A stretch of 64,000 bases of DNA from Serratia liquefaciens ATCC 27592 (lineage in GTDB: Bacteria; Pseudomonadota; Gammaproteobacteria; Enterobacterales; Enterobacteriaceae), in contig NC_021741.1 of assembly GCF_000422085.1 (NCBI RefSeq), positions 558,001-622,000 of the forward strand, given 5' to 3'. Positions 1-64,000 of this stretch are shown in pieces. The stretch's first letter is position 1; each line of letters opens with the position of its first letter. A program made the position numbers and the translations under genes. Below the pieces are notes generated by a model, which worked only from the letters and a program-made list of their open reading frames with translations, had not been told where the DNA came from and made no database searches.

Positions 1-44
1 CAGGCATGGCGCACCACAACGGGTAGATCCTGACAGGAATCGGC

Positions 45-482
45 ATGGCATCAAAACGCGACTGGCTGTTACAACAACTGGGTATTACGCAGTGGACATT
101 GCGCCGCCCGGGCGTGTTGCAGGGCGAAGTAGCGGTCAGCCTGCCGCCCGAAGTGCGTTTGCTGATCGTGGCGCAGGCACTGCCTGAGCATAACGATCCG
201 CTGTTTTGCGACGTGTTGCGCAGCCTGGGGTTGACCCCGGCGCAAACCTACGGCCTGACGCCGGATCAGGTGGCGATGCTGCCTGAAGATACCGAATGCA
301 ACAGTTGGCGGTTGGGCGTTGCGGAGCCGCTCGCGGTGGCCGGCGCACAGCTACACAGCCCGGCGCTGGCCGAGCTTTCTCTCGATGCGGGTGCCAAACG
401 CGCACTCTGGCAGCAGATTTGTCATCATGAACAGTATTTCTACCCTGACCGCGGCCGATCTGGCCACGGCCTTCAAGATTGA
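45..482 (+). CDS. holD: DNA polymerase III psi subunit
   Basis: This 145-residue protein is HolD, the psi subunit that links the chi subunit (and through it SSB) to the DnaX clamp loader of the replicative polymerase. The N-terminus (RDWLLQQLGITQW) and the CNSWRLG motif near residue 85-91 match my memory of enterobacterial HolD, and the length is close to the E. coli protein. The 3' end overlaps the start of rimI by about 56 bases in another frame, as expected for the holD-rimI pair. The C-terminal tail after about residue 130 lies in the overlap and is probably poorly conserved. The 44 bases before it hold no recognisable gene. Confidence 0.93.
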   Translation: MASKRDWLLQQLGITQWTLRRPGVLQGEVAVSLPPEVRLLIVAQALPEHNDPLFCDVLRSLGLTPAQTYGLTPDQVAMLPEDTECNSWRLGVAEPLAVAGAQLHSPALAELSLDAGAKRALWQQICHHEQYFYPDRGRSGHGLQD

Positions 483-870
483 GCAAGCCAGTCACGCCTT
501 TCCCTGGACGCAAGCCACCTTTTCCAGCAATCAGGGCGATCGTTATCTTAACCTGAAACTGGACGCCGACGGGCAGATGGCGGGTTTTGCCATTACCCAG
601 ATCGTGCTGGATGAGGCCACGCTGTTCAACATCGCCATTCACCCCGACTGGCAGCGTCGCGGCTTTGGCCGTCAATTGCTGGAAGCCTTGATTGCACAGT
701 TGGAAACCCGCGGTGTGGTTACTTTGTGGCTGGAAGTGCGCGCCTCCAACCGTGCGGCGATTGCGTTGTATGAAGATCTCGGCTTTAACGAAGTGACCGT
801 CCGCCGTAATTACTATCCGAGCGCCAATGGGCGTGAAGACGCCATCGTCATGGCGCTGCCGCTGGCTTAG
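427..870 (+). CDS. rimI: Ribosomal protein S18 N-alpha-acetyltransferase
   Basis: RimI is a GNAT-fold enzyme that acetylates the N-terminal alanine of ribosomal protein S18 using acetyl-CoA. The 147-residue product has the acetyl-CoA pyrophosphate-binding motif QRRGFGRQL near residues 75-83 and the GNAT C-terminal ASNRAAIALYEDLGF segment. The frame stays open upstream to 319, but the ATG at 427 gives the family's usual N-terminus (MNSISTL) and length, so I chose it. It starts inside holD, which suggests translational coupling. In E. coli yjjG follows; here the next gene is prfC. Confidence 0.94.
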   Translation: MNSISTLTAADLATAFKIEQASHAFPWTQATFSSNQGDRYLNLKLDADGQMAGFAITQIVLDEATLFNIAIHPDWQRRGFGRQLLEALIAQLETRGVVTLWLEVRASNRAAIALYEDLGFNEVTVRRNYYPSANGREDAIVMALPLA

Positions 871-1040
871 CCGGTGTCTTGGTTTTAACTTCTTCCCGCC
901 GGGAAAAGCATTGATTGTCACCGGTTGACAAATCAGCGAAAATGCCCGGCTATTATCTTTTATTTACCGCTTTGCCTGGCGCCGTGCGCGGCGCGTTCTG
1001 ATGCTTTCGCAGGGCGGACTAACTGTAGAATCTGAAAAAC

Positions 1041-2630
1041 ATGTCTCCTAGTGAATTTGCCCGCGAAGTCTCGAAAAGAAGAACTTTCGCCATCATCTCG
1101 CACCCCGATGCCGGTAAAACCACCATTACCGAAAAGGTGTTGCTGTTCGGACAGGCGATCCAAACCGCCGGTACGGTAAAAGGCCGTGGCTCAAACCAGC
1201 ACGCCAAATCCGACTGGATGGAAATGGAAAAGCAACGTGGTATCTCAATCACCACCTCGGTGATGCAGTTCCCGTATCGCGAATGCCTGGTTAACCTGCT
1301 GGATACCCCAGGGCACGAAGACTTCTCCGAAGATACTTATCGTACCCTGACCGCCGTCGACTGCTGCCTGATGGTGATCGACGCCGCGAAAGGGGTTGAA
1401 GATCGTACCCGTAAGCTGATGGAAGTAACCCGTCTGCGCGATACGCCGATCCTGACCTTTATGAACAAATTGGACCGCGATATCCGCGATCCGATGGAAG
1501 TGATGGACGAAGTCGAGCGTGAGTTGAAAATTGCCTGCTCGCCTATCACCTGGCCTATCGGCTGCGGCAAGCTGTTTAAAGGGGTTTATCATCTGTACAA
1601 GGATGAAACCTACCTCTACCAGACCGGTAAAGGCCACACCATTCAGGAAGTACGCATTGTCAAAGGCCTGGATAACCCAGAGCTGGACGCCGCGGTGGGC
1701 GAAGATCTGGCCGCGCAGCTGCGTGAAGAGCTGGAGCTGGTGCAAGGCGCTTCGCACGAGTTCGACCATGAAGCCTTCCTGAGCGGCGATTTGACCCCGG
1801 TCTTCTTCGGTACCGCGCTGGGTAACTTCGGCGTGGATCATATGCTCGACGGTCTGGTCGCCTGGGCGCCGGCGCCGATGCCGCGCGATAGCAACACCCG
1901 TAAAGTGGTGGCTGCGGAAGAGAAATTCACCGGTTTCGTGTTCAAGATCCAGGCCAATATGGATCCAAAACACCGCGACCGCGTGGCCTTTATGCGCGTG
2001 GTGTCTGGCCGTTACGAAAAAGGCATGAAGCTGCGCCAGGTACGTACCGGTAAAGATGTGGTGATCTCCGACGCGCTGACCTTTATGGCGGGCGACCGTT
2101 CGCACGTGGAAGAAGCCTATCCGGGCGATATCATTGGCCTGCATAACCACGGCACCATTCAGATCGGCGATACCTTCACCCAGGGTGAAGACATGAAGTT
2201 CACCGGTATCCCGAACTTCGCACCGGAGCTGTTCCGCCGTATTCGTCTGCGCGATCCGTTGAAGCAAAAACAGCTGCTGAAGGGTCTGGTTCAGCTGTCC
2301 GAAGAAGGGGCGGTACAGGTCTTCCGTCCAATCGCCAACAACGACTTGATCGTGGGCGCGGTGGGTGTGCTGCAGTTCGACGTGGTAGTTGCGCGTCTGA
2401 AAAGCGAATACAACGTCGAAGCCTTGTACGAGTCGGTCAACGTCTCTACGGCGCGCTGGGTGGAATGCAGCGACGTGAAGAAATTCGAGGAGTTCAAGCG
2501 TAAGAACGAGCTTAACCTGGCGTTGGACGGCGGCGACAACCTGTCTTACATCGCGCCTACCATGGTTAACCTGAATCTGACGCAGGAACGCTATCCGGAA
2601 GTGGTGTTCCGCAAAACGCGCGAGCACTAA
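1041..2630 (+). CDS. prfC: Peptide chain release factor 3 (RF3)
   Basis: RF3 is a translational GTPase that removes RF1/RF2 from the ribosome after peptide release. The 529-residue protein has an N-terminal G domain with the P-loop HPDAGKTT at residues 21-28, DTPGHEDF (G3) near residue 92 and NKLDRD (G4) near residue 145, followed by the translation-factor beta-barrel domains. Length equals the E. coli protein. It has its own 170-base upstream region and ends in a strong hairpin, so it is probably transcribed alone. Confidence 0.97.
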
Positions 2631-2638
2631 CAGATCAG

Positions 2639-2669
2639 CAGGGCGCCTTAGGGCGCCCTGTGTTATATT
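2639..2669 (+). terminator. Intrinsic terminator after prfC
   Basis: A 9-bp GC-rich stem (CAGGGCGCC / GGCGCCCTG) with a TTAG loop begins 8 bases after the prfC stop and is followed by a short T-rich run (TGTTATATT). The stem is perfect; the T tract is modest. Confidence 0.75.
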
Positions 2670-3162
2670 GCGTCTCCCCATTCTGCTAATTAATAAATCT
2701 CCTTCACCAGTTTCGTCTCCCCCGCATCCGCCAGCATTTACCCGGTCTTTCCTGTTTTTTCTGTCATATGGTCTATATTTAATAGGGCATCATTTAGCCA
2801 GTAAGCGTAATTCACTATTTTTTGCCACGATAATAGCGAGTTATTCGGTAGTGTTGCCAATAAGAGACAGTGTGATGTTATTAATATCAATAACATAGCT
2901 ATAACCTTGATTTAACGGACGGGTGTTGTCGTCAATAGGCGACAGTTTTTAGTTCGATTATTAATCAACTTTTATTTTGTTATTGATTTTTAATGATTTT
3001 TTAAAGTTGGCACAGCCGTTGCAATATTCCTGGTGTGGCAACAATCGTCTTAGCGTGAATGTTTGAACGTATAGAAATCGTGAAGTATTCACTGAGTGAG
3101 TCGCGTTATGGCGACTGAAGGGTCCGCAATCATTTTGGATCCATAACCAAAGGAAGAGATCG
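2670..3162 (+). promoter_or_regulatory. Long AT-rich upstream region of osmY
   Basis: About 490 bases separate the prfC terminator from osmY. The stretch is clearly more AT-rich than the genes beside it, and none of its short reading frames has a convincing ribosome binding site or composition. osmY in E. coli is a stress (RpoS) and osmotically controlled gene with an extended control region, so this probably holds its promoter and upstream sites. I could not place a -10 element with confidence. The osmY ribosome binding site AAAGGAAGAG lies 6-15 bases before its ATG. Confidence 0.5.
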
Positions 3163-3777
3163 ATGAAAAATACTAAATTTGCACAATCACTGATGGCTGT
3201 TGTTTTGGGTTCCGTTCTGGTTAGTGGCAGCGCGCTGGCTGAAGATACGCTGCTCAACAAAGCGTCGAGTGCCGCTGATAGCGCGGGTGCCAAAATCGAT
3301 AGCTCCATGAAAAAAGTTGACGGCTACATGGATGACAGCGCAACAACGGCTAAAGTTAAAAGTGCGCTGGTGGATGACAAAACCATTACCAGCAGCGATA
3401 TCTCGGTGAAAACGGAAAAAGGTACCGTCACCCTGAGCGGTTTTGTCGGCAGCCAGGCGCAGGCCGAGCATGCGGTTGAAGTGGCCGGTAAAGTGGAAGG
3501 CGTCAAATCCGTCAGCGACAAGCTGCACGTGAAAGACGAAAGCAAACAGTCCGTGAAGGCTTATGCCGGTGACACCGCGACCACCAGTGAACTGAAAGCC
3601 AAACTGCTGGCCGATGACATCGTGCCTTCACGCAACGTGAAAGTGGAAACCACTGATGGTGTGGTGCAGCTTTCCGGTGAAGTGAAAACTCAGGCCCAGT
3701 CTGAGCGTGCAGAAAGCATCGCCAAAGCGATCGACGGCGTGAAAAGCGTTAAAAACGACCTGGTAGTTAAGCCGTAA
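3163..3777 (+). CDS. osmY: Periplasmic BON-domain stress protein OsmY
   Basis: OsmY is a periplasmic protein induced by hyperosmotic stress and entry into stationary phase; it acts as a chaperone for some exported proteins. The 204-residue precursor has a signal peptide with a cleavage site after ALA at about residue 27. Two BON domains follow: one at about 57-125 ([16 protein letters not shown] to [12 protein letters not shown]) and one at about 137-204 ([16 protein letters not shown] to [11 protein letters not shown]). Length and architecture match the E. coli protein. A hairpin follows the gene and separates it from the small membrane protein gene. Confidence 0.95.
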
Positions 3778-3864
3778 GTTTTAGTACGAGCAACAATAAG
3801 CACCAAATCCTGGGTTGGCTGAAAGGTTAACCCAGGAAGCACCATCAAAAAAAGAAACTGACCG

Positions 3865-3911
3865 GCAACCTGGATGAGCCTGAAAAGGGCACAGGTTGCG
3901 ATGTGTTTTTT
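3865..3911 (+). terminator. Probable terminator after osmY
   Basis: An 8-bp stem (GCAACCTG / CAGGTTGC) closes a 19-base loop and is followed after a few bases by a run of six Ts. A second hairpin (TCCTGGGTT / AACCCAGGA, 3808-3837) lies just before it. The loop is large and the T run is slightly displaced, so termination may be partial and may let some transcription reach the downstream small genes. Confidence 0.5.
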
Positions 3912-3932
3912 CACTATGGTAAGGAGAAGCTT

Positions 3933-4094
3933 ATGTTTCGTTGGGGCATTATCTTTTTAGTCATCGCACTGATTGCTGCTGCGTTAGGTTTCGGCTCTCT
4001 GGCGGGTACCGCCGCTTGGGCTGCGAAAATCGTCTTCGTCGTGGGGATCATTCTGTTCCTGGTCAGCCTGTTTACCGGCCGCCGACGTCCTTAG
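3933..4094 (+). CDS. ytjA: Small DUF1328 membrane protein (YtjA)
   Basis: This 53-residue protein is of the DUF1328/YtjA family: two predicted membrane helices (about residues 4-22 and 28-47) with a glycine/alanine-rich turn and an arginine-rich end (TGRRRP). Its biochemical role is unknown. The ATG at 3933 is preceded by AAGGAG at the correct distance, which rules out the earlier in-frame start. ytjA lies between osmY and yjjU in E. coli as well, which supports the name. Confidence 0.88.
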
Positions 4095-4152
4095 CTTTTC
4101 TCTCAAAGTGTAACAAAGCTTAATTCCTTTTCTCACCCCAGGGAGGTCAGTC

Positions 4153-4338
4153 ATGAATAGCGACATCATCCTCGGACGCTGGAAACAGTTGAAGGGCCGG
4201 GTGTGTCAGGCATTGGCGGAGTGGTCCGACAATGACTGCATCTGGCTGATGGGAAGCAATGACTGCCTCTCTGGCATACTGCAAGAGGATTACGGAAGAG
4301 AGCAAGACGAGGTATCCTCGGGTAAAACGTCTCACTGA
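4153..4338 (+). CDS. Small CsbD-like protein
   Basis: This 61-residue protein resembles the CsbD family (E. coli YjbJ type): GRWKQLKGRV near residues 8-17, a Trp-Ser-Asp segment near 24-27, and an L-x-G-x-LQ-x-x-YG stretch near residues 39-47. The function of CsbD proteins is unknown; several are general-stress genes. It has a good ribosome binding site (GGGAGG) and ends 10 bases before the proposed yjjU start. Placed just after osmY and ytjA, it fits a stress-related group. It is not in the E. coli order at this place as I remember it. The family call is moderately secure. Confidence 0.72.
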   Translation: MNSDIILGRWKQLKGRVCQALAEWSDNDCIWLMGSNDCLSGILQEDYGREQDEVSSGKTSH

Positions 4339-4348
4339 GGATGCAGGG

Positions 4349-5470
4349 TTGGGATACAGAATACCCATCACGCTCGGCAATATAGAACCGCTGGCGTATA
4401 AACCTTACCGGCCCGGCAAAATGGCGCTGGTATGTGAAGGGGGCGGGCAGCGCGGCATTTTTACCGCCGGCGTGCTGGACGAGTTTCAGCGTGCCCGCTT
4501 TAATCCTTTTGATCTGATGATCGGCACTTCTGCCGGCGCGCAAAATCTCTCGGCCTTTATTTGTGGCCAGATGGGCTATGCGCGACGGGTGATCACCCGT
4601 TACACCACCTCCGCTGAATTCTTTAACCCGCTGCGCTTCGTGCGTGGCGGGCATTTGATCGATCTCGACTGGTTGATCGACACCACGTCGCAACAGCTGC
4701 CGCTGGCAATGGACGTGGCGGAAAAACACCTGATCGATGGCCGTGAATTCCTGATGTGCGCCTGCCGCAGCGATGACTTTGAACCCACTTACCTGCCAGC
4801 GCAGCGTGCCAGTTGGTTGCCGGCGATCAAGGCATCCAGCGCCATTCCGGGTTTTTACCGTATGGGCGTGGATTTGGACGGCGTCAGCTATCAGGACGGT
4901 GGCATCAGCGATGCGATCCCAGTCGAAGAGGCCTATCGTCGTGGCGCGGACACCATCGTGGTGATTCGTACCGTGCCTTCGCAGATGTATTACACCCCGC
5001 AGTGGATGAAGCGCATGGAGCACTGGCTGAGCGAAAGCAGCCTGCAGCAGATGGTGCGCATCCTTCAACACCACGAACAAAGCTATCACCGCATTCAGCA
5101 ATTCATTGAGAAGCCGCCCGGCAAGCTGCGCATCTTTGAAATTTTCCCGCCGAAGCCGCTGGCCAGCAATGCCTTGGGCAGCCGGCTGACCTCGCTCAAT
5201 CAGGACTATCATCTGGGGCGCCGCTGCGGCCGCTATTTCCTGGCGACCGTCGGGCACTGGCTGGTCGAGCAGGACAAACTGGACGGTATGAAGGTGAAAA
5301 AGGCGCTGTCGCGCCGTTTGATCCAGCCTGAGAATGTCGTTATGCCTTCGCCGATCATCACCGACGTGGCACACCCGCGCGAACTTTCCACGCAGCCGGA
5401 GCCCAATCTGGCCGCGAGAGAAATTATTCTGCCGGGTGACGTACCCCCGGGTGAAGGGGGGTTGCTGTGA
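4349..5470 (+). CDS. yjjU: Patatin-like phospholipase family protein YjjU
   Basis: YjjU belongs to the patatin-like Ser-Asp dyad hydrolases. The oxyanion-hole motif (EGGGQRGIFTAG), nucleophile elbow GTSAG and the DGG motif (SYQDGGISD) are all present in order, so the enzyme looks active; its substrate is not known. I place the start at the TTG at 4349, which has GAGG 8 bases upstream and gives an N-terminus (GYRIPITLGNI) that lines up with E. coli YjjU (GQRIPVTLGNI). An in-frame ATG at 4259 lies inside the CsbD-like gene and would add 30 residues without such similarity. The stop overlaps the yjjV start. Confidence 0.88.
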   Translation: MGYRIPITLGNIEPLAYKPYRPGKMALVCEGGGQRGIFTAGVLDEFQRARFNPFDLMIGTSAGAQNLSAFICGQMGYARRVITRYTTSAEFFNPLRFVRGGHLIDLDWLIDTTSQQLPLAMDVAEKHLIDGREFLMCACRSDDFEPTYLPAQRASWLPAIKASSAIPGFYRMGVDLDGVSYQDGGISDAIPVEEAYRRGADTIVVIRTVPSQMYYTPQWMKRMEHWLSESSLQQMVRILQHHEQSYHRIQQFIEKPPGKLRIFEIFPPKPLASNALGSRLTSLNQDYHLGRRCGRYFLATVGHWLVEQDKLDGMKVKKALSRRLIQPENVVMPSPIITDVAHPRELSTQPEPNLAAREIILPGDVPPGEGGLL

Positions 5471-6243
5471 CCCCAGATTTCACCGATACCCACTGCCACT
5501 TCGATTTCCCGCCGTTCAGCGGACAGGAGCTTGAAAGCCTGGCGTTGGCCGAACGGGCGGGCGTAAGGCGTATTATCGTGCCGACGGTGACTGCCGACCG
5601 CTTTGCGCGGGTGGTAAAACTGGCGCGCGACTATCCGCCGTTGTTCGCAGCCCTCGGGCTGCACCCGCTGTATATTGCCCAGCATCAGGAAGCGGAGCTT
5701 GAACAGTTGGCGGGTTTTCTGGCCAGCCGACCTCGGAAGCTGGTGGCGGTGGGGGAGATTGGTCTGGATCTGTATATGGAGAACCCGCAGTTCGAACGGC
5801 AACAGCGGCTATTGAAGGCCCAGTTGAAACTGGCTAAAGAACACGACCTGCCGGTGATCCTGCATTCCCGCCGCAGCCACGATCAGCTGGCGGCGATGCT
5901 GCGTCGTAGTGAAGTGCCACGTCGTGGCGTCGTACATGGTTTTGCCGGTAGCCTGTCGCAGGCGCAGGCGTTTATACGCCTGGGCTATTACATTGGCGTG
6001 GGGGGCACCATCAGCTATGAGCGGGCGCAGAAAACCCGTAGCGTGATGGCTCAATTGCCGTTGACCTCCTTGCTGTTGGAAACCGATGCGCCGGACATGC
6101 CGCTGGCCGGTTACCAGGGGCAGCCCAACCGCCCTGAACGTGCCGCCGAAGTTTTCCAGGAACTGTGCCGCTTGCGCCCCGAGTCAGCCGAGGATATTGC
6201 CGCCCAGTTGCAACACAACACTCACGCCCTGTTTACCCTTTAG
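5467..6243 (+). CDS. yjjV: TatD-family metal-dependent hydrolase YjjV
   Basis: YjjV is a TatD-family protein, metal-dependent hydrolases many of which have DNase activity. The 258-residue product opens with the metal-binding HxH motif (DTHCHFDFP), has the conserved VGEIGLDLY segment and ends with an ETDAPDMPL motif supplying the late metal-ligand aspartate. The start is a GTG whose last two bases begin the yjjU stop (GTGA overlap), so the two genes are translationally coupled. The physiological substrate is unknown. Confidence 0.9.
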   Translation: MTPDFTDTHCHFDFPPFSGQELESLALAERAGVRRIIVPTVTADRFARVVKLARDYPPLFAALGLHPLYIAQHQEAELEQLAGFLASRPRKLVAVGEIGLDLYMENPQFERQQRLLKAQLKLAKEHDLPVILHSRRSHDQLAAMLRRSEVPRRGVVHGFAGSLSQAQAFIRLGYYIGVGGTISYERAQKTRSVMAQLPLTSLLLETDAPDMPLAGYQGQPNRPERAAEVFQELCRLRPESAEDIAAQLQHNTHALFTL

Positions 6244-6262
6244 GTGTCTAACCCGCCATAAC

Positions 6263-6356
6263 TGTGATGATGCTCACGTTATAAGATTTTCATTTGCTTC
6301 CTGTTGTATGCATTTGTGACATAAATCGGTACGAGGGGTACCTCGCTCCGTATAAT
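6263..6356 (+). promoter_or_regulatory. CRP/CytR-type promoter of the nucleoside transporter
   Basis: Two CRP-like sites are visible: TGTGATGATGCTCACG at 6263-6278 (nine of ten core bases) and a stronger half-site TGTGACATAAATCGGT at 6315-6330. Their start points are 52 bp apart, and a consensus TATAAT lies at 6351-6356, which places the second site near -41.5. Between them are TTTGCTTC and GTTGTATG, which resemble CytR half-sites. In E. coli this arrangement is used by nucleoside uptake and catabolism genes such as deoP2 and nupC-type promoters: CRP activates and CytR sits between the CRP dimers. The sites are read by eye. Confidence 0.62.
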
Positions 6357-6438
6357 CGCTCCCCGAAATTACTCTAAAGCAACCCCGTGTTCCTCTCTGA
6401 CAGGGATGCATTTCTTTTTCGCAACAGGGATACTTTGC

Positions 6439-7716
6439 ATGCAACTCATCATGAGCCTGGTTGGCATGGCGGTGCTGATCGCCATTGCGGTGCTGCTCTC
6501 CAGCAACCGCCGCGCGATTAACCTGCGCACCGTTATTTGGGCATTTGTTCTTCAGGTCGCCATCGGCGCGCTGGTGCTGTACGTTCCAGTTGGTCGCGCG
6601 ATTCTCGGCGGCATGTCGGCGGGCGTAGCTAACGTGATCGCCTACGGCAACCAGGGGATCTCCTTCATCTTCGGTGGCCTGGTTTCCGACAAGATGTTTG
6701 AAGTCTTCGGCGGCGGCGGTTTTGTGTTCGCGCTGCGCGTACTGCCGGTGATCGTGTTCTTCTCCTCGCTGATTGCGGTGCTGTATTACCTCGGTATCAT
6801 GCAATTGGTGATCCGCGTGTTGGGCGGTGGCTTGCAAAAGCTGCTGGGTACCTCACGGACCGAATCACTGTCGGCGACCGCTAATATTTTCGTCGGCCAA
6901 ACCGAGGCCCCGCTGGTGGTGCGCCCGTATATCGCTACCATGACCCAGTCTGAGCTGTTTACCGTGATGTGCGGTGGCCTGGCCTCGGTAGCCGGTTCCG
7001 TATTGGCAGGTTATGCCCAGATGGGGGTGCCGCTGGAATATCTGATCGCCGCTTCATTTATGGCTGCTCCGGGTGGCTTGCTGTTCGCCAAGCTGATGGT
7101 GCCGGAAACCGAAAAAACCCACGATAAAGACGACGCGATGAAATTGATCGCAGAAGATGAACGCCCGGCCAACGTGATCGATGCGGCAGCTTCAGGTGCG
7201 GCTTCCGGCATGCAGCTGGCGCTGAACGTCGGCGCGATGCTGTTGGCGTTTATCGCGTTGATCGCTTTGCTGAACGGCATTCTTGGCGGTATCGGCGGCT
7301 GGTTCGATTATCCGCAGCTGTCGCTGGAACTGATACTTGGCTGGGTATTCTCACCGATCGCCTTCCTGATCGGCGTGCCTTGGCATGAAGCGATGGCGGC
7401 CGGCTCGTTTATTGGCCAGAAGATTATCGTTAACGAATTCGTCGCCTACATGAACTTCGGTGCTTACCTGCGTCCGGACGACGTGGTGGCGGCAGAAGGG
7501 CTGCAGGTGCTGTCGGCGCACACCAAGGCGATCATCTCCTTTGCGCTGTGCGGCTTTGCCAACCTGTCGTCGGTGGCGATCTTGCTCGGCGGTCTGGGCA
7601 GTATGGCGCCGAACCGTCGTCATGACATCGCGCGCTTCGGCCTGAAAGCCGTGGCTGCGGGTACGCTCTCCAACCTGATGAGTGCGACCATCGCCGGGTT
7701 CTTCCTGGCGCTGTAA
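6439..7716 (+). CDS. NupC/NupX-type concentrative nucleoside transporter
   Basis: This protein of about 425 residues is an inner-membrane concentrative nucleoside transporter (CNT family), coupling nucleoside import to an ion gradient. It has many hydrophobic helices, the GQTEAPLV segment (CNT motif G-Q-x-E), VNEFVAY and an [12 protein letters not shown] stretch in the C-terminal half. The sequence looks nearer to NupX/YeiJ-type proteins than to NupC, so I leave the symbol blank. I chose the ATG at 6439, preceded by AACAGGGA; an earlier ATG at 6406 is possible. It precedes deoC, and the CRP/CytR-type promoter implies co-regulation with nucleoside catabolism. Confidence 0.88.
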
Positions 7717-8082
7717 TCCCGGTCCTGTCCTGTGATAGCGCCGCGAGCCCTATTGCAGGACACCGCCTATACTCTAAGACGGGCGCAACGTGCCGTGCCC
7801 GCGTCCGTTTCTTTAGCGAATTTGTGAACGATATCGCGTTATTTTGTGATGTTCTTCACATATAATTCCGGCCTGTTACAGTGTTATTTCATATAGTGTG
7901 ACCCTGAGCGCGAATTGCCCCCGGCGATCGTGTTCAAATAGCTATTACTGACCCTGCGCGATGCGAAGGGTTATGTGCGGTGAGAAGGATCTCAGTTGCC
8001 GCGGTGGGAACCCGTTCCCCAGCGCTATCTTCAAGGAACCAAGTCCGCTCGCCAACACCCAGGTACTCAGTTGGAGAGTTTT
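7717..8082 (+). promoter_or_regulatory. deo operon control region with CRP-like sites
   Basis: This 366-base gap before deoC contains three CRP-like sites: TGTGAACGATATCGCG (7823-7838, one good half), TGTGATGTTCTTCACA (7845-7860, both half-sites perfect) and TGTGACCCTGAGCGCG (7897-7912, one good half). The second and third are 52 bp apart, the spacing of CytR-controlled promoters. A TATAAT lies at 7861-7866, 30 bases after the first site's centre. I see no clear DeoR palindrome. Which site drives which start point is not decidable from sequence. The rest of the gap shows no coding signal. Confidence 0.5.
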
Positions 8083-8862
8083 ATGACCGAATTAACCGCA
8101 GCAGCGCAACGTGCGCTGACCTTAATGGATTTGACCACGCTGAACGACGATGACACCGATGAAAAAGTGATCGCGCTGTGTCGTCAGGCCAATAGCCCGG
8201 CCGGCCATACGGCGGCCATCTGTATTTACCCGCGTTTTATCCCGGTGGCGCGCAAGGCTCTGCGTGAGCAGGGGACGCCGGACATCCGCATTGCGACCGT
8301 CACCAATTTCCCGCATGGCAACGACGATATTGAAATCGCGCTGGCGGAAACGCGCGCGGCTATCGCCTATGGCGCCGATGAGGTGGACGTGGTGTTCCCT
8401 TACCGCGCGCTGATCGCCGGTAACGAGCAGGTGGGTTTTGAACTGGTCAAACAGTGCAAGCAGGCTTGCCAGGCCGCCAACGTGCTGTTGAAAGTGATCA
8501 TTGAAACCGGTGAGCTCAAGCAGGCCAGCCTGATCCGTAAAGCATCGGAAATCGCCATCAACGCCGGCGCTGACTTTATCAAAACCTCTACCGGTAAAGT
8601 GCCGGTCAACGCAACGCTCGAAAGCGCGGAGCTGATGATGTCGGTGATCCGCGATCTTGGCGTTGCCAAAACGGTGGGCTTCAAGCCGGCCGGTGGCGTA
8701 CGCACAGCGGAAGACGCGCTGCATTATCTGCAACTTGCCGATCGTATTCTGGGCGAAGGTTGGGCCGATGCGCGTCATTTCCGCTTCGGGGCTTCCAGTC
8801 TGTTAGCCAGCCTGCTGACGACGCTGGGCCACAGTGCCGGGCAGTCCGGCAGCGGTTACTGA
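8083..8862 (+). CDS. deoC: Deoxyribose-phosphate aldolase
   Basis: DeoC cleaves 2-deoxyribose-5-phosphate to glyceraldehyde-3-phosphate and acetaldehyde, the last step of deoxynucleoside catabolism in the cytoplasm. The 259 residues match the E. coli length. The Schiff-base lysine is K167 in [10 protein letters not shown], with Asp102 (DEVDVVFP) and the downstream active-site lysine in [11 protein letters not shown] near 201. The ATG at 8083 has GGAG upstream and gives the standard N-terminus; the longer frame from 7996 is rejected. First gene of deoCABD. Confidence 0.97.
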
Positions 8863-8930
8863 ACGATTACGTCGGCAAGGCGAGATAATCGCCGGCCTGC
8901 ACTCTACTCTAGCTAAAACAGGGGGACGCT

Positions 8931-10253
8931 TTGTTCCTGGCCCAAGAAATTATCCGTAAGAAACGTGACGGTCAGCCGTTGAACGAAGCAGAAATTCGCT
9001 TTTTCATCAATGGCATCCGTGACAACGTCGTTTCAGAAGGTCAAATTGCCGCGCTGGCGATGACCATTTATTTCCACGATATGACCATGCCGGAGCGCGT
9101 GGCGCTGACCATGGCAATGCGTGATTCCGGTACCGTGCTGGACTGGAAAAGCCTGTCACTGAACGGGCCACTGGTCGACAAGCACTCCACCGGCGGCGTG
9201 GGCGATGTCACTTCGCTGATGCTGGGCCCGATGGTGGCGGCTTGCGGCGGCTATGTGCCGATGATCTCCGGCCGTGGTTTGGGCCATACCGGCGGTACGC
9301 TGGACAAGCTGGAAGCGATCCCGGGCTTTAATATCTTCCCGGACGACAATGCCTTCCGCAAAATTATTCAGGACGTGGGCGTGGCGATTATCGGCCAAAC
9401 CAGCTCGCTGGCACCGGCGGACAAACGCTTCTACGCGACCCGTGATATCACTGCTACCGTAGATTCCATTCCGCTGATCACCGCCTCTATTCTGGCGAAG
9501 AAGCTGGCGGAAGGCCTGGATGCGTTGGTGATGGACGTCAAAGTCGGTTCCGGTGCCTTTATGCCAACCTACGCACTGTCGGCCGATTTGGCGCAGGCGA
9601 TTGTTGGCGTAGCCAACGGCGCCGGGTGCAAAACCACCGCGCTGTTGACCGACATGAACCAGGTGCTGGCCTCCAGCGCCGGTAACGCCGTGGAAGTTCG
9701 CGAAGCCGTGCGCTTCCTGACCGGCGAATACCGCAACCCGCGCCTGCTGGAAGTGACGATGGCGCTGTGCGTGGAAATGCTGCTTTCCGGTGGCCTGGCG
9801 AAAGATGATGCCGATGCGCGTGCCAAACTGCAGGCAGTGCTGGACAATGGTAAAGCGGCAGAAGTGTTTGGCCGTATGGTCGCCGCACAGCAGGGCCCGA
9901 CCGATTTCGTCGAGCGCTACGACAGCTATCTGCCTGCCGCAACCCTCAGCAAGCCGGTTTACGCTGAGAAAAAAGGTATCATCAGTGCAATGGATACCCG
10001 TGCACTGGGCATGGCGGTGGTGTCCCTGGGCGGCGGTCGTCGCCGTGCAACCGACAGCATCGACTACAGCGTGGGCCTGACTGAGATGGCGCGCCTGGGC
10101 GACAAAGTGGATACCCAGCAGCCGCTGGCGGTGATCCATGCCAACGACGAAGAGACTTGGCAGCAGGCGGCCGAAGCGGTACGCAGTGCGATGGTGCTGA
10201 GCGACAAAGCGCCGGAAGTGACGCCAGTAGTCTACAAGCGCATCACGGAATAA
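8931..10253 (+). CDS. deoA: Thymidine phosphorylase
   Basis: DeoA phosphorolyses thymidine and deoxyuridine to the base and deoxyribose-1-phosphate. The 440-residue protein carries the pyrimidine nucleoside phosphorylase signature (phosphate-binding KHSTGGVGD, then [16 protein letters not shown]) and matches E. coli DeoA in length and sequence. The start is a TTG at 8931 preceded by AGGGGGA; E. coli deoA also starts at TTG. It lies 68 bases after deoC in the operon. Confidence 0.97.
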
Positions 10254-10322
10254 TTAACGAATCAGGAGCGGCAGCGGCCTTTTCGCTGTCGCCCACAGCG
10301 TGAGAACACGCAGGAGAGCATG

Positions 10323-11546
10323 ATGAAACGTACATTTATTATGGTATTAGACTCATTCGGTATTGGCGCGAGCGAAGATGCCGAGCGTTTTGGCGACAAG
10401 GGTTCCGACACTCTGGGTCACATCGCCGAGGTCTGCGCGCGCGGTGAAGCCAACGTTGGCCGTCAGGGCCCGTTGACGCTGCCTAACCTGAGCCGTCTGG
10501 GCCTGGGCAAGGCCGCGGAAGAATCCACCGGCACCTTCCCGCAAGGGCTGGATCGCAATGCGGACATCATCGGCGCCTATGCTTACGCCAGCGAACTCTC
10601 TTCCGGTAAAGATACGCCGTCAGGCCACTGGGAAATCGCCGGCGTGCCGGTACTGTTCGATTGGGGCTATTTCAGCGACGAACACAACAGCTTCCCGCAG
10701 GAGCTGCTGGACAAGCTGGTCGAGCGCGCTAACCTGCCGGGCTACCTCGGTAACTGCCACTCATCCGGCACTGTGATCCTCGACCAACTGGGCGAAGAGC
10801 ACATGAAAACCGGCAAGCCGATTTTCTATACCTCTGCCGACTCGGTATTCCAGATCGCCTGCCACGAAGAGACCTTCGGCCTGGATCGTCTGTATGAACT
10901 CTGTGAAATCGCCCGTGAAGAGCTGACCGAAGGCGGTTACAACATTGGCCGCGTGATCGCTCGTCCATTCCTGGGCGACAAGCCGGGCAACTTCCAGCGT
11001 ACCGGTAACCGTCACGATCTGGCCGTAGAGCCACCGGCGCCAACCGTGCTGAAAAAGCTGGTGGACGAGAAGGGCGGCGAAGTGGTGTCGATCGGTAAAA
11101 TTGCCGATATCTACGCCAACGTGGGCATCACCAAAAAGGTCAAGGCTACCGGCATCGACGCGCTGTTCGACGCAACCGTGACCGAAATGGAAAAAGCCGG
11201 TGACAACACTATCGTGTTCACCAACTTCGTTGATTTTGACTCCTCTTACGGCCACCGCCGCGACGTTGCGGGCTATGCCGCTGCGCTGGAGCTGTTCGAC
11301 CGCCGTCTGCCGGAGCTGCTGAAACTGGTGAAAGATGAAGATATCATTATCTTCACCGCTGACCACGGCTGCGACCCGACCTGGCCGGGCACCGACCACA
11401 CCCGTGAGCACATTCCGGTCCTGATTTACGGTCCGAAAGTGAAACCGGGTTCGTTGGGCCACCGTGAAACCTTCGCCGACATCGGCCAGACCGTAGCCAG
11501 CTACTTTGGCGTGTCACCGATGGATTACGGTAAATCCATGCTCTAA
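10323..11546 (+). CDS. deoB: Phosphopentomutase
   Basis: DeoB interconverts (deoxy)ribose-1-phosphate and (deoxy)ribose-5-phosphate, joining the phosphorylases to DeoC. It is an alkaline-phosphatase-fold metalloenzyme: the N-terminal [10 protein letters not shown] holds a metal ligand, [12 protein letters not shown] carries the phosphothreonine, and [18 protein letters not shown] supplies the remaining metal ligands. I chose the second of two adjacent ATGs (10323, 407 residues) because AGGAG at 10312-10316 is too close to the first. A 69-base gap with no terminator separates it from deoA. Confidence 0.96.
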
Positions 11547-11657
11547 GCCCCGTATTTCAAGCCGCAGCGTTGTTGCTACGCGCCTGGCTGCAACTCGAAA
11601 TTCAAGGCTTAGATGTTTGATGTTTTTATTAAATATGATTTCTGAAGGAAGATAATT

Positions 11658-12389
11658 ATGGCTACGCCGCACATTAATGCTGAAATGGGTGATTTCGCTG
11701 ACGTAGTACTGATGCCGGGCGATCCGCTGCGTGCAAAATACATCGCGGAAACTTTCCTGGAAGGCGCGGTGGAAGTGAACAACGTGCGTGGCATGCTGGG
11801 CTTCACCGGTACCTACAAGGGCCGCAGAATCTCCGTAATGGGCCACGGTATGGGTATCCCATCCTGCTCCATCTATGCGCGTGAACTGATTGCCGAATTC
11901 GGCGTGAAGAAAATCATCCGTGTGGGTTCTTGCGGCGCGGTGCGTGACGATATCAAACTGCGTGACGTGGTGATTGGTATGGGTGCTTGCACCGATTCCA
12001 AAGTAAACCGTCTGCGTTTCAAGGATCACGACTACGCGGCAATCGCCGACTTCGATATGGTGCGTAATGCCGTAGACGCGGCAGCAGCGCAGGGTATCCC
12101 GGCGCGTGTGGGCAACATCTTCTCCGCTGATCTGTTCTATACGCCGGATCCGGATATGTTCCAGGTGATGAAGAAGTACGGCATCCTGGGCGTGGAAATG
12201 GAAGCGGCCGGTATCTACGGCGTGGCGGCTGAGCTGTTCGAAGAGTTCGGTTCCAAGGCACTGACCATTTGTACCGTCTCCGACCACATTCTGCGTCATG
12301 AAGCGACCACCGCTGCAGAGCGTCAAACCACCTTTAATGAAATGATCATTATCGCGCTGGAATCTGTGCTGCTGGGCGACAAAGCCTAA
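11658..12389 (+). CDS. deoD: Purine nucleoside phosphorylase (DeoD type)
   Basis: DeoD phosphorolyses purine (deoxy)nucleosides to base and (deoxy)ribose-1-phosphate; the enzyme is a hexamer. The 243-residue sequence has the family N-terminus ([30 protein letters not shown] opened by an ATG after AAGGAAG), the substrate-binding [11 protein letters not shown] segment, and the catalytic aspartate in TVSDHI. It is slightly longer at the C-terminus than E. coli DeoD. It is the last gene of the deo operon, 111 bases after deoB, and is followed by a GC-rich hairpin. Confidence 0.96.
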
Positions 12390-12398
12390 TCATACTGC

Positions 12399-12421
12399 GG
12401 GCGCAGCGTTCTGCTGCGCCC
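12399..12421 (+). terminator. Hairpin after deoD (possible weak terminator)
   Basis: A perfect 9-bp GC-rich stem (GGGCGCAGC / GCTGCGCCC) with a 5-base loop starts nine bases after the deoD stop. No T run follows, so it may act as an mRNA 3'-end stabiliser or a Rho-assisted stop. Confidence 0.45.
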
Positions 12422-12528
12422 CTGTCAATCTATTCATCGTGCTCCCCTCATTTTCTTGAAATGCTTTACCTTATAGGTAATTAGCGCTATTACTCTATTC
12501 ATCAATCTATTCACTCCTCTATTCATCT

Positions 12529-12841
12529 ATGATCAGCCTCGAGCAAGTTCTGCGTAAGGGGCCCGCCGCGTCGAAAGCACTCACTGATGCGCTGGGTATT
12601 AGCCAACCGACGCTGTCGCGCCGTATCCGTGTACTGGCGGAAGCGGTACTGGCTATGGGTAAAGGCCGAGCCACTCGCTATGCCTTGCGCAGGGCCGTGG
12701 CGGAGGAGACGTATTTTCCACTCTATCAGGTGGATGAGCAGGGCACAGCATGAGTTGATCAGCGAGGCGTTCCGTAGTCTTGCCGACCAGATGTTGATGC
12801 AGGTTCAAGGGTTGAATGAACACATCCAGCGCATGGCTTAA
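12529..12841 (+). pseudogene. yjjJ: Remnant of HipA-family kinase gene yjjJ (hipH)
   Basis: Two reading frames look like the ends of one deleted gene. Frame one (12529-12753, 74 residues) is an N-terminal winged-helix segment: ISQPTLSRRIR, then GRATRYALRR and PLYQVDEQG, as in YjjJ/HipH. Frame two (about 12731-12841) continues HELISEAFRSLADQ and ends EHIQRMA, typical of HipA-type C-termini. YjjJ is over 400 residues, so the kinase core is gone. E. coli has yjjJ exactly here, after deoD. The 74-residue part could still be expressed as a small DNA-binding protein, since its frame is intact. Confidence 0.68.
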
Positions 12842-12848
12842 AGCAAGC

Positions 12849-13535
12849 CTAGGGCATCTTCTCTTCTTTCTTATCTTCCGGCTTTTCGTCATCGTCATCT
12901 TCCACCGTATTGCCTTCCTCCAACGGCGTATTGGCGGTTAACAGGTACGGGGACTGCTGCCAGCGGCTGCGGCGGTGCTGCAACAGCGTACGGGCCAGGA
13001 TGATGCCGATGGCCAGCGCCAGCAAAATCATCAGGCGCAGCAGGTTGGTGGTGTTATCCACCTGTTTGGATTCGGTCGCCAGCACGTGGGTGTCCAGCGT
13101 GATGCGGATAAAGCCGATCGGCCCGTCTTTGTTCTCAATGGGTTCAACCAGCTGATGATTGAAGTAGCTGCCGGCGCGTTTACCGTCAAGCGACAGGCGA
13201 TCGCGTATACTTATCTGCTCACCGGCGTGGGAAACCAGGGTGCCGTCCAACTGATAGACGCTGGCGTCCAAAATGCGGCTGTGGTCGGTGAGCTGTTTGA
13301 GGATGGCGTCGATGCGTTGGTTGTCGACGTCGCTGTCGTCATCCATCAGGGGGGCCAGGCTGGATGCCACCTGTTTGGTCAGCGTTTGCGCCAGTTCTTC
13401 CACCTGTTCGGATCGCGCCAATTGGTGACTCAGGCTAAAATAGGAAGCGCCCTGCATCAACAGCACCAGCAAAGCCAGGCAAATCAGGATAATAGCGGTG
13501 CGGTGCAGGCGGAATTTCAGTTTAGCGCGGGCCAT
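12849..13535 (-). CDS. ytjB: Smp/YtjB membrane protein
   Basis: YtjB (Smp) is an inner-membrane protein of unknown function encoded divergently from serB in enterobacteria. The 228 residues show an N-terminal helix at about 13-35, a periplasmic domain of about 120 residues with a PAS-like or extracellular-sensor look, a second helix at about 164-184, and a cytoplasmic tail ending in a very acidic, lysine-rich stretch (EDDDDEKPEDKKEEK). This topology resembles the input half of a signalling protein without an output domain. The name rests on position and recalled similarity. Confidence 0.85.
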   Translation of the reverse strand: MARAKLKFRLHRTAIILICLALLVLLMQGASYFSLSHQLARSEQVEELAQTLTKQVASSLAPLMDDDSDVDNQRIDAILKQLTDHSRILDASVYQLDGTLVSHAGEQISIRDRLSLDGKRAGSYFNHQLVEPIENKDGPIGFIRITLDTHVLATESKQVDNTTNLLRLMILLALAIGIILARTLLQHRRSRWQQSPYLLTANTPLEEGNTVEDDDDEKPEDKKEEKMP

Positions 13536-13639
13536 GCAGGTTCCTTGGGCATCTTGGACACTTTATGTTGCCAGAAGCAATGGCGATAGGATAGCTTGAT
13601 GCGTCGTTTTATCATGCAGTGTTTTTTCAGGAGTTAAGG

Positions 13640-14617
13640 ATGTCGAATAGTCTGACCTATTGCGATCTCCCGGCTGAGATCTCTCAATGGCCGGGTCTTC
13701 CCCTTTCGCTGAGCGGTGACGAAGTGATGCCGCTGGATTATCGGGCGGGTCATACCGGTTGGCTATTATATGGCAGAGAACTGAACAAAACGCGCATTAC
13801 CGATTTCCAGCGCAAGCTGGGCGCGGCGATGGTGATCGTCACCGCCTGGTGCGTAGAGGATTATCAGGTGGTGCGTCTGGCGGGCACGCTGACGGCACGC
13901 GCCAAAACGCTGGCGGCGGAGAGCGGGCTGGACGTGGCGCCGCTGGGCAAGATCCCCCACCTGCGCACCCCCGGGTTGCTGGTGATGGATATGGACTCCA
14001 CCGCGATTGAAATTGAATGCATCGACGAGATTGCCAAACTGGCGGGCGTCGGTGAGCAGGTGTCGGAAGTGACCGAACGCGCAATGCGCGGCGAGCTGGA
14101 CTTTACCGCCAGCCTGCGTCAGCGCGTCGGTACGCTGAAAGGCGCCGATGCCAATATCCTCAAGCAGGTGCGTGATGAGCTGCCGCTGATGTCCGGGCTG
14201 ACCAACCTGGTGCGCAAGCTGCAGGCGATGGACTGGCACGTGGCGATTGCCTCCGGCGGCTTCACCTACTATGCCGAGTATCTGCGTGACAGACTGAAGC
14301 TGGTGGCGGTGGTGGCTAACGAGCTGGAGATCCGCGACGGCAAGCTGACCGGCGAGGTGCTGGGACCGGTGGTGGACGCGCAGTTCAAAGCCGATACGCT
14401 GGTAGCGCTGGCGGAAAAACTGGGTATTCCACCGCAGCAAACTGTCGCCATCGGCGACGGCGCCAACGATTTGAAAATGATGCAGGTTGCCGGGTTGGGC
14501 ATTGCCTATCACGCCAAACCGAAAGTGTATGAGAAGGCGCAGGTGTCGATTCGCCATGCCGATCTTATGGGCGTGCTGTGCGTGTTGACCGGCAGCCTGA
14601 AACACGAAGTACGCTAA
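13640..14617 (+). CDS. serB: Phosphoserine phosphatase
   Basis: SerB dephosphorylates L-phosphoserine, the last step of serine biosynthesis. The 325-residue protein has an N-terminal regulatory-type domain and a C-terminal HAD phosphatase domain: nucleophile motif DMDSTAIE near residues 117-124, the conserved SGGFTYY segment and the late motif IGDGANDLKM. I chose the ATG at 13640, preceded by CAGGAG; an in-frame start 21 bases earlier lacks support. The divergent neighbour is ytjB and radA follows 65 bases later, as in E. coli. Confidence 0.96.
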   Translation: MSNSLTYCDLPAEISQWPGLPLSLSGDEVMPLDYRAGHTGWLLYGRELNKTRITDFQRKLGAAMVIVTAWCVEDYQVVRLAGTLTARAKTLAAESGLDVAPLGKIPHLRTPGLLVMDMDSTAIEIECIDEIAKLAGVGEQVSEVTERAMRGELDFTASLRQRVGTLKGADANILKQVRDELPLMSGLTNLVRKLQAMDWHVAIASGGFTYYAEYLRDRLKLVAVVANELEIRDGKLTGEVLGPVVDAQFKADTLVALAEKLGIPPQQTVAIGDGANDLKMMQVAGLGIAYHAKPKVYEKAQVSIRHADLMGVLCVLTGSLKHEVR

Positions 14618-14682
14618 AGTAGGCCCCTGACCCGGCGATGACGCCCGTCAGCGGCAATGTGGTAATAAAGCAGAGGTAATAC

Positions 14683-16068
14683 GTGGCAAAAGCAGCAAAA
14701 CGGGCGTTTGTATGTAATGAGTGCGGCGCAGATTATCCGCGCTGGCAGGGGCAGTGCAGCGCTTGCCACGCCTGGAACAGCATTACAGAAGTGCGTCTGG
14801 CTGCCGTGTCTTCCTCTTCTCGCAACGAGCGTCTGAGCGGCTACGCCGGCGATGCCGGTATCAGCAAGGTACAAAAGCTGTCGGACATCAGCCTGGAAGA
14901 GCTGCCGCGTTTTTCCACCGGTTTCCTGGAGTTTGATCGCGTGCTGGGCGGCGGGGTGGTTCCGGGCAGTGCGATCCTGATCGGCGGTAACCCCGGCGCA
15001 GGTAAAAGTACCTTGCTGCTGCAGGTGCTGTGCAAACTGTCCGAGCAGATGAAAACCCTGTACGTCACCGGTGAGGAGTCACTGCAGCAGGTCGCGATGC
15101 GCGCCCATCGTCTCGGCTTGCCAACCGGCGGCCTGAATATGCTGTCGGAAACCAGCATCGAACAGATCTGCCTGATCGCCGAGCAGGAACAGCCGAAGCT
15201 GATGGTGATCGACTCCATTCAGGTGATGCACATGGCGGATATTCAATCTTCGCCGGGTAGCGTTGCGCAGGTACGTGAAACGGCGGCTTATCTGACGCGT
15301 TTCGCCAAGACGCGCGGCGTGGCGATTGTCATGGTCGGTCACGTCACCAAAGACGGTTCCCTGGCCGGGCCGAAAGTATTGGAACACTGCATCGACTGTT
15401 CGGTGCTGCTGGACGGCGACGCCGATTCACGTTTTCGTACCCTGCGCAGCCATAAAAACCGCTTTGGTGCGGTGAATGAGCTGGGCGTGTTCGCCATGAC
15501 CGAGCAGGGCCTGCGTGAGGTCAGCAACCCGTCTGCCATCTTCCTCAGCCGTGGCGATGAGGTCACCTCCGGCAGTTCGGTGATGGTGGTTTGGGAAGGT
15601 ACGCGGCCGTTGCTGGTGGAAATTCAGGCGCTGGTGGATCATTCCATGATGTCTAACCCGCGGCGAGTGGCGGTCGGCCTGGAGCAAAACCGATTGGCGA
15701 TCCTGTTGGCGGTGCTGCATCGGCATGGCGGATTGCAGATGTCCGATCAGGACGTGTTCGTTAACGTGGTCGGTGGGGTGAAGGTCAGTGAAACCAGCGC
15801 CGATTTGGCGTTGCTGATGTCGTTGGTGTCCAGCCTGCGTGACCGCCCATTGCCGAACGATTTGGTGGTGTTTGGCGAAGTGGGGCTGGCGGGGGAGATC
15901 CGTCCGGTACCGAGCGGTCAGGAACGGATTTCCGAAGCGGCGAAACACGGCTTCAAGCGTGCCATCGTGCCGCACGCTAACGTGCCGAAAAAACCGCCGG
16001 CCAATATGCAGGTGTTTGGCGTGAAGAAACTGGCGGATGCGCTGGACGTGTTGGAACAGTTTTATTAA
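14683..16068 (+). CDS. radA: DNA repair protein RadA
   Basis: RadA (Sms) is a RecA-related helicase-like ATPase that promotes branch migration of recombination intermediates. The 461 residues show the N-terminal four-cysteine zinc finger (CNECGADYPRWQGQCSAC), the Walker A motif GGNPGAGKST near residue 105, the RadA signature HKNRFG near 258, and a C-terminal Lon-protease-like domain without the catalytic role. The start is a GTG at 14683 after an AGAGG sequence; the second residue onward (AKAAKRAFVC) matches the family. Confidence 0.96.
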   Translation: MAKAAKRAFVCNECGADYPRWQGQCSACHAWNSITEVRLAAVSSSSRNERLSGYAGDAGISKVQKLSDISLEELPRFSTGFLEFDRVLGGGVVPGSAILIGGNPGAGKSTLLLQVLCKLSEQMKTLYVTGEESLQQVAMRAHRLGLPTGGLNMLSETSIEQICLIAEQEQPKLMVIDSIQVMHMADIQSSPGSVAQVRETAAYLTRFAKTRGVAIVMVGHVTKDGSLAGPKVLEHCIDCSVLLDGDADSRFRTLRSHKNRFGAVNELGVFAMTEQGLREVSNPSAIFLSRGDEVTSGSSVMVVWEGTRPLLVEIQALVDHSMMSNPRRVAVGLEQNRLAILLAVLHRHGGLQMSDQDVFVNVVGGVKVSETSADLALLMSLVSSLRDRPLPNDLVVFGEVGLAGEIRPVPSGQERISEAAKHGFKRAIVPHANVPKKPPANMQVFGVKKLADALDVLEQFY

Positions 16069-16098
16069 TTGCCACGCGGTACGCAGATTATGCTATTT

Positions 16099-16116
16099 TG
16101 TTTAGCATACTAAACG
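16099..16116 (+). promoter_or_regulatory. NadR box upstream of nadR
   Basis: TGTTTA-GCATAC-TAAACG matches the NadR operator consensus TGTTTA-N6-TAAACA at 11 of 12 defined bases. It ends only 8 bases before the nadR ATG and touches the CGGAGGGG ribosome binding region, so bound NadR would block its own transcription or initiation. NadR is a known NAD-responsive repressor of nadB, nadA-pnuC and pncB; autoregulation here is inferred. Confidence 0.65.
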
Positions 16117-16124
16117 GAGGGGCT

Positions 16125-17381
16125 ATGCGGCAATTCGATTACCTGAAGGCGTCGATTAAGCAAAAGAACTGCACTCTGCAGCAGGTGGCGGATGCCAGTG
16201 GCATGACCAAAGGCTATCTTAGCCAGCTGTTAAACGACAAAATCAAAAGCCCTAGCGCCCAGAAGCTGGAGGCGCTGCACCGTTACCTCGGGCTTGAGTT
16301 CCCACGCCGTGAGAAAAAGGTCGGCGTGGTGTTTGGTAAATTTTACCCTCTGCACACCGGTCATATTTACCTGATCCAGCGAGCCTGTAGCCAGGTGGAT
16401 GAGTTGCACGTGATCCTGTGTCACGATGAACCGCGCGATCGGGAGCTGTTCGACAACAGCTCGATGTCGCAACAGCCGACGGTCAGCGATCGTCTGCGCT
16501 GGCTGCTGCAAACCTTCAAGTATCAGAAAAACATTCATATTCACTCGTTTGACGAACAGGGTATCGAGCCCTATCCGCACGGCTGGAACGTGTGGAGTGA
16601 CGGGGTGAAAGCTTTTCTGGAGCAAAAGGCCATAGTGCCGAGCTTTATCTATTCCAGTGAAGCACAGGATGCTCCGCGCTATCGCGAACATCTGGGCATT
16701 GAAACCATTCTGATCGATCCCGAACGTTCATTTATGAACATCAGCGGCCGCCAAATCCGCCAGGATCCGTTCCGCTATTGGGACTATATCCCGACCGAAG
16801 TGAAGCCGTTTTTTGTACGCACCGTAGCTATCCTCGGCGGCGAGTCGAGCGGGAAATCGACCCTGGTCAATAAGCTGGCGAACATCTTCAACACCACCAG
16901 CGCCTGGGAATATGGCCGCGACTACGTGTTCTCGCACCTCGGCGGGGATGAGATGGCGCTACAGTATTCCGACTATGACAAAATCGCCCTGGGCCAGGCG
17001 CAGTACGTTGATTTTGCGGTGAAATATGCCAATAAAGTGGCGTTTATCGATACCGACTTCGTGACCACTCAGGCGTTCTGCAAAAAGTACGAAGGACGCG
17101 AGCACCCCTTTGTACAGGCGTTGATCGACGAGTACCGCTTTGATCTGGTGATCCTGTTGGAGAACAACACCCCATGGGTGGCGGATGGGTTGCGCAGCCT
17201 GGGCAATCCGAACGATCGCAAGGCATTTCAGTATTTGCTGGAAGAGATGCTGCGGGCCAACAACATTGAATACGTACACGTAGAGTCCAGCGATTACGAC
17301 GAGCGTTTCCTGCGCTGTGTAGAACTGGTCAAACAGCTGTTGGCGGCCGATGCCAGCCGCCTGGTTGGCGTTGCAGTCTAA
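16125..17381 (+). CDS. nadR: NadR: NAD repressor, NMN adenylyltransferase, ribosylnicotinamide kinase
   Basis: NadR has three jobs: repression of NAD synthesis genes, adenylylation of NMN and phosphorylation of nicotinamide riboside. The 418 residues contain an N-terminal helix-turn-helix (TLQQVADASGMTKGYLSQLL), a nucleotidyltransferase domain with GKFYPLHTGH near residues 66-75, and a kinase domain with the P-loop GGESSGKST near 236-244. I use the ATG at 16125 with a CGGAGG ribosome binding site; the longer frame starting at 16098 would run through the operator. It follows radA as in E. coli. Confidence 0.96.
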   Translation: MRQFDYLKASIKQKNCTLQQVADASGMTKGYLSQLLNDKIKSPSAQKLEALHRYLGLEFPRREKKVGVVFGKFYPLHTGHIYLIQRACSQVDELHVILCHDEPRDRELFDNSSMSQQPTVSDRLRWLLQTFKYQKNIHIHSFDEQGIEPYPHGWNVWSDGVKAFLEQKAIVPSFIYSSEAQDAPRYREHLGIETILIDPERSFMNISGRQIRQDPFRYWDYIPTEVKPFFVRTVAILGGESSGKSTLVNKLANIFNTTSAWEYGRDYVFSHLGGDEMALQYSDYDKIALGQAQYVDFAVKYANKVAFIDTDFVTTQAFCKKYEGREHPFVQALIDEYRFDLVILLENNTPWVADGLRSLGNPNDRKAFQYLLEEMLRANNIEYVHVESSDYDERFLRCVELVKQLLAADASRLVGVAV

Positions 17382-17386
17382 GCCTG

Positions 17387-17407
17387 CGGGGCGCAGGCTG
17401 CGCCCCG
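17387..17407. terminator. Hairpin between convergent nadR and oxidoreductase genes
   Basis: A perfect 9-bp stem (CGGGGCGCA / TGCGCCCCG) with a 3-base loop lies between the converging ends of nadR and the alcohol dehydrogenase family gene. Neither side has a T run, so it is a structural or weak bidirectional terminator. Confidence 0.5.
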
Positions 17408-17414
17408 TCGGTCA

Positions 17415-18416
17415 TCAGTAAACAATCACCAGTTTTCCCTGCATATGTCCGTCGAGCAGTTTTTGATGCGCGGCGGTCAGCGTCGGCACCGTTAGCCCGT
17501 GCATCGTTTCGCTCAGGGTGGTGCTCAGCTTCCCTTCATCCAGCAGTTGCGCCACTTGCTTGAGGATCTCGCCCTGCTGAGCGATATCCGGCGTGTTGAA
17601 CATACTGCGGGTAAACATCAATTCCCAGTGCAGCGCGGCGCTTTTCAGCTTCAGTGCGCTCTGGTCCAACGGCTGGGCGTTTTCCACGATGGTGCAGATA
17701 TGGCCCATCGGCGCGATCAGATCGGAGATGGCTTGCCAGTGGCCGTCGGTATCGTTCAGGCACAGAATATAATCCACGTTCTCAATGCCCTGTTGCGCTA
17801 GGTTAACTTTCAGATCGCGGTAGTCCACCACCAGATCGGCACCCCGTTCCAGACACCAGGCCGCCGACTCGGGACGAGAGGCGGTCGCAATCACCTTCAC
17901 CTGGCTGCGCTGTGCCGCAAACGGGATCGCCAGCGAACCAACACCACCGGCGCCGCCAATGATCAACAGAGTTTTCCCCGGAGCCGCATCCTGAATTTTC
18001 AGATGTTCGAACAGTGCTTCCCAGGCAGTCAGGGCAGTCAGCGGCATGGCGGCAGACTCGGCCCAGTTCAGGCTGCGAGGCTTGTGGGCAGTAATACGTG
18101 AATCGATCAATTGTAGGGTGCTGTTGCTGCCCGGGCGAGTGATATCACCGGCGTACCAAACCTCATCGCCGGGTTTGAAGCCGCTGACGCTGCTGCCCAC
18201 TTCAACCACGACGCCGCTGGCGTCCCAACCGAGAATGCGTGGCTGCTGCAGGCCGCTTTTTTGCAGGCCGGCATGGACCTTGGTATCCACCGGGTTGACC
18301 GACACCGCTTTCACTTCCACCAACAGATCGTACTGACCCGGCGTGGGTTTTTCCGGGATGATCTCTATGAAGGCGGCGGGGTTTTTCGGGTCTACGGCAA
18401 TGGCTTTAATCGGCAT
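17415..18416 (-). CDS. Zinc-less alcohol dehydrogenase family (quinone oxidoreductase-like) protein
   Basis: This 333-residue protein belongs to the medium-chain dehydrogenase/reductase superfamily, subgroup of zinc-type alcohol dehydrogenase-like/quinone oxidoreductases. The GroES-like N-terminal domain is followed by the NADPH-binding segment LLIIGGAGGVGSLAIPFA near residues 151-168. The catalytic and structural zinc cysteines of true alcohol dehydrogenases are not visible, which points to an NADPH-dependent quinone or enone reductase. It has a good AAGGAG ribosome binding site. The divergent LysR gene 98 bases away is its probable regulator. The substrate is unknown. Confidence 0.85.
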   Translation of the reverse strand: MPIKAIAVDPKNPAAFIEIIPEKPTPGQYDLLVEVKAVSVNPVDTKVHAGLQKSGLQQPRILGWDASGVVVEVGSSVSGFKPGDEVWYAGDITRPGSNSTLQLIDSRITAHKPRSLNWAESAAMPLTALTAWEALFEHLKIQDAAPGKTLLIIGGAGGVGSLAIPFAAQRSQVKVIATASRPESAAWCLERGADLVVDYRDLKVNLAQQGIENVDYILCLNDTDGHWQAISDLIAPMGHICTIVENAQPLDQSALKLKSAALHWELMFTRSMFNTPDIAQQGEILKQVAQLLDEGKLSTTLSETMHGLTVPTLTAAHQKLLDGHMQGKLVIVY

Positions 18417-18514
18417 GACTGTGCTCCTTTCGAATGAATAACCTCAGTGTAGACCTCTTGAGAGGGAGTGATAAGATGGACAATAACTAACTAAGTGTTC
18501 GTATGAGGTGAACA

Positions 18515-19426
18515 ATGAGGTTTAAGCAGCTGCAGGATATGGCGCTGTTTGCACTGGTGGCCGAGTGCGGCAGTTTTACCGCCGCCGCCAAACGCGCCGC
18601 TTTGCCGAAGTCCAGCGTCAGCCAGCGCATCAGCCAGTTGGAACAGACGTTGGGCCTGCGCTTGCTGAACCGTACCACCCGCCAGCTCAACCTGACCTTT
18701 GCCGGCGAACGCTATCTGGAACACTGCCAGGAGATGCTGAATGCTGCCGAACGCGCCGATTTTGCGCTGCAACGGCTGCGTGACAACCCGAGTGGTCGGT
18801 TGCGCATCTCAACCCCTGCCGGGCTGGGGGCGACGTTGCTGGCGCGGCTGGCGGCGGATTTTCAGCGCCAATACCCGGACGTGTCACTGGAGGTGTCGGT
18901 ATCCGATGCGATGGTGGATATGGTGCAGGACGGATTTGACGCCGCATTACGCACCGGCAAACCGCAGGACTCCTCGCTGATTGGCCGGCGTTTGGGGCAT
19001 GCGCCGCGCTATTTGCTGGCATCGTCGGCATATCTGGCGCAGTACCCGCCGATCCTGCATCCGCAACAGTTGCAGCAGCACCGCTGCATCGCGCATCGTT
19101 CCTGGCCCGCATGGAATCTGCGCCGGGGCGATGAGTATTTTCGCTGGCAACTGCCGACGCTGCATATCACCGATAATCTGCTGTACGCGCGCGAATGTGC
19201 GATTTACGGCGCGGGTATTACTTTGTTGCCGGCATTTCTCAGCCGCGAGGTAGTGGCGCAAAAACAGCTGGTGGAGGTGTTGCCGGAATGGCAGGCGGAA
19301 GGCAATGAACTCTATCTGGTTTATCCCAGTCGCAAGCTCAATTCCCCGGCGCTGGCCTGTTTTATTGACGTGGTGTTGCAACACCCGGTATTTGACGATT
19401 ATGCCCGCGAGCTGGCGCGGGAATAA
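18515..19426 (+). CDS. LysR-family transcriptional regulator
   Basis: This 303-residue LysR-type regulator has an N-terminal winged helix (about residues 1-60, ECGSFTAAAKRAALPKSSVS) and a two-lobed effector-binding domain from about residue 90. It resembles the LysR subgroup often paired with an oxidoreductase and is divergent from the alcohol dehydrogenase family gene, so it probably controls that gene and itself. The effector cannot be read from sequence. The 98-bp shared region contains GTTC-N9-GAAC just before the ATG, a weak operator candidate. Confidence 0.88.
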   Translation: MRFKQLQDMALFALVAECGSFTAAAKRAALPKSSVSQRISQLEQTLGLRLLNRTTRQLNLTFAGERYLEHCQEMLNAAERADFALQRLRDNPSGRLRISTPAGLGATLLARLAADFQRQYPDVSLEVSVSDAMVDMVQDGFDAALRTGKPQDSSLIGRRLGHAPRYLLASSAYLAQYPPILHPQQLQQHRCIAHRSWPAWNLRRGDEYFRWQLPTLHITDNLLYARECAIYGAGITLLPAFLSREVVAQKQLVEVLPEWQAEGNELYLVYPSRKLNSPALACFIDVVLQHPVFDDYARELARE

Positions 19427-19452
19427 AAAAAGGCGCCGCATGCGGCGCCTTT
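19425..19452 (-). terminator. Terminator of ettA, shared with the LysR gene
   Basis: A 24-bp perfect palindrome (AAAGGCGCCGCA / TGCGGCGCCTTT) lies between the convergent LysR gene and ettA. Read on the minus strand it is followed by seven Ts, making a strong intrinsic terminator for ettA. On the plus strand only three Ts follow. It starts inside the LysR stop codon. Confidence 0.85.
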
Positions 19453-19456
19453 CGGA

Positions 19457-21124
<1,668 letters not shown>

Positions 21125-21234
21125 GGTGCTCTAGCCTCTCTATATCAGTTTTTATAGGATGTCTGGCTGCGGAGTGTAGCCCGTTTCGAAAGCGGATCCC
21201 AGACATCACTCAGCGATCGCTAAGTATAACCGGT

Positions 21235-21256
21235 TATGCGCCCGTGAAGGCGCATA
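21235..21256 (-). terminator. Hairpin after yfiB (possible terminator)
   Basis: An 8-bp stem (TATGCGCC / GGCGCATA) with a 6-base loop lies just after the yfiB stop on the minus strand. No T run follows, so it is a weak candidate for the end of the yfiRNB transcript. Confidence 0.35.
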
Positions 21257-21264
21257 TTGGTCGC

Positions 21265-21762
21265 TTAAGGAGTGACGACGATCGCGACGCGGCGGTTTTC
21301 CGCCCGGCCGCTGGAGGTGCGGTTATCGGCGACCGGGTCGCGTTTACCCATGCCGCGAGTTTCGATGTTAGCGCGTGGGATGCCTACGCTGGCCAGCAGG
21401 TCGGCCACCGCATTGGCGCGGCGCAGCGAGAGCTGGTCGTTATAGCTGTCTTCACCGTAATTATCCGTGTGACCGTCCAGACGGAATTTGGTGATGCCGA
21501 CGCTCATCAGTGCACGGCCCATTTTCTGTACCGTGTCGGTGCTTTCCGGGTTCAGCTTGCCCACGTTGTTGCCGAACAGCACCTTGTCGGACAGGCCAAA
21601 TTCCCAGCCGTTATCCGTCAGTTTGAACCCTTGCGACTGCAACAGTGCAATCTGCTCGGGCGTCAGGCCCTGCGGCTTGCTCTGACAGCCGGCGAGCGCC
21701 AGCAGGGCGATAAACATCATCGTCAGCAGTGAAAAACGGTTTTTTAGTGTTTGCTGTATCAT
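21265..21762 (-). CDS. yfiB: OmpA-family lipoprotein YfiB
   Basis: YfiB is an outer-membrane lipoprotein whose OmpA-like domain binds peptidoglycan; in the Pseudomonas/E. coli YfiBNR system it sequesters YfiR and so releases the diguanylate cyclase YfiN. The 165 residues have a lipoprotein signal with lipobox LAGC (about residues 23-26), then an OmpA-type domain with DGHTDNYGEDSYNDQLS and the R-A-x-x-V segment. I chose the ATG at 21762, with AGGGA 7 bases upstream, over a TTG two codons earlier. It is the third gene of yfiRNB. Confidence 0.88.
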   Translation of the reverse strand: MIQQTLKNRFSLLTMMFIALLALAGCQSKPQGLTPEQIALLQSQGFKLTDNGWEFGLSDKVLFGNNVGKLNPESTDTVQKMGRALMSVGITKFRLDGHTDNYGEDSYNDQLSLRRANAVADLLASVGIPRANIETRGMGKRDPVADNRTSSGRAENRRVAIVVTP

Positions 21763-21797
21763 AATCAAATCCCTAGTTTAATTTTATAGCCGGGGCT

Positions 21798-23045
21798 TTA
21801 TTTCTGTATTGCCAGCCGCCAGCCTCCGTTATAACGATGCTTGGCCTGGTACATCGCATCGTCAGCTTCGTGCAAGAGCCCCTGAGGCGTCACCGCATGT
21901 TCAGGGTAAAGTGCAATACCGATACTCAAAGAGGAAATGACCTCTTCGCCGTTCGGTAAAATTACCGGTTGGGTCATGCAGTCGATAATATTATCGGCAA
22001 TCTGCAGTACATCTTCCGTAGTGTGGACCGGTGCCAACAGTACGGCGAACTCATCACCTCCTAAACGTGCAACCAGGTCGCTCTCGCGTAACTGCGCGCG
22101 GATACGCCCGGCAATGGTGGTCAGCACTACGTCGCCGGCGGCGTGGCCGTAGCTGTCGTTAACTTCCTTGAAGCGATCGCCGTCGATAAACAGCACCGCC
22201 AGTTTTTCGGGTGACTCGATGTCTCCCAGCGCGCGACTCAGTCGGCCTTCGAAGAAAGCGCGGTTTGGCAAGCCGGTCAGGCTGTCGTGGGTCGCCCGGT
22301 GGGTCAGCGAGTCATTCTCCTGTTTCAGGTGCGCCTGCCAGGCTTCCAGTTCGTCAAGCAGGCCATTAAAGTCGCTGCTCAGCTCATGCAGTTCGGCAAT
22401 CGGTGCCGAAGGTACCCGCAGCCCAAAGGCGCGATCGCGCCGTACCGCATGCGCCACGTTAGCGATATCGTCCAGCGAGCGGACGATCCCCTGCAACATG
22501 CGGCGCGACAATACCAGCGCACACAGGGTACTGAGCACCAGACAGGCGATCATGCCTACCATACCGCGTAGCAAAAAACGCAGCAGGCTGCCGCCGTGGC
22601 CGCTTAGCCACACTTTGCCGACCTCTTTGCCTTCGTGAGTGATCGGCAGGATCACCGGTTGTGGCAACGCCCAGTGCGCCACGACTTGCTCCATGCCGTG
22701 CAGTGGGCCATCCTTGGGATGGTGCCAGGTCGCAAGCACTTTGCCGTTGTTGTTCAGAATTCTGGCTTCCGACACTTCCTCTTTAGAGGCGATCAGCACC
22801 AGGGCTTCGCGGGCGGCGGCACGGTCTTCGAACACCACGGCGGCTTCAACGGTATAGCTGATGGAGCGCGCGATCAGATGCAGGTTATGGTTGGCATAGG
22901 CGCGCAGTGCAAACAGCGCCACCAGGGTCAGGAAGATCCCCGCAGTACCCACGGCAATCAGCGCCAGCCCAAGGTGTACTCTTTGCAGTACCCGGCCCAG
23001 CGTAGGGCGTGACTGACCCGAACGGTTCTTGCGCAACCACTTCAT
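21798..23045 (-). CDS. yfiN: Diguanylate cyclase YfiN (DgcN/TpbB type)
   Basis: YfiN makes cyclic-di-GMP from two GTP, promoting biofilm and reducing motility; YfiR inhibits it from the periplasm. The 415 residues show helix 1 at about 24-50, a periplasmic region to about 155, helix 2 at about 157-180, a HAMP segment, and a GGDEF domain from about 250. The catalytic motif GGDEF is at 329-333 and the product-inhibition I-site RESD at 320-323 is intact, so the enzyme looks active and feedback-controlled. Its ATG overlaps the yfiR stop (ATGA), indicating coupled translation. Confidence 0.92.
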
Positions 23046-23656
23046 AGCGGGGGCGCCTGTTTGCGTGCCAACTGCAACACGTTGGGGTGAACGCGCACGC
23101 CGCTACGTGCCAGCGCATCGAGATTGGCTTTAAAACTCGCGGTATCCCCTTCGATTTGCAGGCAGAATGCGCTGCCGGCCGAGCATTCAACATCGTTTTC
23201 GCTGATGCTGAGAATGGAGTGGCCGCTGATACGCTGTATAAAATTCTGCTTCTGACCGGCGTTAACATTGCCCAAATAAATAACATCGCAGCCGGTGCTC
23301 AGCAGCGGACTGTCAAAGGATACGCGTTCGGCCTTAATGGGCCGCGGAGCACTAAGCAGGATCGGATCGAACAGGCCTTCGGCATACTGGGTGGGTGCCG
23401 TCACACACAGTCGGATCGGATTGGGTTCGCTGGGCCAGCGGGCATAGCTGATAATGCCTACCACCACGGTGGTGACGGCATGGATGCGATTTTGATAAGG
23501 ATCACCGGTTTCGGGGCGGGCTGAACCGGGAAAGGCCAGCAGGGTGAGCAGCACCAGCGACAACAGGCGGCCGTAGTCCAGACGTGCGCAAATGAAACTC
23601 GCAAGAGAATTTTTTGCGCAGGTCGCTAACCACGCGGCATTATTTGCCATCTTCAT
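23042..23656 (-). CDS. yfiR: Periplasmic YfiR, repressor of YfiN
   Basis: YfiR is a small periplasmic protein that binds and inhibits YfiN. The C-terminal half carries the family's SAFCLQI, NLDALARSGVRV and LARK segments, and two cysteines (one in the SAFC motif, one in VECSAG) that in the family form a redox-sensitive disulfide. The ATG at 23656 has AGGAA 7 bases upstream and gives 204 residues with an uncleaved-looking basic leader before the hydrophobic core LLSLVLLTLLAFPGSA near residues 32-47; a start nearer the core is possible. First gene of yfiRNB. Confidence 0.85.
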   Translation of the reverse strand: MKMANNAAWLATCAKNSLASFICARLDYGRLLSLVLLTLLAFPGSARPETGDPYQNRIHAVTTVVVGIISYARWPSEPNPIRLCVTAPTQYAEGLFDPILLSAPRPIKAERVSFDSPLLSTGCDVIYLGNVNAGQKQNFIQRISGHSILSISENDVECSAGSAFCLQIEGDTASFKANLDALARSGVRVHPNVLQLARKQAPPL

Positions 23657-24393
23657 CTGCCATTCCTGCCCAGATCCGCAGTACCGATGCGGCAACATAA
23701 CAATGAGAAGCCTGACCCGCTCGAAGGGATAATTGCCTTACTGAAAACTGTCAATCGCACTGCCTGATGAACACTATCTACCCATTATTGGCGCGGATTG
23801 TATTATAAGATATCCCGGTTGCGCGCTTTATGTGCCGTTTTCTCAGAATTATCTTACCTTTTTTTAATAGTATAAAAACGTCCGTCAGGGTTTGCCAGGC
23901 GTTTTCTGCAAAGTTAGCCCGCCCGGCCTGAGGTTTGGGGCATTTGCGCAACGGCGTTGTCGTCGGCCAGGAAATATATCCTGCATGACTAATTATTTCA
24001 GATGACTTCATTTTATTGTCGGCGGCGCTTATTAATAATAAATGAGTCGCTCGTTTCCAGTGTTAACCTCGGGTTAATGATTAATACGCTGTCTTTGGCG
24101 CCAGCTTTATTTTATTTGTCAGCGAGGGTAAACCTTTTTTACCTGAAGCCCTTCGTGACGATAAACTTCATCTACAGTAGTGAATGGATAAGCGATCGCG
24201 CTGTCTATGGTAGATGGCTGAGCCAGTCACTCAGCGCCTCCTTTTGTTCTGGCGTGCCGGATGAAGCGATATCCCACGACAGAGCGCGAAACACTCGGAG
24301 AGCCGTTTCACTGTCCGTTGGCTGCTGGCGTAGCGCGGCAACGGGGGAATCGGCTCTGGCAACACCATCAGCATTAGCGAGGAAAGAGTCAGT
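23657..24393. other. Non-coding interval between yfiR and slt
   Basis: This 737-base divergent interval should hold the promoters of yfiRNB (leftward) and slt (rightward). Its central part (about 23,760-24,190) is AT-rich and has no convincing gene. The right part returns to gene-like composition: on the minus strand an open frame ending in TAG at 24205-24207 reads through into the start of slt. It may be the C-terminal scrap of a lost gene or chance. No family is recognisable. Confidence 0.4.
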
Positions 24394-26322
24394 ATGGTCA
24401 AGGTAGACAAGTGGCGGTTTTTGGCTGTGGGCCTGTGCCTGACGGCATTCTCAGGCGCCGCATTGGCGGACTCGCTGGACGCCCAGCGTCAGCGTTACCT
24501 GCAGATTAAACAGGCGTGGGACAGTAAGCAGATGGACGTCGTGGCGCAATTGATGCCGACGCTGCGTGATTACCCGCTATACCCTTATCTGGAATACCGT
24601 GAGCTGACGCAAGATCTCAGTCAGGCCGGGTTCTCCGAGGTGAACGATTTTATCAAACAGCATCCGACGCTGCCGCCGGCCAAATCGTTGGCCCCACGCT
24701 TTGTTAACGAGCTGGCACGGCGTGAAGACTGGCGGACTCTGTTGGCCTTTAGCCCACAGGCGCCTAAACCTATAGCTGCGCGTTGCAATTACTACTACGC
24801 CAAATGGGCCACCGGCGATCAACAGGCGGCCTGGAGCGGTGCTGAAGACGTTTGGATGAGCGGTAAATCGTTACCGGGCTCCTGTGACAAGCTGTTCAGC
24901 GTCTGGAAGGGCTCCGGCAAACAGACACCATCGGCGATACTGGAGCGCATGAAACTGGCGTTGAAAGAGGGCAACAGCGGCCTGGTCAACAGCTTGTACC
25001 GTCAGTTGCCGTCAGATTACCAAACCATGGGCGATGCGTTGGTGCGTCTGCAAAACGATCCGGCCACGGTAGAATCCTTTGCCCGTAGTGTAGGGCCAAC
25101 AGATTTTACCCGTGCCGCGACCGGCATCGCTTTTGAACGCCTGGCGCGCCAGGATGTAGAAAATGCTCGCGCGATGATCCCGACGCTGGTGCGCCTGCAG
25201 AAAATGAGCGACAGCGAGCGGTTGGGGTTGGAAGAGGCGGTGGCCTGGCGCCTGATGGGCAGTGATGCCACCTTCGAACAAACCCAATGGCGCGATAAGG
25301 TGATCCTGCGCAGTCAGTCTCCGGCTCTGCTGGAACGTCGTGTGCGTATGGCATTGGGCAATGGCGATCGCCAGGGGGTGGCTACCTGGCTGGCTCGCCT
25401 GCCAGCGGAGTCTCGCAATAAAGACGAGTGGCGTTACTGGCGTGCAAGCCTGCTGCTGGATGAAGGCAAACGCAGTGAAGGTGAAGAGATCCTGCGTCGC
25501 CTGATGAACGAACGCGGTTTCTATCCAATGGTGGCGGCGCAGAAACTGAATAAGCCTTACCCGGTAATGGTGGCCGTGGCGGCGAAACCTCGCGCTTCGC
25601 TGGTGGACGGACCGGAGATTGCCCGGGTACGCGAACTGATGTACTGGAATATGGATAATCTGGCGCGCAGCGAGTGGACCTCGTTTGTGTCCAGCCGCAG
25701 TCGTCCGGAACAGGAAGCGCTGGCGCGTTATGCGTTCGAGCAAAAATGGGCCGATCTCAGCGTGCAGGCAACCATCGTTGGCAAACTGTGGGATCACCTT
25801 GAAGAGCGCTTCCCGGTAGCTTGGCCGCAAGAGTTCCGGGCCGCGACCGATGACAAGGGGATCACGCCGAGCTACGCCATGGCGATAGCCCGTCAGGAGA
25901 GCGCCTGGAACCCGAAAGCCCAGTCACCGGTAGGGGCTAGCGGCCTGATGCAGGTGATGCCGCGTACCGCGCAGCATACGGTGCAGATGTACAATATTCC
26001 CGGCTACTCAAGCCCAAGCCAGCTGCTTGATCCCCGGGTTAACATTACCATCGGTACCAGCTACCTGGAGTATGTGTACCAGCAGTTTGGGCGTAACCGT
26101 ATTCTGTCATCGGCGGCCTACAACGCCGGTCCATCGCGGGTAAATACCTGGTTGGGCAACAGCGAAGGGCGGGTAGATGCGGTGGCGTTTGTCGAAAGCA
26201 TCCCGTTCTCGGAAACCCGTTCTTATGTGAAGAACGTACTGGCCTATGATGCATTTTATCGCTACCTCATGCATCGTCCGGCCAAGGTGCTGACCGATGC
26301 CGAGTGGCAGAGGCGTTATTGA
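24394..26322 (+). CDS. slt: Soluble lytic murein transglycosylase Slt70
   Basis: Slt is the periplasmic lytic transglycosylase that cleaves peptidoglycan to 1,6-anhydromuropeptides. The 642-residue precursor has a signal peptide ending in ALAD near residue 26, a long alpha-superhelical U and L region, and a C-terminal lysozyme-like domain with the catalytic glutamate at about 502 (ARQESAWNP), followed by GASGLMQVMP and SAAYNAGPSRV. Length is close to the E. coli protein. GAGGAAAGAG lies before the ATG. trpR follows, as in E. coli. Confidence 0.96.
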   Translation: MVKVDKWRFLAVGLCLTAFSGAALADSLDAQRQRYLQIKQAWDSKQMDVVAQLMPTLRDYPLYPYLEYRELTQDLSQAGFSEVNDFIKQHPTLPPAKSLAPRFVNELARREDWRTLLAFSPQAPKPIAARCNYYYAKWATGDQQAAWSGAEDVWMSGKSLPGSCDKLFSVWKGSGKQTPSAILERMKLALKEGNSGLVNSLYRQLPSDYQTMGDALVRLQNDPATVESFARSVGPTDFTRAATGIAFERLARQDVENARAMIPTLVRLQKMSDSERLGLEEAVAWRLMGSDATFEQTQWRDKVILRSQSPALLERRVRMALGNGDRQGVATWLARLPAESRNKDEWRYWRASLLLDEGKRSEGEEILRRLMNERGFYPMVAAQKLNKPYPVMVAVAAKPRASLVDGPEIARVRELMYWNMDNLARSEWTSFVSSRSRPEQEALARYAFEQKWADLSVQATIVGKLWDHLEERFPVAWPQEFRAATDDKGITPSYAMAIARQESAWNPKAQSPVGASGLMQVMPRTAQHTVQMYNIPGYSSPSQLLDPRVNITIGTSYLEYVYQQFGRNRILSSAAYNAGPSRVNTWLGNSEGRVDAVAFVESIPFSETRSYVKNVLAYDAFYRYLMHRPAKVLTDAEWQRRY

Positions 26323-26348
26323 TTTTTGCGGCGCTATGGTATGCTGCT

Positions 26349-26366
26349 GTACTAGTTAAATAGTAT
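26349..26366 (+). promoter_or_regulatory. trp operator upstream of trpR
   Basis: GTACTAGTTAAATAGTAT matches the symmetrical trp operator GTACTAGTTAACTAGTAC at 16 of 18 positions. It lies 11 bases before the trpR ATG, consistent with the known autoregulation of trpR by the TrpR-tryptophan complex. Confidence 0.85.
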
Positions 26367-26377
26367 GGTGGCTTGCC

Positions 26378-26707
26378 ATGACGCAATTATCGCTTAACGA
26401 CCCGGCTCTTTCAGAACAAGGCAATGAGGATTGGCTGCGCTTTGTCGCGCTGCTGCAGAATTCGTTCGCCCAGGATCTGCATCAACCGCTGCTGCAACTG
26501 CTGCTGACGCCGGACGAAAGAACGGCCTTGGGGACGCGGGTGCGGATTATTCAGGAACTGATGCGCGGTGAGATGAGCCAGCGTGAGCTGAAGAACGAGC
26601 TGGGGGCCGGTATTGCCACCATCACTCGCGGTTCGAACAGCCTGAAGGCGGCGACGCCGGCGTTGAAGCAGTGGCTGGAGCAGCAATTGCTGGGCGAGGC
26701 ACCTTAG
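26378..26707 (+). CDS. trpR: Trp operon repressor
   Basis: TrpR is the tryptophan-activated repressor of the trp operon, aroH, mtr and itself. The 109-residue protein has the all-helical TrpR fold with the DNA-reading helix-turn-helix at about residues 66-90 ([25 protein letters not shown]) and the conserved [12 protein letters not shown] segment. It is about the E. coli length. The operator immediately upstream and the neighbours slt and yjjX confirm the assignment. Its 3' end converges on yjjX. Confidence 0.96.
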
Positions 26708-26728
26708 TCGCGCCACGCCCGCATGCGC

Positions 26729-27268
26729 TTATTTTTGCGGCGCGTTGTTATGGTTTTGGTAGATCGGGTTGTGGAAGGGCACCAGTGCCAACAGCAGAGC
26801 CTGATGGTAAACGCTGGTGCGGCTCAACCGCCCATCGGTGAAGATACCGATAGCGCCGCCCTGGCGCTTCACTTCGGCATTGCCGGTGATGGTCGCCATT
26901 TCCGTCCCCAATTCGCGACCGGCGCGAATTCCCTGTAAAATCGTTTCCGGCAGCATCAGACTGGCTGAACGCGATTCGCCCCGGGTATACGGGTTTTCCA
27001 CCGTCATCCAGGCGAAGGTCATATTCTCTTCGATACCCGCTTCCACGCCGACCCAAAAGTCGGCCTCCGGGCGTACCTGGCGTGCTTCCATGACGCGCTG
27101 GCGTGCACCGGTACGGGTTTCGAGATTGCCGATGGGTTGCAGTGAGACACCGCTGGCGACGTCGACTGATTCAATGCGGCATTGGTCTACGCCAAAGGTG
27201 TCCTCAAAGGCCAACTGAATAGCCTTAATCTTTGCCGGGTTGGTAGTTGCAGCGACAACATGATACAT
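26729..27268 (-). CDS. yjjX: Inosine/xanthosine triphosphatase
   Basis: YjjX hydrolyses ITP and XTP, clearing damaged purine nucleotides. The 179 residues carry the family's N-terminal [11 protein letters not shown] nucleotide-binding loop, the VASGVSLQP and [10 protein letters not shown] segments and the [11 protein letters not shown] metal-binding region. It is slightly longer than the E. coli protein at the C-terminus. It lies between the convergent trpR and the divergent gpmB, as in E. coli. Confidence 0.93.
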
Positions 27269-27379
27269 AACGGGTTTAGCATCCTTAAGCTAAGAGCCTA
27301 TTCAATACGTCAGACGCTTGCGCAAGCGGCCTGTGACGAAGATAAACTCAGGTTTCACGCAGTATAACGGAAAAGCAAA

Positions 27380-28027
27380 ATGTTACAGGTATACCTCGTT
27401 CGCCACGGCGAAACGGAATGGAATGCGGCTCGCCGTATCCAGGGTCAGTCCGACAGCCCGTTAACCGCCCACGGTGAACATCAGGCTCATCTGGTTGCCC
27501 AACGCGTCAGCAAGCTTGGCATCACGCACGTGATTACCAGCGATTTGGGGCGTACCCGACGCACCGCGCAAATCATCGCAGAAGCCTGCGGTTGCGAGGT
27601 GATAAACGATCCACGTTTGCGCGAGTTACACATGGGGGTTCTGGAAGAACGCCTGATCGACAGCCTGACGCCGCAGGAAGAGCAGTGGCGCAAGCAGATG
27701 GTCGATGGTACTGCTGACGGCCGTATCCCTCAAGGTGAATCCATGAGCGAGCTGGGTGGCCGGATGCGCGAGGCGCTGGAAAGCTGCCTGATGCTGCCGG
27801 AGGGGAGCAAACCGCTGATCGTTAGCCACGGTATCGCGTTGGGTTGTTTGATCAGCACCGTGCTCGGGTTACCTGCCTATGCCGAACGTCGCCTGCGTTT
27901 ACGCAACTGTTCGCTGTCACGTGTCGACTATCAGCAGAGCCCATGGTTGGCTTCCGGCTGGATTGTCGAAACGGCGGGCGATATCACGCATCTGGACATG
28001 CCCGCACTCGACGAACTGCAACGTTAA
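27380..28027 (+). CDS. gpmB: Phosphoglycerate mutase-family phosphatase GpmB
   Basis: GpmB (YtjC) is a histidine-phosphatase-superfamily protein named for similarity to cofactor-dependent phosphoglycerate mutase; its true substrate is uncertain. The 215 residues start with the catalytic RHGETEWNAARRIQG motif (phosphohistidine near residue 9), and the second active-site histidine is in VSHGIALG near residue 151. The stop codon overlaps the rob stop by four bases on the opposite strand. Confidence 0.93.
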   Translation: MLQVYLVRHGETEWNAARRIQGQSDSPLTAHGEHQAHLVAQRVSKLGITHVITSDLGRTRRTAQIIAEACGCEVINDPRLRELHMGVLEERLIDSLTPQEEQWRKQMVDGTADGRIPQGESMSELGGRMREALESCLMLPEGSKPLIVSHGIALGCLISTVLGLPAYAERRLRLRNCSLSRVDYQQSPWLASGWIVETAGDITHLDMPALDELQR

Positions 28028-28893
28028 CGGCGGATCGGGATCAAATAGTCGCAGTTGATCTCGGTCGGCGGTTGGGGTGGCCGACGGTCACCCTTGGGAT
28101 AAAAGCGCTCAATGTCGTGCCCTTTGCGGCGCGTGAGTTTGAGTGCCGGCAGACAAGTGCCGTACAGCGTCAGAATAAAGTCCTGCAGGCCAGAAGCTGG
28201 GCCTTCATAACTGAACATCGCATACTCGCCACCCTGCAGCGTCAGCGGCTGCCCAGCCTGAATTTCCTTCGGAACGTGATGCGGTTCCAGCGCCGTGGTG
28301 TACAGCACTTCCTGCTCGTCGTCCTTTTCCTGGCTTGGACGCGAATGGTGCAGACCGTACAGTACCGGCGGCAGCGTCTCCGCTTCGCCCAGGTATTGGC
28401 GCCAGAACTGTGAACGCAGCTCGGTACGGAAGTTTGAAATTTGCTCCAGCGTGCACGAATAGCTTTGCGTCAGGCCAATCAGGTGCAGTTCCGGTAGTGT
28501 GACAAACTCTGGCTGCGGCAGGGTAAAGGCGCCCAGGCGAATTGGCGGACAGATGCCGAATGCGCTCCAGTCTTCGGCGCGACGATACAACGCCGGCGTT
28601 TGCGCAAACTGTTTTTTAAATGCGCGCGTGAATGTCTGCTGCGAGTCGAAGCGATACTGTAAGGCGATATCCAGAATAGGGCGGCTGGTTAAACGCAGCG
28701 CCACCGCAGCCTTGGATAATCTCCTTGCCCGGATATAAGCGCCGATGGCGTTACCGGTAATATCTTTGAACATCCGTTGTAGATGCCATTTTGAGTAACC
28801 CGCTTTTGCCGCCACGTTGTCCAGCGACAAGGGTTGGTCCAAATGGCTTTCCAGCCAGCTAAGCAGATCACGAATGATACCGGCTTGATCCAT
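28024..28893 (-). CDS. rob: Right origin-binding AraC-family regulator Rob
   Basis: Rob is an AraC/XylS-family activator of the mar/sox/rob regulon, raising efflux and reducing porin expression. The 289 residues equal E. coli Rob. The N-terminal half is the two-helix-turn-helix DNA-binding domain (AAKAGYSKWHLQRMFK and ALQYRFDSQQTFTRAFKK), the reverse of the usual AraC order, and the C-terminal half is a GyrI-like effector-binding domain. It is transcribed towards gpmB and is divergent from creA. Confidence 0.95.
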   Translation of the reverse strand: MDQAGIIRDLLSWLESHLDQPLSLDNVAAKAGYSKWHLQRMFKDITGNAIGAYIRARRLSKAAVALRLTSRPILDIALQYRFDSQQTFTRAFKKQFAQTPALYRRAEDWSAFGICPPIRLGAFTLPQPEFVTLPELHLIGLTQSYSCTLEQISNFRTELRSQFWRQYLGEAETLPPVLYGLHHSRPSQEKDDEQEVLYTTALEPHHVPKEIQAGQPLTLQGGEYAMFSYEGPASGLQDFILTLYGTCLPALKLTRRKGHDIERFYPKGDRRPPQPPTEINCDYLIPIRR

Positions 28894-29235
28894 AGATCTT
28901 CCTCGTAGAGCTTTAGGGTTGAGACCCGAACTGTTTATTCATCACGCTGGTGCTTGCGCTATCAGACCAATCCATGAGCCATTTTGCGTAGCACTCTTTG
29001 CCTCTCGCTGCGGGTTGCGCGAAAGCTGGACAGGGACACACCTTAAAGGGCGCAAAGAAATAACGACGCCGCATAATAGCAATTTTTTTCCTCCGAGACT
29101 CTCAAAGATTTTTTTCACGCTCTGTGCTAAAAAGACCGGTGCGGACCAGAAAAAGGCCCATTCTGTGACCTAAAACATAAACAATATTAATTGCCTGAAC
29201 TCAGTTTCATGATTCAGGTTATTGGAGTTAAGTGA
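28894..29235. other. Divergent rob-creA intergenic region
   Basis: These 342 bases must hold the promoters of rob (leftward) and creA (rightward). The right end is AT-rich with a GGAG ribosome binding site before creA. I see no clear operator, repeat or small gene in it. Confidence 0.4.
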
Positions 29236-29715
29236 ATGAAAAAAGGATGGATATTTTTGTTTGGTTTAGTTTGCGCAACGGTAAATAGTGCGCAAGCAGA
29301 ACAGGTTGGCTCAGTGGATACAGTATTTAAACTCTTCGGTCCGGACCACAAAATCGTGGTGGAAGCGTTCGACGATCCTGATGTTAAAAATGTAACTTGT
29401 TATATCAGCCGAGCCAAAACCGGCGGCATTAAAGGCGGGCTGGGATTGGCGGAGGATACTGCGGATGCGGCCATTTCTTGCCAGCAGGTCGGGCCGATTG
29501 CGCTGAACGATAAAATCAAAAACGGCAAGGCGGAAGGGACGGTGGTGTTCCAAAAGCGGACGTCGCTGGTGTTCAAGAAGCTGCAGGTGGTACGCTTCTA
29601 CGATTCAGCTCGTAATGCGTTGATTTATCTGAGCTACTCAGATCGTGTGGTGGACGGTTCGCCGAAGAACGCGCTGAGCGCGGTGCCGATCATCCCTTGG
29701 GGCGAGGCAAAATAA
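29236..29715 (+). CDS. creA: Periplasmic CreA-family protein
   Basis: CreA is a conserved exported protein of unknown function. The 159-residue precursor has a signal peptide ending in AQAEQ near residue 22, then the family core [25 protein letters not shown] and a conserved pair of cysteines ([10 protein letters not shown] and AISCQQVG). In E. coli it heads creABCD; here creB, creC and creD are absent and arcA follows directly, convergently, 44 bases away, so CreA is retained without its two-component system. Confidence 0.93.
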
Positions 29716-29759
29716 GAGACTTGGGGTTCAACTGAACCCCAACTATTTTAACGCGAGAC

Positions 29760-30476
29760 TTACTCTTCCAGGTCGCCGCAGAAACGGTAGCCTTCACCGT
29801 GAATGGTAGCGATGATTTCAGGCGTGTCCGGCGTGGATTCGAAGTGCTTGCGGATGCGACGAATGGTCACGTCCACGGTGCGGTCATGCGGTTTCAGCTC
29901 GCGACCGGTCATCTTCTTCAGCAGTTCGCCACGGGATTGGATCTTGCCCGGGTTTTCGCAGAAGTGCAGCATGGCGCGGAATTCACTGCGCGGCAATTTG
30001 TATTGCTCGCCCGCTGGGCTGATCAGTGAGCGGCTGTTGATGTCCAGCTCCCAACCGTTGAACTTATAGCTTTCAACCAGACGGCGTTCTTCGCCGACGC
30101 TGCCCAGGTTCATGGTGCGGGACAGCAGGTTGCGTGCGCGAATGGTCAGTTCACGTGGATTAAATGGCTTGGTGATATAGTCATCAGCGCCGATTTCCAA
30201 TCCGAGGATCTTATCAACTTCGTTATCACGGCCGGTCAGGAACATCAGCGCAACGCTGGCCTGTTCGCGCAGTTCACGCGCCAGCAGCAGGCCATTTTTG
30301 CCTGGCAGATTGATGTCCATGATAACCAGATTGATATCATTTTCAGACAGGATGTTGTGCATCTCTGCACCATCATTGGCTTCATGAACAACGTAGCCTT
30401 CCGCCTCGAAAATGCTCTTCAGGGTGTTACGAGTGACTAACTCGTCTTCGACAATCAGAATGTGCGGGGTCTGCAT
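29760..30476 (-). CDS. arcA: Aerobic respiration response regulator ArcA
   Basis: ArcA is the OmpR-family response regulator that, phosphorylated by ArcB, represses aerobic respiratory genes under low oxygen. The 238 residues show the receiver domain with the phospho-accepting aspartate in VIMDINLPG near residue 54, the conserved lysine in [11 protein letters not shown], and a C-terminal winged helix (about 135-235). It matches E. coli ArcA closely in length. The long upstream region holds an FNR-like box. Confidence 0.97.
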
Positions 30477-30579
30477 ATTTGCTACCTAAAATTGCCAACA
30501 AAATAGAAAATAGGAAGTACAGAAGTCTTTGTTTTCTTAGCGGAGGGCAGAGATTAGCGCTCACGTTCCCTCTTACCAA

Positions 30580-30642
30580 ATGACTACAGTACGTAAACTC
30601 GTTCTTGATGCACTTTCCATCTCATGTCAACAAGATCGCTAG
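30580..30642 (+). CDS. yjjY: YjjY-like short peptide
   Basis: A 20-codon frame starting MTTVRKLVLDALSIS resembles the N-terminus of E. coli YjjY (MTKVRNCVLDALSIN, from memory), which occupies the same place opposite the arcA leader. The E. coli peptide is about twice as long, and here a TAG ends the frame after codon 20. No strong ribosome binding site is visible. Conservation of a fragment at this site suggests either a real leader peptide or a conserved nucleic-acid element read as protein. Confidence 0.45.
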   Translation: MTTVRKLVLDALSISCQQDR

Positions 30643-30761
30643 CTTGGTGGGGGTGCTATTCCTTACATCCCCAAAGGTGCCAAAACGGCGCATATCCTAA
30701 CCCTATTAACAGCAATATAACAGTGCGTACCGAATTCATCACCCAACAAAACTAAGCTTTG

Positions 30762-30775
30762 TTGACATATATCAA
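30762..30775. promoter_or_regulatory. FNR-like box upstream of arcA
   Basis: TTGACATATATCAA matches the FNR consensus TTGAT-N4-ATCAA at nine of ten defined bases. It is about 290 bases upstream of the arcA start. E. coli arcA is activated by FNR through a distal promoter, so this placement is sensible. The match is by eye. Confidence 0.5.
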
Positions 30776-31109
30776 ATTCAATTGTAGCACGTTAACAGTT
30801 TTGTGAAAAACACTTACAGAAATGCCAGCTTAAGTCACAGAACCATAAATTCTGTGTACGATTCAGCATTGTTGTGCCTAATGAGGTAGAATTAACGGCT
30901 TATTGATAAAGCAGTTATATTAACACCTTGATTAATAAGAGTAGTAAATCATAAGAAGTAATAATATGTATTCCGTGCCATTTATAAGGCCAATAGCGCA
31001 TTTACCCCTGTCTATCGCGGTGCGCGGGATTATTGTTGCACACTTGTAAATATAATCAGAGTATCCTGAACAGTCAAAAACCTGCGATCCCTTATTCAGT
31101 GGAGTATTG

Positions 31110-31796
31110 ATGCAGCTGCATATTGTTTTAGTGGCTCCGGCACGGCCGGAAAACGTCGGCGCTGCGGCGCGGGCAATGAAAACCATGGGCTTTACTTCGT
31201 TGCGCATTGTCGACAGCGAAGCGCACCTGCAGCCGGCGGCGCGTTGGGTTGCTCACGGGGCGGGAGACATCCTCGACGGCGTGCAAACTTTTGCCACTCT
31301 GGAACAGGCACTGGCGGACGTAGATTTCACCGTAGCCACCACGGCCCGCAGCCGTGCGCGTTTTCATTATTACTGTACGCCGCAGCAACTGTTGGGCCAA
31401 CTGAGTGAGCGCAGCCAGTGGGTGAACCAGGCTGCGCTGGTGTTTGGCCGTGAAGATTCCGGCCTGACCAATGAGGAGCTGGAACTGGCGGATTTGCTGA
31501 CCGGCGTACCTATGCAGGCGGATTACCCTTCGCTCAATCTCGGTCAGGCGGTGATGGTGTACTGTTATCAACTGTCAGAGCTGATGAACGTCAGTGCGCC
31601 ACAAGAGCCGGTAGCCAACGAGGGTCAACTCAAGGCATTACGTCAACGTGCCGAGGGATTATTGGCGGCGCTGGAGGTCAGTGACGATCAAAAATTGCGC
31701 GACTGGCTGCATCAACGCCTTGGTGTTCTGCAACAGCGGGACACGGCGATGCTGCATACTTTGTTGCATGATATCGAAAAAAAACTGACAAAGTGA
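31110..31796 (+). CDS. lasT: SPOUT-family RNA methyltransferase LasT/YjtD
   Basis: LasT/YjtD is a SpoU (SPOUT)-family RNA 2'-O-methyltransferase homologue related to TrmJ; its target RNA is not established. The 228 residues show motif 1 (VAPARPENVGAAARAMKTMG), motif 2 (ALVFGREDSGLTNEEL) and motif 3 (YPSLNLGQAVMVYCYQL), the knotted SAM-binding fold. The ATG at 31110 is used; a TTG one codon earlier is also possible. GGAG lies 5 bases upstream. It precedes the thr operon as in E. coli. Confidence 0.9.
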   Translation: MQLHIVLVAPARPENVGAAARAMKTMGFTSLRIVDSEAHLQPAARWVAHGAGDILDGVQTFATLEQALADVDFTVATTARSRARFHYYCTPQQLLGQLSERSQWVNQAALVFGREDSGLTNEELELADLLTGVPMQADYPSLNLGQAVMVYCYQLSELMNVSAPQEPVANEGQLKALRQRAEGLLAALEVSDDQKLRDWLHQRLGVLQQRDTAMLHTLLHDIEKKLTK

Positions 31797-31940
31797 TACC
31801 CGTAAACATGGCTAATTTTGCAGTGTGATCCACTGCAAATTTGCCGCCTGCCTGTCTTTTTGTTCTGTCATCTGGCTTTTCATCTCTCGCATCGCCCGGT
31901 TAGCCTGCTGGACGATAAATAAGCAAAAACAAGAAATAAT

Positions 31941-31968
31941 TTGACTTGGGATAGCGATTGCTTTAACC
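31941..31968 (+). promoter_or_regulatory. thr operon promoter
   Basis: TTGACT at 31941-31946 and TTTAACC at 31962-31968 reproduce the -35 and -10 elements I recall for the E. coli thr promoter, with about 15-16 bases between them. The leader peptide starts about 23 bases later, so the 5' untranslated region is short. Confidence 0.65.
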
Positions 31969-31990
31969 AATAGAGGGGACAGAGTATTTA

Positions 31991-32077
31991 ATGAGACAGA
32001 CAGACAAAATGCGAAACATCAGCCTGAACACAACAATTATTACCACCACCGATACCACAGGTAACGGGGCGGGCTGA
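31991..32077 (+). CDS. thrL: thr operon leader peptide
   Basis: ThrL is the leader peptide whose translation senses charged tRNA-Thr and tRNA-Ile to control attenuation of thrABC. The core TTIITTTDTTGNGAG is rich in threonine and isoleucine and ends with the same TGNGAG as E. coli ThrL. The ATG at 31991 gives 28 residues with a weak AGAG ribosome binding site; an in-frame ATG at 32009 gives 22 residues, nearer the E. coli length, but has no visible binding site. The terminator hairpin follows 23 bases after the stop. Confidence 0.85.
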   Translation: MRQTDKMRNISLNTTIITTTDTTGNGAG

Positions 32078-32100
32078 CGCGTACAGGAAACAAAAGAAAA

Positions 32101-32133
32101 AAGCCCGCACCTAACCAGTGCGGGCTTTTTTTT
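32101..32133 (+). terminator. thr attenuator
   Basis: A 10-bp stem (AAGCCCGCAC / GTGCGGGCTT) with a 7-base loop is followed by eight Ts. It lies between thrL and thrA and is the rho-independent attenuator of the operon. Confidence 0.93.
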
Positions 32134-32159
32134 CGGCTTAAATTCGGGAGAGACAAGAA

Positions 32160-34619
32160 ATGCGAGTGCTGAAATTTGGCGGAACCTCGGTAGCGAATGC
32201 AGAACGTTTTCTGCGCGTTGCCGACATCATGGAAAGTAATGCACGTCAGGGACAGGTGGCCACGGTCTTGTCCGCTCCGGCTAAAATCACTAACCACCTG
32301 GTGGCGATGATTGAAAAAACGGTAGCGGGGCAAGACATTCTGCCAAATATGAGCGATGCAGAGCGCATCTTCGCCGACCTGCTGAGCGGGCTGGCGCAGG
32401 CGTTGCCCGGCTTTGAGTACGATCGCCTCAAGACGTTTGTCGATCAGGAGTTCGCCCAGCTCAAGCAGGTGCTGCATGGCGTTGCGTTGCTTGGACAGTG
32501 CCCGGACAGCGTGAATGCGGCCATCATCTGCCGCGGCGAGAAGCTCTCCATCGCCATCATGGAAGGGGTGTTTCGTGCCAAAGGTTTCCCGGTCACGGTG
32601 ATTAATCCGGTTGAAAAGCTGCTGGCACAGGGGCATTACCTGGAGTCCACGGTAGATATCGCAGAATCCACATTGCGTATCGCCGCATCGGCCATCCCGG
32701 CGGATCACATTGTGCTGATGGCCGGTTTCACCGCCGGCAACGACAAGGGCGAATTGGTGGCGCTGGGCCGTAATGGTTCCGACTACTCTGCCGCGGTGCT
32801 GGCTGCCTGTTTGCGCGCCGACTGTTGCGAGATCTGGACCGATGTTGACGGTGTTTATACCTGTGACCCACGCACCGTGCCGGATGCCAGGCTGTTGAAA
32901 TCGATGTCGTACCAGGAAGCCATGGAGCTTTCCTATTTCGGTGCCAGCGTTCTCCACCCCCGTACCATTGCTCCCATCGCCCAGTTCCAAATCCCCTGCC
33001 TGATCAAAAACACCGCTAATCCACAGGCGCCAGGCACGCTGATTGGCGGCGAAAATCTGGATTCCGATACGCCGGTGAAGGGCATCACCAACCTGAACAA
33101 TATGGCGATGATCAACGTCTCCGGTCCGGGGATGAAAGGCATGGTCGGCATGGCGGCGCGGGTATTTGCCGTAATGTCGCGCGCCGGCATCTCTGTGGTG
33201 CTGATCACCCAGTCGTCCTCCGAATACAGCATCAGTTTCTGCGTGCCGCAGAGCGAACTGCAACGTGCGCGTCGTGCGCTGGAAGACGAGTTCTATCTTG
33301 AATTGAAAGACGGCCTGCTGGAGCCGCTGGACGTAATGGAACAGTTGGCGATCATCTCGGTGGTCGGCGACGGCATGCGTACCCTGCGCGGCATTTCGGC
33401 CAGCTTCTTTTCTGCGCTGGCTCGCGCCAATATCAACATTGTCGCTATTGCTCAGGGCTCTTCTGAACGCTCCATCTCGGTGGTGGTCAGCAATGATTCC
33501 GCGACCACCGGGGTGCGCGTTTGCCATCAGATGTTGTTCAACACCGATCAGGTGATTGAAGTGTTTGTCATCGGCGTTGGTGGCGTGGGCGGCGCGTTGA
33601 TCGAGCAGATTTACCGTCAGCAACCTTGGCTGAAACAAAAGCATATCGATCTGCGGGTGTGCGGCATTGCCAATTCGCGCGCCATGTTGACCAACATTCA
33701 CGGCATTCAGCTTGAAAGCTGGCGTGATGAGCTGGCCGGCGCGCAAGAGCCGTTCAACCTGGGGCGTTTGATTCGTTTGGTGAAGGAGTACCACCTGCTG
33801 AACCCGGTGATTGTCGACTGCACCTCTAGCCAGGCCGTTGCCGATCAATACGCGGACTTCCTGGCGGATGGATTCCACGTGGTGACGCCGAATAAAAAGG
33901 CCAACACCTCGTCGATGAACTACTACCAACAGTTGCGCACCGCCGCGGCCGGTTCGCGCCGCAAGTTTCTGTATGACACCAACGTCGGCGCGGGCTTGCC
34001 GGTGATCGAAAACCTGCAAAACCTGCTTAACGCCGGTGATGAGCTGACGCGTTTCTCCGGCATCCTGTCCGGTTCGCTGTCGTTTATTTTCGGCAAACTG
34101 GACGAGGGCATGTCGCTGTCGGCGGCGACCCTTGAGGCCAAGGCCAAAGGATATACCGAGCCGGATCCACGTGACGACCTTTCCGGTATGGACGTGGCCC
34201 GCAAGCTGCTGATCCTGGCCCGTGAAGCGGGGTACAAACTGGAACTGGAAGATATTGAGGTCGAGTCGGCGCTGCCGCCTTCCTTTGACGCCTCCGGGGA
34301 TGTGGAAACCTTTATGGCGCGCCTGCCGGAACTGGATAAAGAGTATGCTCGCAATGTGGCCAACGCCGCTGAGCAGGGCAAGGTGCTGCGCTACGTCGGC
34401 GTCATTGAAAATGGCCGCTGTCAGGTTCGCATAGATGCGGTAGATGGCAACGATCCGTTGTATAAAGTGAAGAACGGCGAGAACGCCTTGGCTTTCTACA
34501 GCCGTTACTATCAGCCGTTGCCGTTGGTACTGCGTGGCTACGGTGCCGGTAACGATGTGACTGCAGCAGGGGTCTTCGCCGATCTGTTGCGCACACTGTC
34601 ATGGAAGTTGGGAGTTTAA
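32160..34619 (+). CDS. thrA: Bifunctional aspartokinase I / homoserine dehydrogenase I
   Basis: ThrA catalyses the first and third steps of threonine synthesis from aspartate, feedback-inhibited by threonine. The 819 residues contain the aspartokinase domain ([13 protein letters not shown] at residues 5-17), a regulatory ACT region around 310-460 ([13 protein letters not shown], then [12 protein letters not shown]), and the homoserine dehydrogenase domain from about 465 ([14 protein letters not shown] nucleotide fold; catalytic region with [18 protein letters not shown]). Length is within one residue or so of E. coli ThrA. One base separates its stop from thrB. Confidence 0.97.
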
Positions 34620-34620
34620 T

Positions 34621-35550
34621 ATGGTTAAGGTGTATGCGCCGGCCTCAATTGGCAACGTAAGCGTCGGCTTTGACGTTCTGGGTGCAGCGGTGTCACCGAT
34701 CGACGGTACCTTGCTGGGCGACTGCGTCAGCGTCGAGGCTGCCGCCACGTTCAGCCTGCAGAACGCCGGTCGCTTTGTCAGCAAACTGCCGGACGATCCA
34801 AAAGAGAATATCGTTTATCAGTGCTGGCAGCGTTTCTGTCAGGAGATCGGCCGTGAGATCCCGGTGGCGATGCGGCTGGAGAAAAACATGCCGATCGGTT
34901 CAGGCTTGGGTTCCAGCGCCTGCTCGGTGGTTGCCGGGCTGATGGCGATGAACGAATTCTGCAACCGTCCGCTGGATAAAATGACCCTGCTGAGCCTGAT
35001 GGGCGAGCTGGAAGGCCGCATCTCCGGCAGCGTGCATTACGACAACGTGGCGCCTTGCTACCTTGGCGGCTTGCAACTGATGCTGGAAGAAGAGGGCTTC
35101 ATCAGCCAGGAAGTGCCATGCTTTAAAGACTGGCTGTGGGTGATGGCCTATCCGGGCATCAAGGTGTCCACCGCCGAAGCGCGCGCGATTTTACCCGCGC
35201 AGTATCGTCGTCAGGACTGTGTCAGTCACGGTCGCTATCTGGCGGGCTTTATTCATGCCTGCCACACCCAACAGCCGCGTTTGGCCGCCAAACTGATGCA
35301 GGACGTGATTGCCGAGCCGTACCGCACCCGCCTGCTGCCGGGCTTTGCCGATGCGCGTAAAGCTGCGCAGGATATAGGTGCGCTGGCTTGCGGTATTTCC
35401 GGCTCCGGCCCGACGCTGTTCGCCGTCTGTGATGATGGCGCTACGGCTCAACGCATGGCCGATTGGCTGACTAATCACTATCTGCAAAACGACGAAGGTT
35501 TTGTTCATATTTGCCGTCTGGATACCGCAGGCGCACGACTACTGGGATAA
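34621..35550 (+). CDS. thrB: Homoserine kinase
   Basis: ThrB is the GHMP-superfamily kinase that converts homoserine to O-phosphohomoserine. The 309 residues show the N-terminal [21 protein letters not shown], the ATP-binding glycine loop [12 protein letters not shown] near residues 91-102, and the C-terminal [11 protein letters not shown] motif. It starts one base after the thrA stop and ends three bases before thrC, so the operon is tightly coupled. Confidence 0.97.
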
Positions 35551-35553
35551 CGC

Positions 35554-36843
35554 ATGAAACTGTACAACCTTAAGGATCACAACGAGCAGGTCAGCTTCGC
35601 GCAGGCGATCAAACAAGGCCTAGGCAAACAGCAAGGGCTGTTTTTCCCGCTGGAACTGCCGGAATTTGAATTGACCGAAATCGATCATCTGCTGGAGCAG
35701 GATTTTGTCACCCGCAGCAGCCGTATCCTGTCGGCATTTATTGGCGACGAAGTTTCCGAAGAGGCTCTGCATAAGCGCGTAGCGGCGGCCTTTGAATTCC
35801 CGGCACCGGTGGCGCAAGTGGAAGACGACATCGCGTGCCTGGAGCTGTTCCACGGCCCGACGCTGGCCTTTAAAGACTTCGGCGGCCGCTTTATGGCGCA
35901 AATGCTGGCGGAAGTGGCAGGCGATCAGCCGGTGACTATCCTGACGGCGACTTCCGGCGATACCGGCGCGGCGGTGGCACATGCTTTCTACGGCCTGAAG
36001 AATGTTCGCGTGGTGATCCTTTACCCGCAGGGCAAAATCAGCCCGCTGCAGGAAAAGCTGTTCTGTACCCTGGGCGGCAACATTCACACCGTGGCGATTG
36101 ATGGCGACTTCGATGCTTGCCAGGCCCTGGTCAAGCAGGCGTTTGACGATCAGGAGCTGAAAGAAGCGCTGCACCTGAACTCGGCCAACTCGATCAATAT
36201 CAGCCGCCTGCTGGCGCAGATTTGCTACTACTTCGAAGCGGTAGCGCAACTGCCGCAGGAAGCACGTAATCAACTGGTGATTTCGGTACCCAGCGGTAAC
36301 TTCGGCGATCTGACCGCCGGCTTGTTGGCCAAATCACTGGGCCTGCCGGTGAAGCGTTTTATCGCCGCGACCAATGCCAACGATACTGTGCCGCGCTTCC
36401 TGACGAATGGTCAGTGGCAGCCACACGCCACGGTGGCTACGTTGTCGAATGCGATGGACGTAAGCCAGCCGAATAACTGGCCGCGCGTAGAAGAGCTGTT
36501 CCGTCGCAAGATCTGGCAGTTGAAAGAACTGGGGCACGCAACGGTGAGTGACGAAACCACCAAGGACAGCATGCGTGAGCTGGCGCAACTGGGCTACCTT
36601 TCTGAGCCGCATGCAGCAATCGCTTATCGCGCGTTGCGTGACCAATTGAAGGAAGGGGAGTTTGGCTTGTTCCTCGGTACTGCGCATCCAGCCAAGTTCA
36701 AAGAGAGCGTAGAGGAAATTCTCGGTCAGGAGCTGCCGCTGCCGAAGGCACTGGCGCTGCGCGCCGATTTGCCGCTGTTGTCCCACAATCTGCCGGCCAG
36801 CTTTGGCGAACTGCGTAAGTTCCTGATGGCCTTGCCTGCCTGA
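35554..36843 (+). CDS. thrC: Threonine synthase
   Basis: ThrC is the PLP enzyme that converts O-phosphohomoserine to L-threonine. The 429 residues carry the PLP lysine in the HGPTLAFKDFGGRF motif near residue 107 and the phosphate-binding SVPSGNFGDLTAG loop near residue 245. Length matches E. coli ThrC. It is the last gene of thrLABC and is closed by an intrinsic terminator. Confidence 0.97.
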   Translation: MKLYNLKDHNEQVSFAQAIKQGLGKQQGLFFPLELPEFELTEIDHLLEQDFVTRSSRILSAFIGDEVSEEALHKRVAAAFEFPAPVAQVEDDIACLELFHGPTLAFKDFGGRFMAQMLAEVAGDQPVTILTATSGDTGAAVAHAFYGLKNVRVVILYPQGKISPLQEKLFCTLGGNIHTVAIDGDFDACQALVKQAFDDQELKEALHLNSANSINISRLLAQICYYFEAVAQLPQEARNQLVISVPSGNFGDLTAGLLAKSLGLPVKRFIAATNANDTVPRFLTNGQWQPHATVATLSNAMDVSQPNNWPRVEELFRRKIWQLKELGHATVSDETTKDSMRELAQLGYLSEPHAAIAYRALRDQLKEGEFGLFLGTAHPAKFKESVEEILGQELPLPKALALRADLPLLSHNLPASFGELRKFLMALPA

Positions 36844-36864
36844 TCCCGCTGGAGGCATAAAGCG

Positions 36865-36892
36865 AAAAGCCGTCATTGCGACGGCTTTTTTT
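36865..36892. terminator. Terminator between thrC and yaaA
   Basis: A stem AGCCGTC / GACGGCT with a 5-base loop, extended by flanking A and T runs (AAAA before, seven Ts after), ends the thr operon on the plus strand. The four As give a shorter T run for the convergent yaaA. Confidence 0.88.
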
Positions 36893-36906
36893 ATGGGCGT
36901 GGCGGA

Positions 36907-37680
36907 TTACTGCTCGGGGCGTTTGAACACCAGTTCGTTGCCTTTGGAGTCGGCTTCATCGAAGGCGTAACCTTCCAGGTTGAAACCAAGCAGTTGTTCG
37001 CGCTGCGTCAGGCGATTCTTGATGATATAGCGGCTCATCAATCCACGCGCCTTCTTGGCGTAGAAGCTGATCACTTTGTATTTGCCGTTCTTTTCGTCGA
37101 GGAACACCGGTTTAATCAGCGTGCCGTGCAGTTTGGCCGGCTTCACCGATTTGAAGTATTCGTCGGAAGCCAGGTTGACCACCACGTCGTCGCCCTGTTG
37201 CTCCAGCGCTTCGTTAAGCTTTTTGGTGATCTGCTCGCCCCAGAAGCTGTACAAATCCTTGCCCTTGGCGTTCTCCAGTTTGATGCCCATCTCGAGACGG
37301 TAAGGCATCATCAGATCGAGCGGGCGCAGCACGCCGTACAGCCCGGACAGCATGCGCAGATGCTGCTGGGCAAAGTCAAAATCGCCCTCGCTGAAGTCCT
37401 GTGCGTGCAAACCGGTATAGACGTCGCCTTTGAAAGCCAGCAGGGCCTGGCGAGCATTGTCTGGGGTGAACTTTGGCTGCCAGTCGCCAAAGCGAGCGGC
37501 GTTCAACCCGGCCAGTTTGTCGCTGATGCCCATCAGTTTGGAGATTTGTACCGGCGTCAGCTCGCGGCAGATTTTGATCAGCTGCTTCGACTTGTCCAGC
37601 AGTTCCGGCTGAGTGAAGCGTTCTGTCGCCAATGGGCTTTCGTAATCAAGGGTTTTTGCAGGTGAAATAATAACGAGCAT
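36907..37680 (-). CDS. yaaA: Peroxide stress resistance protein YaaA
   Basis: YaaA (DUF328/UPF0246) limits intracellular iron damage under hydrogen peroxide stress and binds DNA in E. coli. The 257-residue product opens with [16 protein letters not shown] and contains the family core [20 protein letters not shown] and [13 protein letters not shown] chose the internal ATG at 37680, which gives the family N-terminus; 13 further codons upstream are not conserved. It converges on thrC, as in E. coli. Confidence 0.93.
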
Positions 37681-37785
37681 GGCCAGATCCTGTTTATCCA
37701 AGAAGGGGTACTGTAGCAAAAAGCGCGGGAAAAAGGGTCAATGGGTCTGATAGGCAGGGCGCGTGCCAGACGCGCCCGTAAAAAC

Positions 37786-39210
37786 TCAGTTTTTATCCCA
37801 TACGCCGGGTTCCAACTGAGATTTCAGTTCAGGGAAGCGGTTGGCGTCGAAAGTGGGTAATTTGCCCAGCGTACGCTGGCGGTGGTAATCGTTGGCCAGT
37901 TTCAGCGCCACTTTTGACAGTAGCAGGATCGCCGTCAGGTTGGTGATGGCCATTAACGCCATTGAGGTGTCAGCCATTTTCCAGACAACCGGCAATTCAG
38001 CCAGCGCACCAAACATCACCATGCCCAGTGCGGCACAGCGGAAAACCAGTAGGCCGGCCGGGTGGTTGCGCTCGAGGAACACCAGATTACTTTCGGCATA
38101 GGCATAGTTAGCGATAATCGAGGTAAAGGCGAAAAAGAAAATGGCGATGGCAACAAAGGGAGATCCCCAACTGCCGACGGCGGTGGACAAGGCTCGCTGA
38201 GTCATGTCGATACCACTGACATTGGCTACCGGCTGATCCAGTACGCCGGACGACAGAATAATCGCGGCGGTTGCGCTGCAAATCACGATGGTATCGATAA
38301 AGACACCGAGCATTTGCACGTAGCCCTGAGATGCAGGGTGCGGTGGGTAAGGGGAGGCGGAAGCCGCCGCGTTGGGCGCGGAACCCATACCGGCTTCGTT
38401 GGAGAACAGGCCACGTTGAACGCCCTGGGTCATTGCCTGCGAAATACCATAGCCGACGGCACCTGCCGCCGCTTCCTGCAGCCCGAAGGCGCTCTTGAAC
38501 ACCAGCGACAAGATTGCCGGCATATGCTCAATATTCTGGCCAATCACCCAGAATGCCAGCAGTAGATAAGCCGCAGCCATCAGTGGCACCACCCATTCAG
38601 CCACGCGGGCAACCGAGCGGATACCGCCGAAGATGACCAGACCGCTCAGTACGACCAGACCGATACCGATATACAGAGGCTTCACGTTGAAGGCAACGGC
38701 GGAGGCCTGGGCAATGGAATTGGCCTGCACGGCATTGAACACTAATCCGAAGGCTACGATCAGGAAGATGGAGAACAGTACGCCCATCCAGCGCATGCCC
38801 AGCCCTTTTTCCATATAGTAAGCTGGCCCGCCGCGGAAGTTACCCTGATCGTCTTTGGTTTTGTAGAGCTGCGCCAGGCTGCTTTCGACAAAGGAAGTGG
38901 CCATGCCGATGAACGCCACCACCCACATCCAAAAGATGGCCCCGGGGCCGCCTGCGGTAAGGGCGATGGCTACGCCTGTCAGGTTACCGGTGCCTACGCG
39001 TGCGGCGAGGGTGGTGCATAAAGCTTGAAAAGAGGAGATGCCCGCGCTGTCGCTTTTGTTGCTGTGTTTGAGCACCGAGAACATGTGGCCGAAATGGCGA
39101 ACCTGGATGAAGCGGGTACGCAGGGTAAAATAAATGCCTGCGCCAAGCAGTAAATAAATCAGTACCGAACCCCACAAAATATTATTTATAAAATTCATCA
39201 GGTCCGTCAC
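37786..39210 (-). CDS. yaaJ: Alanine/glycine:cation symporter (AGCS family, YaaJ)
   Basis: This 474-residue inner-membrane protein is an AGCS-family sodium/amino-acid symporter, probably for alanine or glycine. It has about eleven hydrophobic helices and the family motifs LAARVGTGNLTGVA, GPGAIFWMW and LFSNEAGMGSAPNAAA. I use the GTG at 39210, preceded by AAGGAGGG, because it gives an N-terminus (TDLMNFINNILWGSV) that matches E. coli YaaJ (PDFFSFINSVLWGSV); a longer frame from 39255 is rejected. It lies between yaaA and talB as in E. coli. Confidence 0.92.
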   Translation of the reverse strand: MTDLMNFINNILWGSVLIYLLLGAGIYFTLRTRFIQVRHFGHMFSVLKHSNKSDSAGISSFQALCTTLAARVGTGNLTGVAIALTAGGPGAIFWMWVVAFIGMATSFVESSLAQLYKTKDDQGNFRGGPAYYMEKGLGMRWMGVLFSIFLIVAFGLVFNAVQANSIAQASAVAFNVKPLYIGIGLVVLSGLVIFGGIRSVARVAEWVVPLMAAAYLLLAFWVIGQNIEHMPAILSLVFKSAFGLQEAAAGAVGYGISQAMTQGVQRGLFSNEAGMGSAPNAAASASPYPPHPASQGYVQMLGVFIDTIVICSATAAIILSSGVLDQPVANVSGIDMTQRALSTAVGSWGSPFVAIAIFFFAFTSIIANYAYAESNLVFLERNHPAGLLVFRCAALGMVMFGALAELPVVWKMADTSMALMAITNLTAILLLSKVALKLANDYHRQRTLGKLPTFDANRFPELKSQLEPGVWDKN

Positions 39211-39591
39211 GGATCCCTCCTTGTTGTTATTTTTTGCGCACCGCACCGCATCCACCGCGGGTGAAGATATATTGATTGAATTTTTACAAGAGCTTAGCTG
39301 AAACCAGTCGGGTTCCGAGCAATTGAGATTTTTCTCAGATTACTGGCCCTATTGCATCAATTTTCGCGAATTTAACATAATTTATTCAATCGATAGCACG
39401 TTATTGCCTTTTCTTCAGCTCGGGAATGACGAAAGATACGAGCGTAAACGGTTGCTCGCTCAAGGATAAAACCAGCGCCGCCGGGCCGCGATTTTCCAGC
39501 CTTGCACCGGGCCTTGCGCATGTTATTATCAGGGCAGGGCATGGTTGAACGATGCCAAAAGTTCATGCACAAACGATGAGATAATGCCAAC
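39211..39591. other. Divergent yaaJ-talB intergenic region
   Basis: These 381 bases hold the promoters of yaaJ (leftward) and talB (rightward). The left half is AT-rich. I see no confident operator, repeat or small gene; a minus-strand frame crossing into talB has no supporting features. Confidence 0.4.
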
Positions 39592-40545
39592 ATGACCGAT
39601 AAATTAACTTCCCTGCGCCAACTCACTACCGTGGTTGCAGATACGGGCGATATCGCGGCAATGAAGCTGTATCAACCGCAAGATGCTACAACCAACCCTT
39701 CGCTGATCCTCAATGCAGCCCAAATTCCTGAATACCGCAAACTGATTGACGAAGCCATTGCCTGGGCGCGTGAGCAGAGCAGCGATCGCGAACAGCAGAT
39801 CGCCGACGCCGCCGACAAGCTGGCCGTCAACATCGGTCTGGAAATCCTTAAGCTGGTTCCTGGCCGTATCTCTACCGAAGTGGACGCACGTCTGTCCTAC
39901 GATACCGTGGCCAGCGTTGCCAAGGCCAAGCGCCTGATCAAGCTGTACAACGATGCCGGCATCAGTAACGACCGCATCCTGATCAAACTGGCTTCTACCT
40001 GGCAGGGCATCCGCGCGGCAGAGCAGTTGGAGAAAGAAGGCATCAACTGTAACCTGACGCTGCTGTTCTCCTTCGCTCAGGCGCGTGCCTGTGCCGAAGC
40101 TGGCGTGTACCTGATCTCTCCGTTTGTTGGTCGTATCCTCGACTGGTACAAAGCCAACGGCGACAAGAAAGAGTTCGCGCCAAACGAAGATCCAGGTGTG
40201 GTTTCCGTTACCGAGATCTACCAGTATTACAAAGAGCACGGTTACAAAACCGTGGTGATGGGCGCCAGCTTCCGTAACGTCGGTGAAATCATCGAACTGG
40301 CTGGCTGTGACCGTCTGACGATCGCCCCTGCACTGCTGAAAGAGCTGGCAGAGAGCGAAGGTTCCCTGGAGCGTAAACTGGCTTACACCGGCGAAGTGAA
40401 AGCGCGTCCTGCGGCGCTGACCGAGCCTGAGTTCTACTGGCAGCACAATCAGGATCCAATGGCGGTTGAGAAACTGACCGACGGTATCCGCAAGTTTGCC
40501 GTAGACCAGGGCAAGCTGGAAAAAATGATCGCCGATCTGCTGTAA
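39592..40545 (+). CDS. talB: Transaldolase
   Basis: TalB transfers a dihydroxyacetone unit between sedoheptulose-7-phosphate and glyceraldehyde-3-phosphate in the non-oxidative pentose phosphate pathway. The 317 residues equal E. coli TalB. The Schiff-base lysine is in the [17 protein letters not shown] motif near residue 132, and the N-terminal [10 protein letters not shown] signature is present. A terminator follows closely. Confidence 0.97.
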
Positions 40546-40562
40546 TTCAGGCAGTCAGCGCA

Positions 40563-40591
40563 GAAAAAGGTGGCTTAGGCCGCCTTTTTTT
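40563..40591 (+). terminator. Terminator after talB
   Basis: A 9-bp stem (AAAGGTGGC / GCCGCCTTT, one G-T pair) with a TTAG loop is followed by seven Ts in all. Confidence 0.88.
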
Positions 40592-40695
40592 ATGCCCGCA
40601 GATCCCCGGCGCGGGCAGACACCTTATACTCTCGGGATGAATAACAGGGCGGGAAGCGAACCCGCTCGAACCCCATTAGGCTGTAGAGGTTACGC

Positions 40696-41283
40696 ATGGA
40701 CATATTACGTATTGGTTTGGTTTCAGTTTCTGACCGCGCTTCCGGCGGCGTTTACCAGGACAAAGGCATACCGGCTTTGGAAGCGTGGCTGACCGACGCG
40801 CTGGCCACGCCGTTCAAACTGGAAACCCGCCTGATCCCCGATGAGCAAACGTTAATCGAGCAAACCCTGTGTGAGCTGGTGGATGAAATGGGCTGCCATC
40901 TGGTGCTGACGACCGGCGGTACCGGGCCGGCGCGACGTGACGTGACCCCAGACGCCACGCTGGCGATCGCCGATCGCGTGATGCCTGGCTTCGGCGAGCA
41001 AATGCGTCAAATCAGCCTACACTATGTGCCAACGGCAATTCTTTCACGCCAGGTGGGGGCGATCCGCAAGCAGGCGCTGATCATCAACCTGCCGGGACAA
41101 CCGAAGTCAATCAAGGAAACGCTGGAAGGGGTCAAGGACGAACAGGGCAAGGTGGTGGTGCATGGTATCTTCGCCAGCGTGCCGTACTGCATTCAGTTGC
41201 TCGAGGGGCCTTATGTGGAAACTCAGGCCGAAGTGGTAGCAGCATTTAGGCCGAAGAATGCGCGTCGCGAGATAAACCTCTAA
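40696..41283 (+). CDS. mog: Molybdopterin adenylyltransferase
   Basis: Mog (MogA) adenylylates molybdopterin before molybdenum insertion by MoeA. The 195 residues match the family length; the GTTGGTGPARRDVTPDATL-type segment (TTGGTGPARRD near residues 73-83) is the substrate-binding signature and the N-terminus reads LRIGLVSVSDRASGGVYQD. It follows talB as in E. coli and probably has its own promoter, since a terminator lies before it. Confidence 0.95.
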   Translation: MDILRIGLVSVSDRASGGVYQDKGIPALEAWLTDALATPFKLETRLIPDEQTLIEQTLCELVDEMGCHLVLTTGGTGPARRDVTPDATLAIADRVMPGFGEQMRQISLHYVPTAILSRQVGAIRKQALIINLPGQPKSIKETLEGVKDEQGKVVVHGIFASVPYCIQLLEGPYVETQAEVVAAFRPKNARREINL

Positions 41284-41406
41284 ATTTCAGCGTTATGTGA
41301 GATAAGCCCCAAGCGTTCTGGTGTGAAAATATTTTGCCGTTATAGTAAGGATTCGTTTACAGAAGCCGCTGGCTTTTATTTTAACAGTCTCCTCTGACGG
41401 TACCCT

Positions 41407-42714
41407 ATGCCTCACGATAATAATCGCCGGTTAAACCGGCAAGACTACAAAACTCTGACGTTAGCTGCCCTGGGCGGAGCGCTGGAGTTCTACGACTTCA
41501 TCATTTTCGTCTTCTTTGCTGCGGTGATGGGCGAACTTTTCTTCCCGGCGGATATGCCTGAATGGCTGCGTCAGGTGCAAACCTTCGGCATCTTTGCCGC
41601 CGGTTACCTGGCCCGCCCGTTGGGCGGCATCGTCATGGCACACTTCGGCGATTTGGTCGGCCGTAAGAAGATGTTCAGCCTGAGCATTCTGCTGATGGCG
41701 CTACCGACGCTTGGCATGGGCCTGTTACCGACCTACGCCAGCATCGGTATTGCCGCGCCGCTCTTGCTGCTGCTGATGCGGGTGCTGCAGGGCGCAGCGA
41801 TTGGTGGTGAAGTGCCGGGGGCCTGGGTGTTTGTTGCCGAACACGTGCCGCGCCGCCGCATTGGTTTTGCCTGCGGTACCCTGACCGCCGGTCTGACGGT
41901 CGGTATCTTGCTGGGCTCGTTGGTGGCGACGGTGATCAACACTACGCTCAGCCAACAGACCATCGCCGAGGGGGGCTGGCGCATTCCTTTCCTGCTGGGC
42001 GGCATTTTCGGCCTGGTGGCGATGTACCTGCGCCGTTGGTTGCAGGAAACGCCAATTTTCATCGAGATGCAGGCGCGCAAAGCCCTGGCGGAGGAGCTGC
42101 CGCTGAAATCCGTGGTGCTTAACCATCGCAAGGAAGTGGTGGTGTCGATGCTGCTGACCTGGCTGCTGTCCGCCGGTATCGTGGTGGTGATCCTGATGAC
42201 CCCGACTTACTTGCAAAAGCAATTTGGCATTGCCCCGGCGCTGTCGCTGCAGGCGAACAGCATTGCCACCATCATGCTGATTGCTGGCTGCATTACCGCC
42301 GGTTTGGCGGCGGATCGCTTCGGTGCCAGCAAGACCTTTATCGTTGGCAGTTTGCTGTTGGCCGGCTGCAGTTGGCTATTTTATCGGACGGTGGGAGAAC
42401 ACCCGGAAATGCTGTTCGCCTGCTATGCGCTGGTAGGCTTCAGCGTGGGCGTGGTGGGCGCTGTACCCTATGTGATGGTGCGGGCTTTCCCGGCGGAAGT
42501 GCGATTTACCGGTATTTCGTTCTCATATAATGTCGCATACGCTATTTTTGGGGGTTTAACCCCAATATTTGTGACGTTGATCATGAAGTTAACCCCGTTA
42601 GCACCCGCTTACTACGTATTGGCGTTGTCGGGGATAGGACTGCTGCTGGGGATTTACCTCCATCGCGATCTGAACAGCGAAACCAGGGCGCAACGCGCCG
42701 GTTCTTACAGCTAA
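41407..42714 (+). CDS. MFS transporter, metabolite:H+ symporter (MHS) family
   Basis: This 435-residue protein is a twelve-helix major facilitator. The N-terminal GGALEFYDFIIF and FGDLVGRKKMF (the helix 2-3 loop motif) and the GAAIGGEVPGAWVFVAEHVP segment are typical of the MHS family (ProP, KgtP, ShiA relatives), which move organic acids or osmolytes with protons. The substrate cannot be told from sequence. It is not in the E. coli order between mog and satP, so it is an insertion or a lineage-specific gene. It ends in a terminator shared with satP. Confidence 0.87.
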   Translation: MPHDNNRRLNRQDYKTLTLAALGGALEFYDFIIFVFFAAVMGELFFPADMPEWLRQVQTFGIFAAGYLARPLGGIVMAHFGDLVGRKKMFSLSILLMALPTLGMGLLPTYASIGIAAPLLLLLMRVLQGAAIGGEVPGAWVFVAEHVPRRRIGFACGTLTAGLTVGILLGSLVATVINTTLSQQTIAEGGWRIPFLLGGIFGLVAMYLRRWLQETPIFIEMQARKALAEELPLKSVVLNHRKEVVVSMLLTWLLSAGIVVVILMTPTYLQKQFGIAPALSLQANSIATIMLIAGCITAGLAADRFGASKTFIVGSLLLAGCSWLFYRTVGEHPEMLFACYALVGFSVGVVGAVPYVMVRAFPAEVRFTGISFSYNVAYAIFGGLTPIFVTLIMKLTPLAPAYYVLALSGIGLLLGIYLHRDLNSETRAQRAGSYS

Positions 42715-42746
42715 AAAAAAGCCCTGCAATCAACCGCAGGGCTTTT
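42713..42746. terminator. Bidirectional terminator between MFS gene and satP
   Basis: A stem AAAAGCCCTGC / GCAGGGCTTTT with an 8-base loop lies between the convergent MFS gene and satP. Eight As on the left give a strong T run for satP on the minus strand; four Ts follow on the plus strand. Confidence 0.88.
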
Positions 42747-42765
42747 CATTTCAGGTCAATGACGC

Positions 42766-43365
42766 TTATGCCACTGCCCGGATAGGTTCTACATTGTTGA
42801 CGCTGGGTTCGCCAATCGGCAGCACCGTACGGCCAAACTGCTCGTTGAGCACTTCCGCCATAGCCAGGTAGATGGCGCTGGCACCGCAGATGATGCCTTC
42901 GTAGCCGGCAAATTTCAGCAGCGCAGGGTTGCCGGTGATGTTACCGACGGCCAGCAGGGCGAACAGCAGCGTCAGGCTGCCGAACACGAACTGCAGCACG
43001 CGGTTGGCGCGCAGAGTGCCGAAGAACATGAACAGGGTGAAGACGCCCCACAGTGCTAAATAGATCCCCAGCACGCTGGCGTCGGTTGGTTCAGCCAGGC
43101 CCAGGCGTGGCAGCAGCAGCAGCCCGACCAGGCTCAGCCAGAAGCTGCCGTAAGAGATAAAGGCCGTCATGCCGAAGGTATTGCCTTTCTTGTATTCCAG
43201 CAGGCCAGCCATAATCTGGGCCAGTCCACCGAAGAAAATCCCCATGCTGATGATGGAAGAGTTCAATGGGAAAAAGCCCGCGTTGTGCAGGTTCAGCAAG
43301 ACGGTGGTCATCCCGAAGCCCATCAGGCCGAGAGGGCCGGGATTCGCCAACTTGTTGGTGTGCAT
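42766..43365 (-). CDS. satP: Succinate-acetate/proton symporter SatP
   Basis: SatP (YaaH) imports acetate and succinate with protons; it is an AceTr-family inner-membrane protein with six helices. The 199 residues start [20 protein letters not shown], containing the family NPAPLGL-type motif, and share the EYKKGNTFG and [14 protein letters not shown] segments with E. coli SatP. The reading frame is open far upstream through the antisense strand of dnaK, but the ATG at 43365, with AGAGGA upstream, is the natural start. The C-terminal tail is longer than in E. coli. Confidence 0.92.
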
Positions 43366-43689
43366 ATGTCCTCTGCGATAACAGAATTTTAACGAAAATG
43401 GGTAGGTAAATTCATAAATGGTCTGAATGGCCGAAAAACCTATAACTTCCATCAGAGCGCGCGGCATCATAATGATCCCCAGAACAGGAAACAATGATCT
43501 GAGTGACGATAAAAACGAATTTTTTTTTGCCCTGCCCCTTGATGCTGGATTGTATGGCCCCATCTTATTTGCAACCGCAGTTGCTGACCGCGGGTAAGTC
43601 TGAAATGTCGGGCAGTTGAAAAGCAAAAATTCGCCCGCATATAGGTTAGCAACCTGACCGAATATGAATTTATTAGTGGAGACGTTTAG
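43366..43689. other. Divergent satP-dnaK intergenic region
   Basis: This 324-base interval carries the satP promoter on the left and the dnaK heat-shock promoter on the right (43534-43567, listed separately). The dnaK leader of about 120 bases follows. No small gene is evident. Confidence 0.5.
43534..43567 (+). promoter_or_regulatory. Sigma-32 heat-shock promoter of dnaK
   Basis: CCCCTTGATG (-35, core 43538-43544) and CCCCATCTTA (-10, from 43558) are separated by 13 bases, matching the sigma-32 consensus CTTGAA-N13-CCCCAT. They lie about 120 bases before the dnaK ATG, like E. coli dnaK P1. Confidence 0.88.
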
Positions 43690-45603
43690 ATGGGCAAAAT
43701 CATTGGTATCGACCTGGGTACTACCAACTCTTGTGTAGCAATTATGGATGGTGGTAAAGCGCGCGTGCTGGAGAACAGCGAAGGCGATCGTACTACACCT
43801 TCGATCATCGCATATACCCAGGATGGTGAAATTCTGGTTGGCCAGCCTGCTAAGCGTCAGGCTGTTACTAACCCACAAAACACCCTGTTTGCGATCAAGC
43901 GCCTGATTGGCCGTCGCTTCCAGGATGAAGAAGCACAGCGTGATAAAGACATCATGCCGTACAAAATTGTGGCTGCTGATAACGGCGACGCATGGGTAGA
44001 AGTGAAAGGCCAGCGTGTGGCACCACCGCAGATCTCTGCAGAAGTGCTGAAGAAAATGAAGAAAACGGCGGAAGATTACCTGGGTGAACCGGTAACTGAA
44101 GCAGTTATCACCGTACCTGCATACTTCAACGACGCACAGCGTCAGGCGACCAAAGACGCCGGCCGTATCGCAGGTCTGGAAGTAAAACGTATCATCAACG
44201 AACCGACCGCTGCGGCTCTGGCTTACGGCCTGGACAAAGAAGTCGGCAACCGTACCATCGCGGTTTATGACCTGGGTGGCGGTACTTTCGATATCTCTAT
44301 TATCGAAATCGACGAAGTTGACGGCGAAAAAACCTTCGAAGTTCTGGCAACCAACGGTGATACCCACCTGGGTGGTGAAGACTTCGACAGCCGCCTGATC
44401 AACTATCTGGTGGAAGAGTTCAAGAAAGAACAAGGTTTCGACCTGCGCAACGATCCGTTGGCGATGCAGCGTCTGAAAGAAGCCGCTGAGAAAGCGAAGA
44501 TTGAACTGTCTTCCGCTCAGCAGACCGACGTAAACCTGCCGTACATTACTGCAGATGCGAGCGGTCCAAAACACATGAACATCAAAGTGACCCGTGCAAA
44601 ACTCGAGTCGCTGGTAGAAGATCTGGTTGCGCGTTCTATCGAGCCGCTGAAAGTCGCTCTGAAAGACGCTGGCCTGTCGGTTTCCGACATTCAGGACGTG
44701 ATCCTGGTGGGCGGCCAGACCCGTATGCCAATGGTTCAGAAGAAAGTCGCTGACTTCTTCGGTAAAGAACCACGTAAAGACGTTAACCCGGACGAAGCCG
44801 TTGCGGTGGGTGCTGCGGTACAGGGCGGCGTGTTGGCCGGTGATGTGAAGGACGTTCTGCTGCTGGACGTTACCCCGCTGTCGCTGGGTATCGAAACCAT
44901 GGGCAGCGTGATGACTCCGCTGATCACCAAAAACACCACCATCCCGACCAAGCACAGCCAGGTGTTCTCTACCGCTGAAGACAACCAGTCTGCGGTAACC
45001 ATCCACGTGCTGCAGGGTGAGCGTAAACGCGCTAACGATAACAAGTCACTGGGCCAGTTCAATCTGGACGGCATCCAGGCGGCTCCACGCGGTATGGCGC
45101 AAATCGAAGTGACCTTCGACATCGACGCCGACGGTATTCTGCACGTGTCTGCCAAAGACAAGAATACCGGCCGTGAGCAGAAGATCACCATCAAGGCTTC
45201 TTCTGGTCTGAACGAAGAAGAAATCCAGAAAATGGTGCGCGATGCTGAAGTGAACGCCGAAGCTGACCGTAAGTTCGAAGAGCTGGTGCAGACCCGTAAC
45301 CAGGCCGACCACCTGATCCACGGTACCCGTAAGCAGTTGGAAGAAGCGGGCGACAAACTGCCGGCGGAAGACAAAACGGCTATCGAAGCGGCGCTGAAAG
45401 ATCTGGAAGTTGCGGTTAAAGGCGAAGATAAAGCCGAGATCGAAGCTAAGACCCAGGCTCTGGTGCAGGTTTCCGGCAAGCTGCTGGAAATGGCTCAGGC
45501 GCAGCAGGCTCAGCAAGGTGCTGATGCCGGTGCTGATAACGCGGCGCAGAAAGACGACGACGTGGTTGACGCTGAGTTCGAAGAAGTTAAAGACAAAAAA
45601 TAA
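43690..45603 (+). CDS. dnaK: Hsp70 chaperone DnaK
   Basis: DnaK is the ATP-dependent Hsp70 chaperone that binds exposed hydrophobic peptides and, with DnaJ and GrpE, controls the heat-shock response. The 637 residues contain the nucleotide-binding domain ([12 protein letters not shown] at 6-17, the phosphate 2 motif [13 protein letters not shown] near 194) and the substrate-binding domain from about 390, with a C-terminal acidic EEVKDKK end. The coding sequence favours optimal codons, as expected for an abundant protein. It is expressed from a sigma-32 promoter and is followed by dnaJ. Confidence 0.98.
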
Positions 45604-45623
45604 TCGCCCTTAAGCGGGCACGG

Positions 45624-45684
45624 AACGGCTGAGAGGCCGTTACCGGAAACCAGCACGGGCGTCGAGGCAACTCTACGCCCGTGC
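45624..45684 (+). other. Two hairpins in the dnaK-dnaJ intergenic region
   Basis: In the 106 bases between dnaK and dnaJ are two inverted repeats: AACGGC / GCCGTT (45624-45641) and a 10-bp perfect stem GCACGGGCGT / ACGCCCGTGC (45653-45684) with a 12-base loop. Neither is followed by Ts, so they are not standard terminators. They probably act on the dnaKJ mRNA, for example as a processing or stability element that sets the DnaK:DnaJ ratio. Confidence 0.55.
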
Positions 45685-45709
45685 ACGCATGTTAAGGGTT
45701 ACAGAAATA

Positions 45710-46840
45710 ATGGCGAAGAAAGACTATTACGAGATTCTCGGCGTCTCCAAGACGGCGGAAGAACGTGAGATCAAAAAGGCGTATAAACGCCTGGCGATGA
45801 AGTACCATCCTGACCGCAACCAGGATCAGGACGCCGAAGCCAGATTTAAAGAGGTCAAGGAAGCGTACGAAGTTCTGACCGACGATCAAAAGCGTGCGGC
45901 CTACGATCAATACGGCCATGCGGCGTTTGAACAAGGCGGCATGGGCGGTGGCGGTGGGTTTGGCGGCGGCGGTGCCGACTTCAGCGATATCTTTGGCGAC
46001 GTATTTGGCGACATCTTCGGTGGTGGCCGCCGTCAACGCGCCAGCCGCGGTTCCGATCTGCGCTACAACATGGAGCTGTCCCTCGAGGAAGCTGTTCGTG
46101 GCGTGACCAAAGAGATCCGCATTCCGACGCTGGAAGAGTGTGGTGTTTGTCACGGCAGCGGCGCGAAGCCAGGCAGCTCGCCGGTGACCTGTCCAACCTG
46201 TCACGGTCAGGGCCAGGTGCAGATGCGCCAGGGTTTCTTTACCGTGCAGCAGGCCTGTCCGCACTGTCATGGCCGCGGTCAGATCATCAAAGACCCTTGC
46301 AACAGCTGCCATGGCCACGGCCGGGTAGAGAAAGCCAAAACGCTGTCGGTGAAAATCCCGGCCGGCGTGGATACCGGTGACCGCATCCGCCTGGCGGGTG
46401 AGGGTGAAGCAGGCGAACACGGCGCACCGGCTGGCGATCTGTACGTTCAGGTTCAGGTGAAGGCTCACCCGATCTTCGAGCGTGAAGGCAACAACCTGTA
46501 CTGTGAAGTACCGATCAACTTCGCGATGGCAGCATTGGGTGGTGAGATCGAAGTGCCGACGCTGGATGGCCGCGTGAAGCTGAAAGTACCGACAGAAACC
46601 CAGACCGGCAAACTGTTCCGCATGCGCGGCAAGGGTGTTAAATCGGTACGTGGCGGCAGCCAGGGCGACCTGCTGTGCCGTGTAGTGGTGGAAACCCCGG
46701 TTAACCTGAACGACAAGCAGAAGCAATTGCTGAAGGAACTGGAGGAGAGCCTAGGTGGCCCTTCCGGTGATAAAAACAGTCCGCGTTCGAAAAGTTTCTT
46801 CGACGGCGTGAAAAAGTTTTTTGATGACCTGACGCGTTAA
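45710..46840 (+). CDS. dnaJ: Hsp40 co-chaperone DnaJ
   Basis: DnaJ delivers substrates to DnaK and stimulates its ATPase. The 376 residues equal E. coli DnaJ: J domain (1-70) with the HPD motif in KYHPDRNQ, a glycine/phenylalanine-rich linker (about 75-105), four CxxCxGxG zinc-finger repeats ([32 protein letters not shown]) and the C-terminal substrate-binding domains. I use the ATG at 45710; a longer frame from 45689 lacks family similarity. A terminator follows. Confidence 0.98.
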
Positions 46841-46867
46841 GCTTCTGTCTCCGTTAGCGTTCTGCAT

Positions 46868-46895
46868 AACCCCGGTGTCAAAACCGGGGTTTTTT
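46868..46895 (+). terminator. Terminator after dnaJ
   Basis: A 9-bp stem (AACCCCGGT / ACCGGGGTT) with a 6-base loop leads into six Ts. Confidence 0.92.
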
Positions 46896-47075
46896 ATTGA
46901 CATTCATTTACCAATATCCCTATAAAAAGTGTGATATATATCGTTAATAGATCGGTTTTAACGATGTTTAAAGCATTTATAAACGTATTTTATCGAGCTA
47001 AACCGCCGTCTATACTCGTTCCATTACTTTGTATGCGGGGCCCATGTGCTACGCACAGATCTGGAGAGACGTATT

Positions 47076-48242
47076 GTGACCAACATTATTCGTCAGTTTT
47101 TACGTCAGGAGGCCGCGGGCGGTATCATCCTGATAGTCGCCGCGATTATTGCGTTGATCATGGCCAATACCCCGGCTCAGGGGATCTATCACGCTTTCCT
47201 CAATTTACCGGTTATGGTGAAGGTGTCTTCACTCGAGATTGCCAAGCCGCTGCTGCTGTGGATTAACGATGGCCTGATGGCGATCTTTTTCCTGGTGGTG
47301 GGGCTGGAGGTTAAGCGTGAGCTGATGCAAGGCTCATTGGCCGGGCGCGACAAGGCGGTCTTCCCGGCAATTGCCGCGCTGGGCGGCATGCTGGCACCGG
47401 CGCTGATTTACCTGATGTTCAACGGCGCGGACGAGGTGACTCGTCAGGGCTGGGCAATCCCGGCGGCGACCGATATTGCGTTTGCCCTCGGGGTGATGGC
47501 GCTGTTGGGTAACCGCGTGCCAACCAGCCTGAAGGTGTTCCTGCTGGCGCTGGCGATTATTGATGACCTGGGCGTGATCGTGATTATCGCGCTGTTCTAT
47601 ACCCACGAAGTCTCGATGGCGGCGCTGGGCGTGGCGGCGGCGGCTGTTGCGGTACTGGCGTTTATGAACTGGCGCGGGGTGGGGAAAACCTCACTCTATA
47701 TGATTGTCGGCCTGGTGCTGTGGGTAGCTATCCTCAAATCCGGGGTGCATGCAACGCTCGCCGGAGTGATCGTCGGCTTTATGATCCCGCTGAACGTGAA
47801 GAAAGGCCCGTCGCCTTCAGAAACGTTAGAGCATGAACTGCATCCGTGGGTGGCCTTTATGATCTTGCCGCTGTTTGCTTTCGCTAACGCCGGCGTTTCA
47901 TTACAGGGCGTGTCGTTGAGCGGGCTGACCTCGCTATTGCCGGTCGGGATCGCAGCGGGTCTGTTTATCGGTAAGCCGTTGGGCATCTTCACCTTTAGCC
48001 TGTTGGCAGTGAAGTTGGGGATTGCCAGGTTGCCTGAAGGAATTGGTTTCAAACAGGTGTTTGCCGTTTCTGTGCTCTGTGGTATTGGTTTCACCATGTC
48101 GATTTTCATCGCGTCACTGGCGTTTGGTGATGCGGATGTTGTACTAAGCACCTATTCGCGACTGGGGATCCTGATTGGGTCAACTACGGCGGCGGTGGTC
48201 GGGTACGCTCTGTTGCGCATGTCGTTACCAAGGGTCAGATAA
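47076..48242 (+). CDS. nhaA: Na+/H+ antiporter NhaA
   Basis: NhaA expels sodium (or lithium) in exchange for protons and sets salt and alkaline tolerance. The 388 residues, counted from a GTG at 47076, equal E. coli NhaA. The ion-binding aspartates are in [13 protein letters not shown] (Asp about 133) and [11 protein letters not shown] (Asp-Asp about 163-164). The GTG has CTGGAGAG upstream; an ATG ten codons earlier is in frame but not family-like. nhaR follows and activates it in E. coli. Confidence 0.95.
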
Positions 48243-48436
48243 CCCCTTTAGGGTATCCCCTGTTTGCGGGGACACACTACAATAGCTGGTCGGAGCTGCA
48301 CAGTATAAAATATGTGCAGCTTCGGCCGTTCTGTTTGGGACGAATGCAGCAACAGGTTGTCTGAAACAGGGAAAGGACATTAGTCGCTCGTCACGGTCGA
48401 AAGTTCGCCGCGATGAAATGTTAAGGAGAGCACCTC

Positions 48437-49336
48437 GTGAGGATGTCGCATATCAACTTTAATCACCTTTACTACTTCTGGCAGGTCTGCAAGGAAGGTT
48501 CTGTGGTCGGCGCCGCCGAAGCGTTGTTTCTGACGCCGCAGACCATCACAGGCCAGATCAAAGCGCTGGAAGAGCGTTTGGACGGCAAGCTGTTCAAGCG
48601 GCAGGGGCGTGGGCTGGTGCCTTCTGAATTGGGGCAGCTGGTGTTCCGCTATGCCGACAAGATGTTTATGCTCAGCCAGGAAATGCTGGATATCGTCAAC
48701 TATCGCAAGGAATCCAACCTGCTGTTCGACGTTGGGGTGGCGGATGCGTTGTCCAAGCGTTTGGTGAGCCAGGTGCTGGAAACGGCGGTGGTGGTGGATA
48801 ATGAGCAAATTCACCTGCGTTGCTTTGAGTCGACGCATGAGATGCTGCTGGAGCAGCTCAGCCAGCATAAGCTCGATATGATCCTGTCAGACTGCCCGGT
48901 GGACTCCAGCCAGCAGGAAGGGCTGTTTTCACTCAAGCTGGGTGAGTGCGGCATCAGCTTCTTCTGTCGTCAGCCGGCGCCGGACCTGCCTTTCCCCGCC
49001 TGCCTGGAACAGCGCAAATTGTTGATCCCTGGCCGACGTTCGATGCTGGGACGTAAATTGCTTAACTGGTTTAACACCCAAGGCATTCAGGTGGAAATCC
49101 TGGGCGAGTTTGACGATGCGGCCCTGATGAAAACCTTTGGCATGTACCACAACGCGATCTTCGTTGCTCCGACGCTGTATGCGCAAGATACCTATAACGA
49201 CGATGACGTGGTGGAGATTGGACGTATTGATAGCGTGCAGGAAGAGTACTACATCATCTTTGCCGAGCGCATGATCCAGCATCCGGCGGTACAGCGGGTG
49301 TGCAACAAGGACTTCTCTGCGCTGTTTGCCTACTAG
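48437..49336 (+). CDS. nhaR: LysR-family activator NhaR
   Basis: NhaR is the sodium-responsive LysR-type activator of nhaA (and, in E. coli, of osmC and pga). The 299 residues show the N-terminal winged helix ([21 protein letters not shown]) and are highly similar to E. coli NhaR throughout. The GTG at 48437 has AAGGAGAG at the correct distance and gives the aligned N-terminus; an ATG two codons later is possible. The 194-base gap from nhaA may carry a separate promoter. A strong terminator follows. Confidence 0.94.
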
Positions 49337-49357
49337 ACCGGGTAGCGCAGACGTAAA

Positions 49358-49383
49358 AAAACCGGCCTGAGCCGGTTTTTTTT
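49358..49383. terminator. Bidirectional terminator between nhaR and rpsT
   Basis: A stem AACCGGC / GCCGGTT with a CTGA loop is flanked by seven As before and eight Ts after, so it can end both nhaR (plus) and rpsT (minus). Confidence 0.9.
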
Positions 49384-49405
49384 CAAGCAGACAACACGAT
49401 GCTTA

Positions 49406-49666
49406 TTACAAAGCGTTGATGCGCGCCGACAGGTTTGACTTATGGCGTGCTGCTTTGTTTTTGTGGATCAGGCCTTTAGCAGCCTTGCGGTCCACGATTG
49501 GTTTCATTACAGCGTAAGCAGCTTGCGCAGCTTCTTTGTCGCCAGTGGCGATAGCAGCTTCTACTTTCTTGATGTAGGTACGCATCATTGAGCGGCCGCT
49601 AGCGTTATGCTTACGACGCTTCTCAGACTGTACGGCGCGCTTCTTAGCTGATTTGATATTAGCCAA
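49406..49666 (-). CDS. rpsT: Ribosomal protein S20
   Basis: RpsT is a small primary-binding protein of the 30S subunit. The 86 residues are rich in lysine, arginine and alanine, with the family segments [17 protein letters not shown] and [12 protein letters not shown] and an ending similar to E. coli S20. The start is a TTG at 49666 after GGGAG; rpsT of E. coli also uses this rare start codon, which is part of its translational autocontrol, so the same control is likely here. Confidence 0.97.
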
Positions 49667-50056
49667 GGTCCAACTCCCAAATATATTCTATTGAGGACAA
49701 TTCGAAGGCCGAGGAATATGCCCTTTTAGCCTGCGTTTGTCAATGAATTTGTGCAAATAAGCGCCGTTTGTACGGGCGGCACTTGCTACGTTGTGATGGC
49801 GCAGGATTTTACCAGCTTCGGTCATGGGAATACAGTCTTTCGCGAGAAAATTCACCAATGATTTGCCACGGTGGTCGCAACCCATTGGCCGCAGTCGGTA
49901 ATCACCCGGATGACGCCGGATAAACTGCGGTTAGGGCGTTTCACCTGCAGATTATCTCCGGTATGGTATGTCTATTACATAAAGGTACCAATCGCGGGTT
50001 AACCTTAACCGCTGTACAAGGTATAATCCGGCGATTTCCACTGTTTTGAGCCAGCT
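49667..50056. promoter_or_regulatory. Divergent rpsT-ribF intergenic region
   Basis: These 390 bases carry the rpsT leader and promoters on the left and the ribF promoter on the right. The yaaY gene present here in E. coli is not recognisable. A 65-codon minus-strand frame (49688-49885) sits in the rpsT leader but looks like chance. Confidence 0.45.
49999..50027 (+). promoter_or_regulatory. Probable ribF promoter
   Basis: A consensus TATAAT at 50022-50027 is preceded at 17 bases by TTAACC, a partial -35. The start point would be about 25 bases before the ribF ATG. It may also transcribe ileS-lspA-fkpB-ispH. Confidence 0.55.
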
Positions 50057-50995
50057 ATGGAGCTAATTCGCGGCATTCACAATATCCGGGCACGCCACCA
50101 TGGTTGCGTGCTCACCATCGGCAACTTTGACGGCGTACACCGCGGTCACCAAGCGTTGCTGGAGCAGCTGAAACAAGAGGGGCAACGCCTCGGGCTGCCA
50201 GTGATGGTCATGATCTTTGAGCCGCAGCCGCTGGAAATGTTTGCAGCGGACAAGGCACCGGCCCGTCTCACGCGTTTGCGTGACAAGGCTAAATACCTGG
50301 CGCAGGCGGGGGTTGATTACCTGCTGTGCGTCAAGTTTGATCCGCGTTTTGCCGCCAACACGGCACAGGCGTTCGTCGCCGACCTGCTGGTGGAAAAACT
50401 GGGCGTGAAATTCCTGATGGTCGGGGATGATTTTCGCTTTGGCGCTACCCGCCAGGGCGATTTTCCGCTATTGCAAAAAGCCGGGAAGGAATATGGCTTT
50501 GAGGTGATCAGCACGCCGACCTTCCGCGAGGGCGATCAACGCATCAGCAGCACGGCGATCCGCAATGCGCTGCGCGATGACGACCTGGCGCAGGCGGAGA
50601 CGCTGCTGGGCCACCCGTACAGCATTTCTGGTCGGGTGGTGCACGGCGATGAGCTGGGTCGCACCATCGGCTTCCCGACCGCCAACCTGCCGCTGAAGCG
50701 CCTGGTTGCCCCGGTGAAAGGGGTTTATGCGGTAGAAGTTTATGGTCTGGGGCCTGAGCCGCTCCCTGGCGTAGCCAATATCGGCACGCGCCCAACCGTT
50801 GCCGGTGTGCGTCAGCAGCTGGAAGTCCACCTGCTGGATGTCACAATGGATCTTTACGGGCGCCATATAGACGTGGTGCTCCGCGCGAAATTGCGCAATG
50901 AACAGCGTTTTGCTTCGCTCGATGCCCTGAAGCAGCAAATCGCCAATGATGTGGTGACGGCCCGAAAGTTTTTCGGGTTAAAAACACTGGTTTAA
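50057..50995 (+). CDS. ribF: Bifunctional riboflavin kinase / FMN adenylyltransferase
   Basis: RibF phosphorylates riboflavin to FMN and adenylylates FMN to FAD. The 312 residues match the E. coli length. The N-terminal adenylyltransferase domain shows TIGNFDGVHRGHQALL near residues 21-36 and ISSTAIRNAL near 160, and the C-terminal kinase domain has GRTIGFPTANL near 200 and GVANIGTRPTV. ileS follows after 156 bases with no terminator between, as in the E. coli operon. Confidence 0.96.
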   Translation: MELIRGIHNIRARHHGCVLTIGNFDGVHRGHQALLEQLKQEGQRLGLPVMVMIFEPQPLEMFAADKAPARLTRLRDKAKYLAQAGVDYLLCVKFDPRFAANTAQAFVADLLVEKLGVKFLMVGDDFRFGATRQGDFPLLQKAGKEYGFEVISTPTFREGDQRISSTAIRNALRDDDLAQAETLLGHPYSISGRVVHGDELGRTIGFPTANLPLKRLVAPVKGVYAVEVYGLGPEPLPGVANIGTRPTVAGVRQQLEVHLLDVTMDLYGRHIDVVLRAKLRNEQRFASLDALKQQIANDVVTARKFFGLKTLV

Positions 50996-51151
50996 TCGTT
51001 TACCCTAAACAATTCGAGTGGCATCGTGGCGGCAACCGCGCGAACCCCGATGAGCTTGCACAGGCAAGTGATTCGGGTAAGAAAGGGCAGCCAACAAAGA
51101 TGCAGCTTGAAGTGTGACGGGTAAATAGCCGAAAACGGAAACGAGAATCTC

Positions 51152-53968
51152 ATGAGTGACTACAAGAATACCCTGAACTTGCCGGAAACAGGGTTCCCGA
51201 TGCGCGGCGATCTGGCCAAGCGTGAACCTGGCATGCTGCAACGTTGGTATGAACAGGATCTGTACGGGATTATTCGTACTGCCAAAAAGGGCAAAAAATC
51301 CTTTATTTTGCATGACGGCCCTCCGTATGCGAACGGCAGCATTCACATTGGTCACTCGGTTAACAAGATTCTCAAAGACATTATTATCAAGTCGAAAGGG
51401 ATGTCCGGCTTCGACTCGCCTTACGTTCCGGGTTGGGACTGCCATGGCCTGCCGATCGAACTGAAAGTTGAGCAACTGTACGGCAAACCGGGTGAGAAAC
51501 TCACCGCCGCGGAATTCCGTGTGAAGTGCCGTGAGTACGCTGCTGAGCAGGTTGAAGGCCAGAAAAAAGACTTTATCCGTCTGGGCGTGTTGGGCGACTG
51601 GGATCACCCGTACCTGACCATGGACTTCAAAACCGAAGCCAATATCATCCGCGCGTTGGGCAAAATCATCGACAACGGCCACCTGCTGAAAGGCGCTAAG
51701 CCGGTGCACTGGTGTACCGACTGCCGCTCTTCGCTGGCGGAAGCGGAAGTGGAATATTATGACAAGACTTCGCCGTCGATCGATGTGGCTTTCCACGCGG
51801 TTGACGCGGCTGCCGTGGCGGCCAAATTTGGCGTCACCAGCTTCAACGGCCCGGTTTCTCTGGTGATCTGGACCACCACGCCGTGGACCTTGCCGGCTAA
51901 CCGCGCGATCTCTTTGCACCCTGAATTTGCTTATCAACTGGTGCAGGTCGAAGGCCAATGCCTGATCCTGGCCGCTGAGCTGGTAGAAAGCGTGATGAAG
52001 CGCGCCGGTATCAGCTCATGGACCGTGCTGGGCAGCTGCAAAGGCGCCGATCTGGAGTTGATGCGCTTCGAACACCCGTTCATGGGCTTCGACGTGCCGG
52101 CGATCATGGGCGAACACGTCACGCTGGATGCCGGTACCGGTGCGGTCCATACCGCCGGTGGCCACGGTCCGGATGACTTTGTCATCAGCCAGAAATACGG
52201 TCTGGAGATTGCCAACCCGGTAGGGCCGAACGGCTGCTACCTGACCGGCACTCATCCGTTGCTGGACGGCAAGTTTGTCTTCAAGGCCAACGATCTGATC
52301 GTAGACCTGCTGCGTGAGAAAGGCGCACTGTTGCACGTTGAAAAACTGGTTCACAGCTATCCATGCTGCTGGCGCCACAAAACGCCGATCATCTTCCGCG
52401 CAACGCCACAGTGGTTCATCAGCATGGACCAGAAAGGCCTGCGTCAGCAGTCGCTGGAAGAGATCAAAGGCGTGCAGTGGATCCCGGAATGGGGCCAGGC
52501 ACGTATCGAAACCATGGTGGCCAATCGCCCGGACTGGTGTATTTCGCGTCAGCGTACCTGGGGCGTGCCGATGTCGCTGTTTGTGCACAAAGACACTGAA
52601 CAACTGCACCCACGTAGCGTTGAGCTGATGGAAGAAGTGGCGAAGCGCGTTGAGCAAGACGGCATTCAAGCCTGGTGGGATCTGGACGCTGCCGATATCC
52701 TCGGCGCGGATGCTGCCGACTACGTCAAAGTGCCAGACACCCTGGACGTGTGGTTCGACTCCGGTTCTACCCACTCTTCCGTGGTTGACGTACGTCCTGA
52801 GTTCCAGGGCCACGGTGCCGACATGTATCTGGAAGGCTCCGATCAGCACCGCGGCTGGTTTATGTCATCGTTGATGATTTCCACCGCGATGAAGGGCAAG
52901 GCGCCATACAAAGAAGTGCTGACCCACGGTTTCACCGTTGACGGTCAGGGCCGCAAGATGTCCAAGTCCATCGGCAACACCGTCAGTCCACAAGACGTGA
53001 TGAACAAGCTGGGTGGCGACATCCTGCGCCTGTGGGTGGCGTCTACCGACTACACCGGTGAAATCGCGGTGTCCGACGAGATCCTCAAGCGTTCTGCCGA
53101 TTCTTATCGTCGCATCCGTAACACCGCGCGTTTCCTGTTGGCCAACCTGAACGGGTTTGAGCCAAGCACCGATTGCGTGGCCCCGGAAGACATGGTGGTA
53201 CTGGATCGCTGGGCGGTGGGCCGTGCACTGGCGGCGCAGAAGGATATCGAACAGGCTTACGCCAACTATGACTTCCATGAAGTAGTGCAGCGCCTGATGC
53301 AGTTCTGCTCGGTCGAGATGGGCTCCTTCTATCTGGATATCATCAAGGATCGTCAGTACACCGCGAAGAGCGACAGCGTTGCTCGCCGCAGCTGCCAGAC
53401 CGCATTGTTCCACATCGCGGAAGCGCTGGTTCGCTGGATGGCGCCGATCATGTCGTTCACCGCCGATGAAATCTGGAGCTTCCTGCCAGGCAAACGTGCG
53501 CAGTACGTGTTCACTGAAGAATGGTACGACGGTCTCTTCGGTTTGGCCGAAGGTGAAGGCATGAACGACGCCTTCTGGGCCGAGCTGCTGAAAGTGCGCG
53601 GCGAAGTGAACAAGGTGCTGGAACAGGCACGTGCCGACAAACGCCTGGGGGGTTCTCTGGAAGCGGCGGTCACGCTGTATGCTGATACCGAGCTGGCCGA
53701 ACGTCTTAACAGTCTGCAGGATGAGCTGCGCTTTGTGTTGCTGACCTCGGCGGCGCGCGTTGCTCCACTGGCCGATGCGCCGGCGGATGCACAAACAGCA
53801 GAATTGGTGAAAGGTCTGAAAATTGCCTTCAGCACCGCAGAAGGTGAGAAGTGCCCGCGCTGCTGGCATTACACCACCGATATCGGCCTGGTGGCGGAGC
53901 ATGCAGATCTTTGCGGCCGCTGTGTGATCAACGTAGCCGGTGACGGCGAAAAGCGTAAGTTTGCCTAA
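51152..53968 (+). CDS. ileS: Isoleucyl-tRNA synthetase
   Basis: IleS charges tRNA-Ile with isoleucine and edits misactivated valine. The 938 residues equal E. coli IleS. The class I signature HIGH is at about residue 64 ([10 protein letters not shown]), the CP1 editing domain occupies about 200-390 with the WTTTPWTLP segment, KMSKS is near 602 ([10 protein letters not shown]), and a C-terminal zinc site [11 protein letters not shown]...CGRCVIN closes the protein. lspA starts at the next base after the stop. Confidence 0.98.
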
Positions 53969-54478
53969 ATGAGTAAACCAATCTGTTCGACCGGTCTGCG
54001 CTGGCTGTGGCTGGTGGTGGTGGTGTTGGTACTGGATTTCGCCAGCAAACAGTGGATCCTCGGTAACTTTGTGCTGGGCCAGTCCCAGCCGCTGATCCCG
54101 TCGTTCAATCTGTTTTATGCGCGCAATTACGGCGCCGCCTTCAGCTTCCTCGCCGATCACGGCGGCTGGCAGCGCTGGTTCTTTGCCGGCATCGCCGTCG
54201 CTATCGTTGCGGTGCTGTTGGTGATGATGTACCGCAGTCAGGCGCAGCAAAAGCTGAATAATATTGCCTATGCTTTTATCATCGGCGGGGCGCTCGGCAA
54301 CCTGTTCGATCGCCTGTGGCACGGTTTCGTGGTCGATTTCATCGACTTCTACGTAGGCGACTGGCACTACCCGACCTTCAATCTGGCGGATAGCTTTATC
54401 TGCGTGGGGGCGGCGATGATCGTGCTTGAAGGCTTCTTGTCGCCGGCGAGCAAAAGCGCAAAGAGTAAAGGTGAGTAA
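53969..54478 (+). CDS. lspA: Lipoprotein signal peptidase
   Basis: LspA is the inner-membrane aspartyl protease (signal peptidase II) that cleaves prolipoproteins after lipid attachment. The 169 residues have four predicted membrane helices; the catalytic aspartates are in [10 protein letters not shown] and [10 protein letters not shown]. Its ATG directly abuts the ileS stop, and fkpB starts one base after its own stop, so the ileS-lspA-fkpB-ispH genes form one coupled operon. The only lipoprotein precursor in this window is YfiB. Confidence 0.96.
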
Positions 54479-54479
54479 T

Positions 54480-54950
54480 ATGACGGTTCAGGTTAACGGT
54501 AGCAGCGCAGTGCTGGTTCACTTTACGCTGAAACTGGAAGACGGTTCGACCGCAGAATCTACCCGTAGCAGCGGCAAACCGGCGCTGTTCCGTCTGGGTG
54601 ACGGCAGCCTCTCAGCACCGCTGGAAGCGGAGTTGATTGGCCTGCGTGCGGGCGACAAGTGCGCCTTTACCTTGCAGCCGGAAGCCGCATTCGGTGCAGA
54701 GAACCCGGACCTGGTCCAGTACTTCTCACGTCGCGATTTCGCGGAGACTGGGGTACCGGATGTGGGCACCATCATGCTGTTTACCGCCGTCGACGGCAGT
54801 GAAATGCCGGGCGTGGTGCGTGAAGTTGCGGAAGATTCGATTACCGTTGATTTCAACCATCCGCTGGCGGGCCATCCGGTGAGCTTCGATATTGAAGTGC
54901 TGGAGATTGATCCCGTGCAGGAGGAGACGCATGCAAATATTGCTGGCTAA
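54480..54950 (+). CDS. fkpB: FKBP-type peptidyl-prolyl isomerase (SlpA/FkpB)
   Basis: FkpB (SlpA) is a cytoplasmic SlyD-like peptidyl-prolyl cis-trans isomerase. The 156 residues show the FKBP core split by an insert-in-flap domain: [18 protein letters not shown] at the start, [19 protein letters not shown] in the middle and [20 protein letters not shown] at the end. The ATG at 54480 is one base after the lspA stop. The end overlaps ispH by 20 bases, so ispH translation is probably coupled. Confidence 0.93.
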
Positions 54951-55884
54951 CCCACGTGGCTTCTGCGCCGGGGTTGATCGTGCGATCAGTATAGTAGAGC
55001 GCGCACTGGAAATTTACGGTGCGCCTATCTATGTACGCCACGAAGTGGTGCATAACCGCTATGTGGTGGACAGCCTGCGCGAGCGCGGGGCGGTGTTTAT
55101 TGAGGAGATCGGTGAAGTGCCGGATGGGTCGATTCTGATCTTTTCGGCGCACGGGGTTTCCCAAGCGGTACGGGCGGAAGCCAAGGCGCGCGATCTGACC
55201 ATGCTGTTTGACGCAACTTGTCCGCTGGTAACCAAAGTGCATATGGAGGTGGCGCGCGCCAGCCGTCGTGGCACTGAGGCTATCCTGATTGGCCATGCTG
55301 GCCATCCGGAGGTGGAAGGCACCATGGGCCAGTACAGCAACCCGAAGGGGGGCATGTATCTGGTTGAGTCGCCGGACGACGTGTGGAAGCTGCAGGTGAA
55401 GGATGAAAGCAACCTGTGCTTTATGACGCAAACCACGCTGTCGGTGGATGACACTTCTGACGTGATCGACGCCTTGCGCAAGCGCTTCCCGAGCATCATC
55501 GGGCCACGTAAGGACGACATCTGCTATGCCACGACCAACCGCCAGGAAGCGGTACGGAACCTGGCCGGGGATGCGGACGTGGTGTTAGTGGTGGGCTCGA
55601 AGAACTCATCCAACTCCAACCGTCTGGCTGAATTGGCTCAGCGCGTTGGCAAGCCGGCCTACCTGATCGATTCCGCCGCGGATATTCAGGAAGCCTGGTT
55701 GAAGAACGCGAGTAACATCGGCGTTACCGCCGGTGCTTCCGCCCCTGACGTGCTGGTACAGGACGTGATCGCCCGTCTGAAAGCCTTGGGCGGCCTTAAC
55801 GTCCATGAAGTCAGCGGCCGTGAAGAGAATATCGTGTTTGAAGTGCCAAAAGAGCTGCGGGTCGATATCCGGCAGGTTGACTAG
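54931..55884 (+). CDS. ispH: 4-Hydroxy-3-methylbut-2-enyl diphosphate reductase
   Basis: IspH (LytB) is the iron-sulfur enzyme of the last step of the MEP pathway, making IPP and DMAPP. The 317 residues retain the three cluster cysteines: C12 ([13 protein letters not shown]), about C96 ([12 protein letters not shown]) and about C197 ([11 protein letters not shown]). The substrate-binding His and the Glu in [10 protein letters not shown] are present. I use the ATG at 54931 inside fkpB, which gives the family N-terminus. A strong terminator follows and the conserved operon ends here. Confidence 0.97.
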
Positions 55885-55905
55885 GCCACAGTGGTAAATA
55901 AATGA

Positions 55906-55930
55906 ACGGGGAGCTTAGGCTCCCCGTTTT
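55906..55930 (+). terminator. Terminator after ispH
   Basis: A 9-bp stem (ACGGGGAGC / GCTCCCCGT) with a TTAG loop is followed by TTTGC. It ends the ribF-to-ispH transcript and marks the edge of the conserved backbone. Confidence 0.85.
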
Positions 55931-56190
55931 GCATTTGTGGATCGGGGGACGGGGGGCAATATTAGATCGAGAGGAAGTAATAGGATGTAATTCAAATTTT
56001 CTGTTATTTAAAGTCAAATTTGTTCTGACAATTTGAATTAATGAAAAATGAAGCGCTTATATAGGCAATAATAAAGTTATTAAGACTAATATCATTAGTC
56101 TGCAATCTAAATAAAGTCTGGTGTTGGTCAGCAAAGGGCTGAGAGGTTAAATAACTAAATTAATTGTCGTTGCAGACACTGTTTATTTAA
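55931..56190. repeat. AT-rich stretch with inverted repeats
   Basis: The interval between the ispH terminator and the end of the LysR gene is far more AT-rich than its surroundings and has no gene. It contains AATTCAAATT (55989-55998) facing AATTTGAATT (56030-56039), with a further TCAAATT at 56014-56020, and a perfect GACTAAT-ATC-ATTAGTC hairpin (56084-56100). The stretch lies at the junction of backbone and accessory genes. It may be an insertion scar, an H-NS-type silencing region or a protein-binding site. Confidence 0.55.
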
Positions 56191-57114
56191 TTAAGTTCGC
56201 AACTGGTTTAAAGAATTTTTCTCCTTTTGCTGCAGATGGATTTTCATATGCTCAAGCAAACGGCGAACTTTTAAAGGTTGGCTGTCCCGTCGCGGCATAA
56301 TTGCATAGCAATTAATCTCTGGTAATCGCCATTCAGGCAGGATTTCCACCAAATCGCCATTGTGTAATTCACGCTCAACATTGACAAAGAAATTACGGAT
56401 GATCCCTTTGCCCGCCAGCGCCAGTTCTTTCATGGCCATACCGTTATTGGTAAATAGACGCCCGGTCATTCGTAGCCGATGTTCATCGCCGTTGTGGTGG
56501 AGCAGGCGAACAAATTGCGGGTTACCCAAGGGGGTAAAAGTCACCCATTGATGCCGGGTTAACGCTTGTGGGCTCTCGGGAATACCATGTCCCGCAAGGT
56601 AGGCTGGTGATGCACATAATACCTCACGAAAGCGCGCAAGGCGGGTAGAAACGTAACTGGAATCAGCCAACACACCGCCACGGATCGCCAGATCAATACG
56701 CTGGCCTATCAGGTCGATTTTCTCGTCGTGGATCTCCAGCCTCAGCGTGATGCGCGGGTGTTCATCAAGGAAGCTTTGCAGTGCAGGCACCAGATAGTGG
56801 GTGGCGAACTCAGTGGATGTGGCAACGCGTAGCTCCCCACTCAGCTCACCGCGCAGGGCGGCGATACGTTGTTGCCCCCGCTCGGCGGCATGCAGCATTA
56901 AAACGCAATCTTCATAAAAACAGAGCCCGGCTTCGGTCAGGCTCAGTGAGCGAGTAGAACGCAGAAGTAATTGAATGCCGAGCTCGTTTTCCAACAGGCG
57001 GATATGCTGGCTGACGGCAGAGGTGGTAATGCCTAATTCCTTGGCTGCCATGCTGAACGCGCCGCAATCGACAACTTTAGAAAAAATGGCCATGCGTTTT
57101 AGAATATTACTCAT
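56191..57114 (-). CDS. LysR-family regulator beside the isonitrile cluster
   Basis: This 307-residue LysR regulator has the winged-helix N-terminus (SKVVDCGAFSMAAKELGITTSAVSQ at about 12-36) and a ligand-binding domain resembling the large DhcR/TrpI-like subgroup (SGELRVATSTEFATHYLVPAL). It is divergent from isnA with 192 bases between the starts, so it most likely controls the isnA-isnB-glycosyltransferase genes. It starts at an ATG with no clear ribosome binding site, and a perfect palindrome covers the bases just upstream, suggesting autoregulation. Codon and base use look somewhat less GC-rich than in the backbone. Confidence 0.88.
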   Translation of the reverse strand: MSNILKRMAIFSKVVDCGAFSMAAKELGITTSAVSQHIRLLENELGIQLLLRSTRSLSLTEAGLCFYEDCVLMLHAAERGQQRIAALRGELSGELRVATSTEFATHYLVPALQSFLDEHPRITLRLEIHDEKIDLIGQRIDLAIRGGVLADSSYVSTRLARFREVLCASPAYLAGHGIPESPQALTRHQWVTFTPLGNPQFVRLLHHNGDEHRLRMTGRLFTNNGMAMKELALAGKGIIRNFFVNVERELHNGDLVEILPEWRLPEINCYAIMPRRDSQPLKVRRLLEHMKIHLQQKEKNSLNQLRT

Positions 57115-57119
57115 AGTTT

Positions 57120-57136
57120 GTTAAGTTCAACTTAAC
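57120..57136. promoter_or_regulatory. LysR-type operator palindrome
   Basis: GTTAAGTT-C-AACTTAAC is a perfect 17-bp inverted repeat whose inner part TAAGTTCAACTTA satisfies the LysR-box form T-N11-A. It lies 6-22 bases before the LysR start and 171 bases before the isnA start. Position and symmetry point to a regulator-binding site that represses lysR and may activate isnA. Confidence 0.6.
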
Positions 57137-57306
57137 CAAGATTGTTAATTATACGGGCTAATAATATAGCACCATCTCTTCTATATTGCCTGAAGCAGAT
57201 AAATATCAGCAGTGAATATTATTCCCTGGTGATGCCTCTTTTTTCGAAAAGTCTTATTGCGTTTGTGAATAAATCACCTGCGCCATAATCTGAACAGGAG
57301 TTAATT

Positions 57307-58272
57307 GTGGACAGTGCCCGTATTGAAAAAATATCGTTAAAGATCCTTCATGAGCTATTGCAATATCGGCGCCGATTCCCAGGGATAGAAACATCAAATT
57401 CCGACGAGGAGCGACTGGTCACTCAGGTGCAATTGCCGCGCATCCGGGCATTCATTGAACAACAACGGCGGATTGAGTTTGTACTGCCGGCCTTTCCGAC
57501 AAAATCACCCAATACTAATAAGGTGATCGGTGCGGTACCCGATATGGCGGAACGCTTATCGTTGATATTCCTTAATTCCCTCTGCCAGCGTATTCAGCTT
57601 TATTACCCGCCGGGTGCGCATATTGTCATCTGTTCGGATGGTCATGTCTTCGGCGATTTAATCCGCGTCAGTGACGATGCCATCAACCACTATCAGCGCG
57701 AAATTGAAACTCTGCTGCATGAGGTTGGGGCCACGCACCTGAGCGTGTTCAACCTGGGGGACGTGGAAGGGCTGGCGGAACACACCGACGACTACGATTT
57801 GCTGCGCCAGTTGCTGGTCGACGGTTATGCCGAATCGGAGTCGGCAATCAAACAACAGCTGATGGAAAGCGAGCAGGGGCTGCAACTGTACCGCGCCATT
57901 ACCCGCTTCCTGTATGAAGACAGTCAACTGCCGGGCTACAGCGGCTCGAATGCCGCGTTGCAGAAAGACGCCAAGCTGCGGGCCTGCGGCGTGATTCAAC
58001 GCAGCTGGGCCTGGGGTAACCTGCTGGCTCAGCATTTTCCGGCGGCGATCCGCTTGTCGATCCACCCGCAGCCTGCCGACAGCCTGAAAATAGGCATTCA
58101 TATGATGCCAACCAAGGACGACTGGTTGACACCGTGGCACGGCGTCGCGGCCAACGTCAACGGACAGTTCGTACTGATGAAACGCAAAGACGCTCAGGAG
58201 TTAGAGGGCGAATTGGTGGCGATCCGCGGTACGCCAAGCCATTACCTGATTGAACAACCTCAAGTGGTGTAA
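57307..58272 (+). CDS. isnA: Isonitrile (isocyanide) synthase, PvcA/IsnA/Dit1 family
   Basis: This 321-residue protein belongs to the PvcA/IsnA (DIT1_PvcA) family, which converts the alpha-amino group of L-tyrosine or L-tryptophan to an isonitrile using a carbon from ribulose-5-phosphate. The family core is visible: AERLSLIFLNSLCQRI, then YPPGAHIVICSDGHVFGDL near residues 99-117, and WAWGNLLAQHFP near 237. The start is a GTG with CAGGAG upstream. isnB and a glycosyltransferase follow on the same strand. Whether Tyr or Trp is the substrate cannot be read; the glycosyltransferase partner favours Tyr, whose phenol can be glycosylated. Confidence 0.88.
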   Translation: MDSARIEKISLKILHELLQYRRRFPGIETSNSDEERLVTQVQLPRIRAFIEQQRRIEFVLPAFPTKSPNTNKVIGAVPDMAERLSLIFLNSLCQRIQLYYPPGAHIVICSDGHVFGDLIRVSDDAINHYQREIETLLHEVGATHLSVFNLGDVEGLAEHTDDYDLLRQLLVDGYAESESAIKQQLMESEQGLQLYRAITRFLYEDSQLPGYSGSNAALQKDAKLRACGVIQRSWAWGNLLAQHFPAAIRLSIHPQPADSLKIGIHMMPTKDDWLTPWHGVAANVNGQFVLMKRKDAQELEGELVAIRGTPSHYLIEQPQVV

Positions 58273-58362
58273 TGCGCCACCTTACGCCCGCTATCTTGGC
58301 GAGCGTCTTTTAACGGCACGGTTGCCGTGTGAGCAGCAAATTTGCTTCAAGGAGAGTCACCG

Positions 58363-59226
58363 ATGGACAATCAACAATTGAACTGCCGTATTGAACTCAA
58401 TAGCCCCTTTGGCGCCGTATTGACCCCTGAACGCCCGGGGCAATCCATCAGCGAGCTGCCGGTAGCGGCGCTGCGGACGCTGGCACAGCAGCATCACCTG
58501 TTGGTGCTGCGCGGCTTCGATTCGGGTTTTACCGATCCGCGGGTATTGACCCGTTATGCCGGCAATTGGGGTGAGATCATGATGTGGCCCTTCGGCGCGG
58601 TGCTGGATGTGAAAGAACATCCAGACGCCAAGGACCATATTTTCGACAGCAGCTATGTGCCGCTGCACTGGGACGGCATGTATAAACCGACCATTCCGGA
58701 ATTCCAGCTGTTTCACTGTGTAGCCGCGCCCTCGCAGGATGAAGGCGGTTGCACTACCTTTGTCGATACCACGCGCCTGCTGGCCAATGCCGATGAGTCG
58801 CAGCTGGCTCAGTGGCTGACGGTGTCTATCTCATACCGCATCAAGCAGGTGGTGCACTACGGTGGTGAGGTGTGTTCGCCGCTGGTGGTGACGCACCCGA
58901 GCGGTAGTGGGCTGATCATGCGCTACAACGAACCGCCGACAGAAGGGAAGAAATTCCTCAACCAGCATGCGCTGGAATATCACGGGGTGCCGGAAGATCA
59001 GCAGGAAGCGTTCCATCAGACTCTGCAACAGCATCTCTACGATCCGCGCCACTATTACGCCCACCAGTGGCAGCAGGGTGATGTGGTGATCGCAGATAAC
59101 TTCTCGCTGCTGCACGGGCGTGAAGGCTTTACCGCCCGCTCGGCCCGCCATTTACAACGGGTTCATATACAGAGCAACCCGGTATGCGCCAATCTGGCGC
59201 TGAAACCGGCCAACGCAGAGGCTTAA
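58363..59226 (+). CDS. isnB: Fe(II)/2-oxoglutarate oxygenase, PvcB/IsnB type
   Basis: This 287-residue TauD-family oxygenase is the expected partner of IsnA: it oxidises the isonitrile amino acid, in the rhabduscin pathway with loss of the carboxylate to give an aryl-vinyl isonitrile. The iron ligands appear as H102 and D104 (PLHWDGMYKP) and H251 (SLLHGREGF), with the 2-oxoglutarate arginine nearby at about 262 or 266. The ATG at 58363 has AAGGAGAG; a TTG at 58342 is rejected. The 90-base gap after isnA has a small CACGG-TTG-CCGTG hairpin. The glycosyltransferase starts five bases after its stop. Confidence 0.88.
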   Translation: MDNQQLNCRIELNSPFGAVLTPERPGQSISELPVAALRTLAQQHHLLVLRGFDSGFTDPRVLTRYAGNWGEIMMWPFGAVLDVKEHPDAKDHIFDSSYVPLHWDGMYKPTIPEFQLFHCVAAPSQDEGGCTTFVDTTRLLANADESQLAQWLTVSISYRIKQVVHYGGEVCSPLVVTHPSGSGLIMRYNEPPTEGKKFLNQHALEYHGVPEDQQEAFHQTLQQHLYDPRHYYAHQWQQGDVVIADNFSLLHGREGFTARSARHLQRVHIQSNPVCANLALKPANAEA

Positions 59227-59231
59227 GAGTT

Positions 59232-60506
59232 ATGGCACGTATTCTGATGACCGCCGTGGCAACGCCCGGTCACGTCTACCCGATGCTGGGCATTGCCCGG
59301 CACCTGATTGCGCAAGGGCACCAGGTTCGGGTGATGACCGGCGCGTTGTTCCGTGAACGTGCGGAGGCGATAGGGGCGAAGTTTGTTGCCTTCGATCCCA
59401 AGGTCGATTTCGACTATCGCTATCTCGAGGAACACTTTCCTGAACGCGCTGCACTGCCGCCGGGCAATGTGCAGATGGCGCTGGCGTTGAAAGACTTTTT
59501 CGCCGCTCCAATCCCGTTGCTGAATCAACAGTTGCGTACGGTGATCGCCGCCGAGGCTACCGATCTGCTGATGGTGGAAAACTGTTTCTACGGGGTATTG
59601 CCGCTGCTGCAGGCGGAAGAACGCCCTCCGGTTATCGGTATCGGCGTAACGCCGCTGTCATTTTCGTCTGAAGATTCCATCTTCTACGGGCCGCGCATTC
59701 CTCCGGCGCTGTTGCCGCGGGAGCTACGTCGCGAACAGCTGGTGGATGACGCCACGCGTGCCTTGATTGATGAGGTGCAGCAGAGTTTTGACGCCGCGAT
59801 GACGCAATCCGGTGGCAGGCCGCTGCACCAACCCTTTAGCGATGCCTTGATTGGCGGTTGCGATCGTTTCTTGCAACTGGCGACCCCTGCGCTGGAATAT
59901 CGGCGTGACGATTTGCCGGCCGGCGTGCGATTTATTGGCCCGTTGCGCAGCGCCCCGATGCAACTGCCGAGCGAAGCCCTCTGGGATGAGACGGACCAAC
60001 GGCCGCTGGTGATTGTCAGCCAGGGCACGTTGGCGAATGTCGATCTGCATCAGTTGATTGTTCCGACGCTGAAGGCGCTGGCACAGTTACCGGTACGGGT
60101 GCTGGCGACCACCGGGGGGCGTTCGGTCGACGGGCTGTTGGAGCGGCTGCCGGACAATGCCAGAGTGCGGGAGTTTATCTCTTTCGAACGCTGGCTGCCG
60201 CAGGCCGCAGTGCTGATCACCAACGGCGGTTACGGCTCAATCAACTACGCGTTGGATCAGGGCGTGCCGTTGATTATCGCCGGTACCGGCGAGGACAAGC
60301 TAGAGGCGGCTGCTCGGGTGGTGGCAGCTGGCTGCGGCATTAATCTGCACACCAGCAATCCGGACGAATCGCAGCTGCGCCATGCCGTGCAGCAGATCCT
60401 GACGCAACCAGCCTACCGACAGCATGCGGCATGGGTTCAGGCCGATTATGCTCGCCATGATGCGCTGGCGGCGATTGCCGAAGAGGTGGCGGCGTTAACC
60501 GCTTAA
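59232..60506 (+). CDS. GT1-family glycosyltransferase of the isonitrile cluster
   Basis: This 424-residue enzyme is a GT-B fold, GT1 (UGT-like) glycosyltransferase. The N-terminal TPGHVYPMLGIARHL contains the likely catalytic base His14; the C-terminal nucleotide-sugar region reads RWLPQAAVLITNGGYGSIN and PLIIAGTGEDK. The usual HGG of this motif is NGG here (residues 331-333), which may alter donor choice. Start five bases after isnB implies coupled translation. By analogy with rhabduscin and byelyankacin, it would attach a sugar (possibly a deoxysugar such as rhamnose) to the phenol of the vinyl isonitrile. Donor and acceptor are inferred. Confidence 0.85.
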   Translation: MARILMTAVATPGHVYPMLGIARHLIAQGHQVRVMTGALFRERAEAIGAKFVAFDPKVDFDYRYLEEHFPERAALPPGNVQMALALKDFFAAPIPLLNQQLRTVIAAEATDLLMVENCFYGVLPLLQAEERPPVIGIGVTPLSFSSEDSIFYGPRIPPALLPRELRREQLVDDATRALIDEVQQSFDAAMTQSGGRPLHQPFSDALIGGCDRFLQLATPALEYRRDDLPAGVRFIGPLRSAPMQLPSEALWDETDQRPLVIVSQGTLANVDLHQLIVPTLKALAQLPVRVLATTGGRSVDGLLERLPDNARVREFISFERWLPQAAVLITNGGYGSINYALDQGVPLIIAGTGEDKLEAAARVVAAGCGINLHTSNPDESQLRHAVQQILTQPAYRQHAAWVQADYARHDALAAIAEEVAALTA

Positions 60507-60520
60507 GTCGCTTTTATCAC

Positions 60521-60543
60521 GGGGGCTTCGGCCCCCATTTTTT
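60521..60543 (+). terminator. Terminator of the isonitrile cluster
   Basis: A GGGGGC / GCCCCC stem with a stable TTCG tetraloop is followed by ATTTTTT. It closes the isnA-isnB-glycosyltransferase transcript. Confidence 0.9.
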
Positions 60544-60586
60544 GTATTCGGCAGTCCATCACAATCGCGATGGACTGCCACTGTGG

Positions 60587-61489
60587 TCACAGGGAAAATT
60601 GACTTAAAAATCGGTCGATCATCAGCCGATCTTCTGCAGTCAGTTGCCAACCGGGGTGGCGACAGTAATCGGTGGCGATGATATTGCGTCGTTGCAGGAC
60701 GGTCTTTTCGATCTGAATGATGTATTCGCAGTGACTCATCCAGCGTTGGATGTAAGGCAACAATGCCTGATGCAGCCTATTCGCTTGTTCCACTTCACCG
60801 GCCTGCCAATGGCGATAAATACGCAGGTAAATCTCGCTGAACGAGCAACCCGGCATCACGCCTTTGCCGCCCGCCGCCAACATCTGCAACATATAAAGCC
60901 CGGCATAGCCGTTCAGCACGTTGGCTTCAGGGGCCAGTTGCAGAAATTCTTTGGTGTATTCCACCGGCGGATTACATTCAATTTTGAACACCGCATGGGG
61001 ATAGCGGGCTGCCACGTCGGCCAATTGTTGCGGGGTGATCGGCAAACCGGTTTCACTCGGCGCGTATTGCACCATTACCGGGATGTCTACGGCCTCCAGA
61101 ACGGCGAAAATGTGCTGCTGGATCGCCTGTGGGCTGGGTTGAAGGAAAAAGGGGGGCAGCAGCATCAAAGCGTCGGCGCCCAGAGCTTGATAATGACGAG
61201 CGCGTTTGACGGCGACTTCGCTGCTGTGATCGGTGACCGAGATAGCGCGAAACAGCGGGGCTCCTGCCAGTTCGCTGATAAATATCTCCGCCAGGCGTTC
61301 TCGCTCAGGCTCCTCGAGCTTCGGGAATTCGCTGGCGATGCCAAATAGCGTCATTCCCTGAACGCCGGTTGCTGCCAGATGCTCCAGCAACTGGGTAAAA
61401 CTCAGCGGGTCGATTTCGCCATTGGCCTTGAACGGCATGGCGACGATAGGGTTGACCCCTTCAATGTCGATAGCTTGGTAACGGCCCAT
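60587..61489 (-). CDS. DapA-family (dihydrodipicolinate synthase-like) aldolase
   Basis: This 300-residue TIM-barrel protein belongs to the DapA/NAL family of class I aldolases and dehydratases. The GIASEFPKLEEPER segment is the substrate-binding loop, Tyr142 lies in VQYAPSETG and the Schiff-base lysine is probably K169 in AVFKIECNPP. Its ATG overlaps the stop of the upstream IlvD/Edd gene (TAATG), so the two act together. By analogy with yjhG-yjhH and yagF-yagE, it probably cleaves a 2-keto-3-deoxy sugar acid made by the dehydratase. It is not the biosynthetic dapA. The substrate is unproven. Confidence 0.82.
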   Translation of the reverse strand: MGRYQAIDIEGVNPIVAMPFKANGEIDPLSFTQLLEHLAATGVQGMTLFGIASEFPKLEEPERERLAEIFISELAGAPLFRAISVTDHSSEVAVKRARHYQALGADALMLLPPFFLQPSPQAIQQHIFAVLEAVDIPVMVQYAPSETGLPITPQQLADVAARYPHAVFKIECNPPVEYTKEFLQLAPEANVLNGYAGLYMLQMLAAGGKGVMPGCSFSEIYLRIYRHWQAGEVEQANRLHQALLPYIQRWMSHCEYIIQIEKTVLQRRNIIATDYCRHPGWQLTAEDRLMIDRFLSQFSL

Positions 61490-63201
61490 TATTCCTCCTC
61501 CCGATCGGCCAGTACGGCACCCTGCGCAGCAGGTAAAGCCCAGCGACGATATAAACGCAGGAAGCCGCGCGGCACTTCTTTGTCCACGGGTTGCCAGTTT
61601 TGGCGCCGCTGCGCCAACATCGTCTCGTCAACGTGCAGCGTAAGAGTACGCGCGGGAATATCGATGGATATTTCGTCACCGTCTTGCACCAATGCCAGCT
61701 CGCCGCCGTCCACCGCTTCAGGCGAGATATGGCCGACAAACAGCCCGCGGTTGGAGCCGGAGAAACGGCCGTCGGTGATCAGAGCGCAACTGTCAGCCAG
61801 GCCCATGCCTTCCAGCGATTTCATCGGCTTATACATTTCCGGCATGCCGGGGCCACCTTTAGGCCCTTCATAGCGCAAGACCAGGGCGCTACCCGGCTTA
61901 ATCTGGCCGGACATAATCGCCTCGACGGACTCCTGCTCGCTGTTGAACACCACGGCGGGCCCCCGGAAGCGCATCAAATTTTCCGGCACAGCCGCAGGCT
62001 TCACCACGCAGCCTAACGGTGACAAATTACCGTGCAGTACGGCAACGCCAGCTTCATTCCGCACCGGAATGGCCAGGGTATGGATGACTTCCGGGCGGCG
62101 GCTTGGCCGGGTTTCCGCCAGCAGTTCCGCTTTGGTTTTGCCGGTGACGGTTAACGCGTTGAGATCGAGCAGTTTGGCAATCTCAAGCTCTACTGCCGGT
62201 ACGCCACCCGCTTCCCAAAAATCAATCATGTCATGTTCACTGGCCGGATAGAGCGAGGCAACCAGCGGTACCTGGTGGCTCAACTCATCGAAGACGGACA
62301 GCGGCAGATGGCCTAATTCCGCTTCGTAATGAATGGCTTGCAGATGCAGAATGGCATTGGTGGAGCCGCCGGTGGCCAGCAGGTAGATCACCGCATTGCG
62401 GATCGACACGGCGGTGATAATTTGGCGGGCATTGACGCCATTCAATACCAGTTCCACCGCGGTGCGCCCGGTTTCGATAGCGCACTCGCGGCGTTCGGCC
62501 GAAACCGCCGGCAGCGTGCTGCTGCCAGGGAGGCTCATACCCAGTACTTCACCGATGCAGCACATGGTGTTGGCGGTGCCGTACATAGTGCAGGAGCCCG
62601 GGCCGGGTTCGGCGATATTTTCGATATGGGCAAATTCCGCCTCATCGATTTCGCCACGCATCTTCCAACCGATGGCCTCGGTGACGATGTTGCCGTCCCA
62701 GTGTTTACCTTTATATTCAGCCGGGTACATCGGCCCGCCGTTAACCATGATGGCCGGAATATCCAGCCGCGCCGCCGCCATCAGCATGGCGGGGACAATT
62801 TTGTCGCAGGAGCCAAGTAACACCATGCCGTCGAAACGATGGGCACGCATCATCACTTCGATGGAGGCGGTGATCACTTCACGAGCGGCCAGAATGTAGC
62901 GCATGCCGAGATGCCCTTCGGCGATACCGTCACAGGGAGCGATAGTGCCGAATACCATGCCGACCCCACCGGCCTCTTCAATGCCCTGCAATACTTTGGC
63001 CGTCAGCTCATTCAGATTGGCGTGGCCGGCCGTCGCGTTGGTATAGCTGTTGACCACGGCGATCACCGGACGGCGCAGTTGCTCGTCACTGTGCCCCATG
63101 GATTTGTATAGCGCACGCTTCAGCGCGCCATCATCGCCTTCCAGAATGGGGTTGAAATGCGAGCCGCAACCGCCGCTGCTACAGGTTCCACATCCGCTCA
63201 T
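61489..63201 (-). CDS. IlvD/Edd-family sugar-acid dehydratase
   Basis: This protein of about 570 residues is an iron-sulfur dehydratase of the IlvD/Edd family. The cluster cysteines are visible in [24 protein letters not shown] and [16 protein letters not shown], and the SGSNRG motif near the C-terminus is present. Its first 15 residues carry an unusual cysteine cluster (C4, C7, C12 in [14 protein letters not shown]). Paired with a DapA-like aldolase and an MFS transporter, it is more likely an aldonate dehydratase than IlvD of valine synthesis. I use the ATG at 63201; a TTG two codons earlier is possible. Confidence 0.85.
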
Positions 63202-63203
63202 AA

Positions 63204-64000
63204 TCAAGATCTCTCAGTGATATTTAAAGGATTGTCAGCGTCAGACTGAGCAATATGTTGGTGTTGCAAGTCATGGTTTTTTTTAGGGGAGACCAGTTTG
63301 GCCGGCAGCATGAAAATCAACGGGGCGCAGAGCAACAGGAAGCCCGCCAGAATGTACAGGCCGCTGTCGGTTTGTCCGGTTTGATCTTTCAGCCAGCCGA
63401 GCACCGTGGGGCCGAAGAAACCCGCGAGGTTGCCGACAGAATTCACCAGAGCAATACCGGCAGCGGCGGCGGTGCCGGAAAGCAGGGTGCCGGGCAGGCT
63501 GATGTAGGTAGGGATCAGCGCCAGGGTGCCGGACATTGCTACGCATATCCACGTCATCATCCAGAAGGTGGAGCCGCTGCAGTAAGCGCTCAACGTCAGG
63601 CCGATGCAGCCAATCACCGCCGGGATGGCGATATGCCAGCGACGTTCCTGCTTAAGATCGGAATGGCGACTGTTCCAGATCATAAAGACGGCGCCAAACA
63701 CGTAAGGCAACGCAGCCAGCAGGCCGATTTGGAAATCGTCGCTGATACCCGAAGTCTTGATAATGGAAGGTAACCAGAAACTGACGCCGTAATAACCGAC
63801 GTTGAAACTGAAAAAAATCAACGCCAACAGCCAGACATAGCGGTTAGCCAGCATCTCTTTCAGGCTATGGGCCGTTTTGCCATTTGCTGCGCGATCCCGG
63901 TTGGCGCGATCTTTGGCCAGATCGGTTTGCACGATCTGTTTTTCTTCGGCGGTGAGCCATTTGGCTTCAGCCACGTTGTTATCCAGGTAACGCAGCACCA
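63204..64000 (-). CDS. MFS transporter (anion:cation symporter-like), partial
   Basis: The C-terminal 264 or so residues of a major-facilitator transporter enter from the right window edge; the start is outside. Six helices are visible (for example [20 protein letters not shown] and [17 protein letters not shown]), and the cytoplasmic linker with [10 protein letters not shown] is typical of the ACS (phthalate/hexuronate/tartrate) subgroup that imports sugar acids and other organic anions. Its stop lies just before the dehydratase start, so transporter, dehydratase and aldolase form one operon read leftward. Confidence 0.85.

Follow-up and report, generated by a model that had tools for sequence, protein, structure and literature searches.

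Byelyankacin is a 4-(2-isocyanovinyl)phenyl rhamnoside, and the sugar of rhabduscin derives from the enterobacterial common antigen pathway. Both compounds have been named among the products that arise via this kind of isonitrile intermediate (PMC9467999). Low nanomolar amounts of rhabduscin suffice to inhibit tyrosinase and the phenoloxidase of insects (PMC6386379), and its aglycone inhibits the alternative complement pathway (PMC4683029). The rhabduscin cluster of Xenorhabdus nematophila consists of isnA, isnB and a glycosyltransferase gene (PMC6386379), and in Pseudomonas the first two enzymes of the paerucumarin cluster pvcABCD are homologous to IsnA and IsnB of Serratia. For Serratia marcescens, a "pvc cluster" (sma0021) has been described whose product was identified as ICDH-coumarin by LC-MS and NMR, was absent in a deletion mutant and was shown to chelate iron by CAS assay, with higher pvcA expression during the migration phase of swarming (Lin et al., 2016; PMC5109203).

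The window analyzed here comprises 64,000 nucleotides of Serratia liquefaciens ATCC 27592 (NC_021741.1, positions 558,001 to 622,000). Its isonitrile locus contains the three genes of the X. nematophila cluster in the same order and consists of the following features:

56191..57114, minus strand: LysR-type regulator gene, divergent from isnA (Pfam HTH_1 71.7 bits, LysR_substrate 131.3 bits)
57120..57136, no strand assigned: candidate LysR box, perfect dyad GTTAAG-N5-CTTAAC with T-N11-A within it (conservation)
57157..57170, no strand assigned: second conserved block of the divergent promoter region, GCTAATAATATAGC (kept in 25/26 distinct intergenics)
57307..58272, plus strand: isnA, L-tyrosine isonitrile synthase, 321 aa, GTG start (NF045653 profile)
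58284..58311, plus strand: terminator-like hairpin and T-tract between isnA and isnB (7-bp stem, paired rows)
58313..58328, plus strand: further small hairpin ACGGCA-CGGT-TGCCGT, ahead of the ribosome-binding site of isnB (paired rows)
58363..59226, plus strand: isnB, predicted Fe(II)/2-oxoglutarate desaturase-decarboxylase of the PIsnB type (structure matches, residues, tree)
59232..60506, plus strand: GT1-family glycosyltransferase gene, relative and likely orthologue of the rhabduscin glycosyltransferase gene (57% identity, tree)
60521..60543, plus strand: intrinsic terminator closing the operon (6 G-C pairs, TTCG loop, T-run)

The first-pass annotation had described isnA, isnB and a GT1 glycosyltransferase gene with a divergent LysR gene facing away from them and one terminator closing the operon, and each of these parts was found in place, the terminator being GGGGGC-TTCG-GCCCCC followed by a T-run. 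Its description of the genes as tightly spaced holds for the glycosyltransferase gene, which begins 5 bp past the isnB stop codon, but not for isnA and isnB, which are separated by a gap of 90 bp.

This locus very probably directs the decarboxylating conversion of L-tyrosine to 4-(2-isocyanovinyl)phenol, likely followed by capping with a sugar, which would yield a glycoside of the rhabduscin/byelyankacin type and not a coumarin. The predicted product would share with byelyankacin the aglycone and the single-sugar design. A rhabduscin- or byelyankacin-like aryl-isonitrile glycoside had already been proposed in the first-pass annotation, and the proposal gains support from an equivalog-level match of IsnA, from the assignment of IsnB to the PIsnB type by residues and tree, and from the full-length kinship of the glycosyltransferase. 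In the pathway envisaged, IsnA would join the nitrogen of tyrosine with a carbon from ribulose-5-phosphate to form tyrosine isonitrile, and IsnB, with iron and 2-oxoglutarate, would abstract a hydrogen and eliminate CO2 to give the vinyl isonitrile. The glycosyltransferase would then add the sugar, for which dTDP-Fuc4NAc from the enterobacterial common antigen pathway appears to be the likeliest donor; WecE and WecD of this pathway are encoded in the host genome (wecE 704.7 bits, cut-off 434.85; wecD 275.5 bits, cut-off 195.1).

The reading had initially been made dependent on IsnA belonging to the PvcA/IsnA family, and the protein passes the cut-offs of both NCBIfam NF045653 (L-tyrosine isonitrile synthase; 630.4 bits, cut-off 600) and Pfam DIT1_PvcA (280 bits, cut-off 26.4). 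Its structure matches include PDB 9dhm (493.6 bits) and PvcA 3e59 (429.7 bits). The GTG start codon of isnA is kept in all 26 distinct upstream sequences of the genus.

For IsnB, which matches Pfam TauD with 162.5 bits, the iron ligands H102, D104 and H251 are present as previously annotated, and 115 of the 120 homologues listed (of 873 in all) retain the HDH triad. The protein is closer to PIsnB 7tcl (397.1 bits) than to PvcB 3eat (276.1 bits). According to an assay-backed rule, K/R at position 107 together with N/H at position 188 (PIsnB numbering) goes along with decarboxylating vinyl-isonitrile formation (PMC9467999). Alignment places K108 and N189 of the window's IsnB at these positions, the PIsnB-type pair, whereas Pseudomonas PvcB, which retains the carboxyl group, is of the L/C type; this L and C pair is absent from the window's IsnB and present in 3EAT, L074, P0215 and L144. 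Among 80 distinct IsnB-like sequences, many of which are close relatives and so not independent, K/R with N was found in all 53 that have a glycosyltransferase gene next in line, and L with C in both of those followed by pvcC. In the tree, the Serratia proteins group with the assayed PIsnB (7TCL; support 97/92) and away from Pseudomonas PvcB, which forms a separate four-row group with the three other L/C rows (support 99/100). An Aeromonas hydrophila protein with K113 and N194 also groups with Serratia and is probably the assayed PIsnB-Ah or a near copy of it, since the numbering equals the published one (PMC9467999). One exception is P0173, which lies inside the PIsnB-side group and carries V/C at the signature positions, and the single mutants K113L and N194C of PIsnB-Ah were described as leaving the product unchanged (PMC9467999). 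The signature residues are correlates of the reaction type, not its determinants. Judged by residues and tree taken together, IsnB is a member of the PIsnB type and predicted to decarboxylate.

This assignment bears directly on the S. marcescens work, as the operon studied here is very likely the published pvc cluster (sma0021), for which a different product was reported. In both S. marcescens-named genomes seen, the sole pvcA is that of this operon, beside ispH, and dapB and carA come after the glycosyltransferase gene in two S. marcescens loci. In another genome of the genus, which begins at thrA, the operon is located at about the 20th to 22nd open frame from that gene. Neither "glycosyl" nor "lysr" occurs in the main text of PMC5109203. 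The coumarin reading conflicts with the type of IsnB because the lactone cannot form without the carboxyl carbon, which enzymes of the PIsnB type remove. Moreover, the locus lacks both pvcC and pvcD, with the glycosyltransferase gene next after isnB in 26/26 genus loci, and a search with Pseudomonas mangiferae PvcD gave only a weak match of 70 residues in the window's genome. In P. mangiferae, the genes after pvcB encode a hydroxylase resembling HpaB and a cytochrome c, both of which are missing from the Serratia locus.

It could nevertheless be argued that ICDH-coumarin (paerucumarin), an iron chelator, is what the operon produces, with HpaBC from another part of the genome replacing PvcC and with the third gene either playing no part or adding a sugar to the coumarin. 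The published LC-MS, NMR, mutant and CAS data speak for this, and a ring hydroxylase does exist, since each of the 11 Serratia genomes searched contains one HpaB homologue (44% to PvcC); in the window's genome both HpaB (TIGR02310, 1082.6 bits) and HpaC (TIGR02296, 251 bits) exceed their curated cut-offs. As a stand-in for PvcC this enzyme was considered and rejected: the sole PF03241 match is HpaB beside HpaC, about 72 kb from isnA and outside the operon, and corresponds to 4-hydroxyphenylacetate hydroxylase. With regard to the published chemistry, the m/z of 204.03 quoted for negative mode (PMC5109203) equals that of [M+H]+ (204.029), while 202.015 would be expected for that mode, a mismatch that may be a reporting slip. 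A paerucumarin-type product was rejected because of the type of IsnB, the genes present and the number of carbons, a rejection that the published chemistry opposes, and overall we consider it unlikely. No remark on the conflict between coumarin and vinyl isonitrile was found in the literature consulted (PMC6386379, PMC13005658, PMC5109203, PMC9467999, PMC6366047, PMC7824751, PMC9520725 and PMC4683029).

In the preferred reading of a glycosylated vinyl isonitrile, the third gene would belong to the pathway. Its product matches Pfam EryCIII-like_C/UDPGT and is 57% identical over 100% coverage to P0058, the named rhabduscin glycosyltransferase of X. nematophila, a kinship that does not fix the sugar. 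A tree of 20 glycosyltransferases, built without an outside GT1 outgroup and thus informative on nesting only, places the window's enzyme among these relatives. The window's enzyme and P0058 are related over their full length and likely orthologous. All three genes are also present in 19 named Xenorhabdus loci (that of X. nematophila not among them), with IsnA 70-74% and IsnB 53-57% identical to the window's proteins and with the K/R and N signature likewise present. As an alternative, the free vinyl isonitrile might be the working product, the glycosyltransferase acting on another substrate or serving only for detoxification or export. An X. nematophila glycosyltransferase mutant was described as keeping intermediate phenoloxidase inhibition (PMC6386379), the aglycone alone inhibited complement in the Photorhabdus work (PMC4683029), and the Photorhabdus loci compared show no glycosyltransferase gene beside isnAB. 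Against this stand the 5-bp distance of the gene from isnB in the window, its place after isnB in all 26 genus loci and the full-length relationship of its product to the rhabduscin enzyme, and we regard a free isonitrile as very improbable.

The locus is found in synteny in 26 of 30 genus genomes, and the four genomes without it are all of 3.6 Mb or less. The arrangement of LysR gene, isnA, isnB and glycosyltransferase gene is kept in all 26 loci, that of the window included, in stretches that reach only the start of the glycosyltransferase gene; it is not a chance arrangement, since it is kept throughout. A full-length glycosyltransferase gene adjoins isnB in 13 named Serratia loci. Homologues of isnAB in S. 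marcescens are already in print (PMC6386379). The operon is near-universal in Serratia and not rare, being present in all full-sized genomes examined.

Next to isnA, each of the other 25 genus loci carries a LysR orthologue 86-99% identical to that of the window. In the stretches that surround the loci of Pectobacterium, Xenorhabdus and Photorhabdus, some of which are cut off by contig ends, no LysR match above 80% identity was found, and the Xenorhabdus stretches compared contained no such match to the Serratia LysR. As in Serratia, a LysR gene, that of PtxR, lies beside pvcA in P. aeruginosa. The GTTAAG-N5-CTTAAC dyad, which 25 of 26 distinct intergenics of the genus share, is probably the site from which the regulator controls the operon; TAAG-N5-CTTA arose in 136 of 20000 mononucleotide shuffles, but any 6-5-6 dyad in 1409 of 20000. 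A scan for sigma-70-like sites yielded 6, compared to 3.7 (sd 1.9) expected from shuffling, and therefore no promoter is claimed. A search of PMC3162612 for the motif bound by RssB found none, so no RssB site is placed.

The gap between isnA and isnB holds a conserved terminator-like hairpin. It appears in the consensus fold of 26 rows, and 97.1% of its cells are paired (25 distinct rows), with three pairs changed on both sides; this count was reached by 8 of 500 shuffles and the number of further pair types by 93 of 500, although related sequences can exceed such covariation shuffles without any structure. Folding of single gaps was not significant (z -0.91, -1.43 and -1.35), so the case for the hairpin is built on conservation and covariation. 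For the second hairpin, 96.7% of cells are paired and no pair is changed on both sides, and covariation is therefore uninformative. The terminator scan found 10 sites versus 4.8 (sd 1.9) expected from shuffling. A hairpin after isnA would dampen isnB and the glycosyltransferase gene relative to isnA.

The stem of the window's own copy of this hairpin contains one mismatch, which might be taken as a sign that in this strain the locus is not expressed or is in decay. Precedent comes from X. poinarii, where a promoter insertion keeps a cluster silent although its genes are intact, and from S. entomophila MOR4.1, whose supernatant did not inhibit Spodoptera phenoloxidase until the Xenorhabdus cluster was added (PMC6386379). 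However, none of the window's reading frames is interrupted, its IsnB retains the iron ligands and the signature pair, and its promoter region resembles that of the other genus members. In S. marcescens, pvcA expression rises as swarming cells migrate (PMC5109203). Silence or decay seems very improbable. Should MOR4.1 carry the operon, it would be silent there or its product inactive in that phenoloxidase assay. The S. entomophila result speaks against a simple insect role of the Serratia operon. X. nematophila isnAB mutants were still virulent in two Spodoptera species, whereas an earlier study implicated rhabduscin in Galleria (PMC6386379), and a role of the Serratia operon in insect infection is a putative one.

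The prediction of a glycosylated isonitrile, made from sequence, now stands against the published structure of a molecule linked to swarming and iron sensing in Serratia. Tentatively, and as a reading less likely than not, it may be suggested that the iron-sensing and swarming signal is a glycosylated aryl vinyl isonitrile encoded in the core genome and switched by RssAB and LysR, which would set the timing of surface spreading and also protect the cell from host phenoloxidase and complement, and that the coumarin structure in print is incorrect. Should the prediction hold, isonitrile chemistry would be a core trait of nearly the whole genus Serratia and not a speciality of entomopathogens.

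Gene calls, family profile matches and a residue check of IsnB bore out the first-pass annotation, which had proposed a LysR gene divergent from isnA, isnB and a glycosyltransferase (GT) gene: coordinates, gene identities and the iron ligands assigned to IsnB were all correct, and the locus is real. The host genome measures 5.28 Mb (window at G000:C1:558001-622000), and the nearest named relative at the isn locus is a Serratia liquefaciens record (98% for IsnA). A strong intrinsic terminator closes the operon after the GT gene.

Features of the isn locus (window positions)
56191-57114, minus strand: LysR gene, divergent from isnA and beside ispH
57307-58272: isnA, first gene of the operon
58284-58311: terminator-like hairpin with T-tract, between isnA and isnB
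58313-58328: second small hairpin, between isnA and isnB
58363-59226: isnB, second gene of the operon
59232-60506: GT1-type glycosyltransferase gene, third gene of the operon

Genes for a DHDPS-family aldolase and an IlvD/Edd-family dehydratase lie 3′ of the operon (60587-63207, minus strand); two loci from named S. marcescens records have dapB after the GT gene in place of this pair.

IsnA scored above the NCBIfam equivalog cut-off for L-tyrosine isonitrile synthase (630.4 bits vs 600), and the three solved relatives found for it were isonitrile synthases and PvcA. IsnB scored 397 bits against PIsnB (7tcl), an assayed decarboxylating enzyme, and 276 bits against PvcB (3eat) of the Pseudomonas coumarin pathway. 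Enzymes forming a vinyl isonitrile with loss of CO2 are reported to combine K/R at 107 with N/H at 188 (PIsnB numbering), and isocyanoacrylate-forming enzymes to have L and C there (PMC9467999); the IsnB of the window has K and N. Since single swaps at these positions were reported to leave the product unchanged (PMC9467999), the residues are to be read as markers. Among the 120 most window-like of 873 IsnB homologues, 96 showed K/R and N, one L/C and 23 other combinations. A tree of 31 IsnB rows (midpoint-rooted for drawing) contained an 18-row group (97/92) including Serratia, the assayed PIsnB and one A. hydrophila protein whose K113/N194 numbering matches that published for PIsnB-Ah, which has been assayed. 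A second group (99/100) held P. aeruginosa PvcB together with three more L/C sequences. The tree is support for a predicted PIsnB type that is separate from the residue rule, which is itself imperfect on the PIsnB side, as one protein placed there (P0173) has V/C. Gene order, compared across 80 distinct IsnB-like sequences that are related and not independent, agrees with this predicted assignment: a GT gene adjoined isnB in 53, all with K/R and N, pvcC was next in line in two, both L/C, and neither followed in 25 (15 K/N, 13 of them Photorhabdus, and ten of other types or gapped).

Among the best 120 of 325 matches, the GT shared 57% full-length identity with an X. nematophila protein named rhabduscin glycosyltransferase, 57-64% with the listed Photorhabdus GTs and 69% with one Dickeya GT; in a tree of 20 relatives its closest group consisted of GTs from Serratia and Rouxiella (98/98). 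Rhabduscin carries Fuc4NAc, for which dTDP-Fuc4NAc is the donor. As the host encodes WecE and WecD, both above curated cut-offs, dTDP-Fuc4NAc should be available. E. coli overexpressing the Xenorhabdus cluster was reported to make rhabduscin (PMC6386379).

A profile search with the DIT1_PvcA family in 60 relatives' genomes, own genome included, matched 26, all of the same genus and once per genome; of the 30 genus genomes, four gave no match, and these measured 1.5, 1.9, 2.5 and 3.6 Mb. The order LysR, isnA, isnB, GT start was common to all 26 loci, GT matches spanned 423 or more of the 424 residues in each of 13 named Serratia loci, and ispH lay immediately upstream in all 12 named Serratia loci with enough flank. 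Judged by profile matches, the PvcA/IsnA trait is sparse outside the genus, with 9/394 genomes in the order sample (the host itself and another genome of the genus among them; one match fell below cut-off), 4/369 in the class sample (including own) and, using the narrower NF045653 model, 24/392 in the family sample (six of the same genus; 18 above cut-off). The main named holders outside the genus were Xenorhabdus, Photorhabdus and Pectobacterium. Three Pectobacterium loci (L048, L077, L083) gave either an isnA match alone, with isnB and GT missing, or matches to all three genes only as fragments, and the operon may be decaying there. Loci L132-L139 (genomes G868, G969, G1038 and G1097, from genus g464 in this family) contain two adjacent genes of the PvcA/IsnA family, one of them within an open frame some 590-600 codons long, and an IsnB relative with P and Q at the signature positions, so that neither known product type is predicted. 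In G298 (L089/L098) a PvcA-family domain lies within an 879-codon open frame that may encode a fused isonitrile enzyme; another gene of the PvcA family is close by.

Rhabduscin is reported to inhibit the phenoloxidase of insects and had earlier been linked to virulence in Galleria, but X. nematophila isnAB mutants remained virulent in two Spodoptera species (PMC6386379); its aglycone was described as inhibiting the alternative complement pathway (PMC4683029). No phenoloxidase inhibition was seen with supernatant of S. entomophila MOR4.1, which was taken to suggest that this bacterium is without inhibiting factors of that kind (PMC6386379); three readings follow: the operon may be silent in broth cultures of Serratia, its product may be a different compound from this inhibitor, or MOR4.1 may not carry the operon. 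All full-sized genus genomes searched have kept the operon, and it adjoins a housekeeping gene, which would fit a general role at the surface, in signaling or in defense better than a specialized insect weapon.

The isnA-isnB hairpins were analyzed for covariation (25 distinct rows, 500 shuffles, six slid controls). Standard pairs filled 96.9% of pair cells, a level reached by 1/500 shuffles, and the slid controls paired at 25.5-58.0%. Three pairs of the first stem were altered on both sides (8/500 shuffles); further pair types did not exceed chance across the 25 rows (93/500 shuffles), and folding of single sequences gave no significance. We infer that the hairpin would cause partial termination and yield more IsnA than IsnB/GT, the pair at 58284-58328 being a possible intra-operon attenuator in Serratia loci.

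The 192 bp LysR-isnA divergent region contains a perfect dyad, GTTAAG-N5-CTTAAC (57120-57136), which 25 of the 26 distinct sequences from the genus share; another conserved block lies at 57157-57170. The dyad includes T-N11-A, the usual LysR-box form. The S. marcescens pvc cluster, starting from sma0021 (pvcA), is reported to make 2-isocyano-6,7-dihydroxycoumarin and to tune RssAB iron sensing (Lin et al., 2016; PMC5109203), the CH-1 strain sequence being KC291199, "pvcABC". This cluster is very likely the same operon. The two S. marcescens-named genomes (G024 and G027, paired with loci L076 and L035 through agreement of their coordinates) each hold exactly one PvcA-family gene, adjoining ispH, with a GT gene third, then dapB and carA. 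In G018, a genus genome starting at thrA, a rough count places isnA at open frame 22, or near 20 when two small frames of doubtful status are left out, a comparison with sma0021 that assumes a locus tag counted from the same start. The reported RssB-P-bound fragment spans -349 to +38 (PMC5109203) and would cover the whole divergent region together with the first part of the LysR gene; the main text of that paper makes no mention of this gene.

In the coumarin the carboxyl of tyrosine is retained as the carbonyl of the lactone, whereas a PIsnB-type enzyme removes that carbon. In the Pseudomonas mangiferae locus, taken as the coumarin-type reference, pvcB is followed by one gene for an HpaB-like hydroxylase and one for a cytochrome c, and in a second genome of that genus pvcC follows an L/C-type pvcB; neither of the two genes is in the Serratia operon. 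A search of the host genome for PvcC homologues found just one, an HpaB about 72 kb from the operon with HpaC adjoining (G000:C1:541732-543195, outside the window), which could be a source of catechol forms of the isonitrile; each of 11 Serratia genomes searched had one HpaB homologue. The PvcD reference gave only a weak match of 70 residues in this genome. The published m/z 204.03 (PMC5109203) fits the coumarin [M+H]+ (204.029), whereas 202.015 would be expected in the stated negative-ion mode. Against a non-coumarin reading counts that the compound was reported with NMR and lost in the cluster mutant (PMC5109203). The operon described here makes the published Serratia metabolite assignment directly testable.
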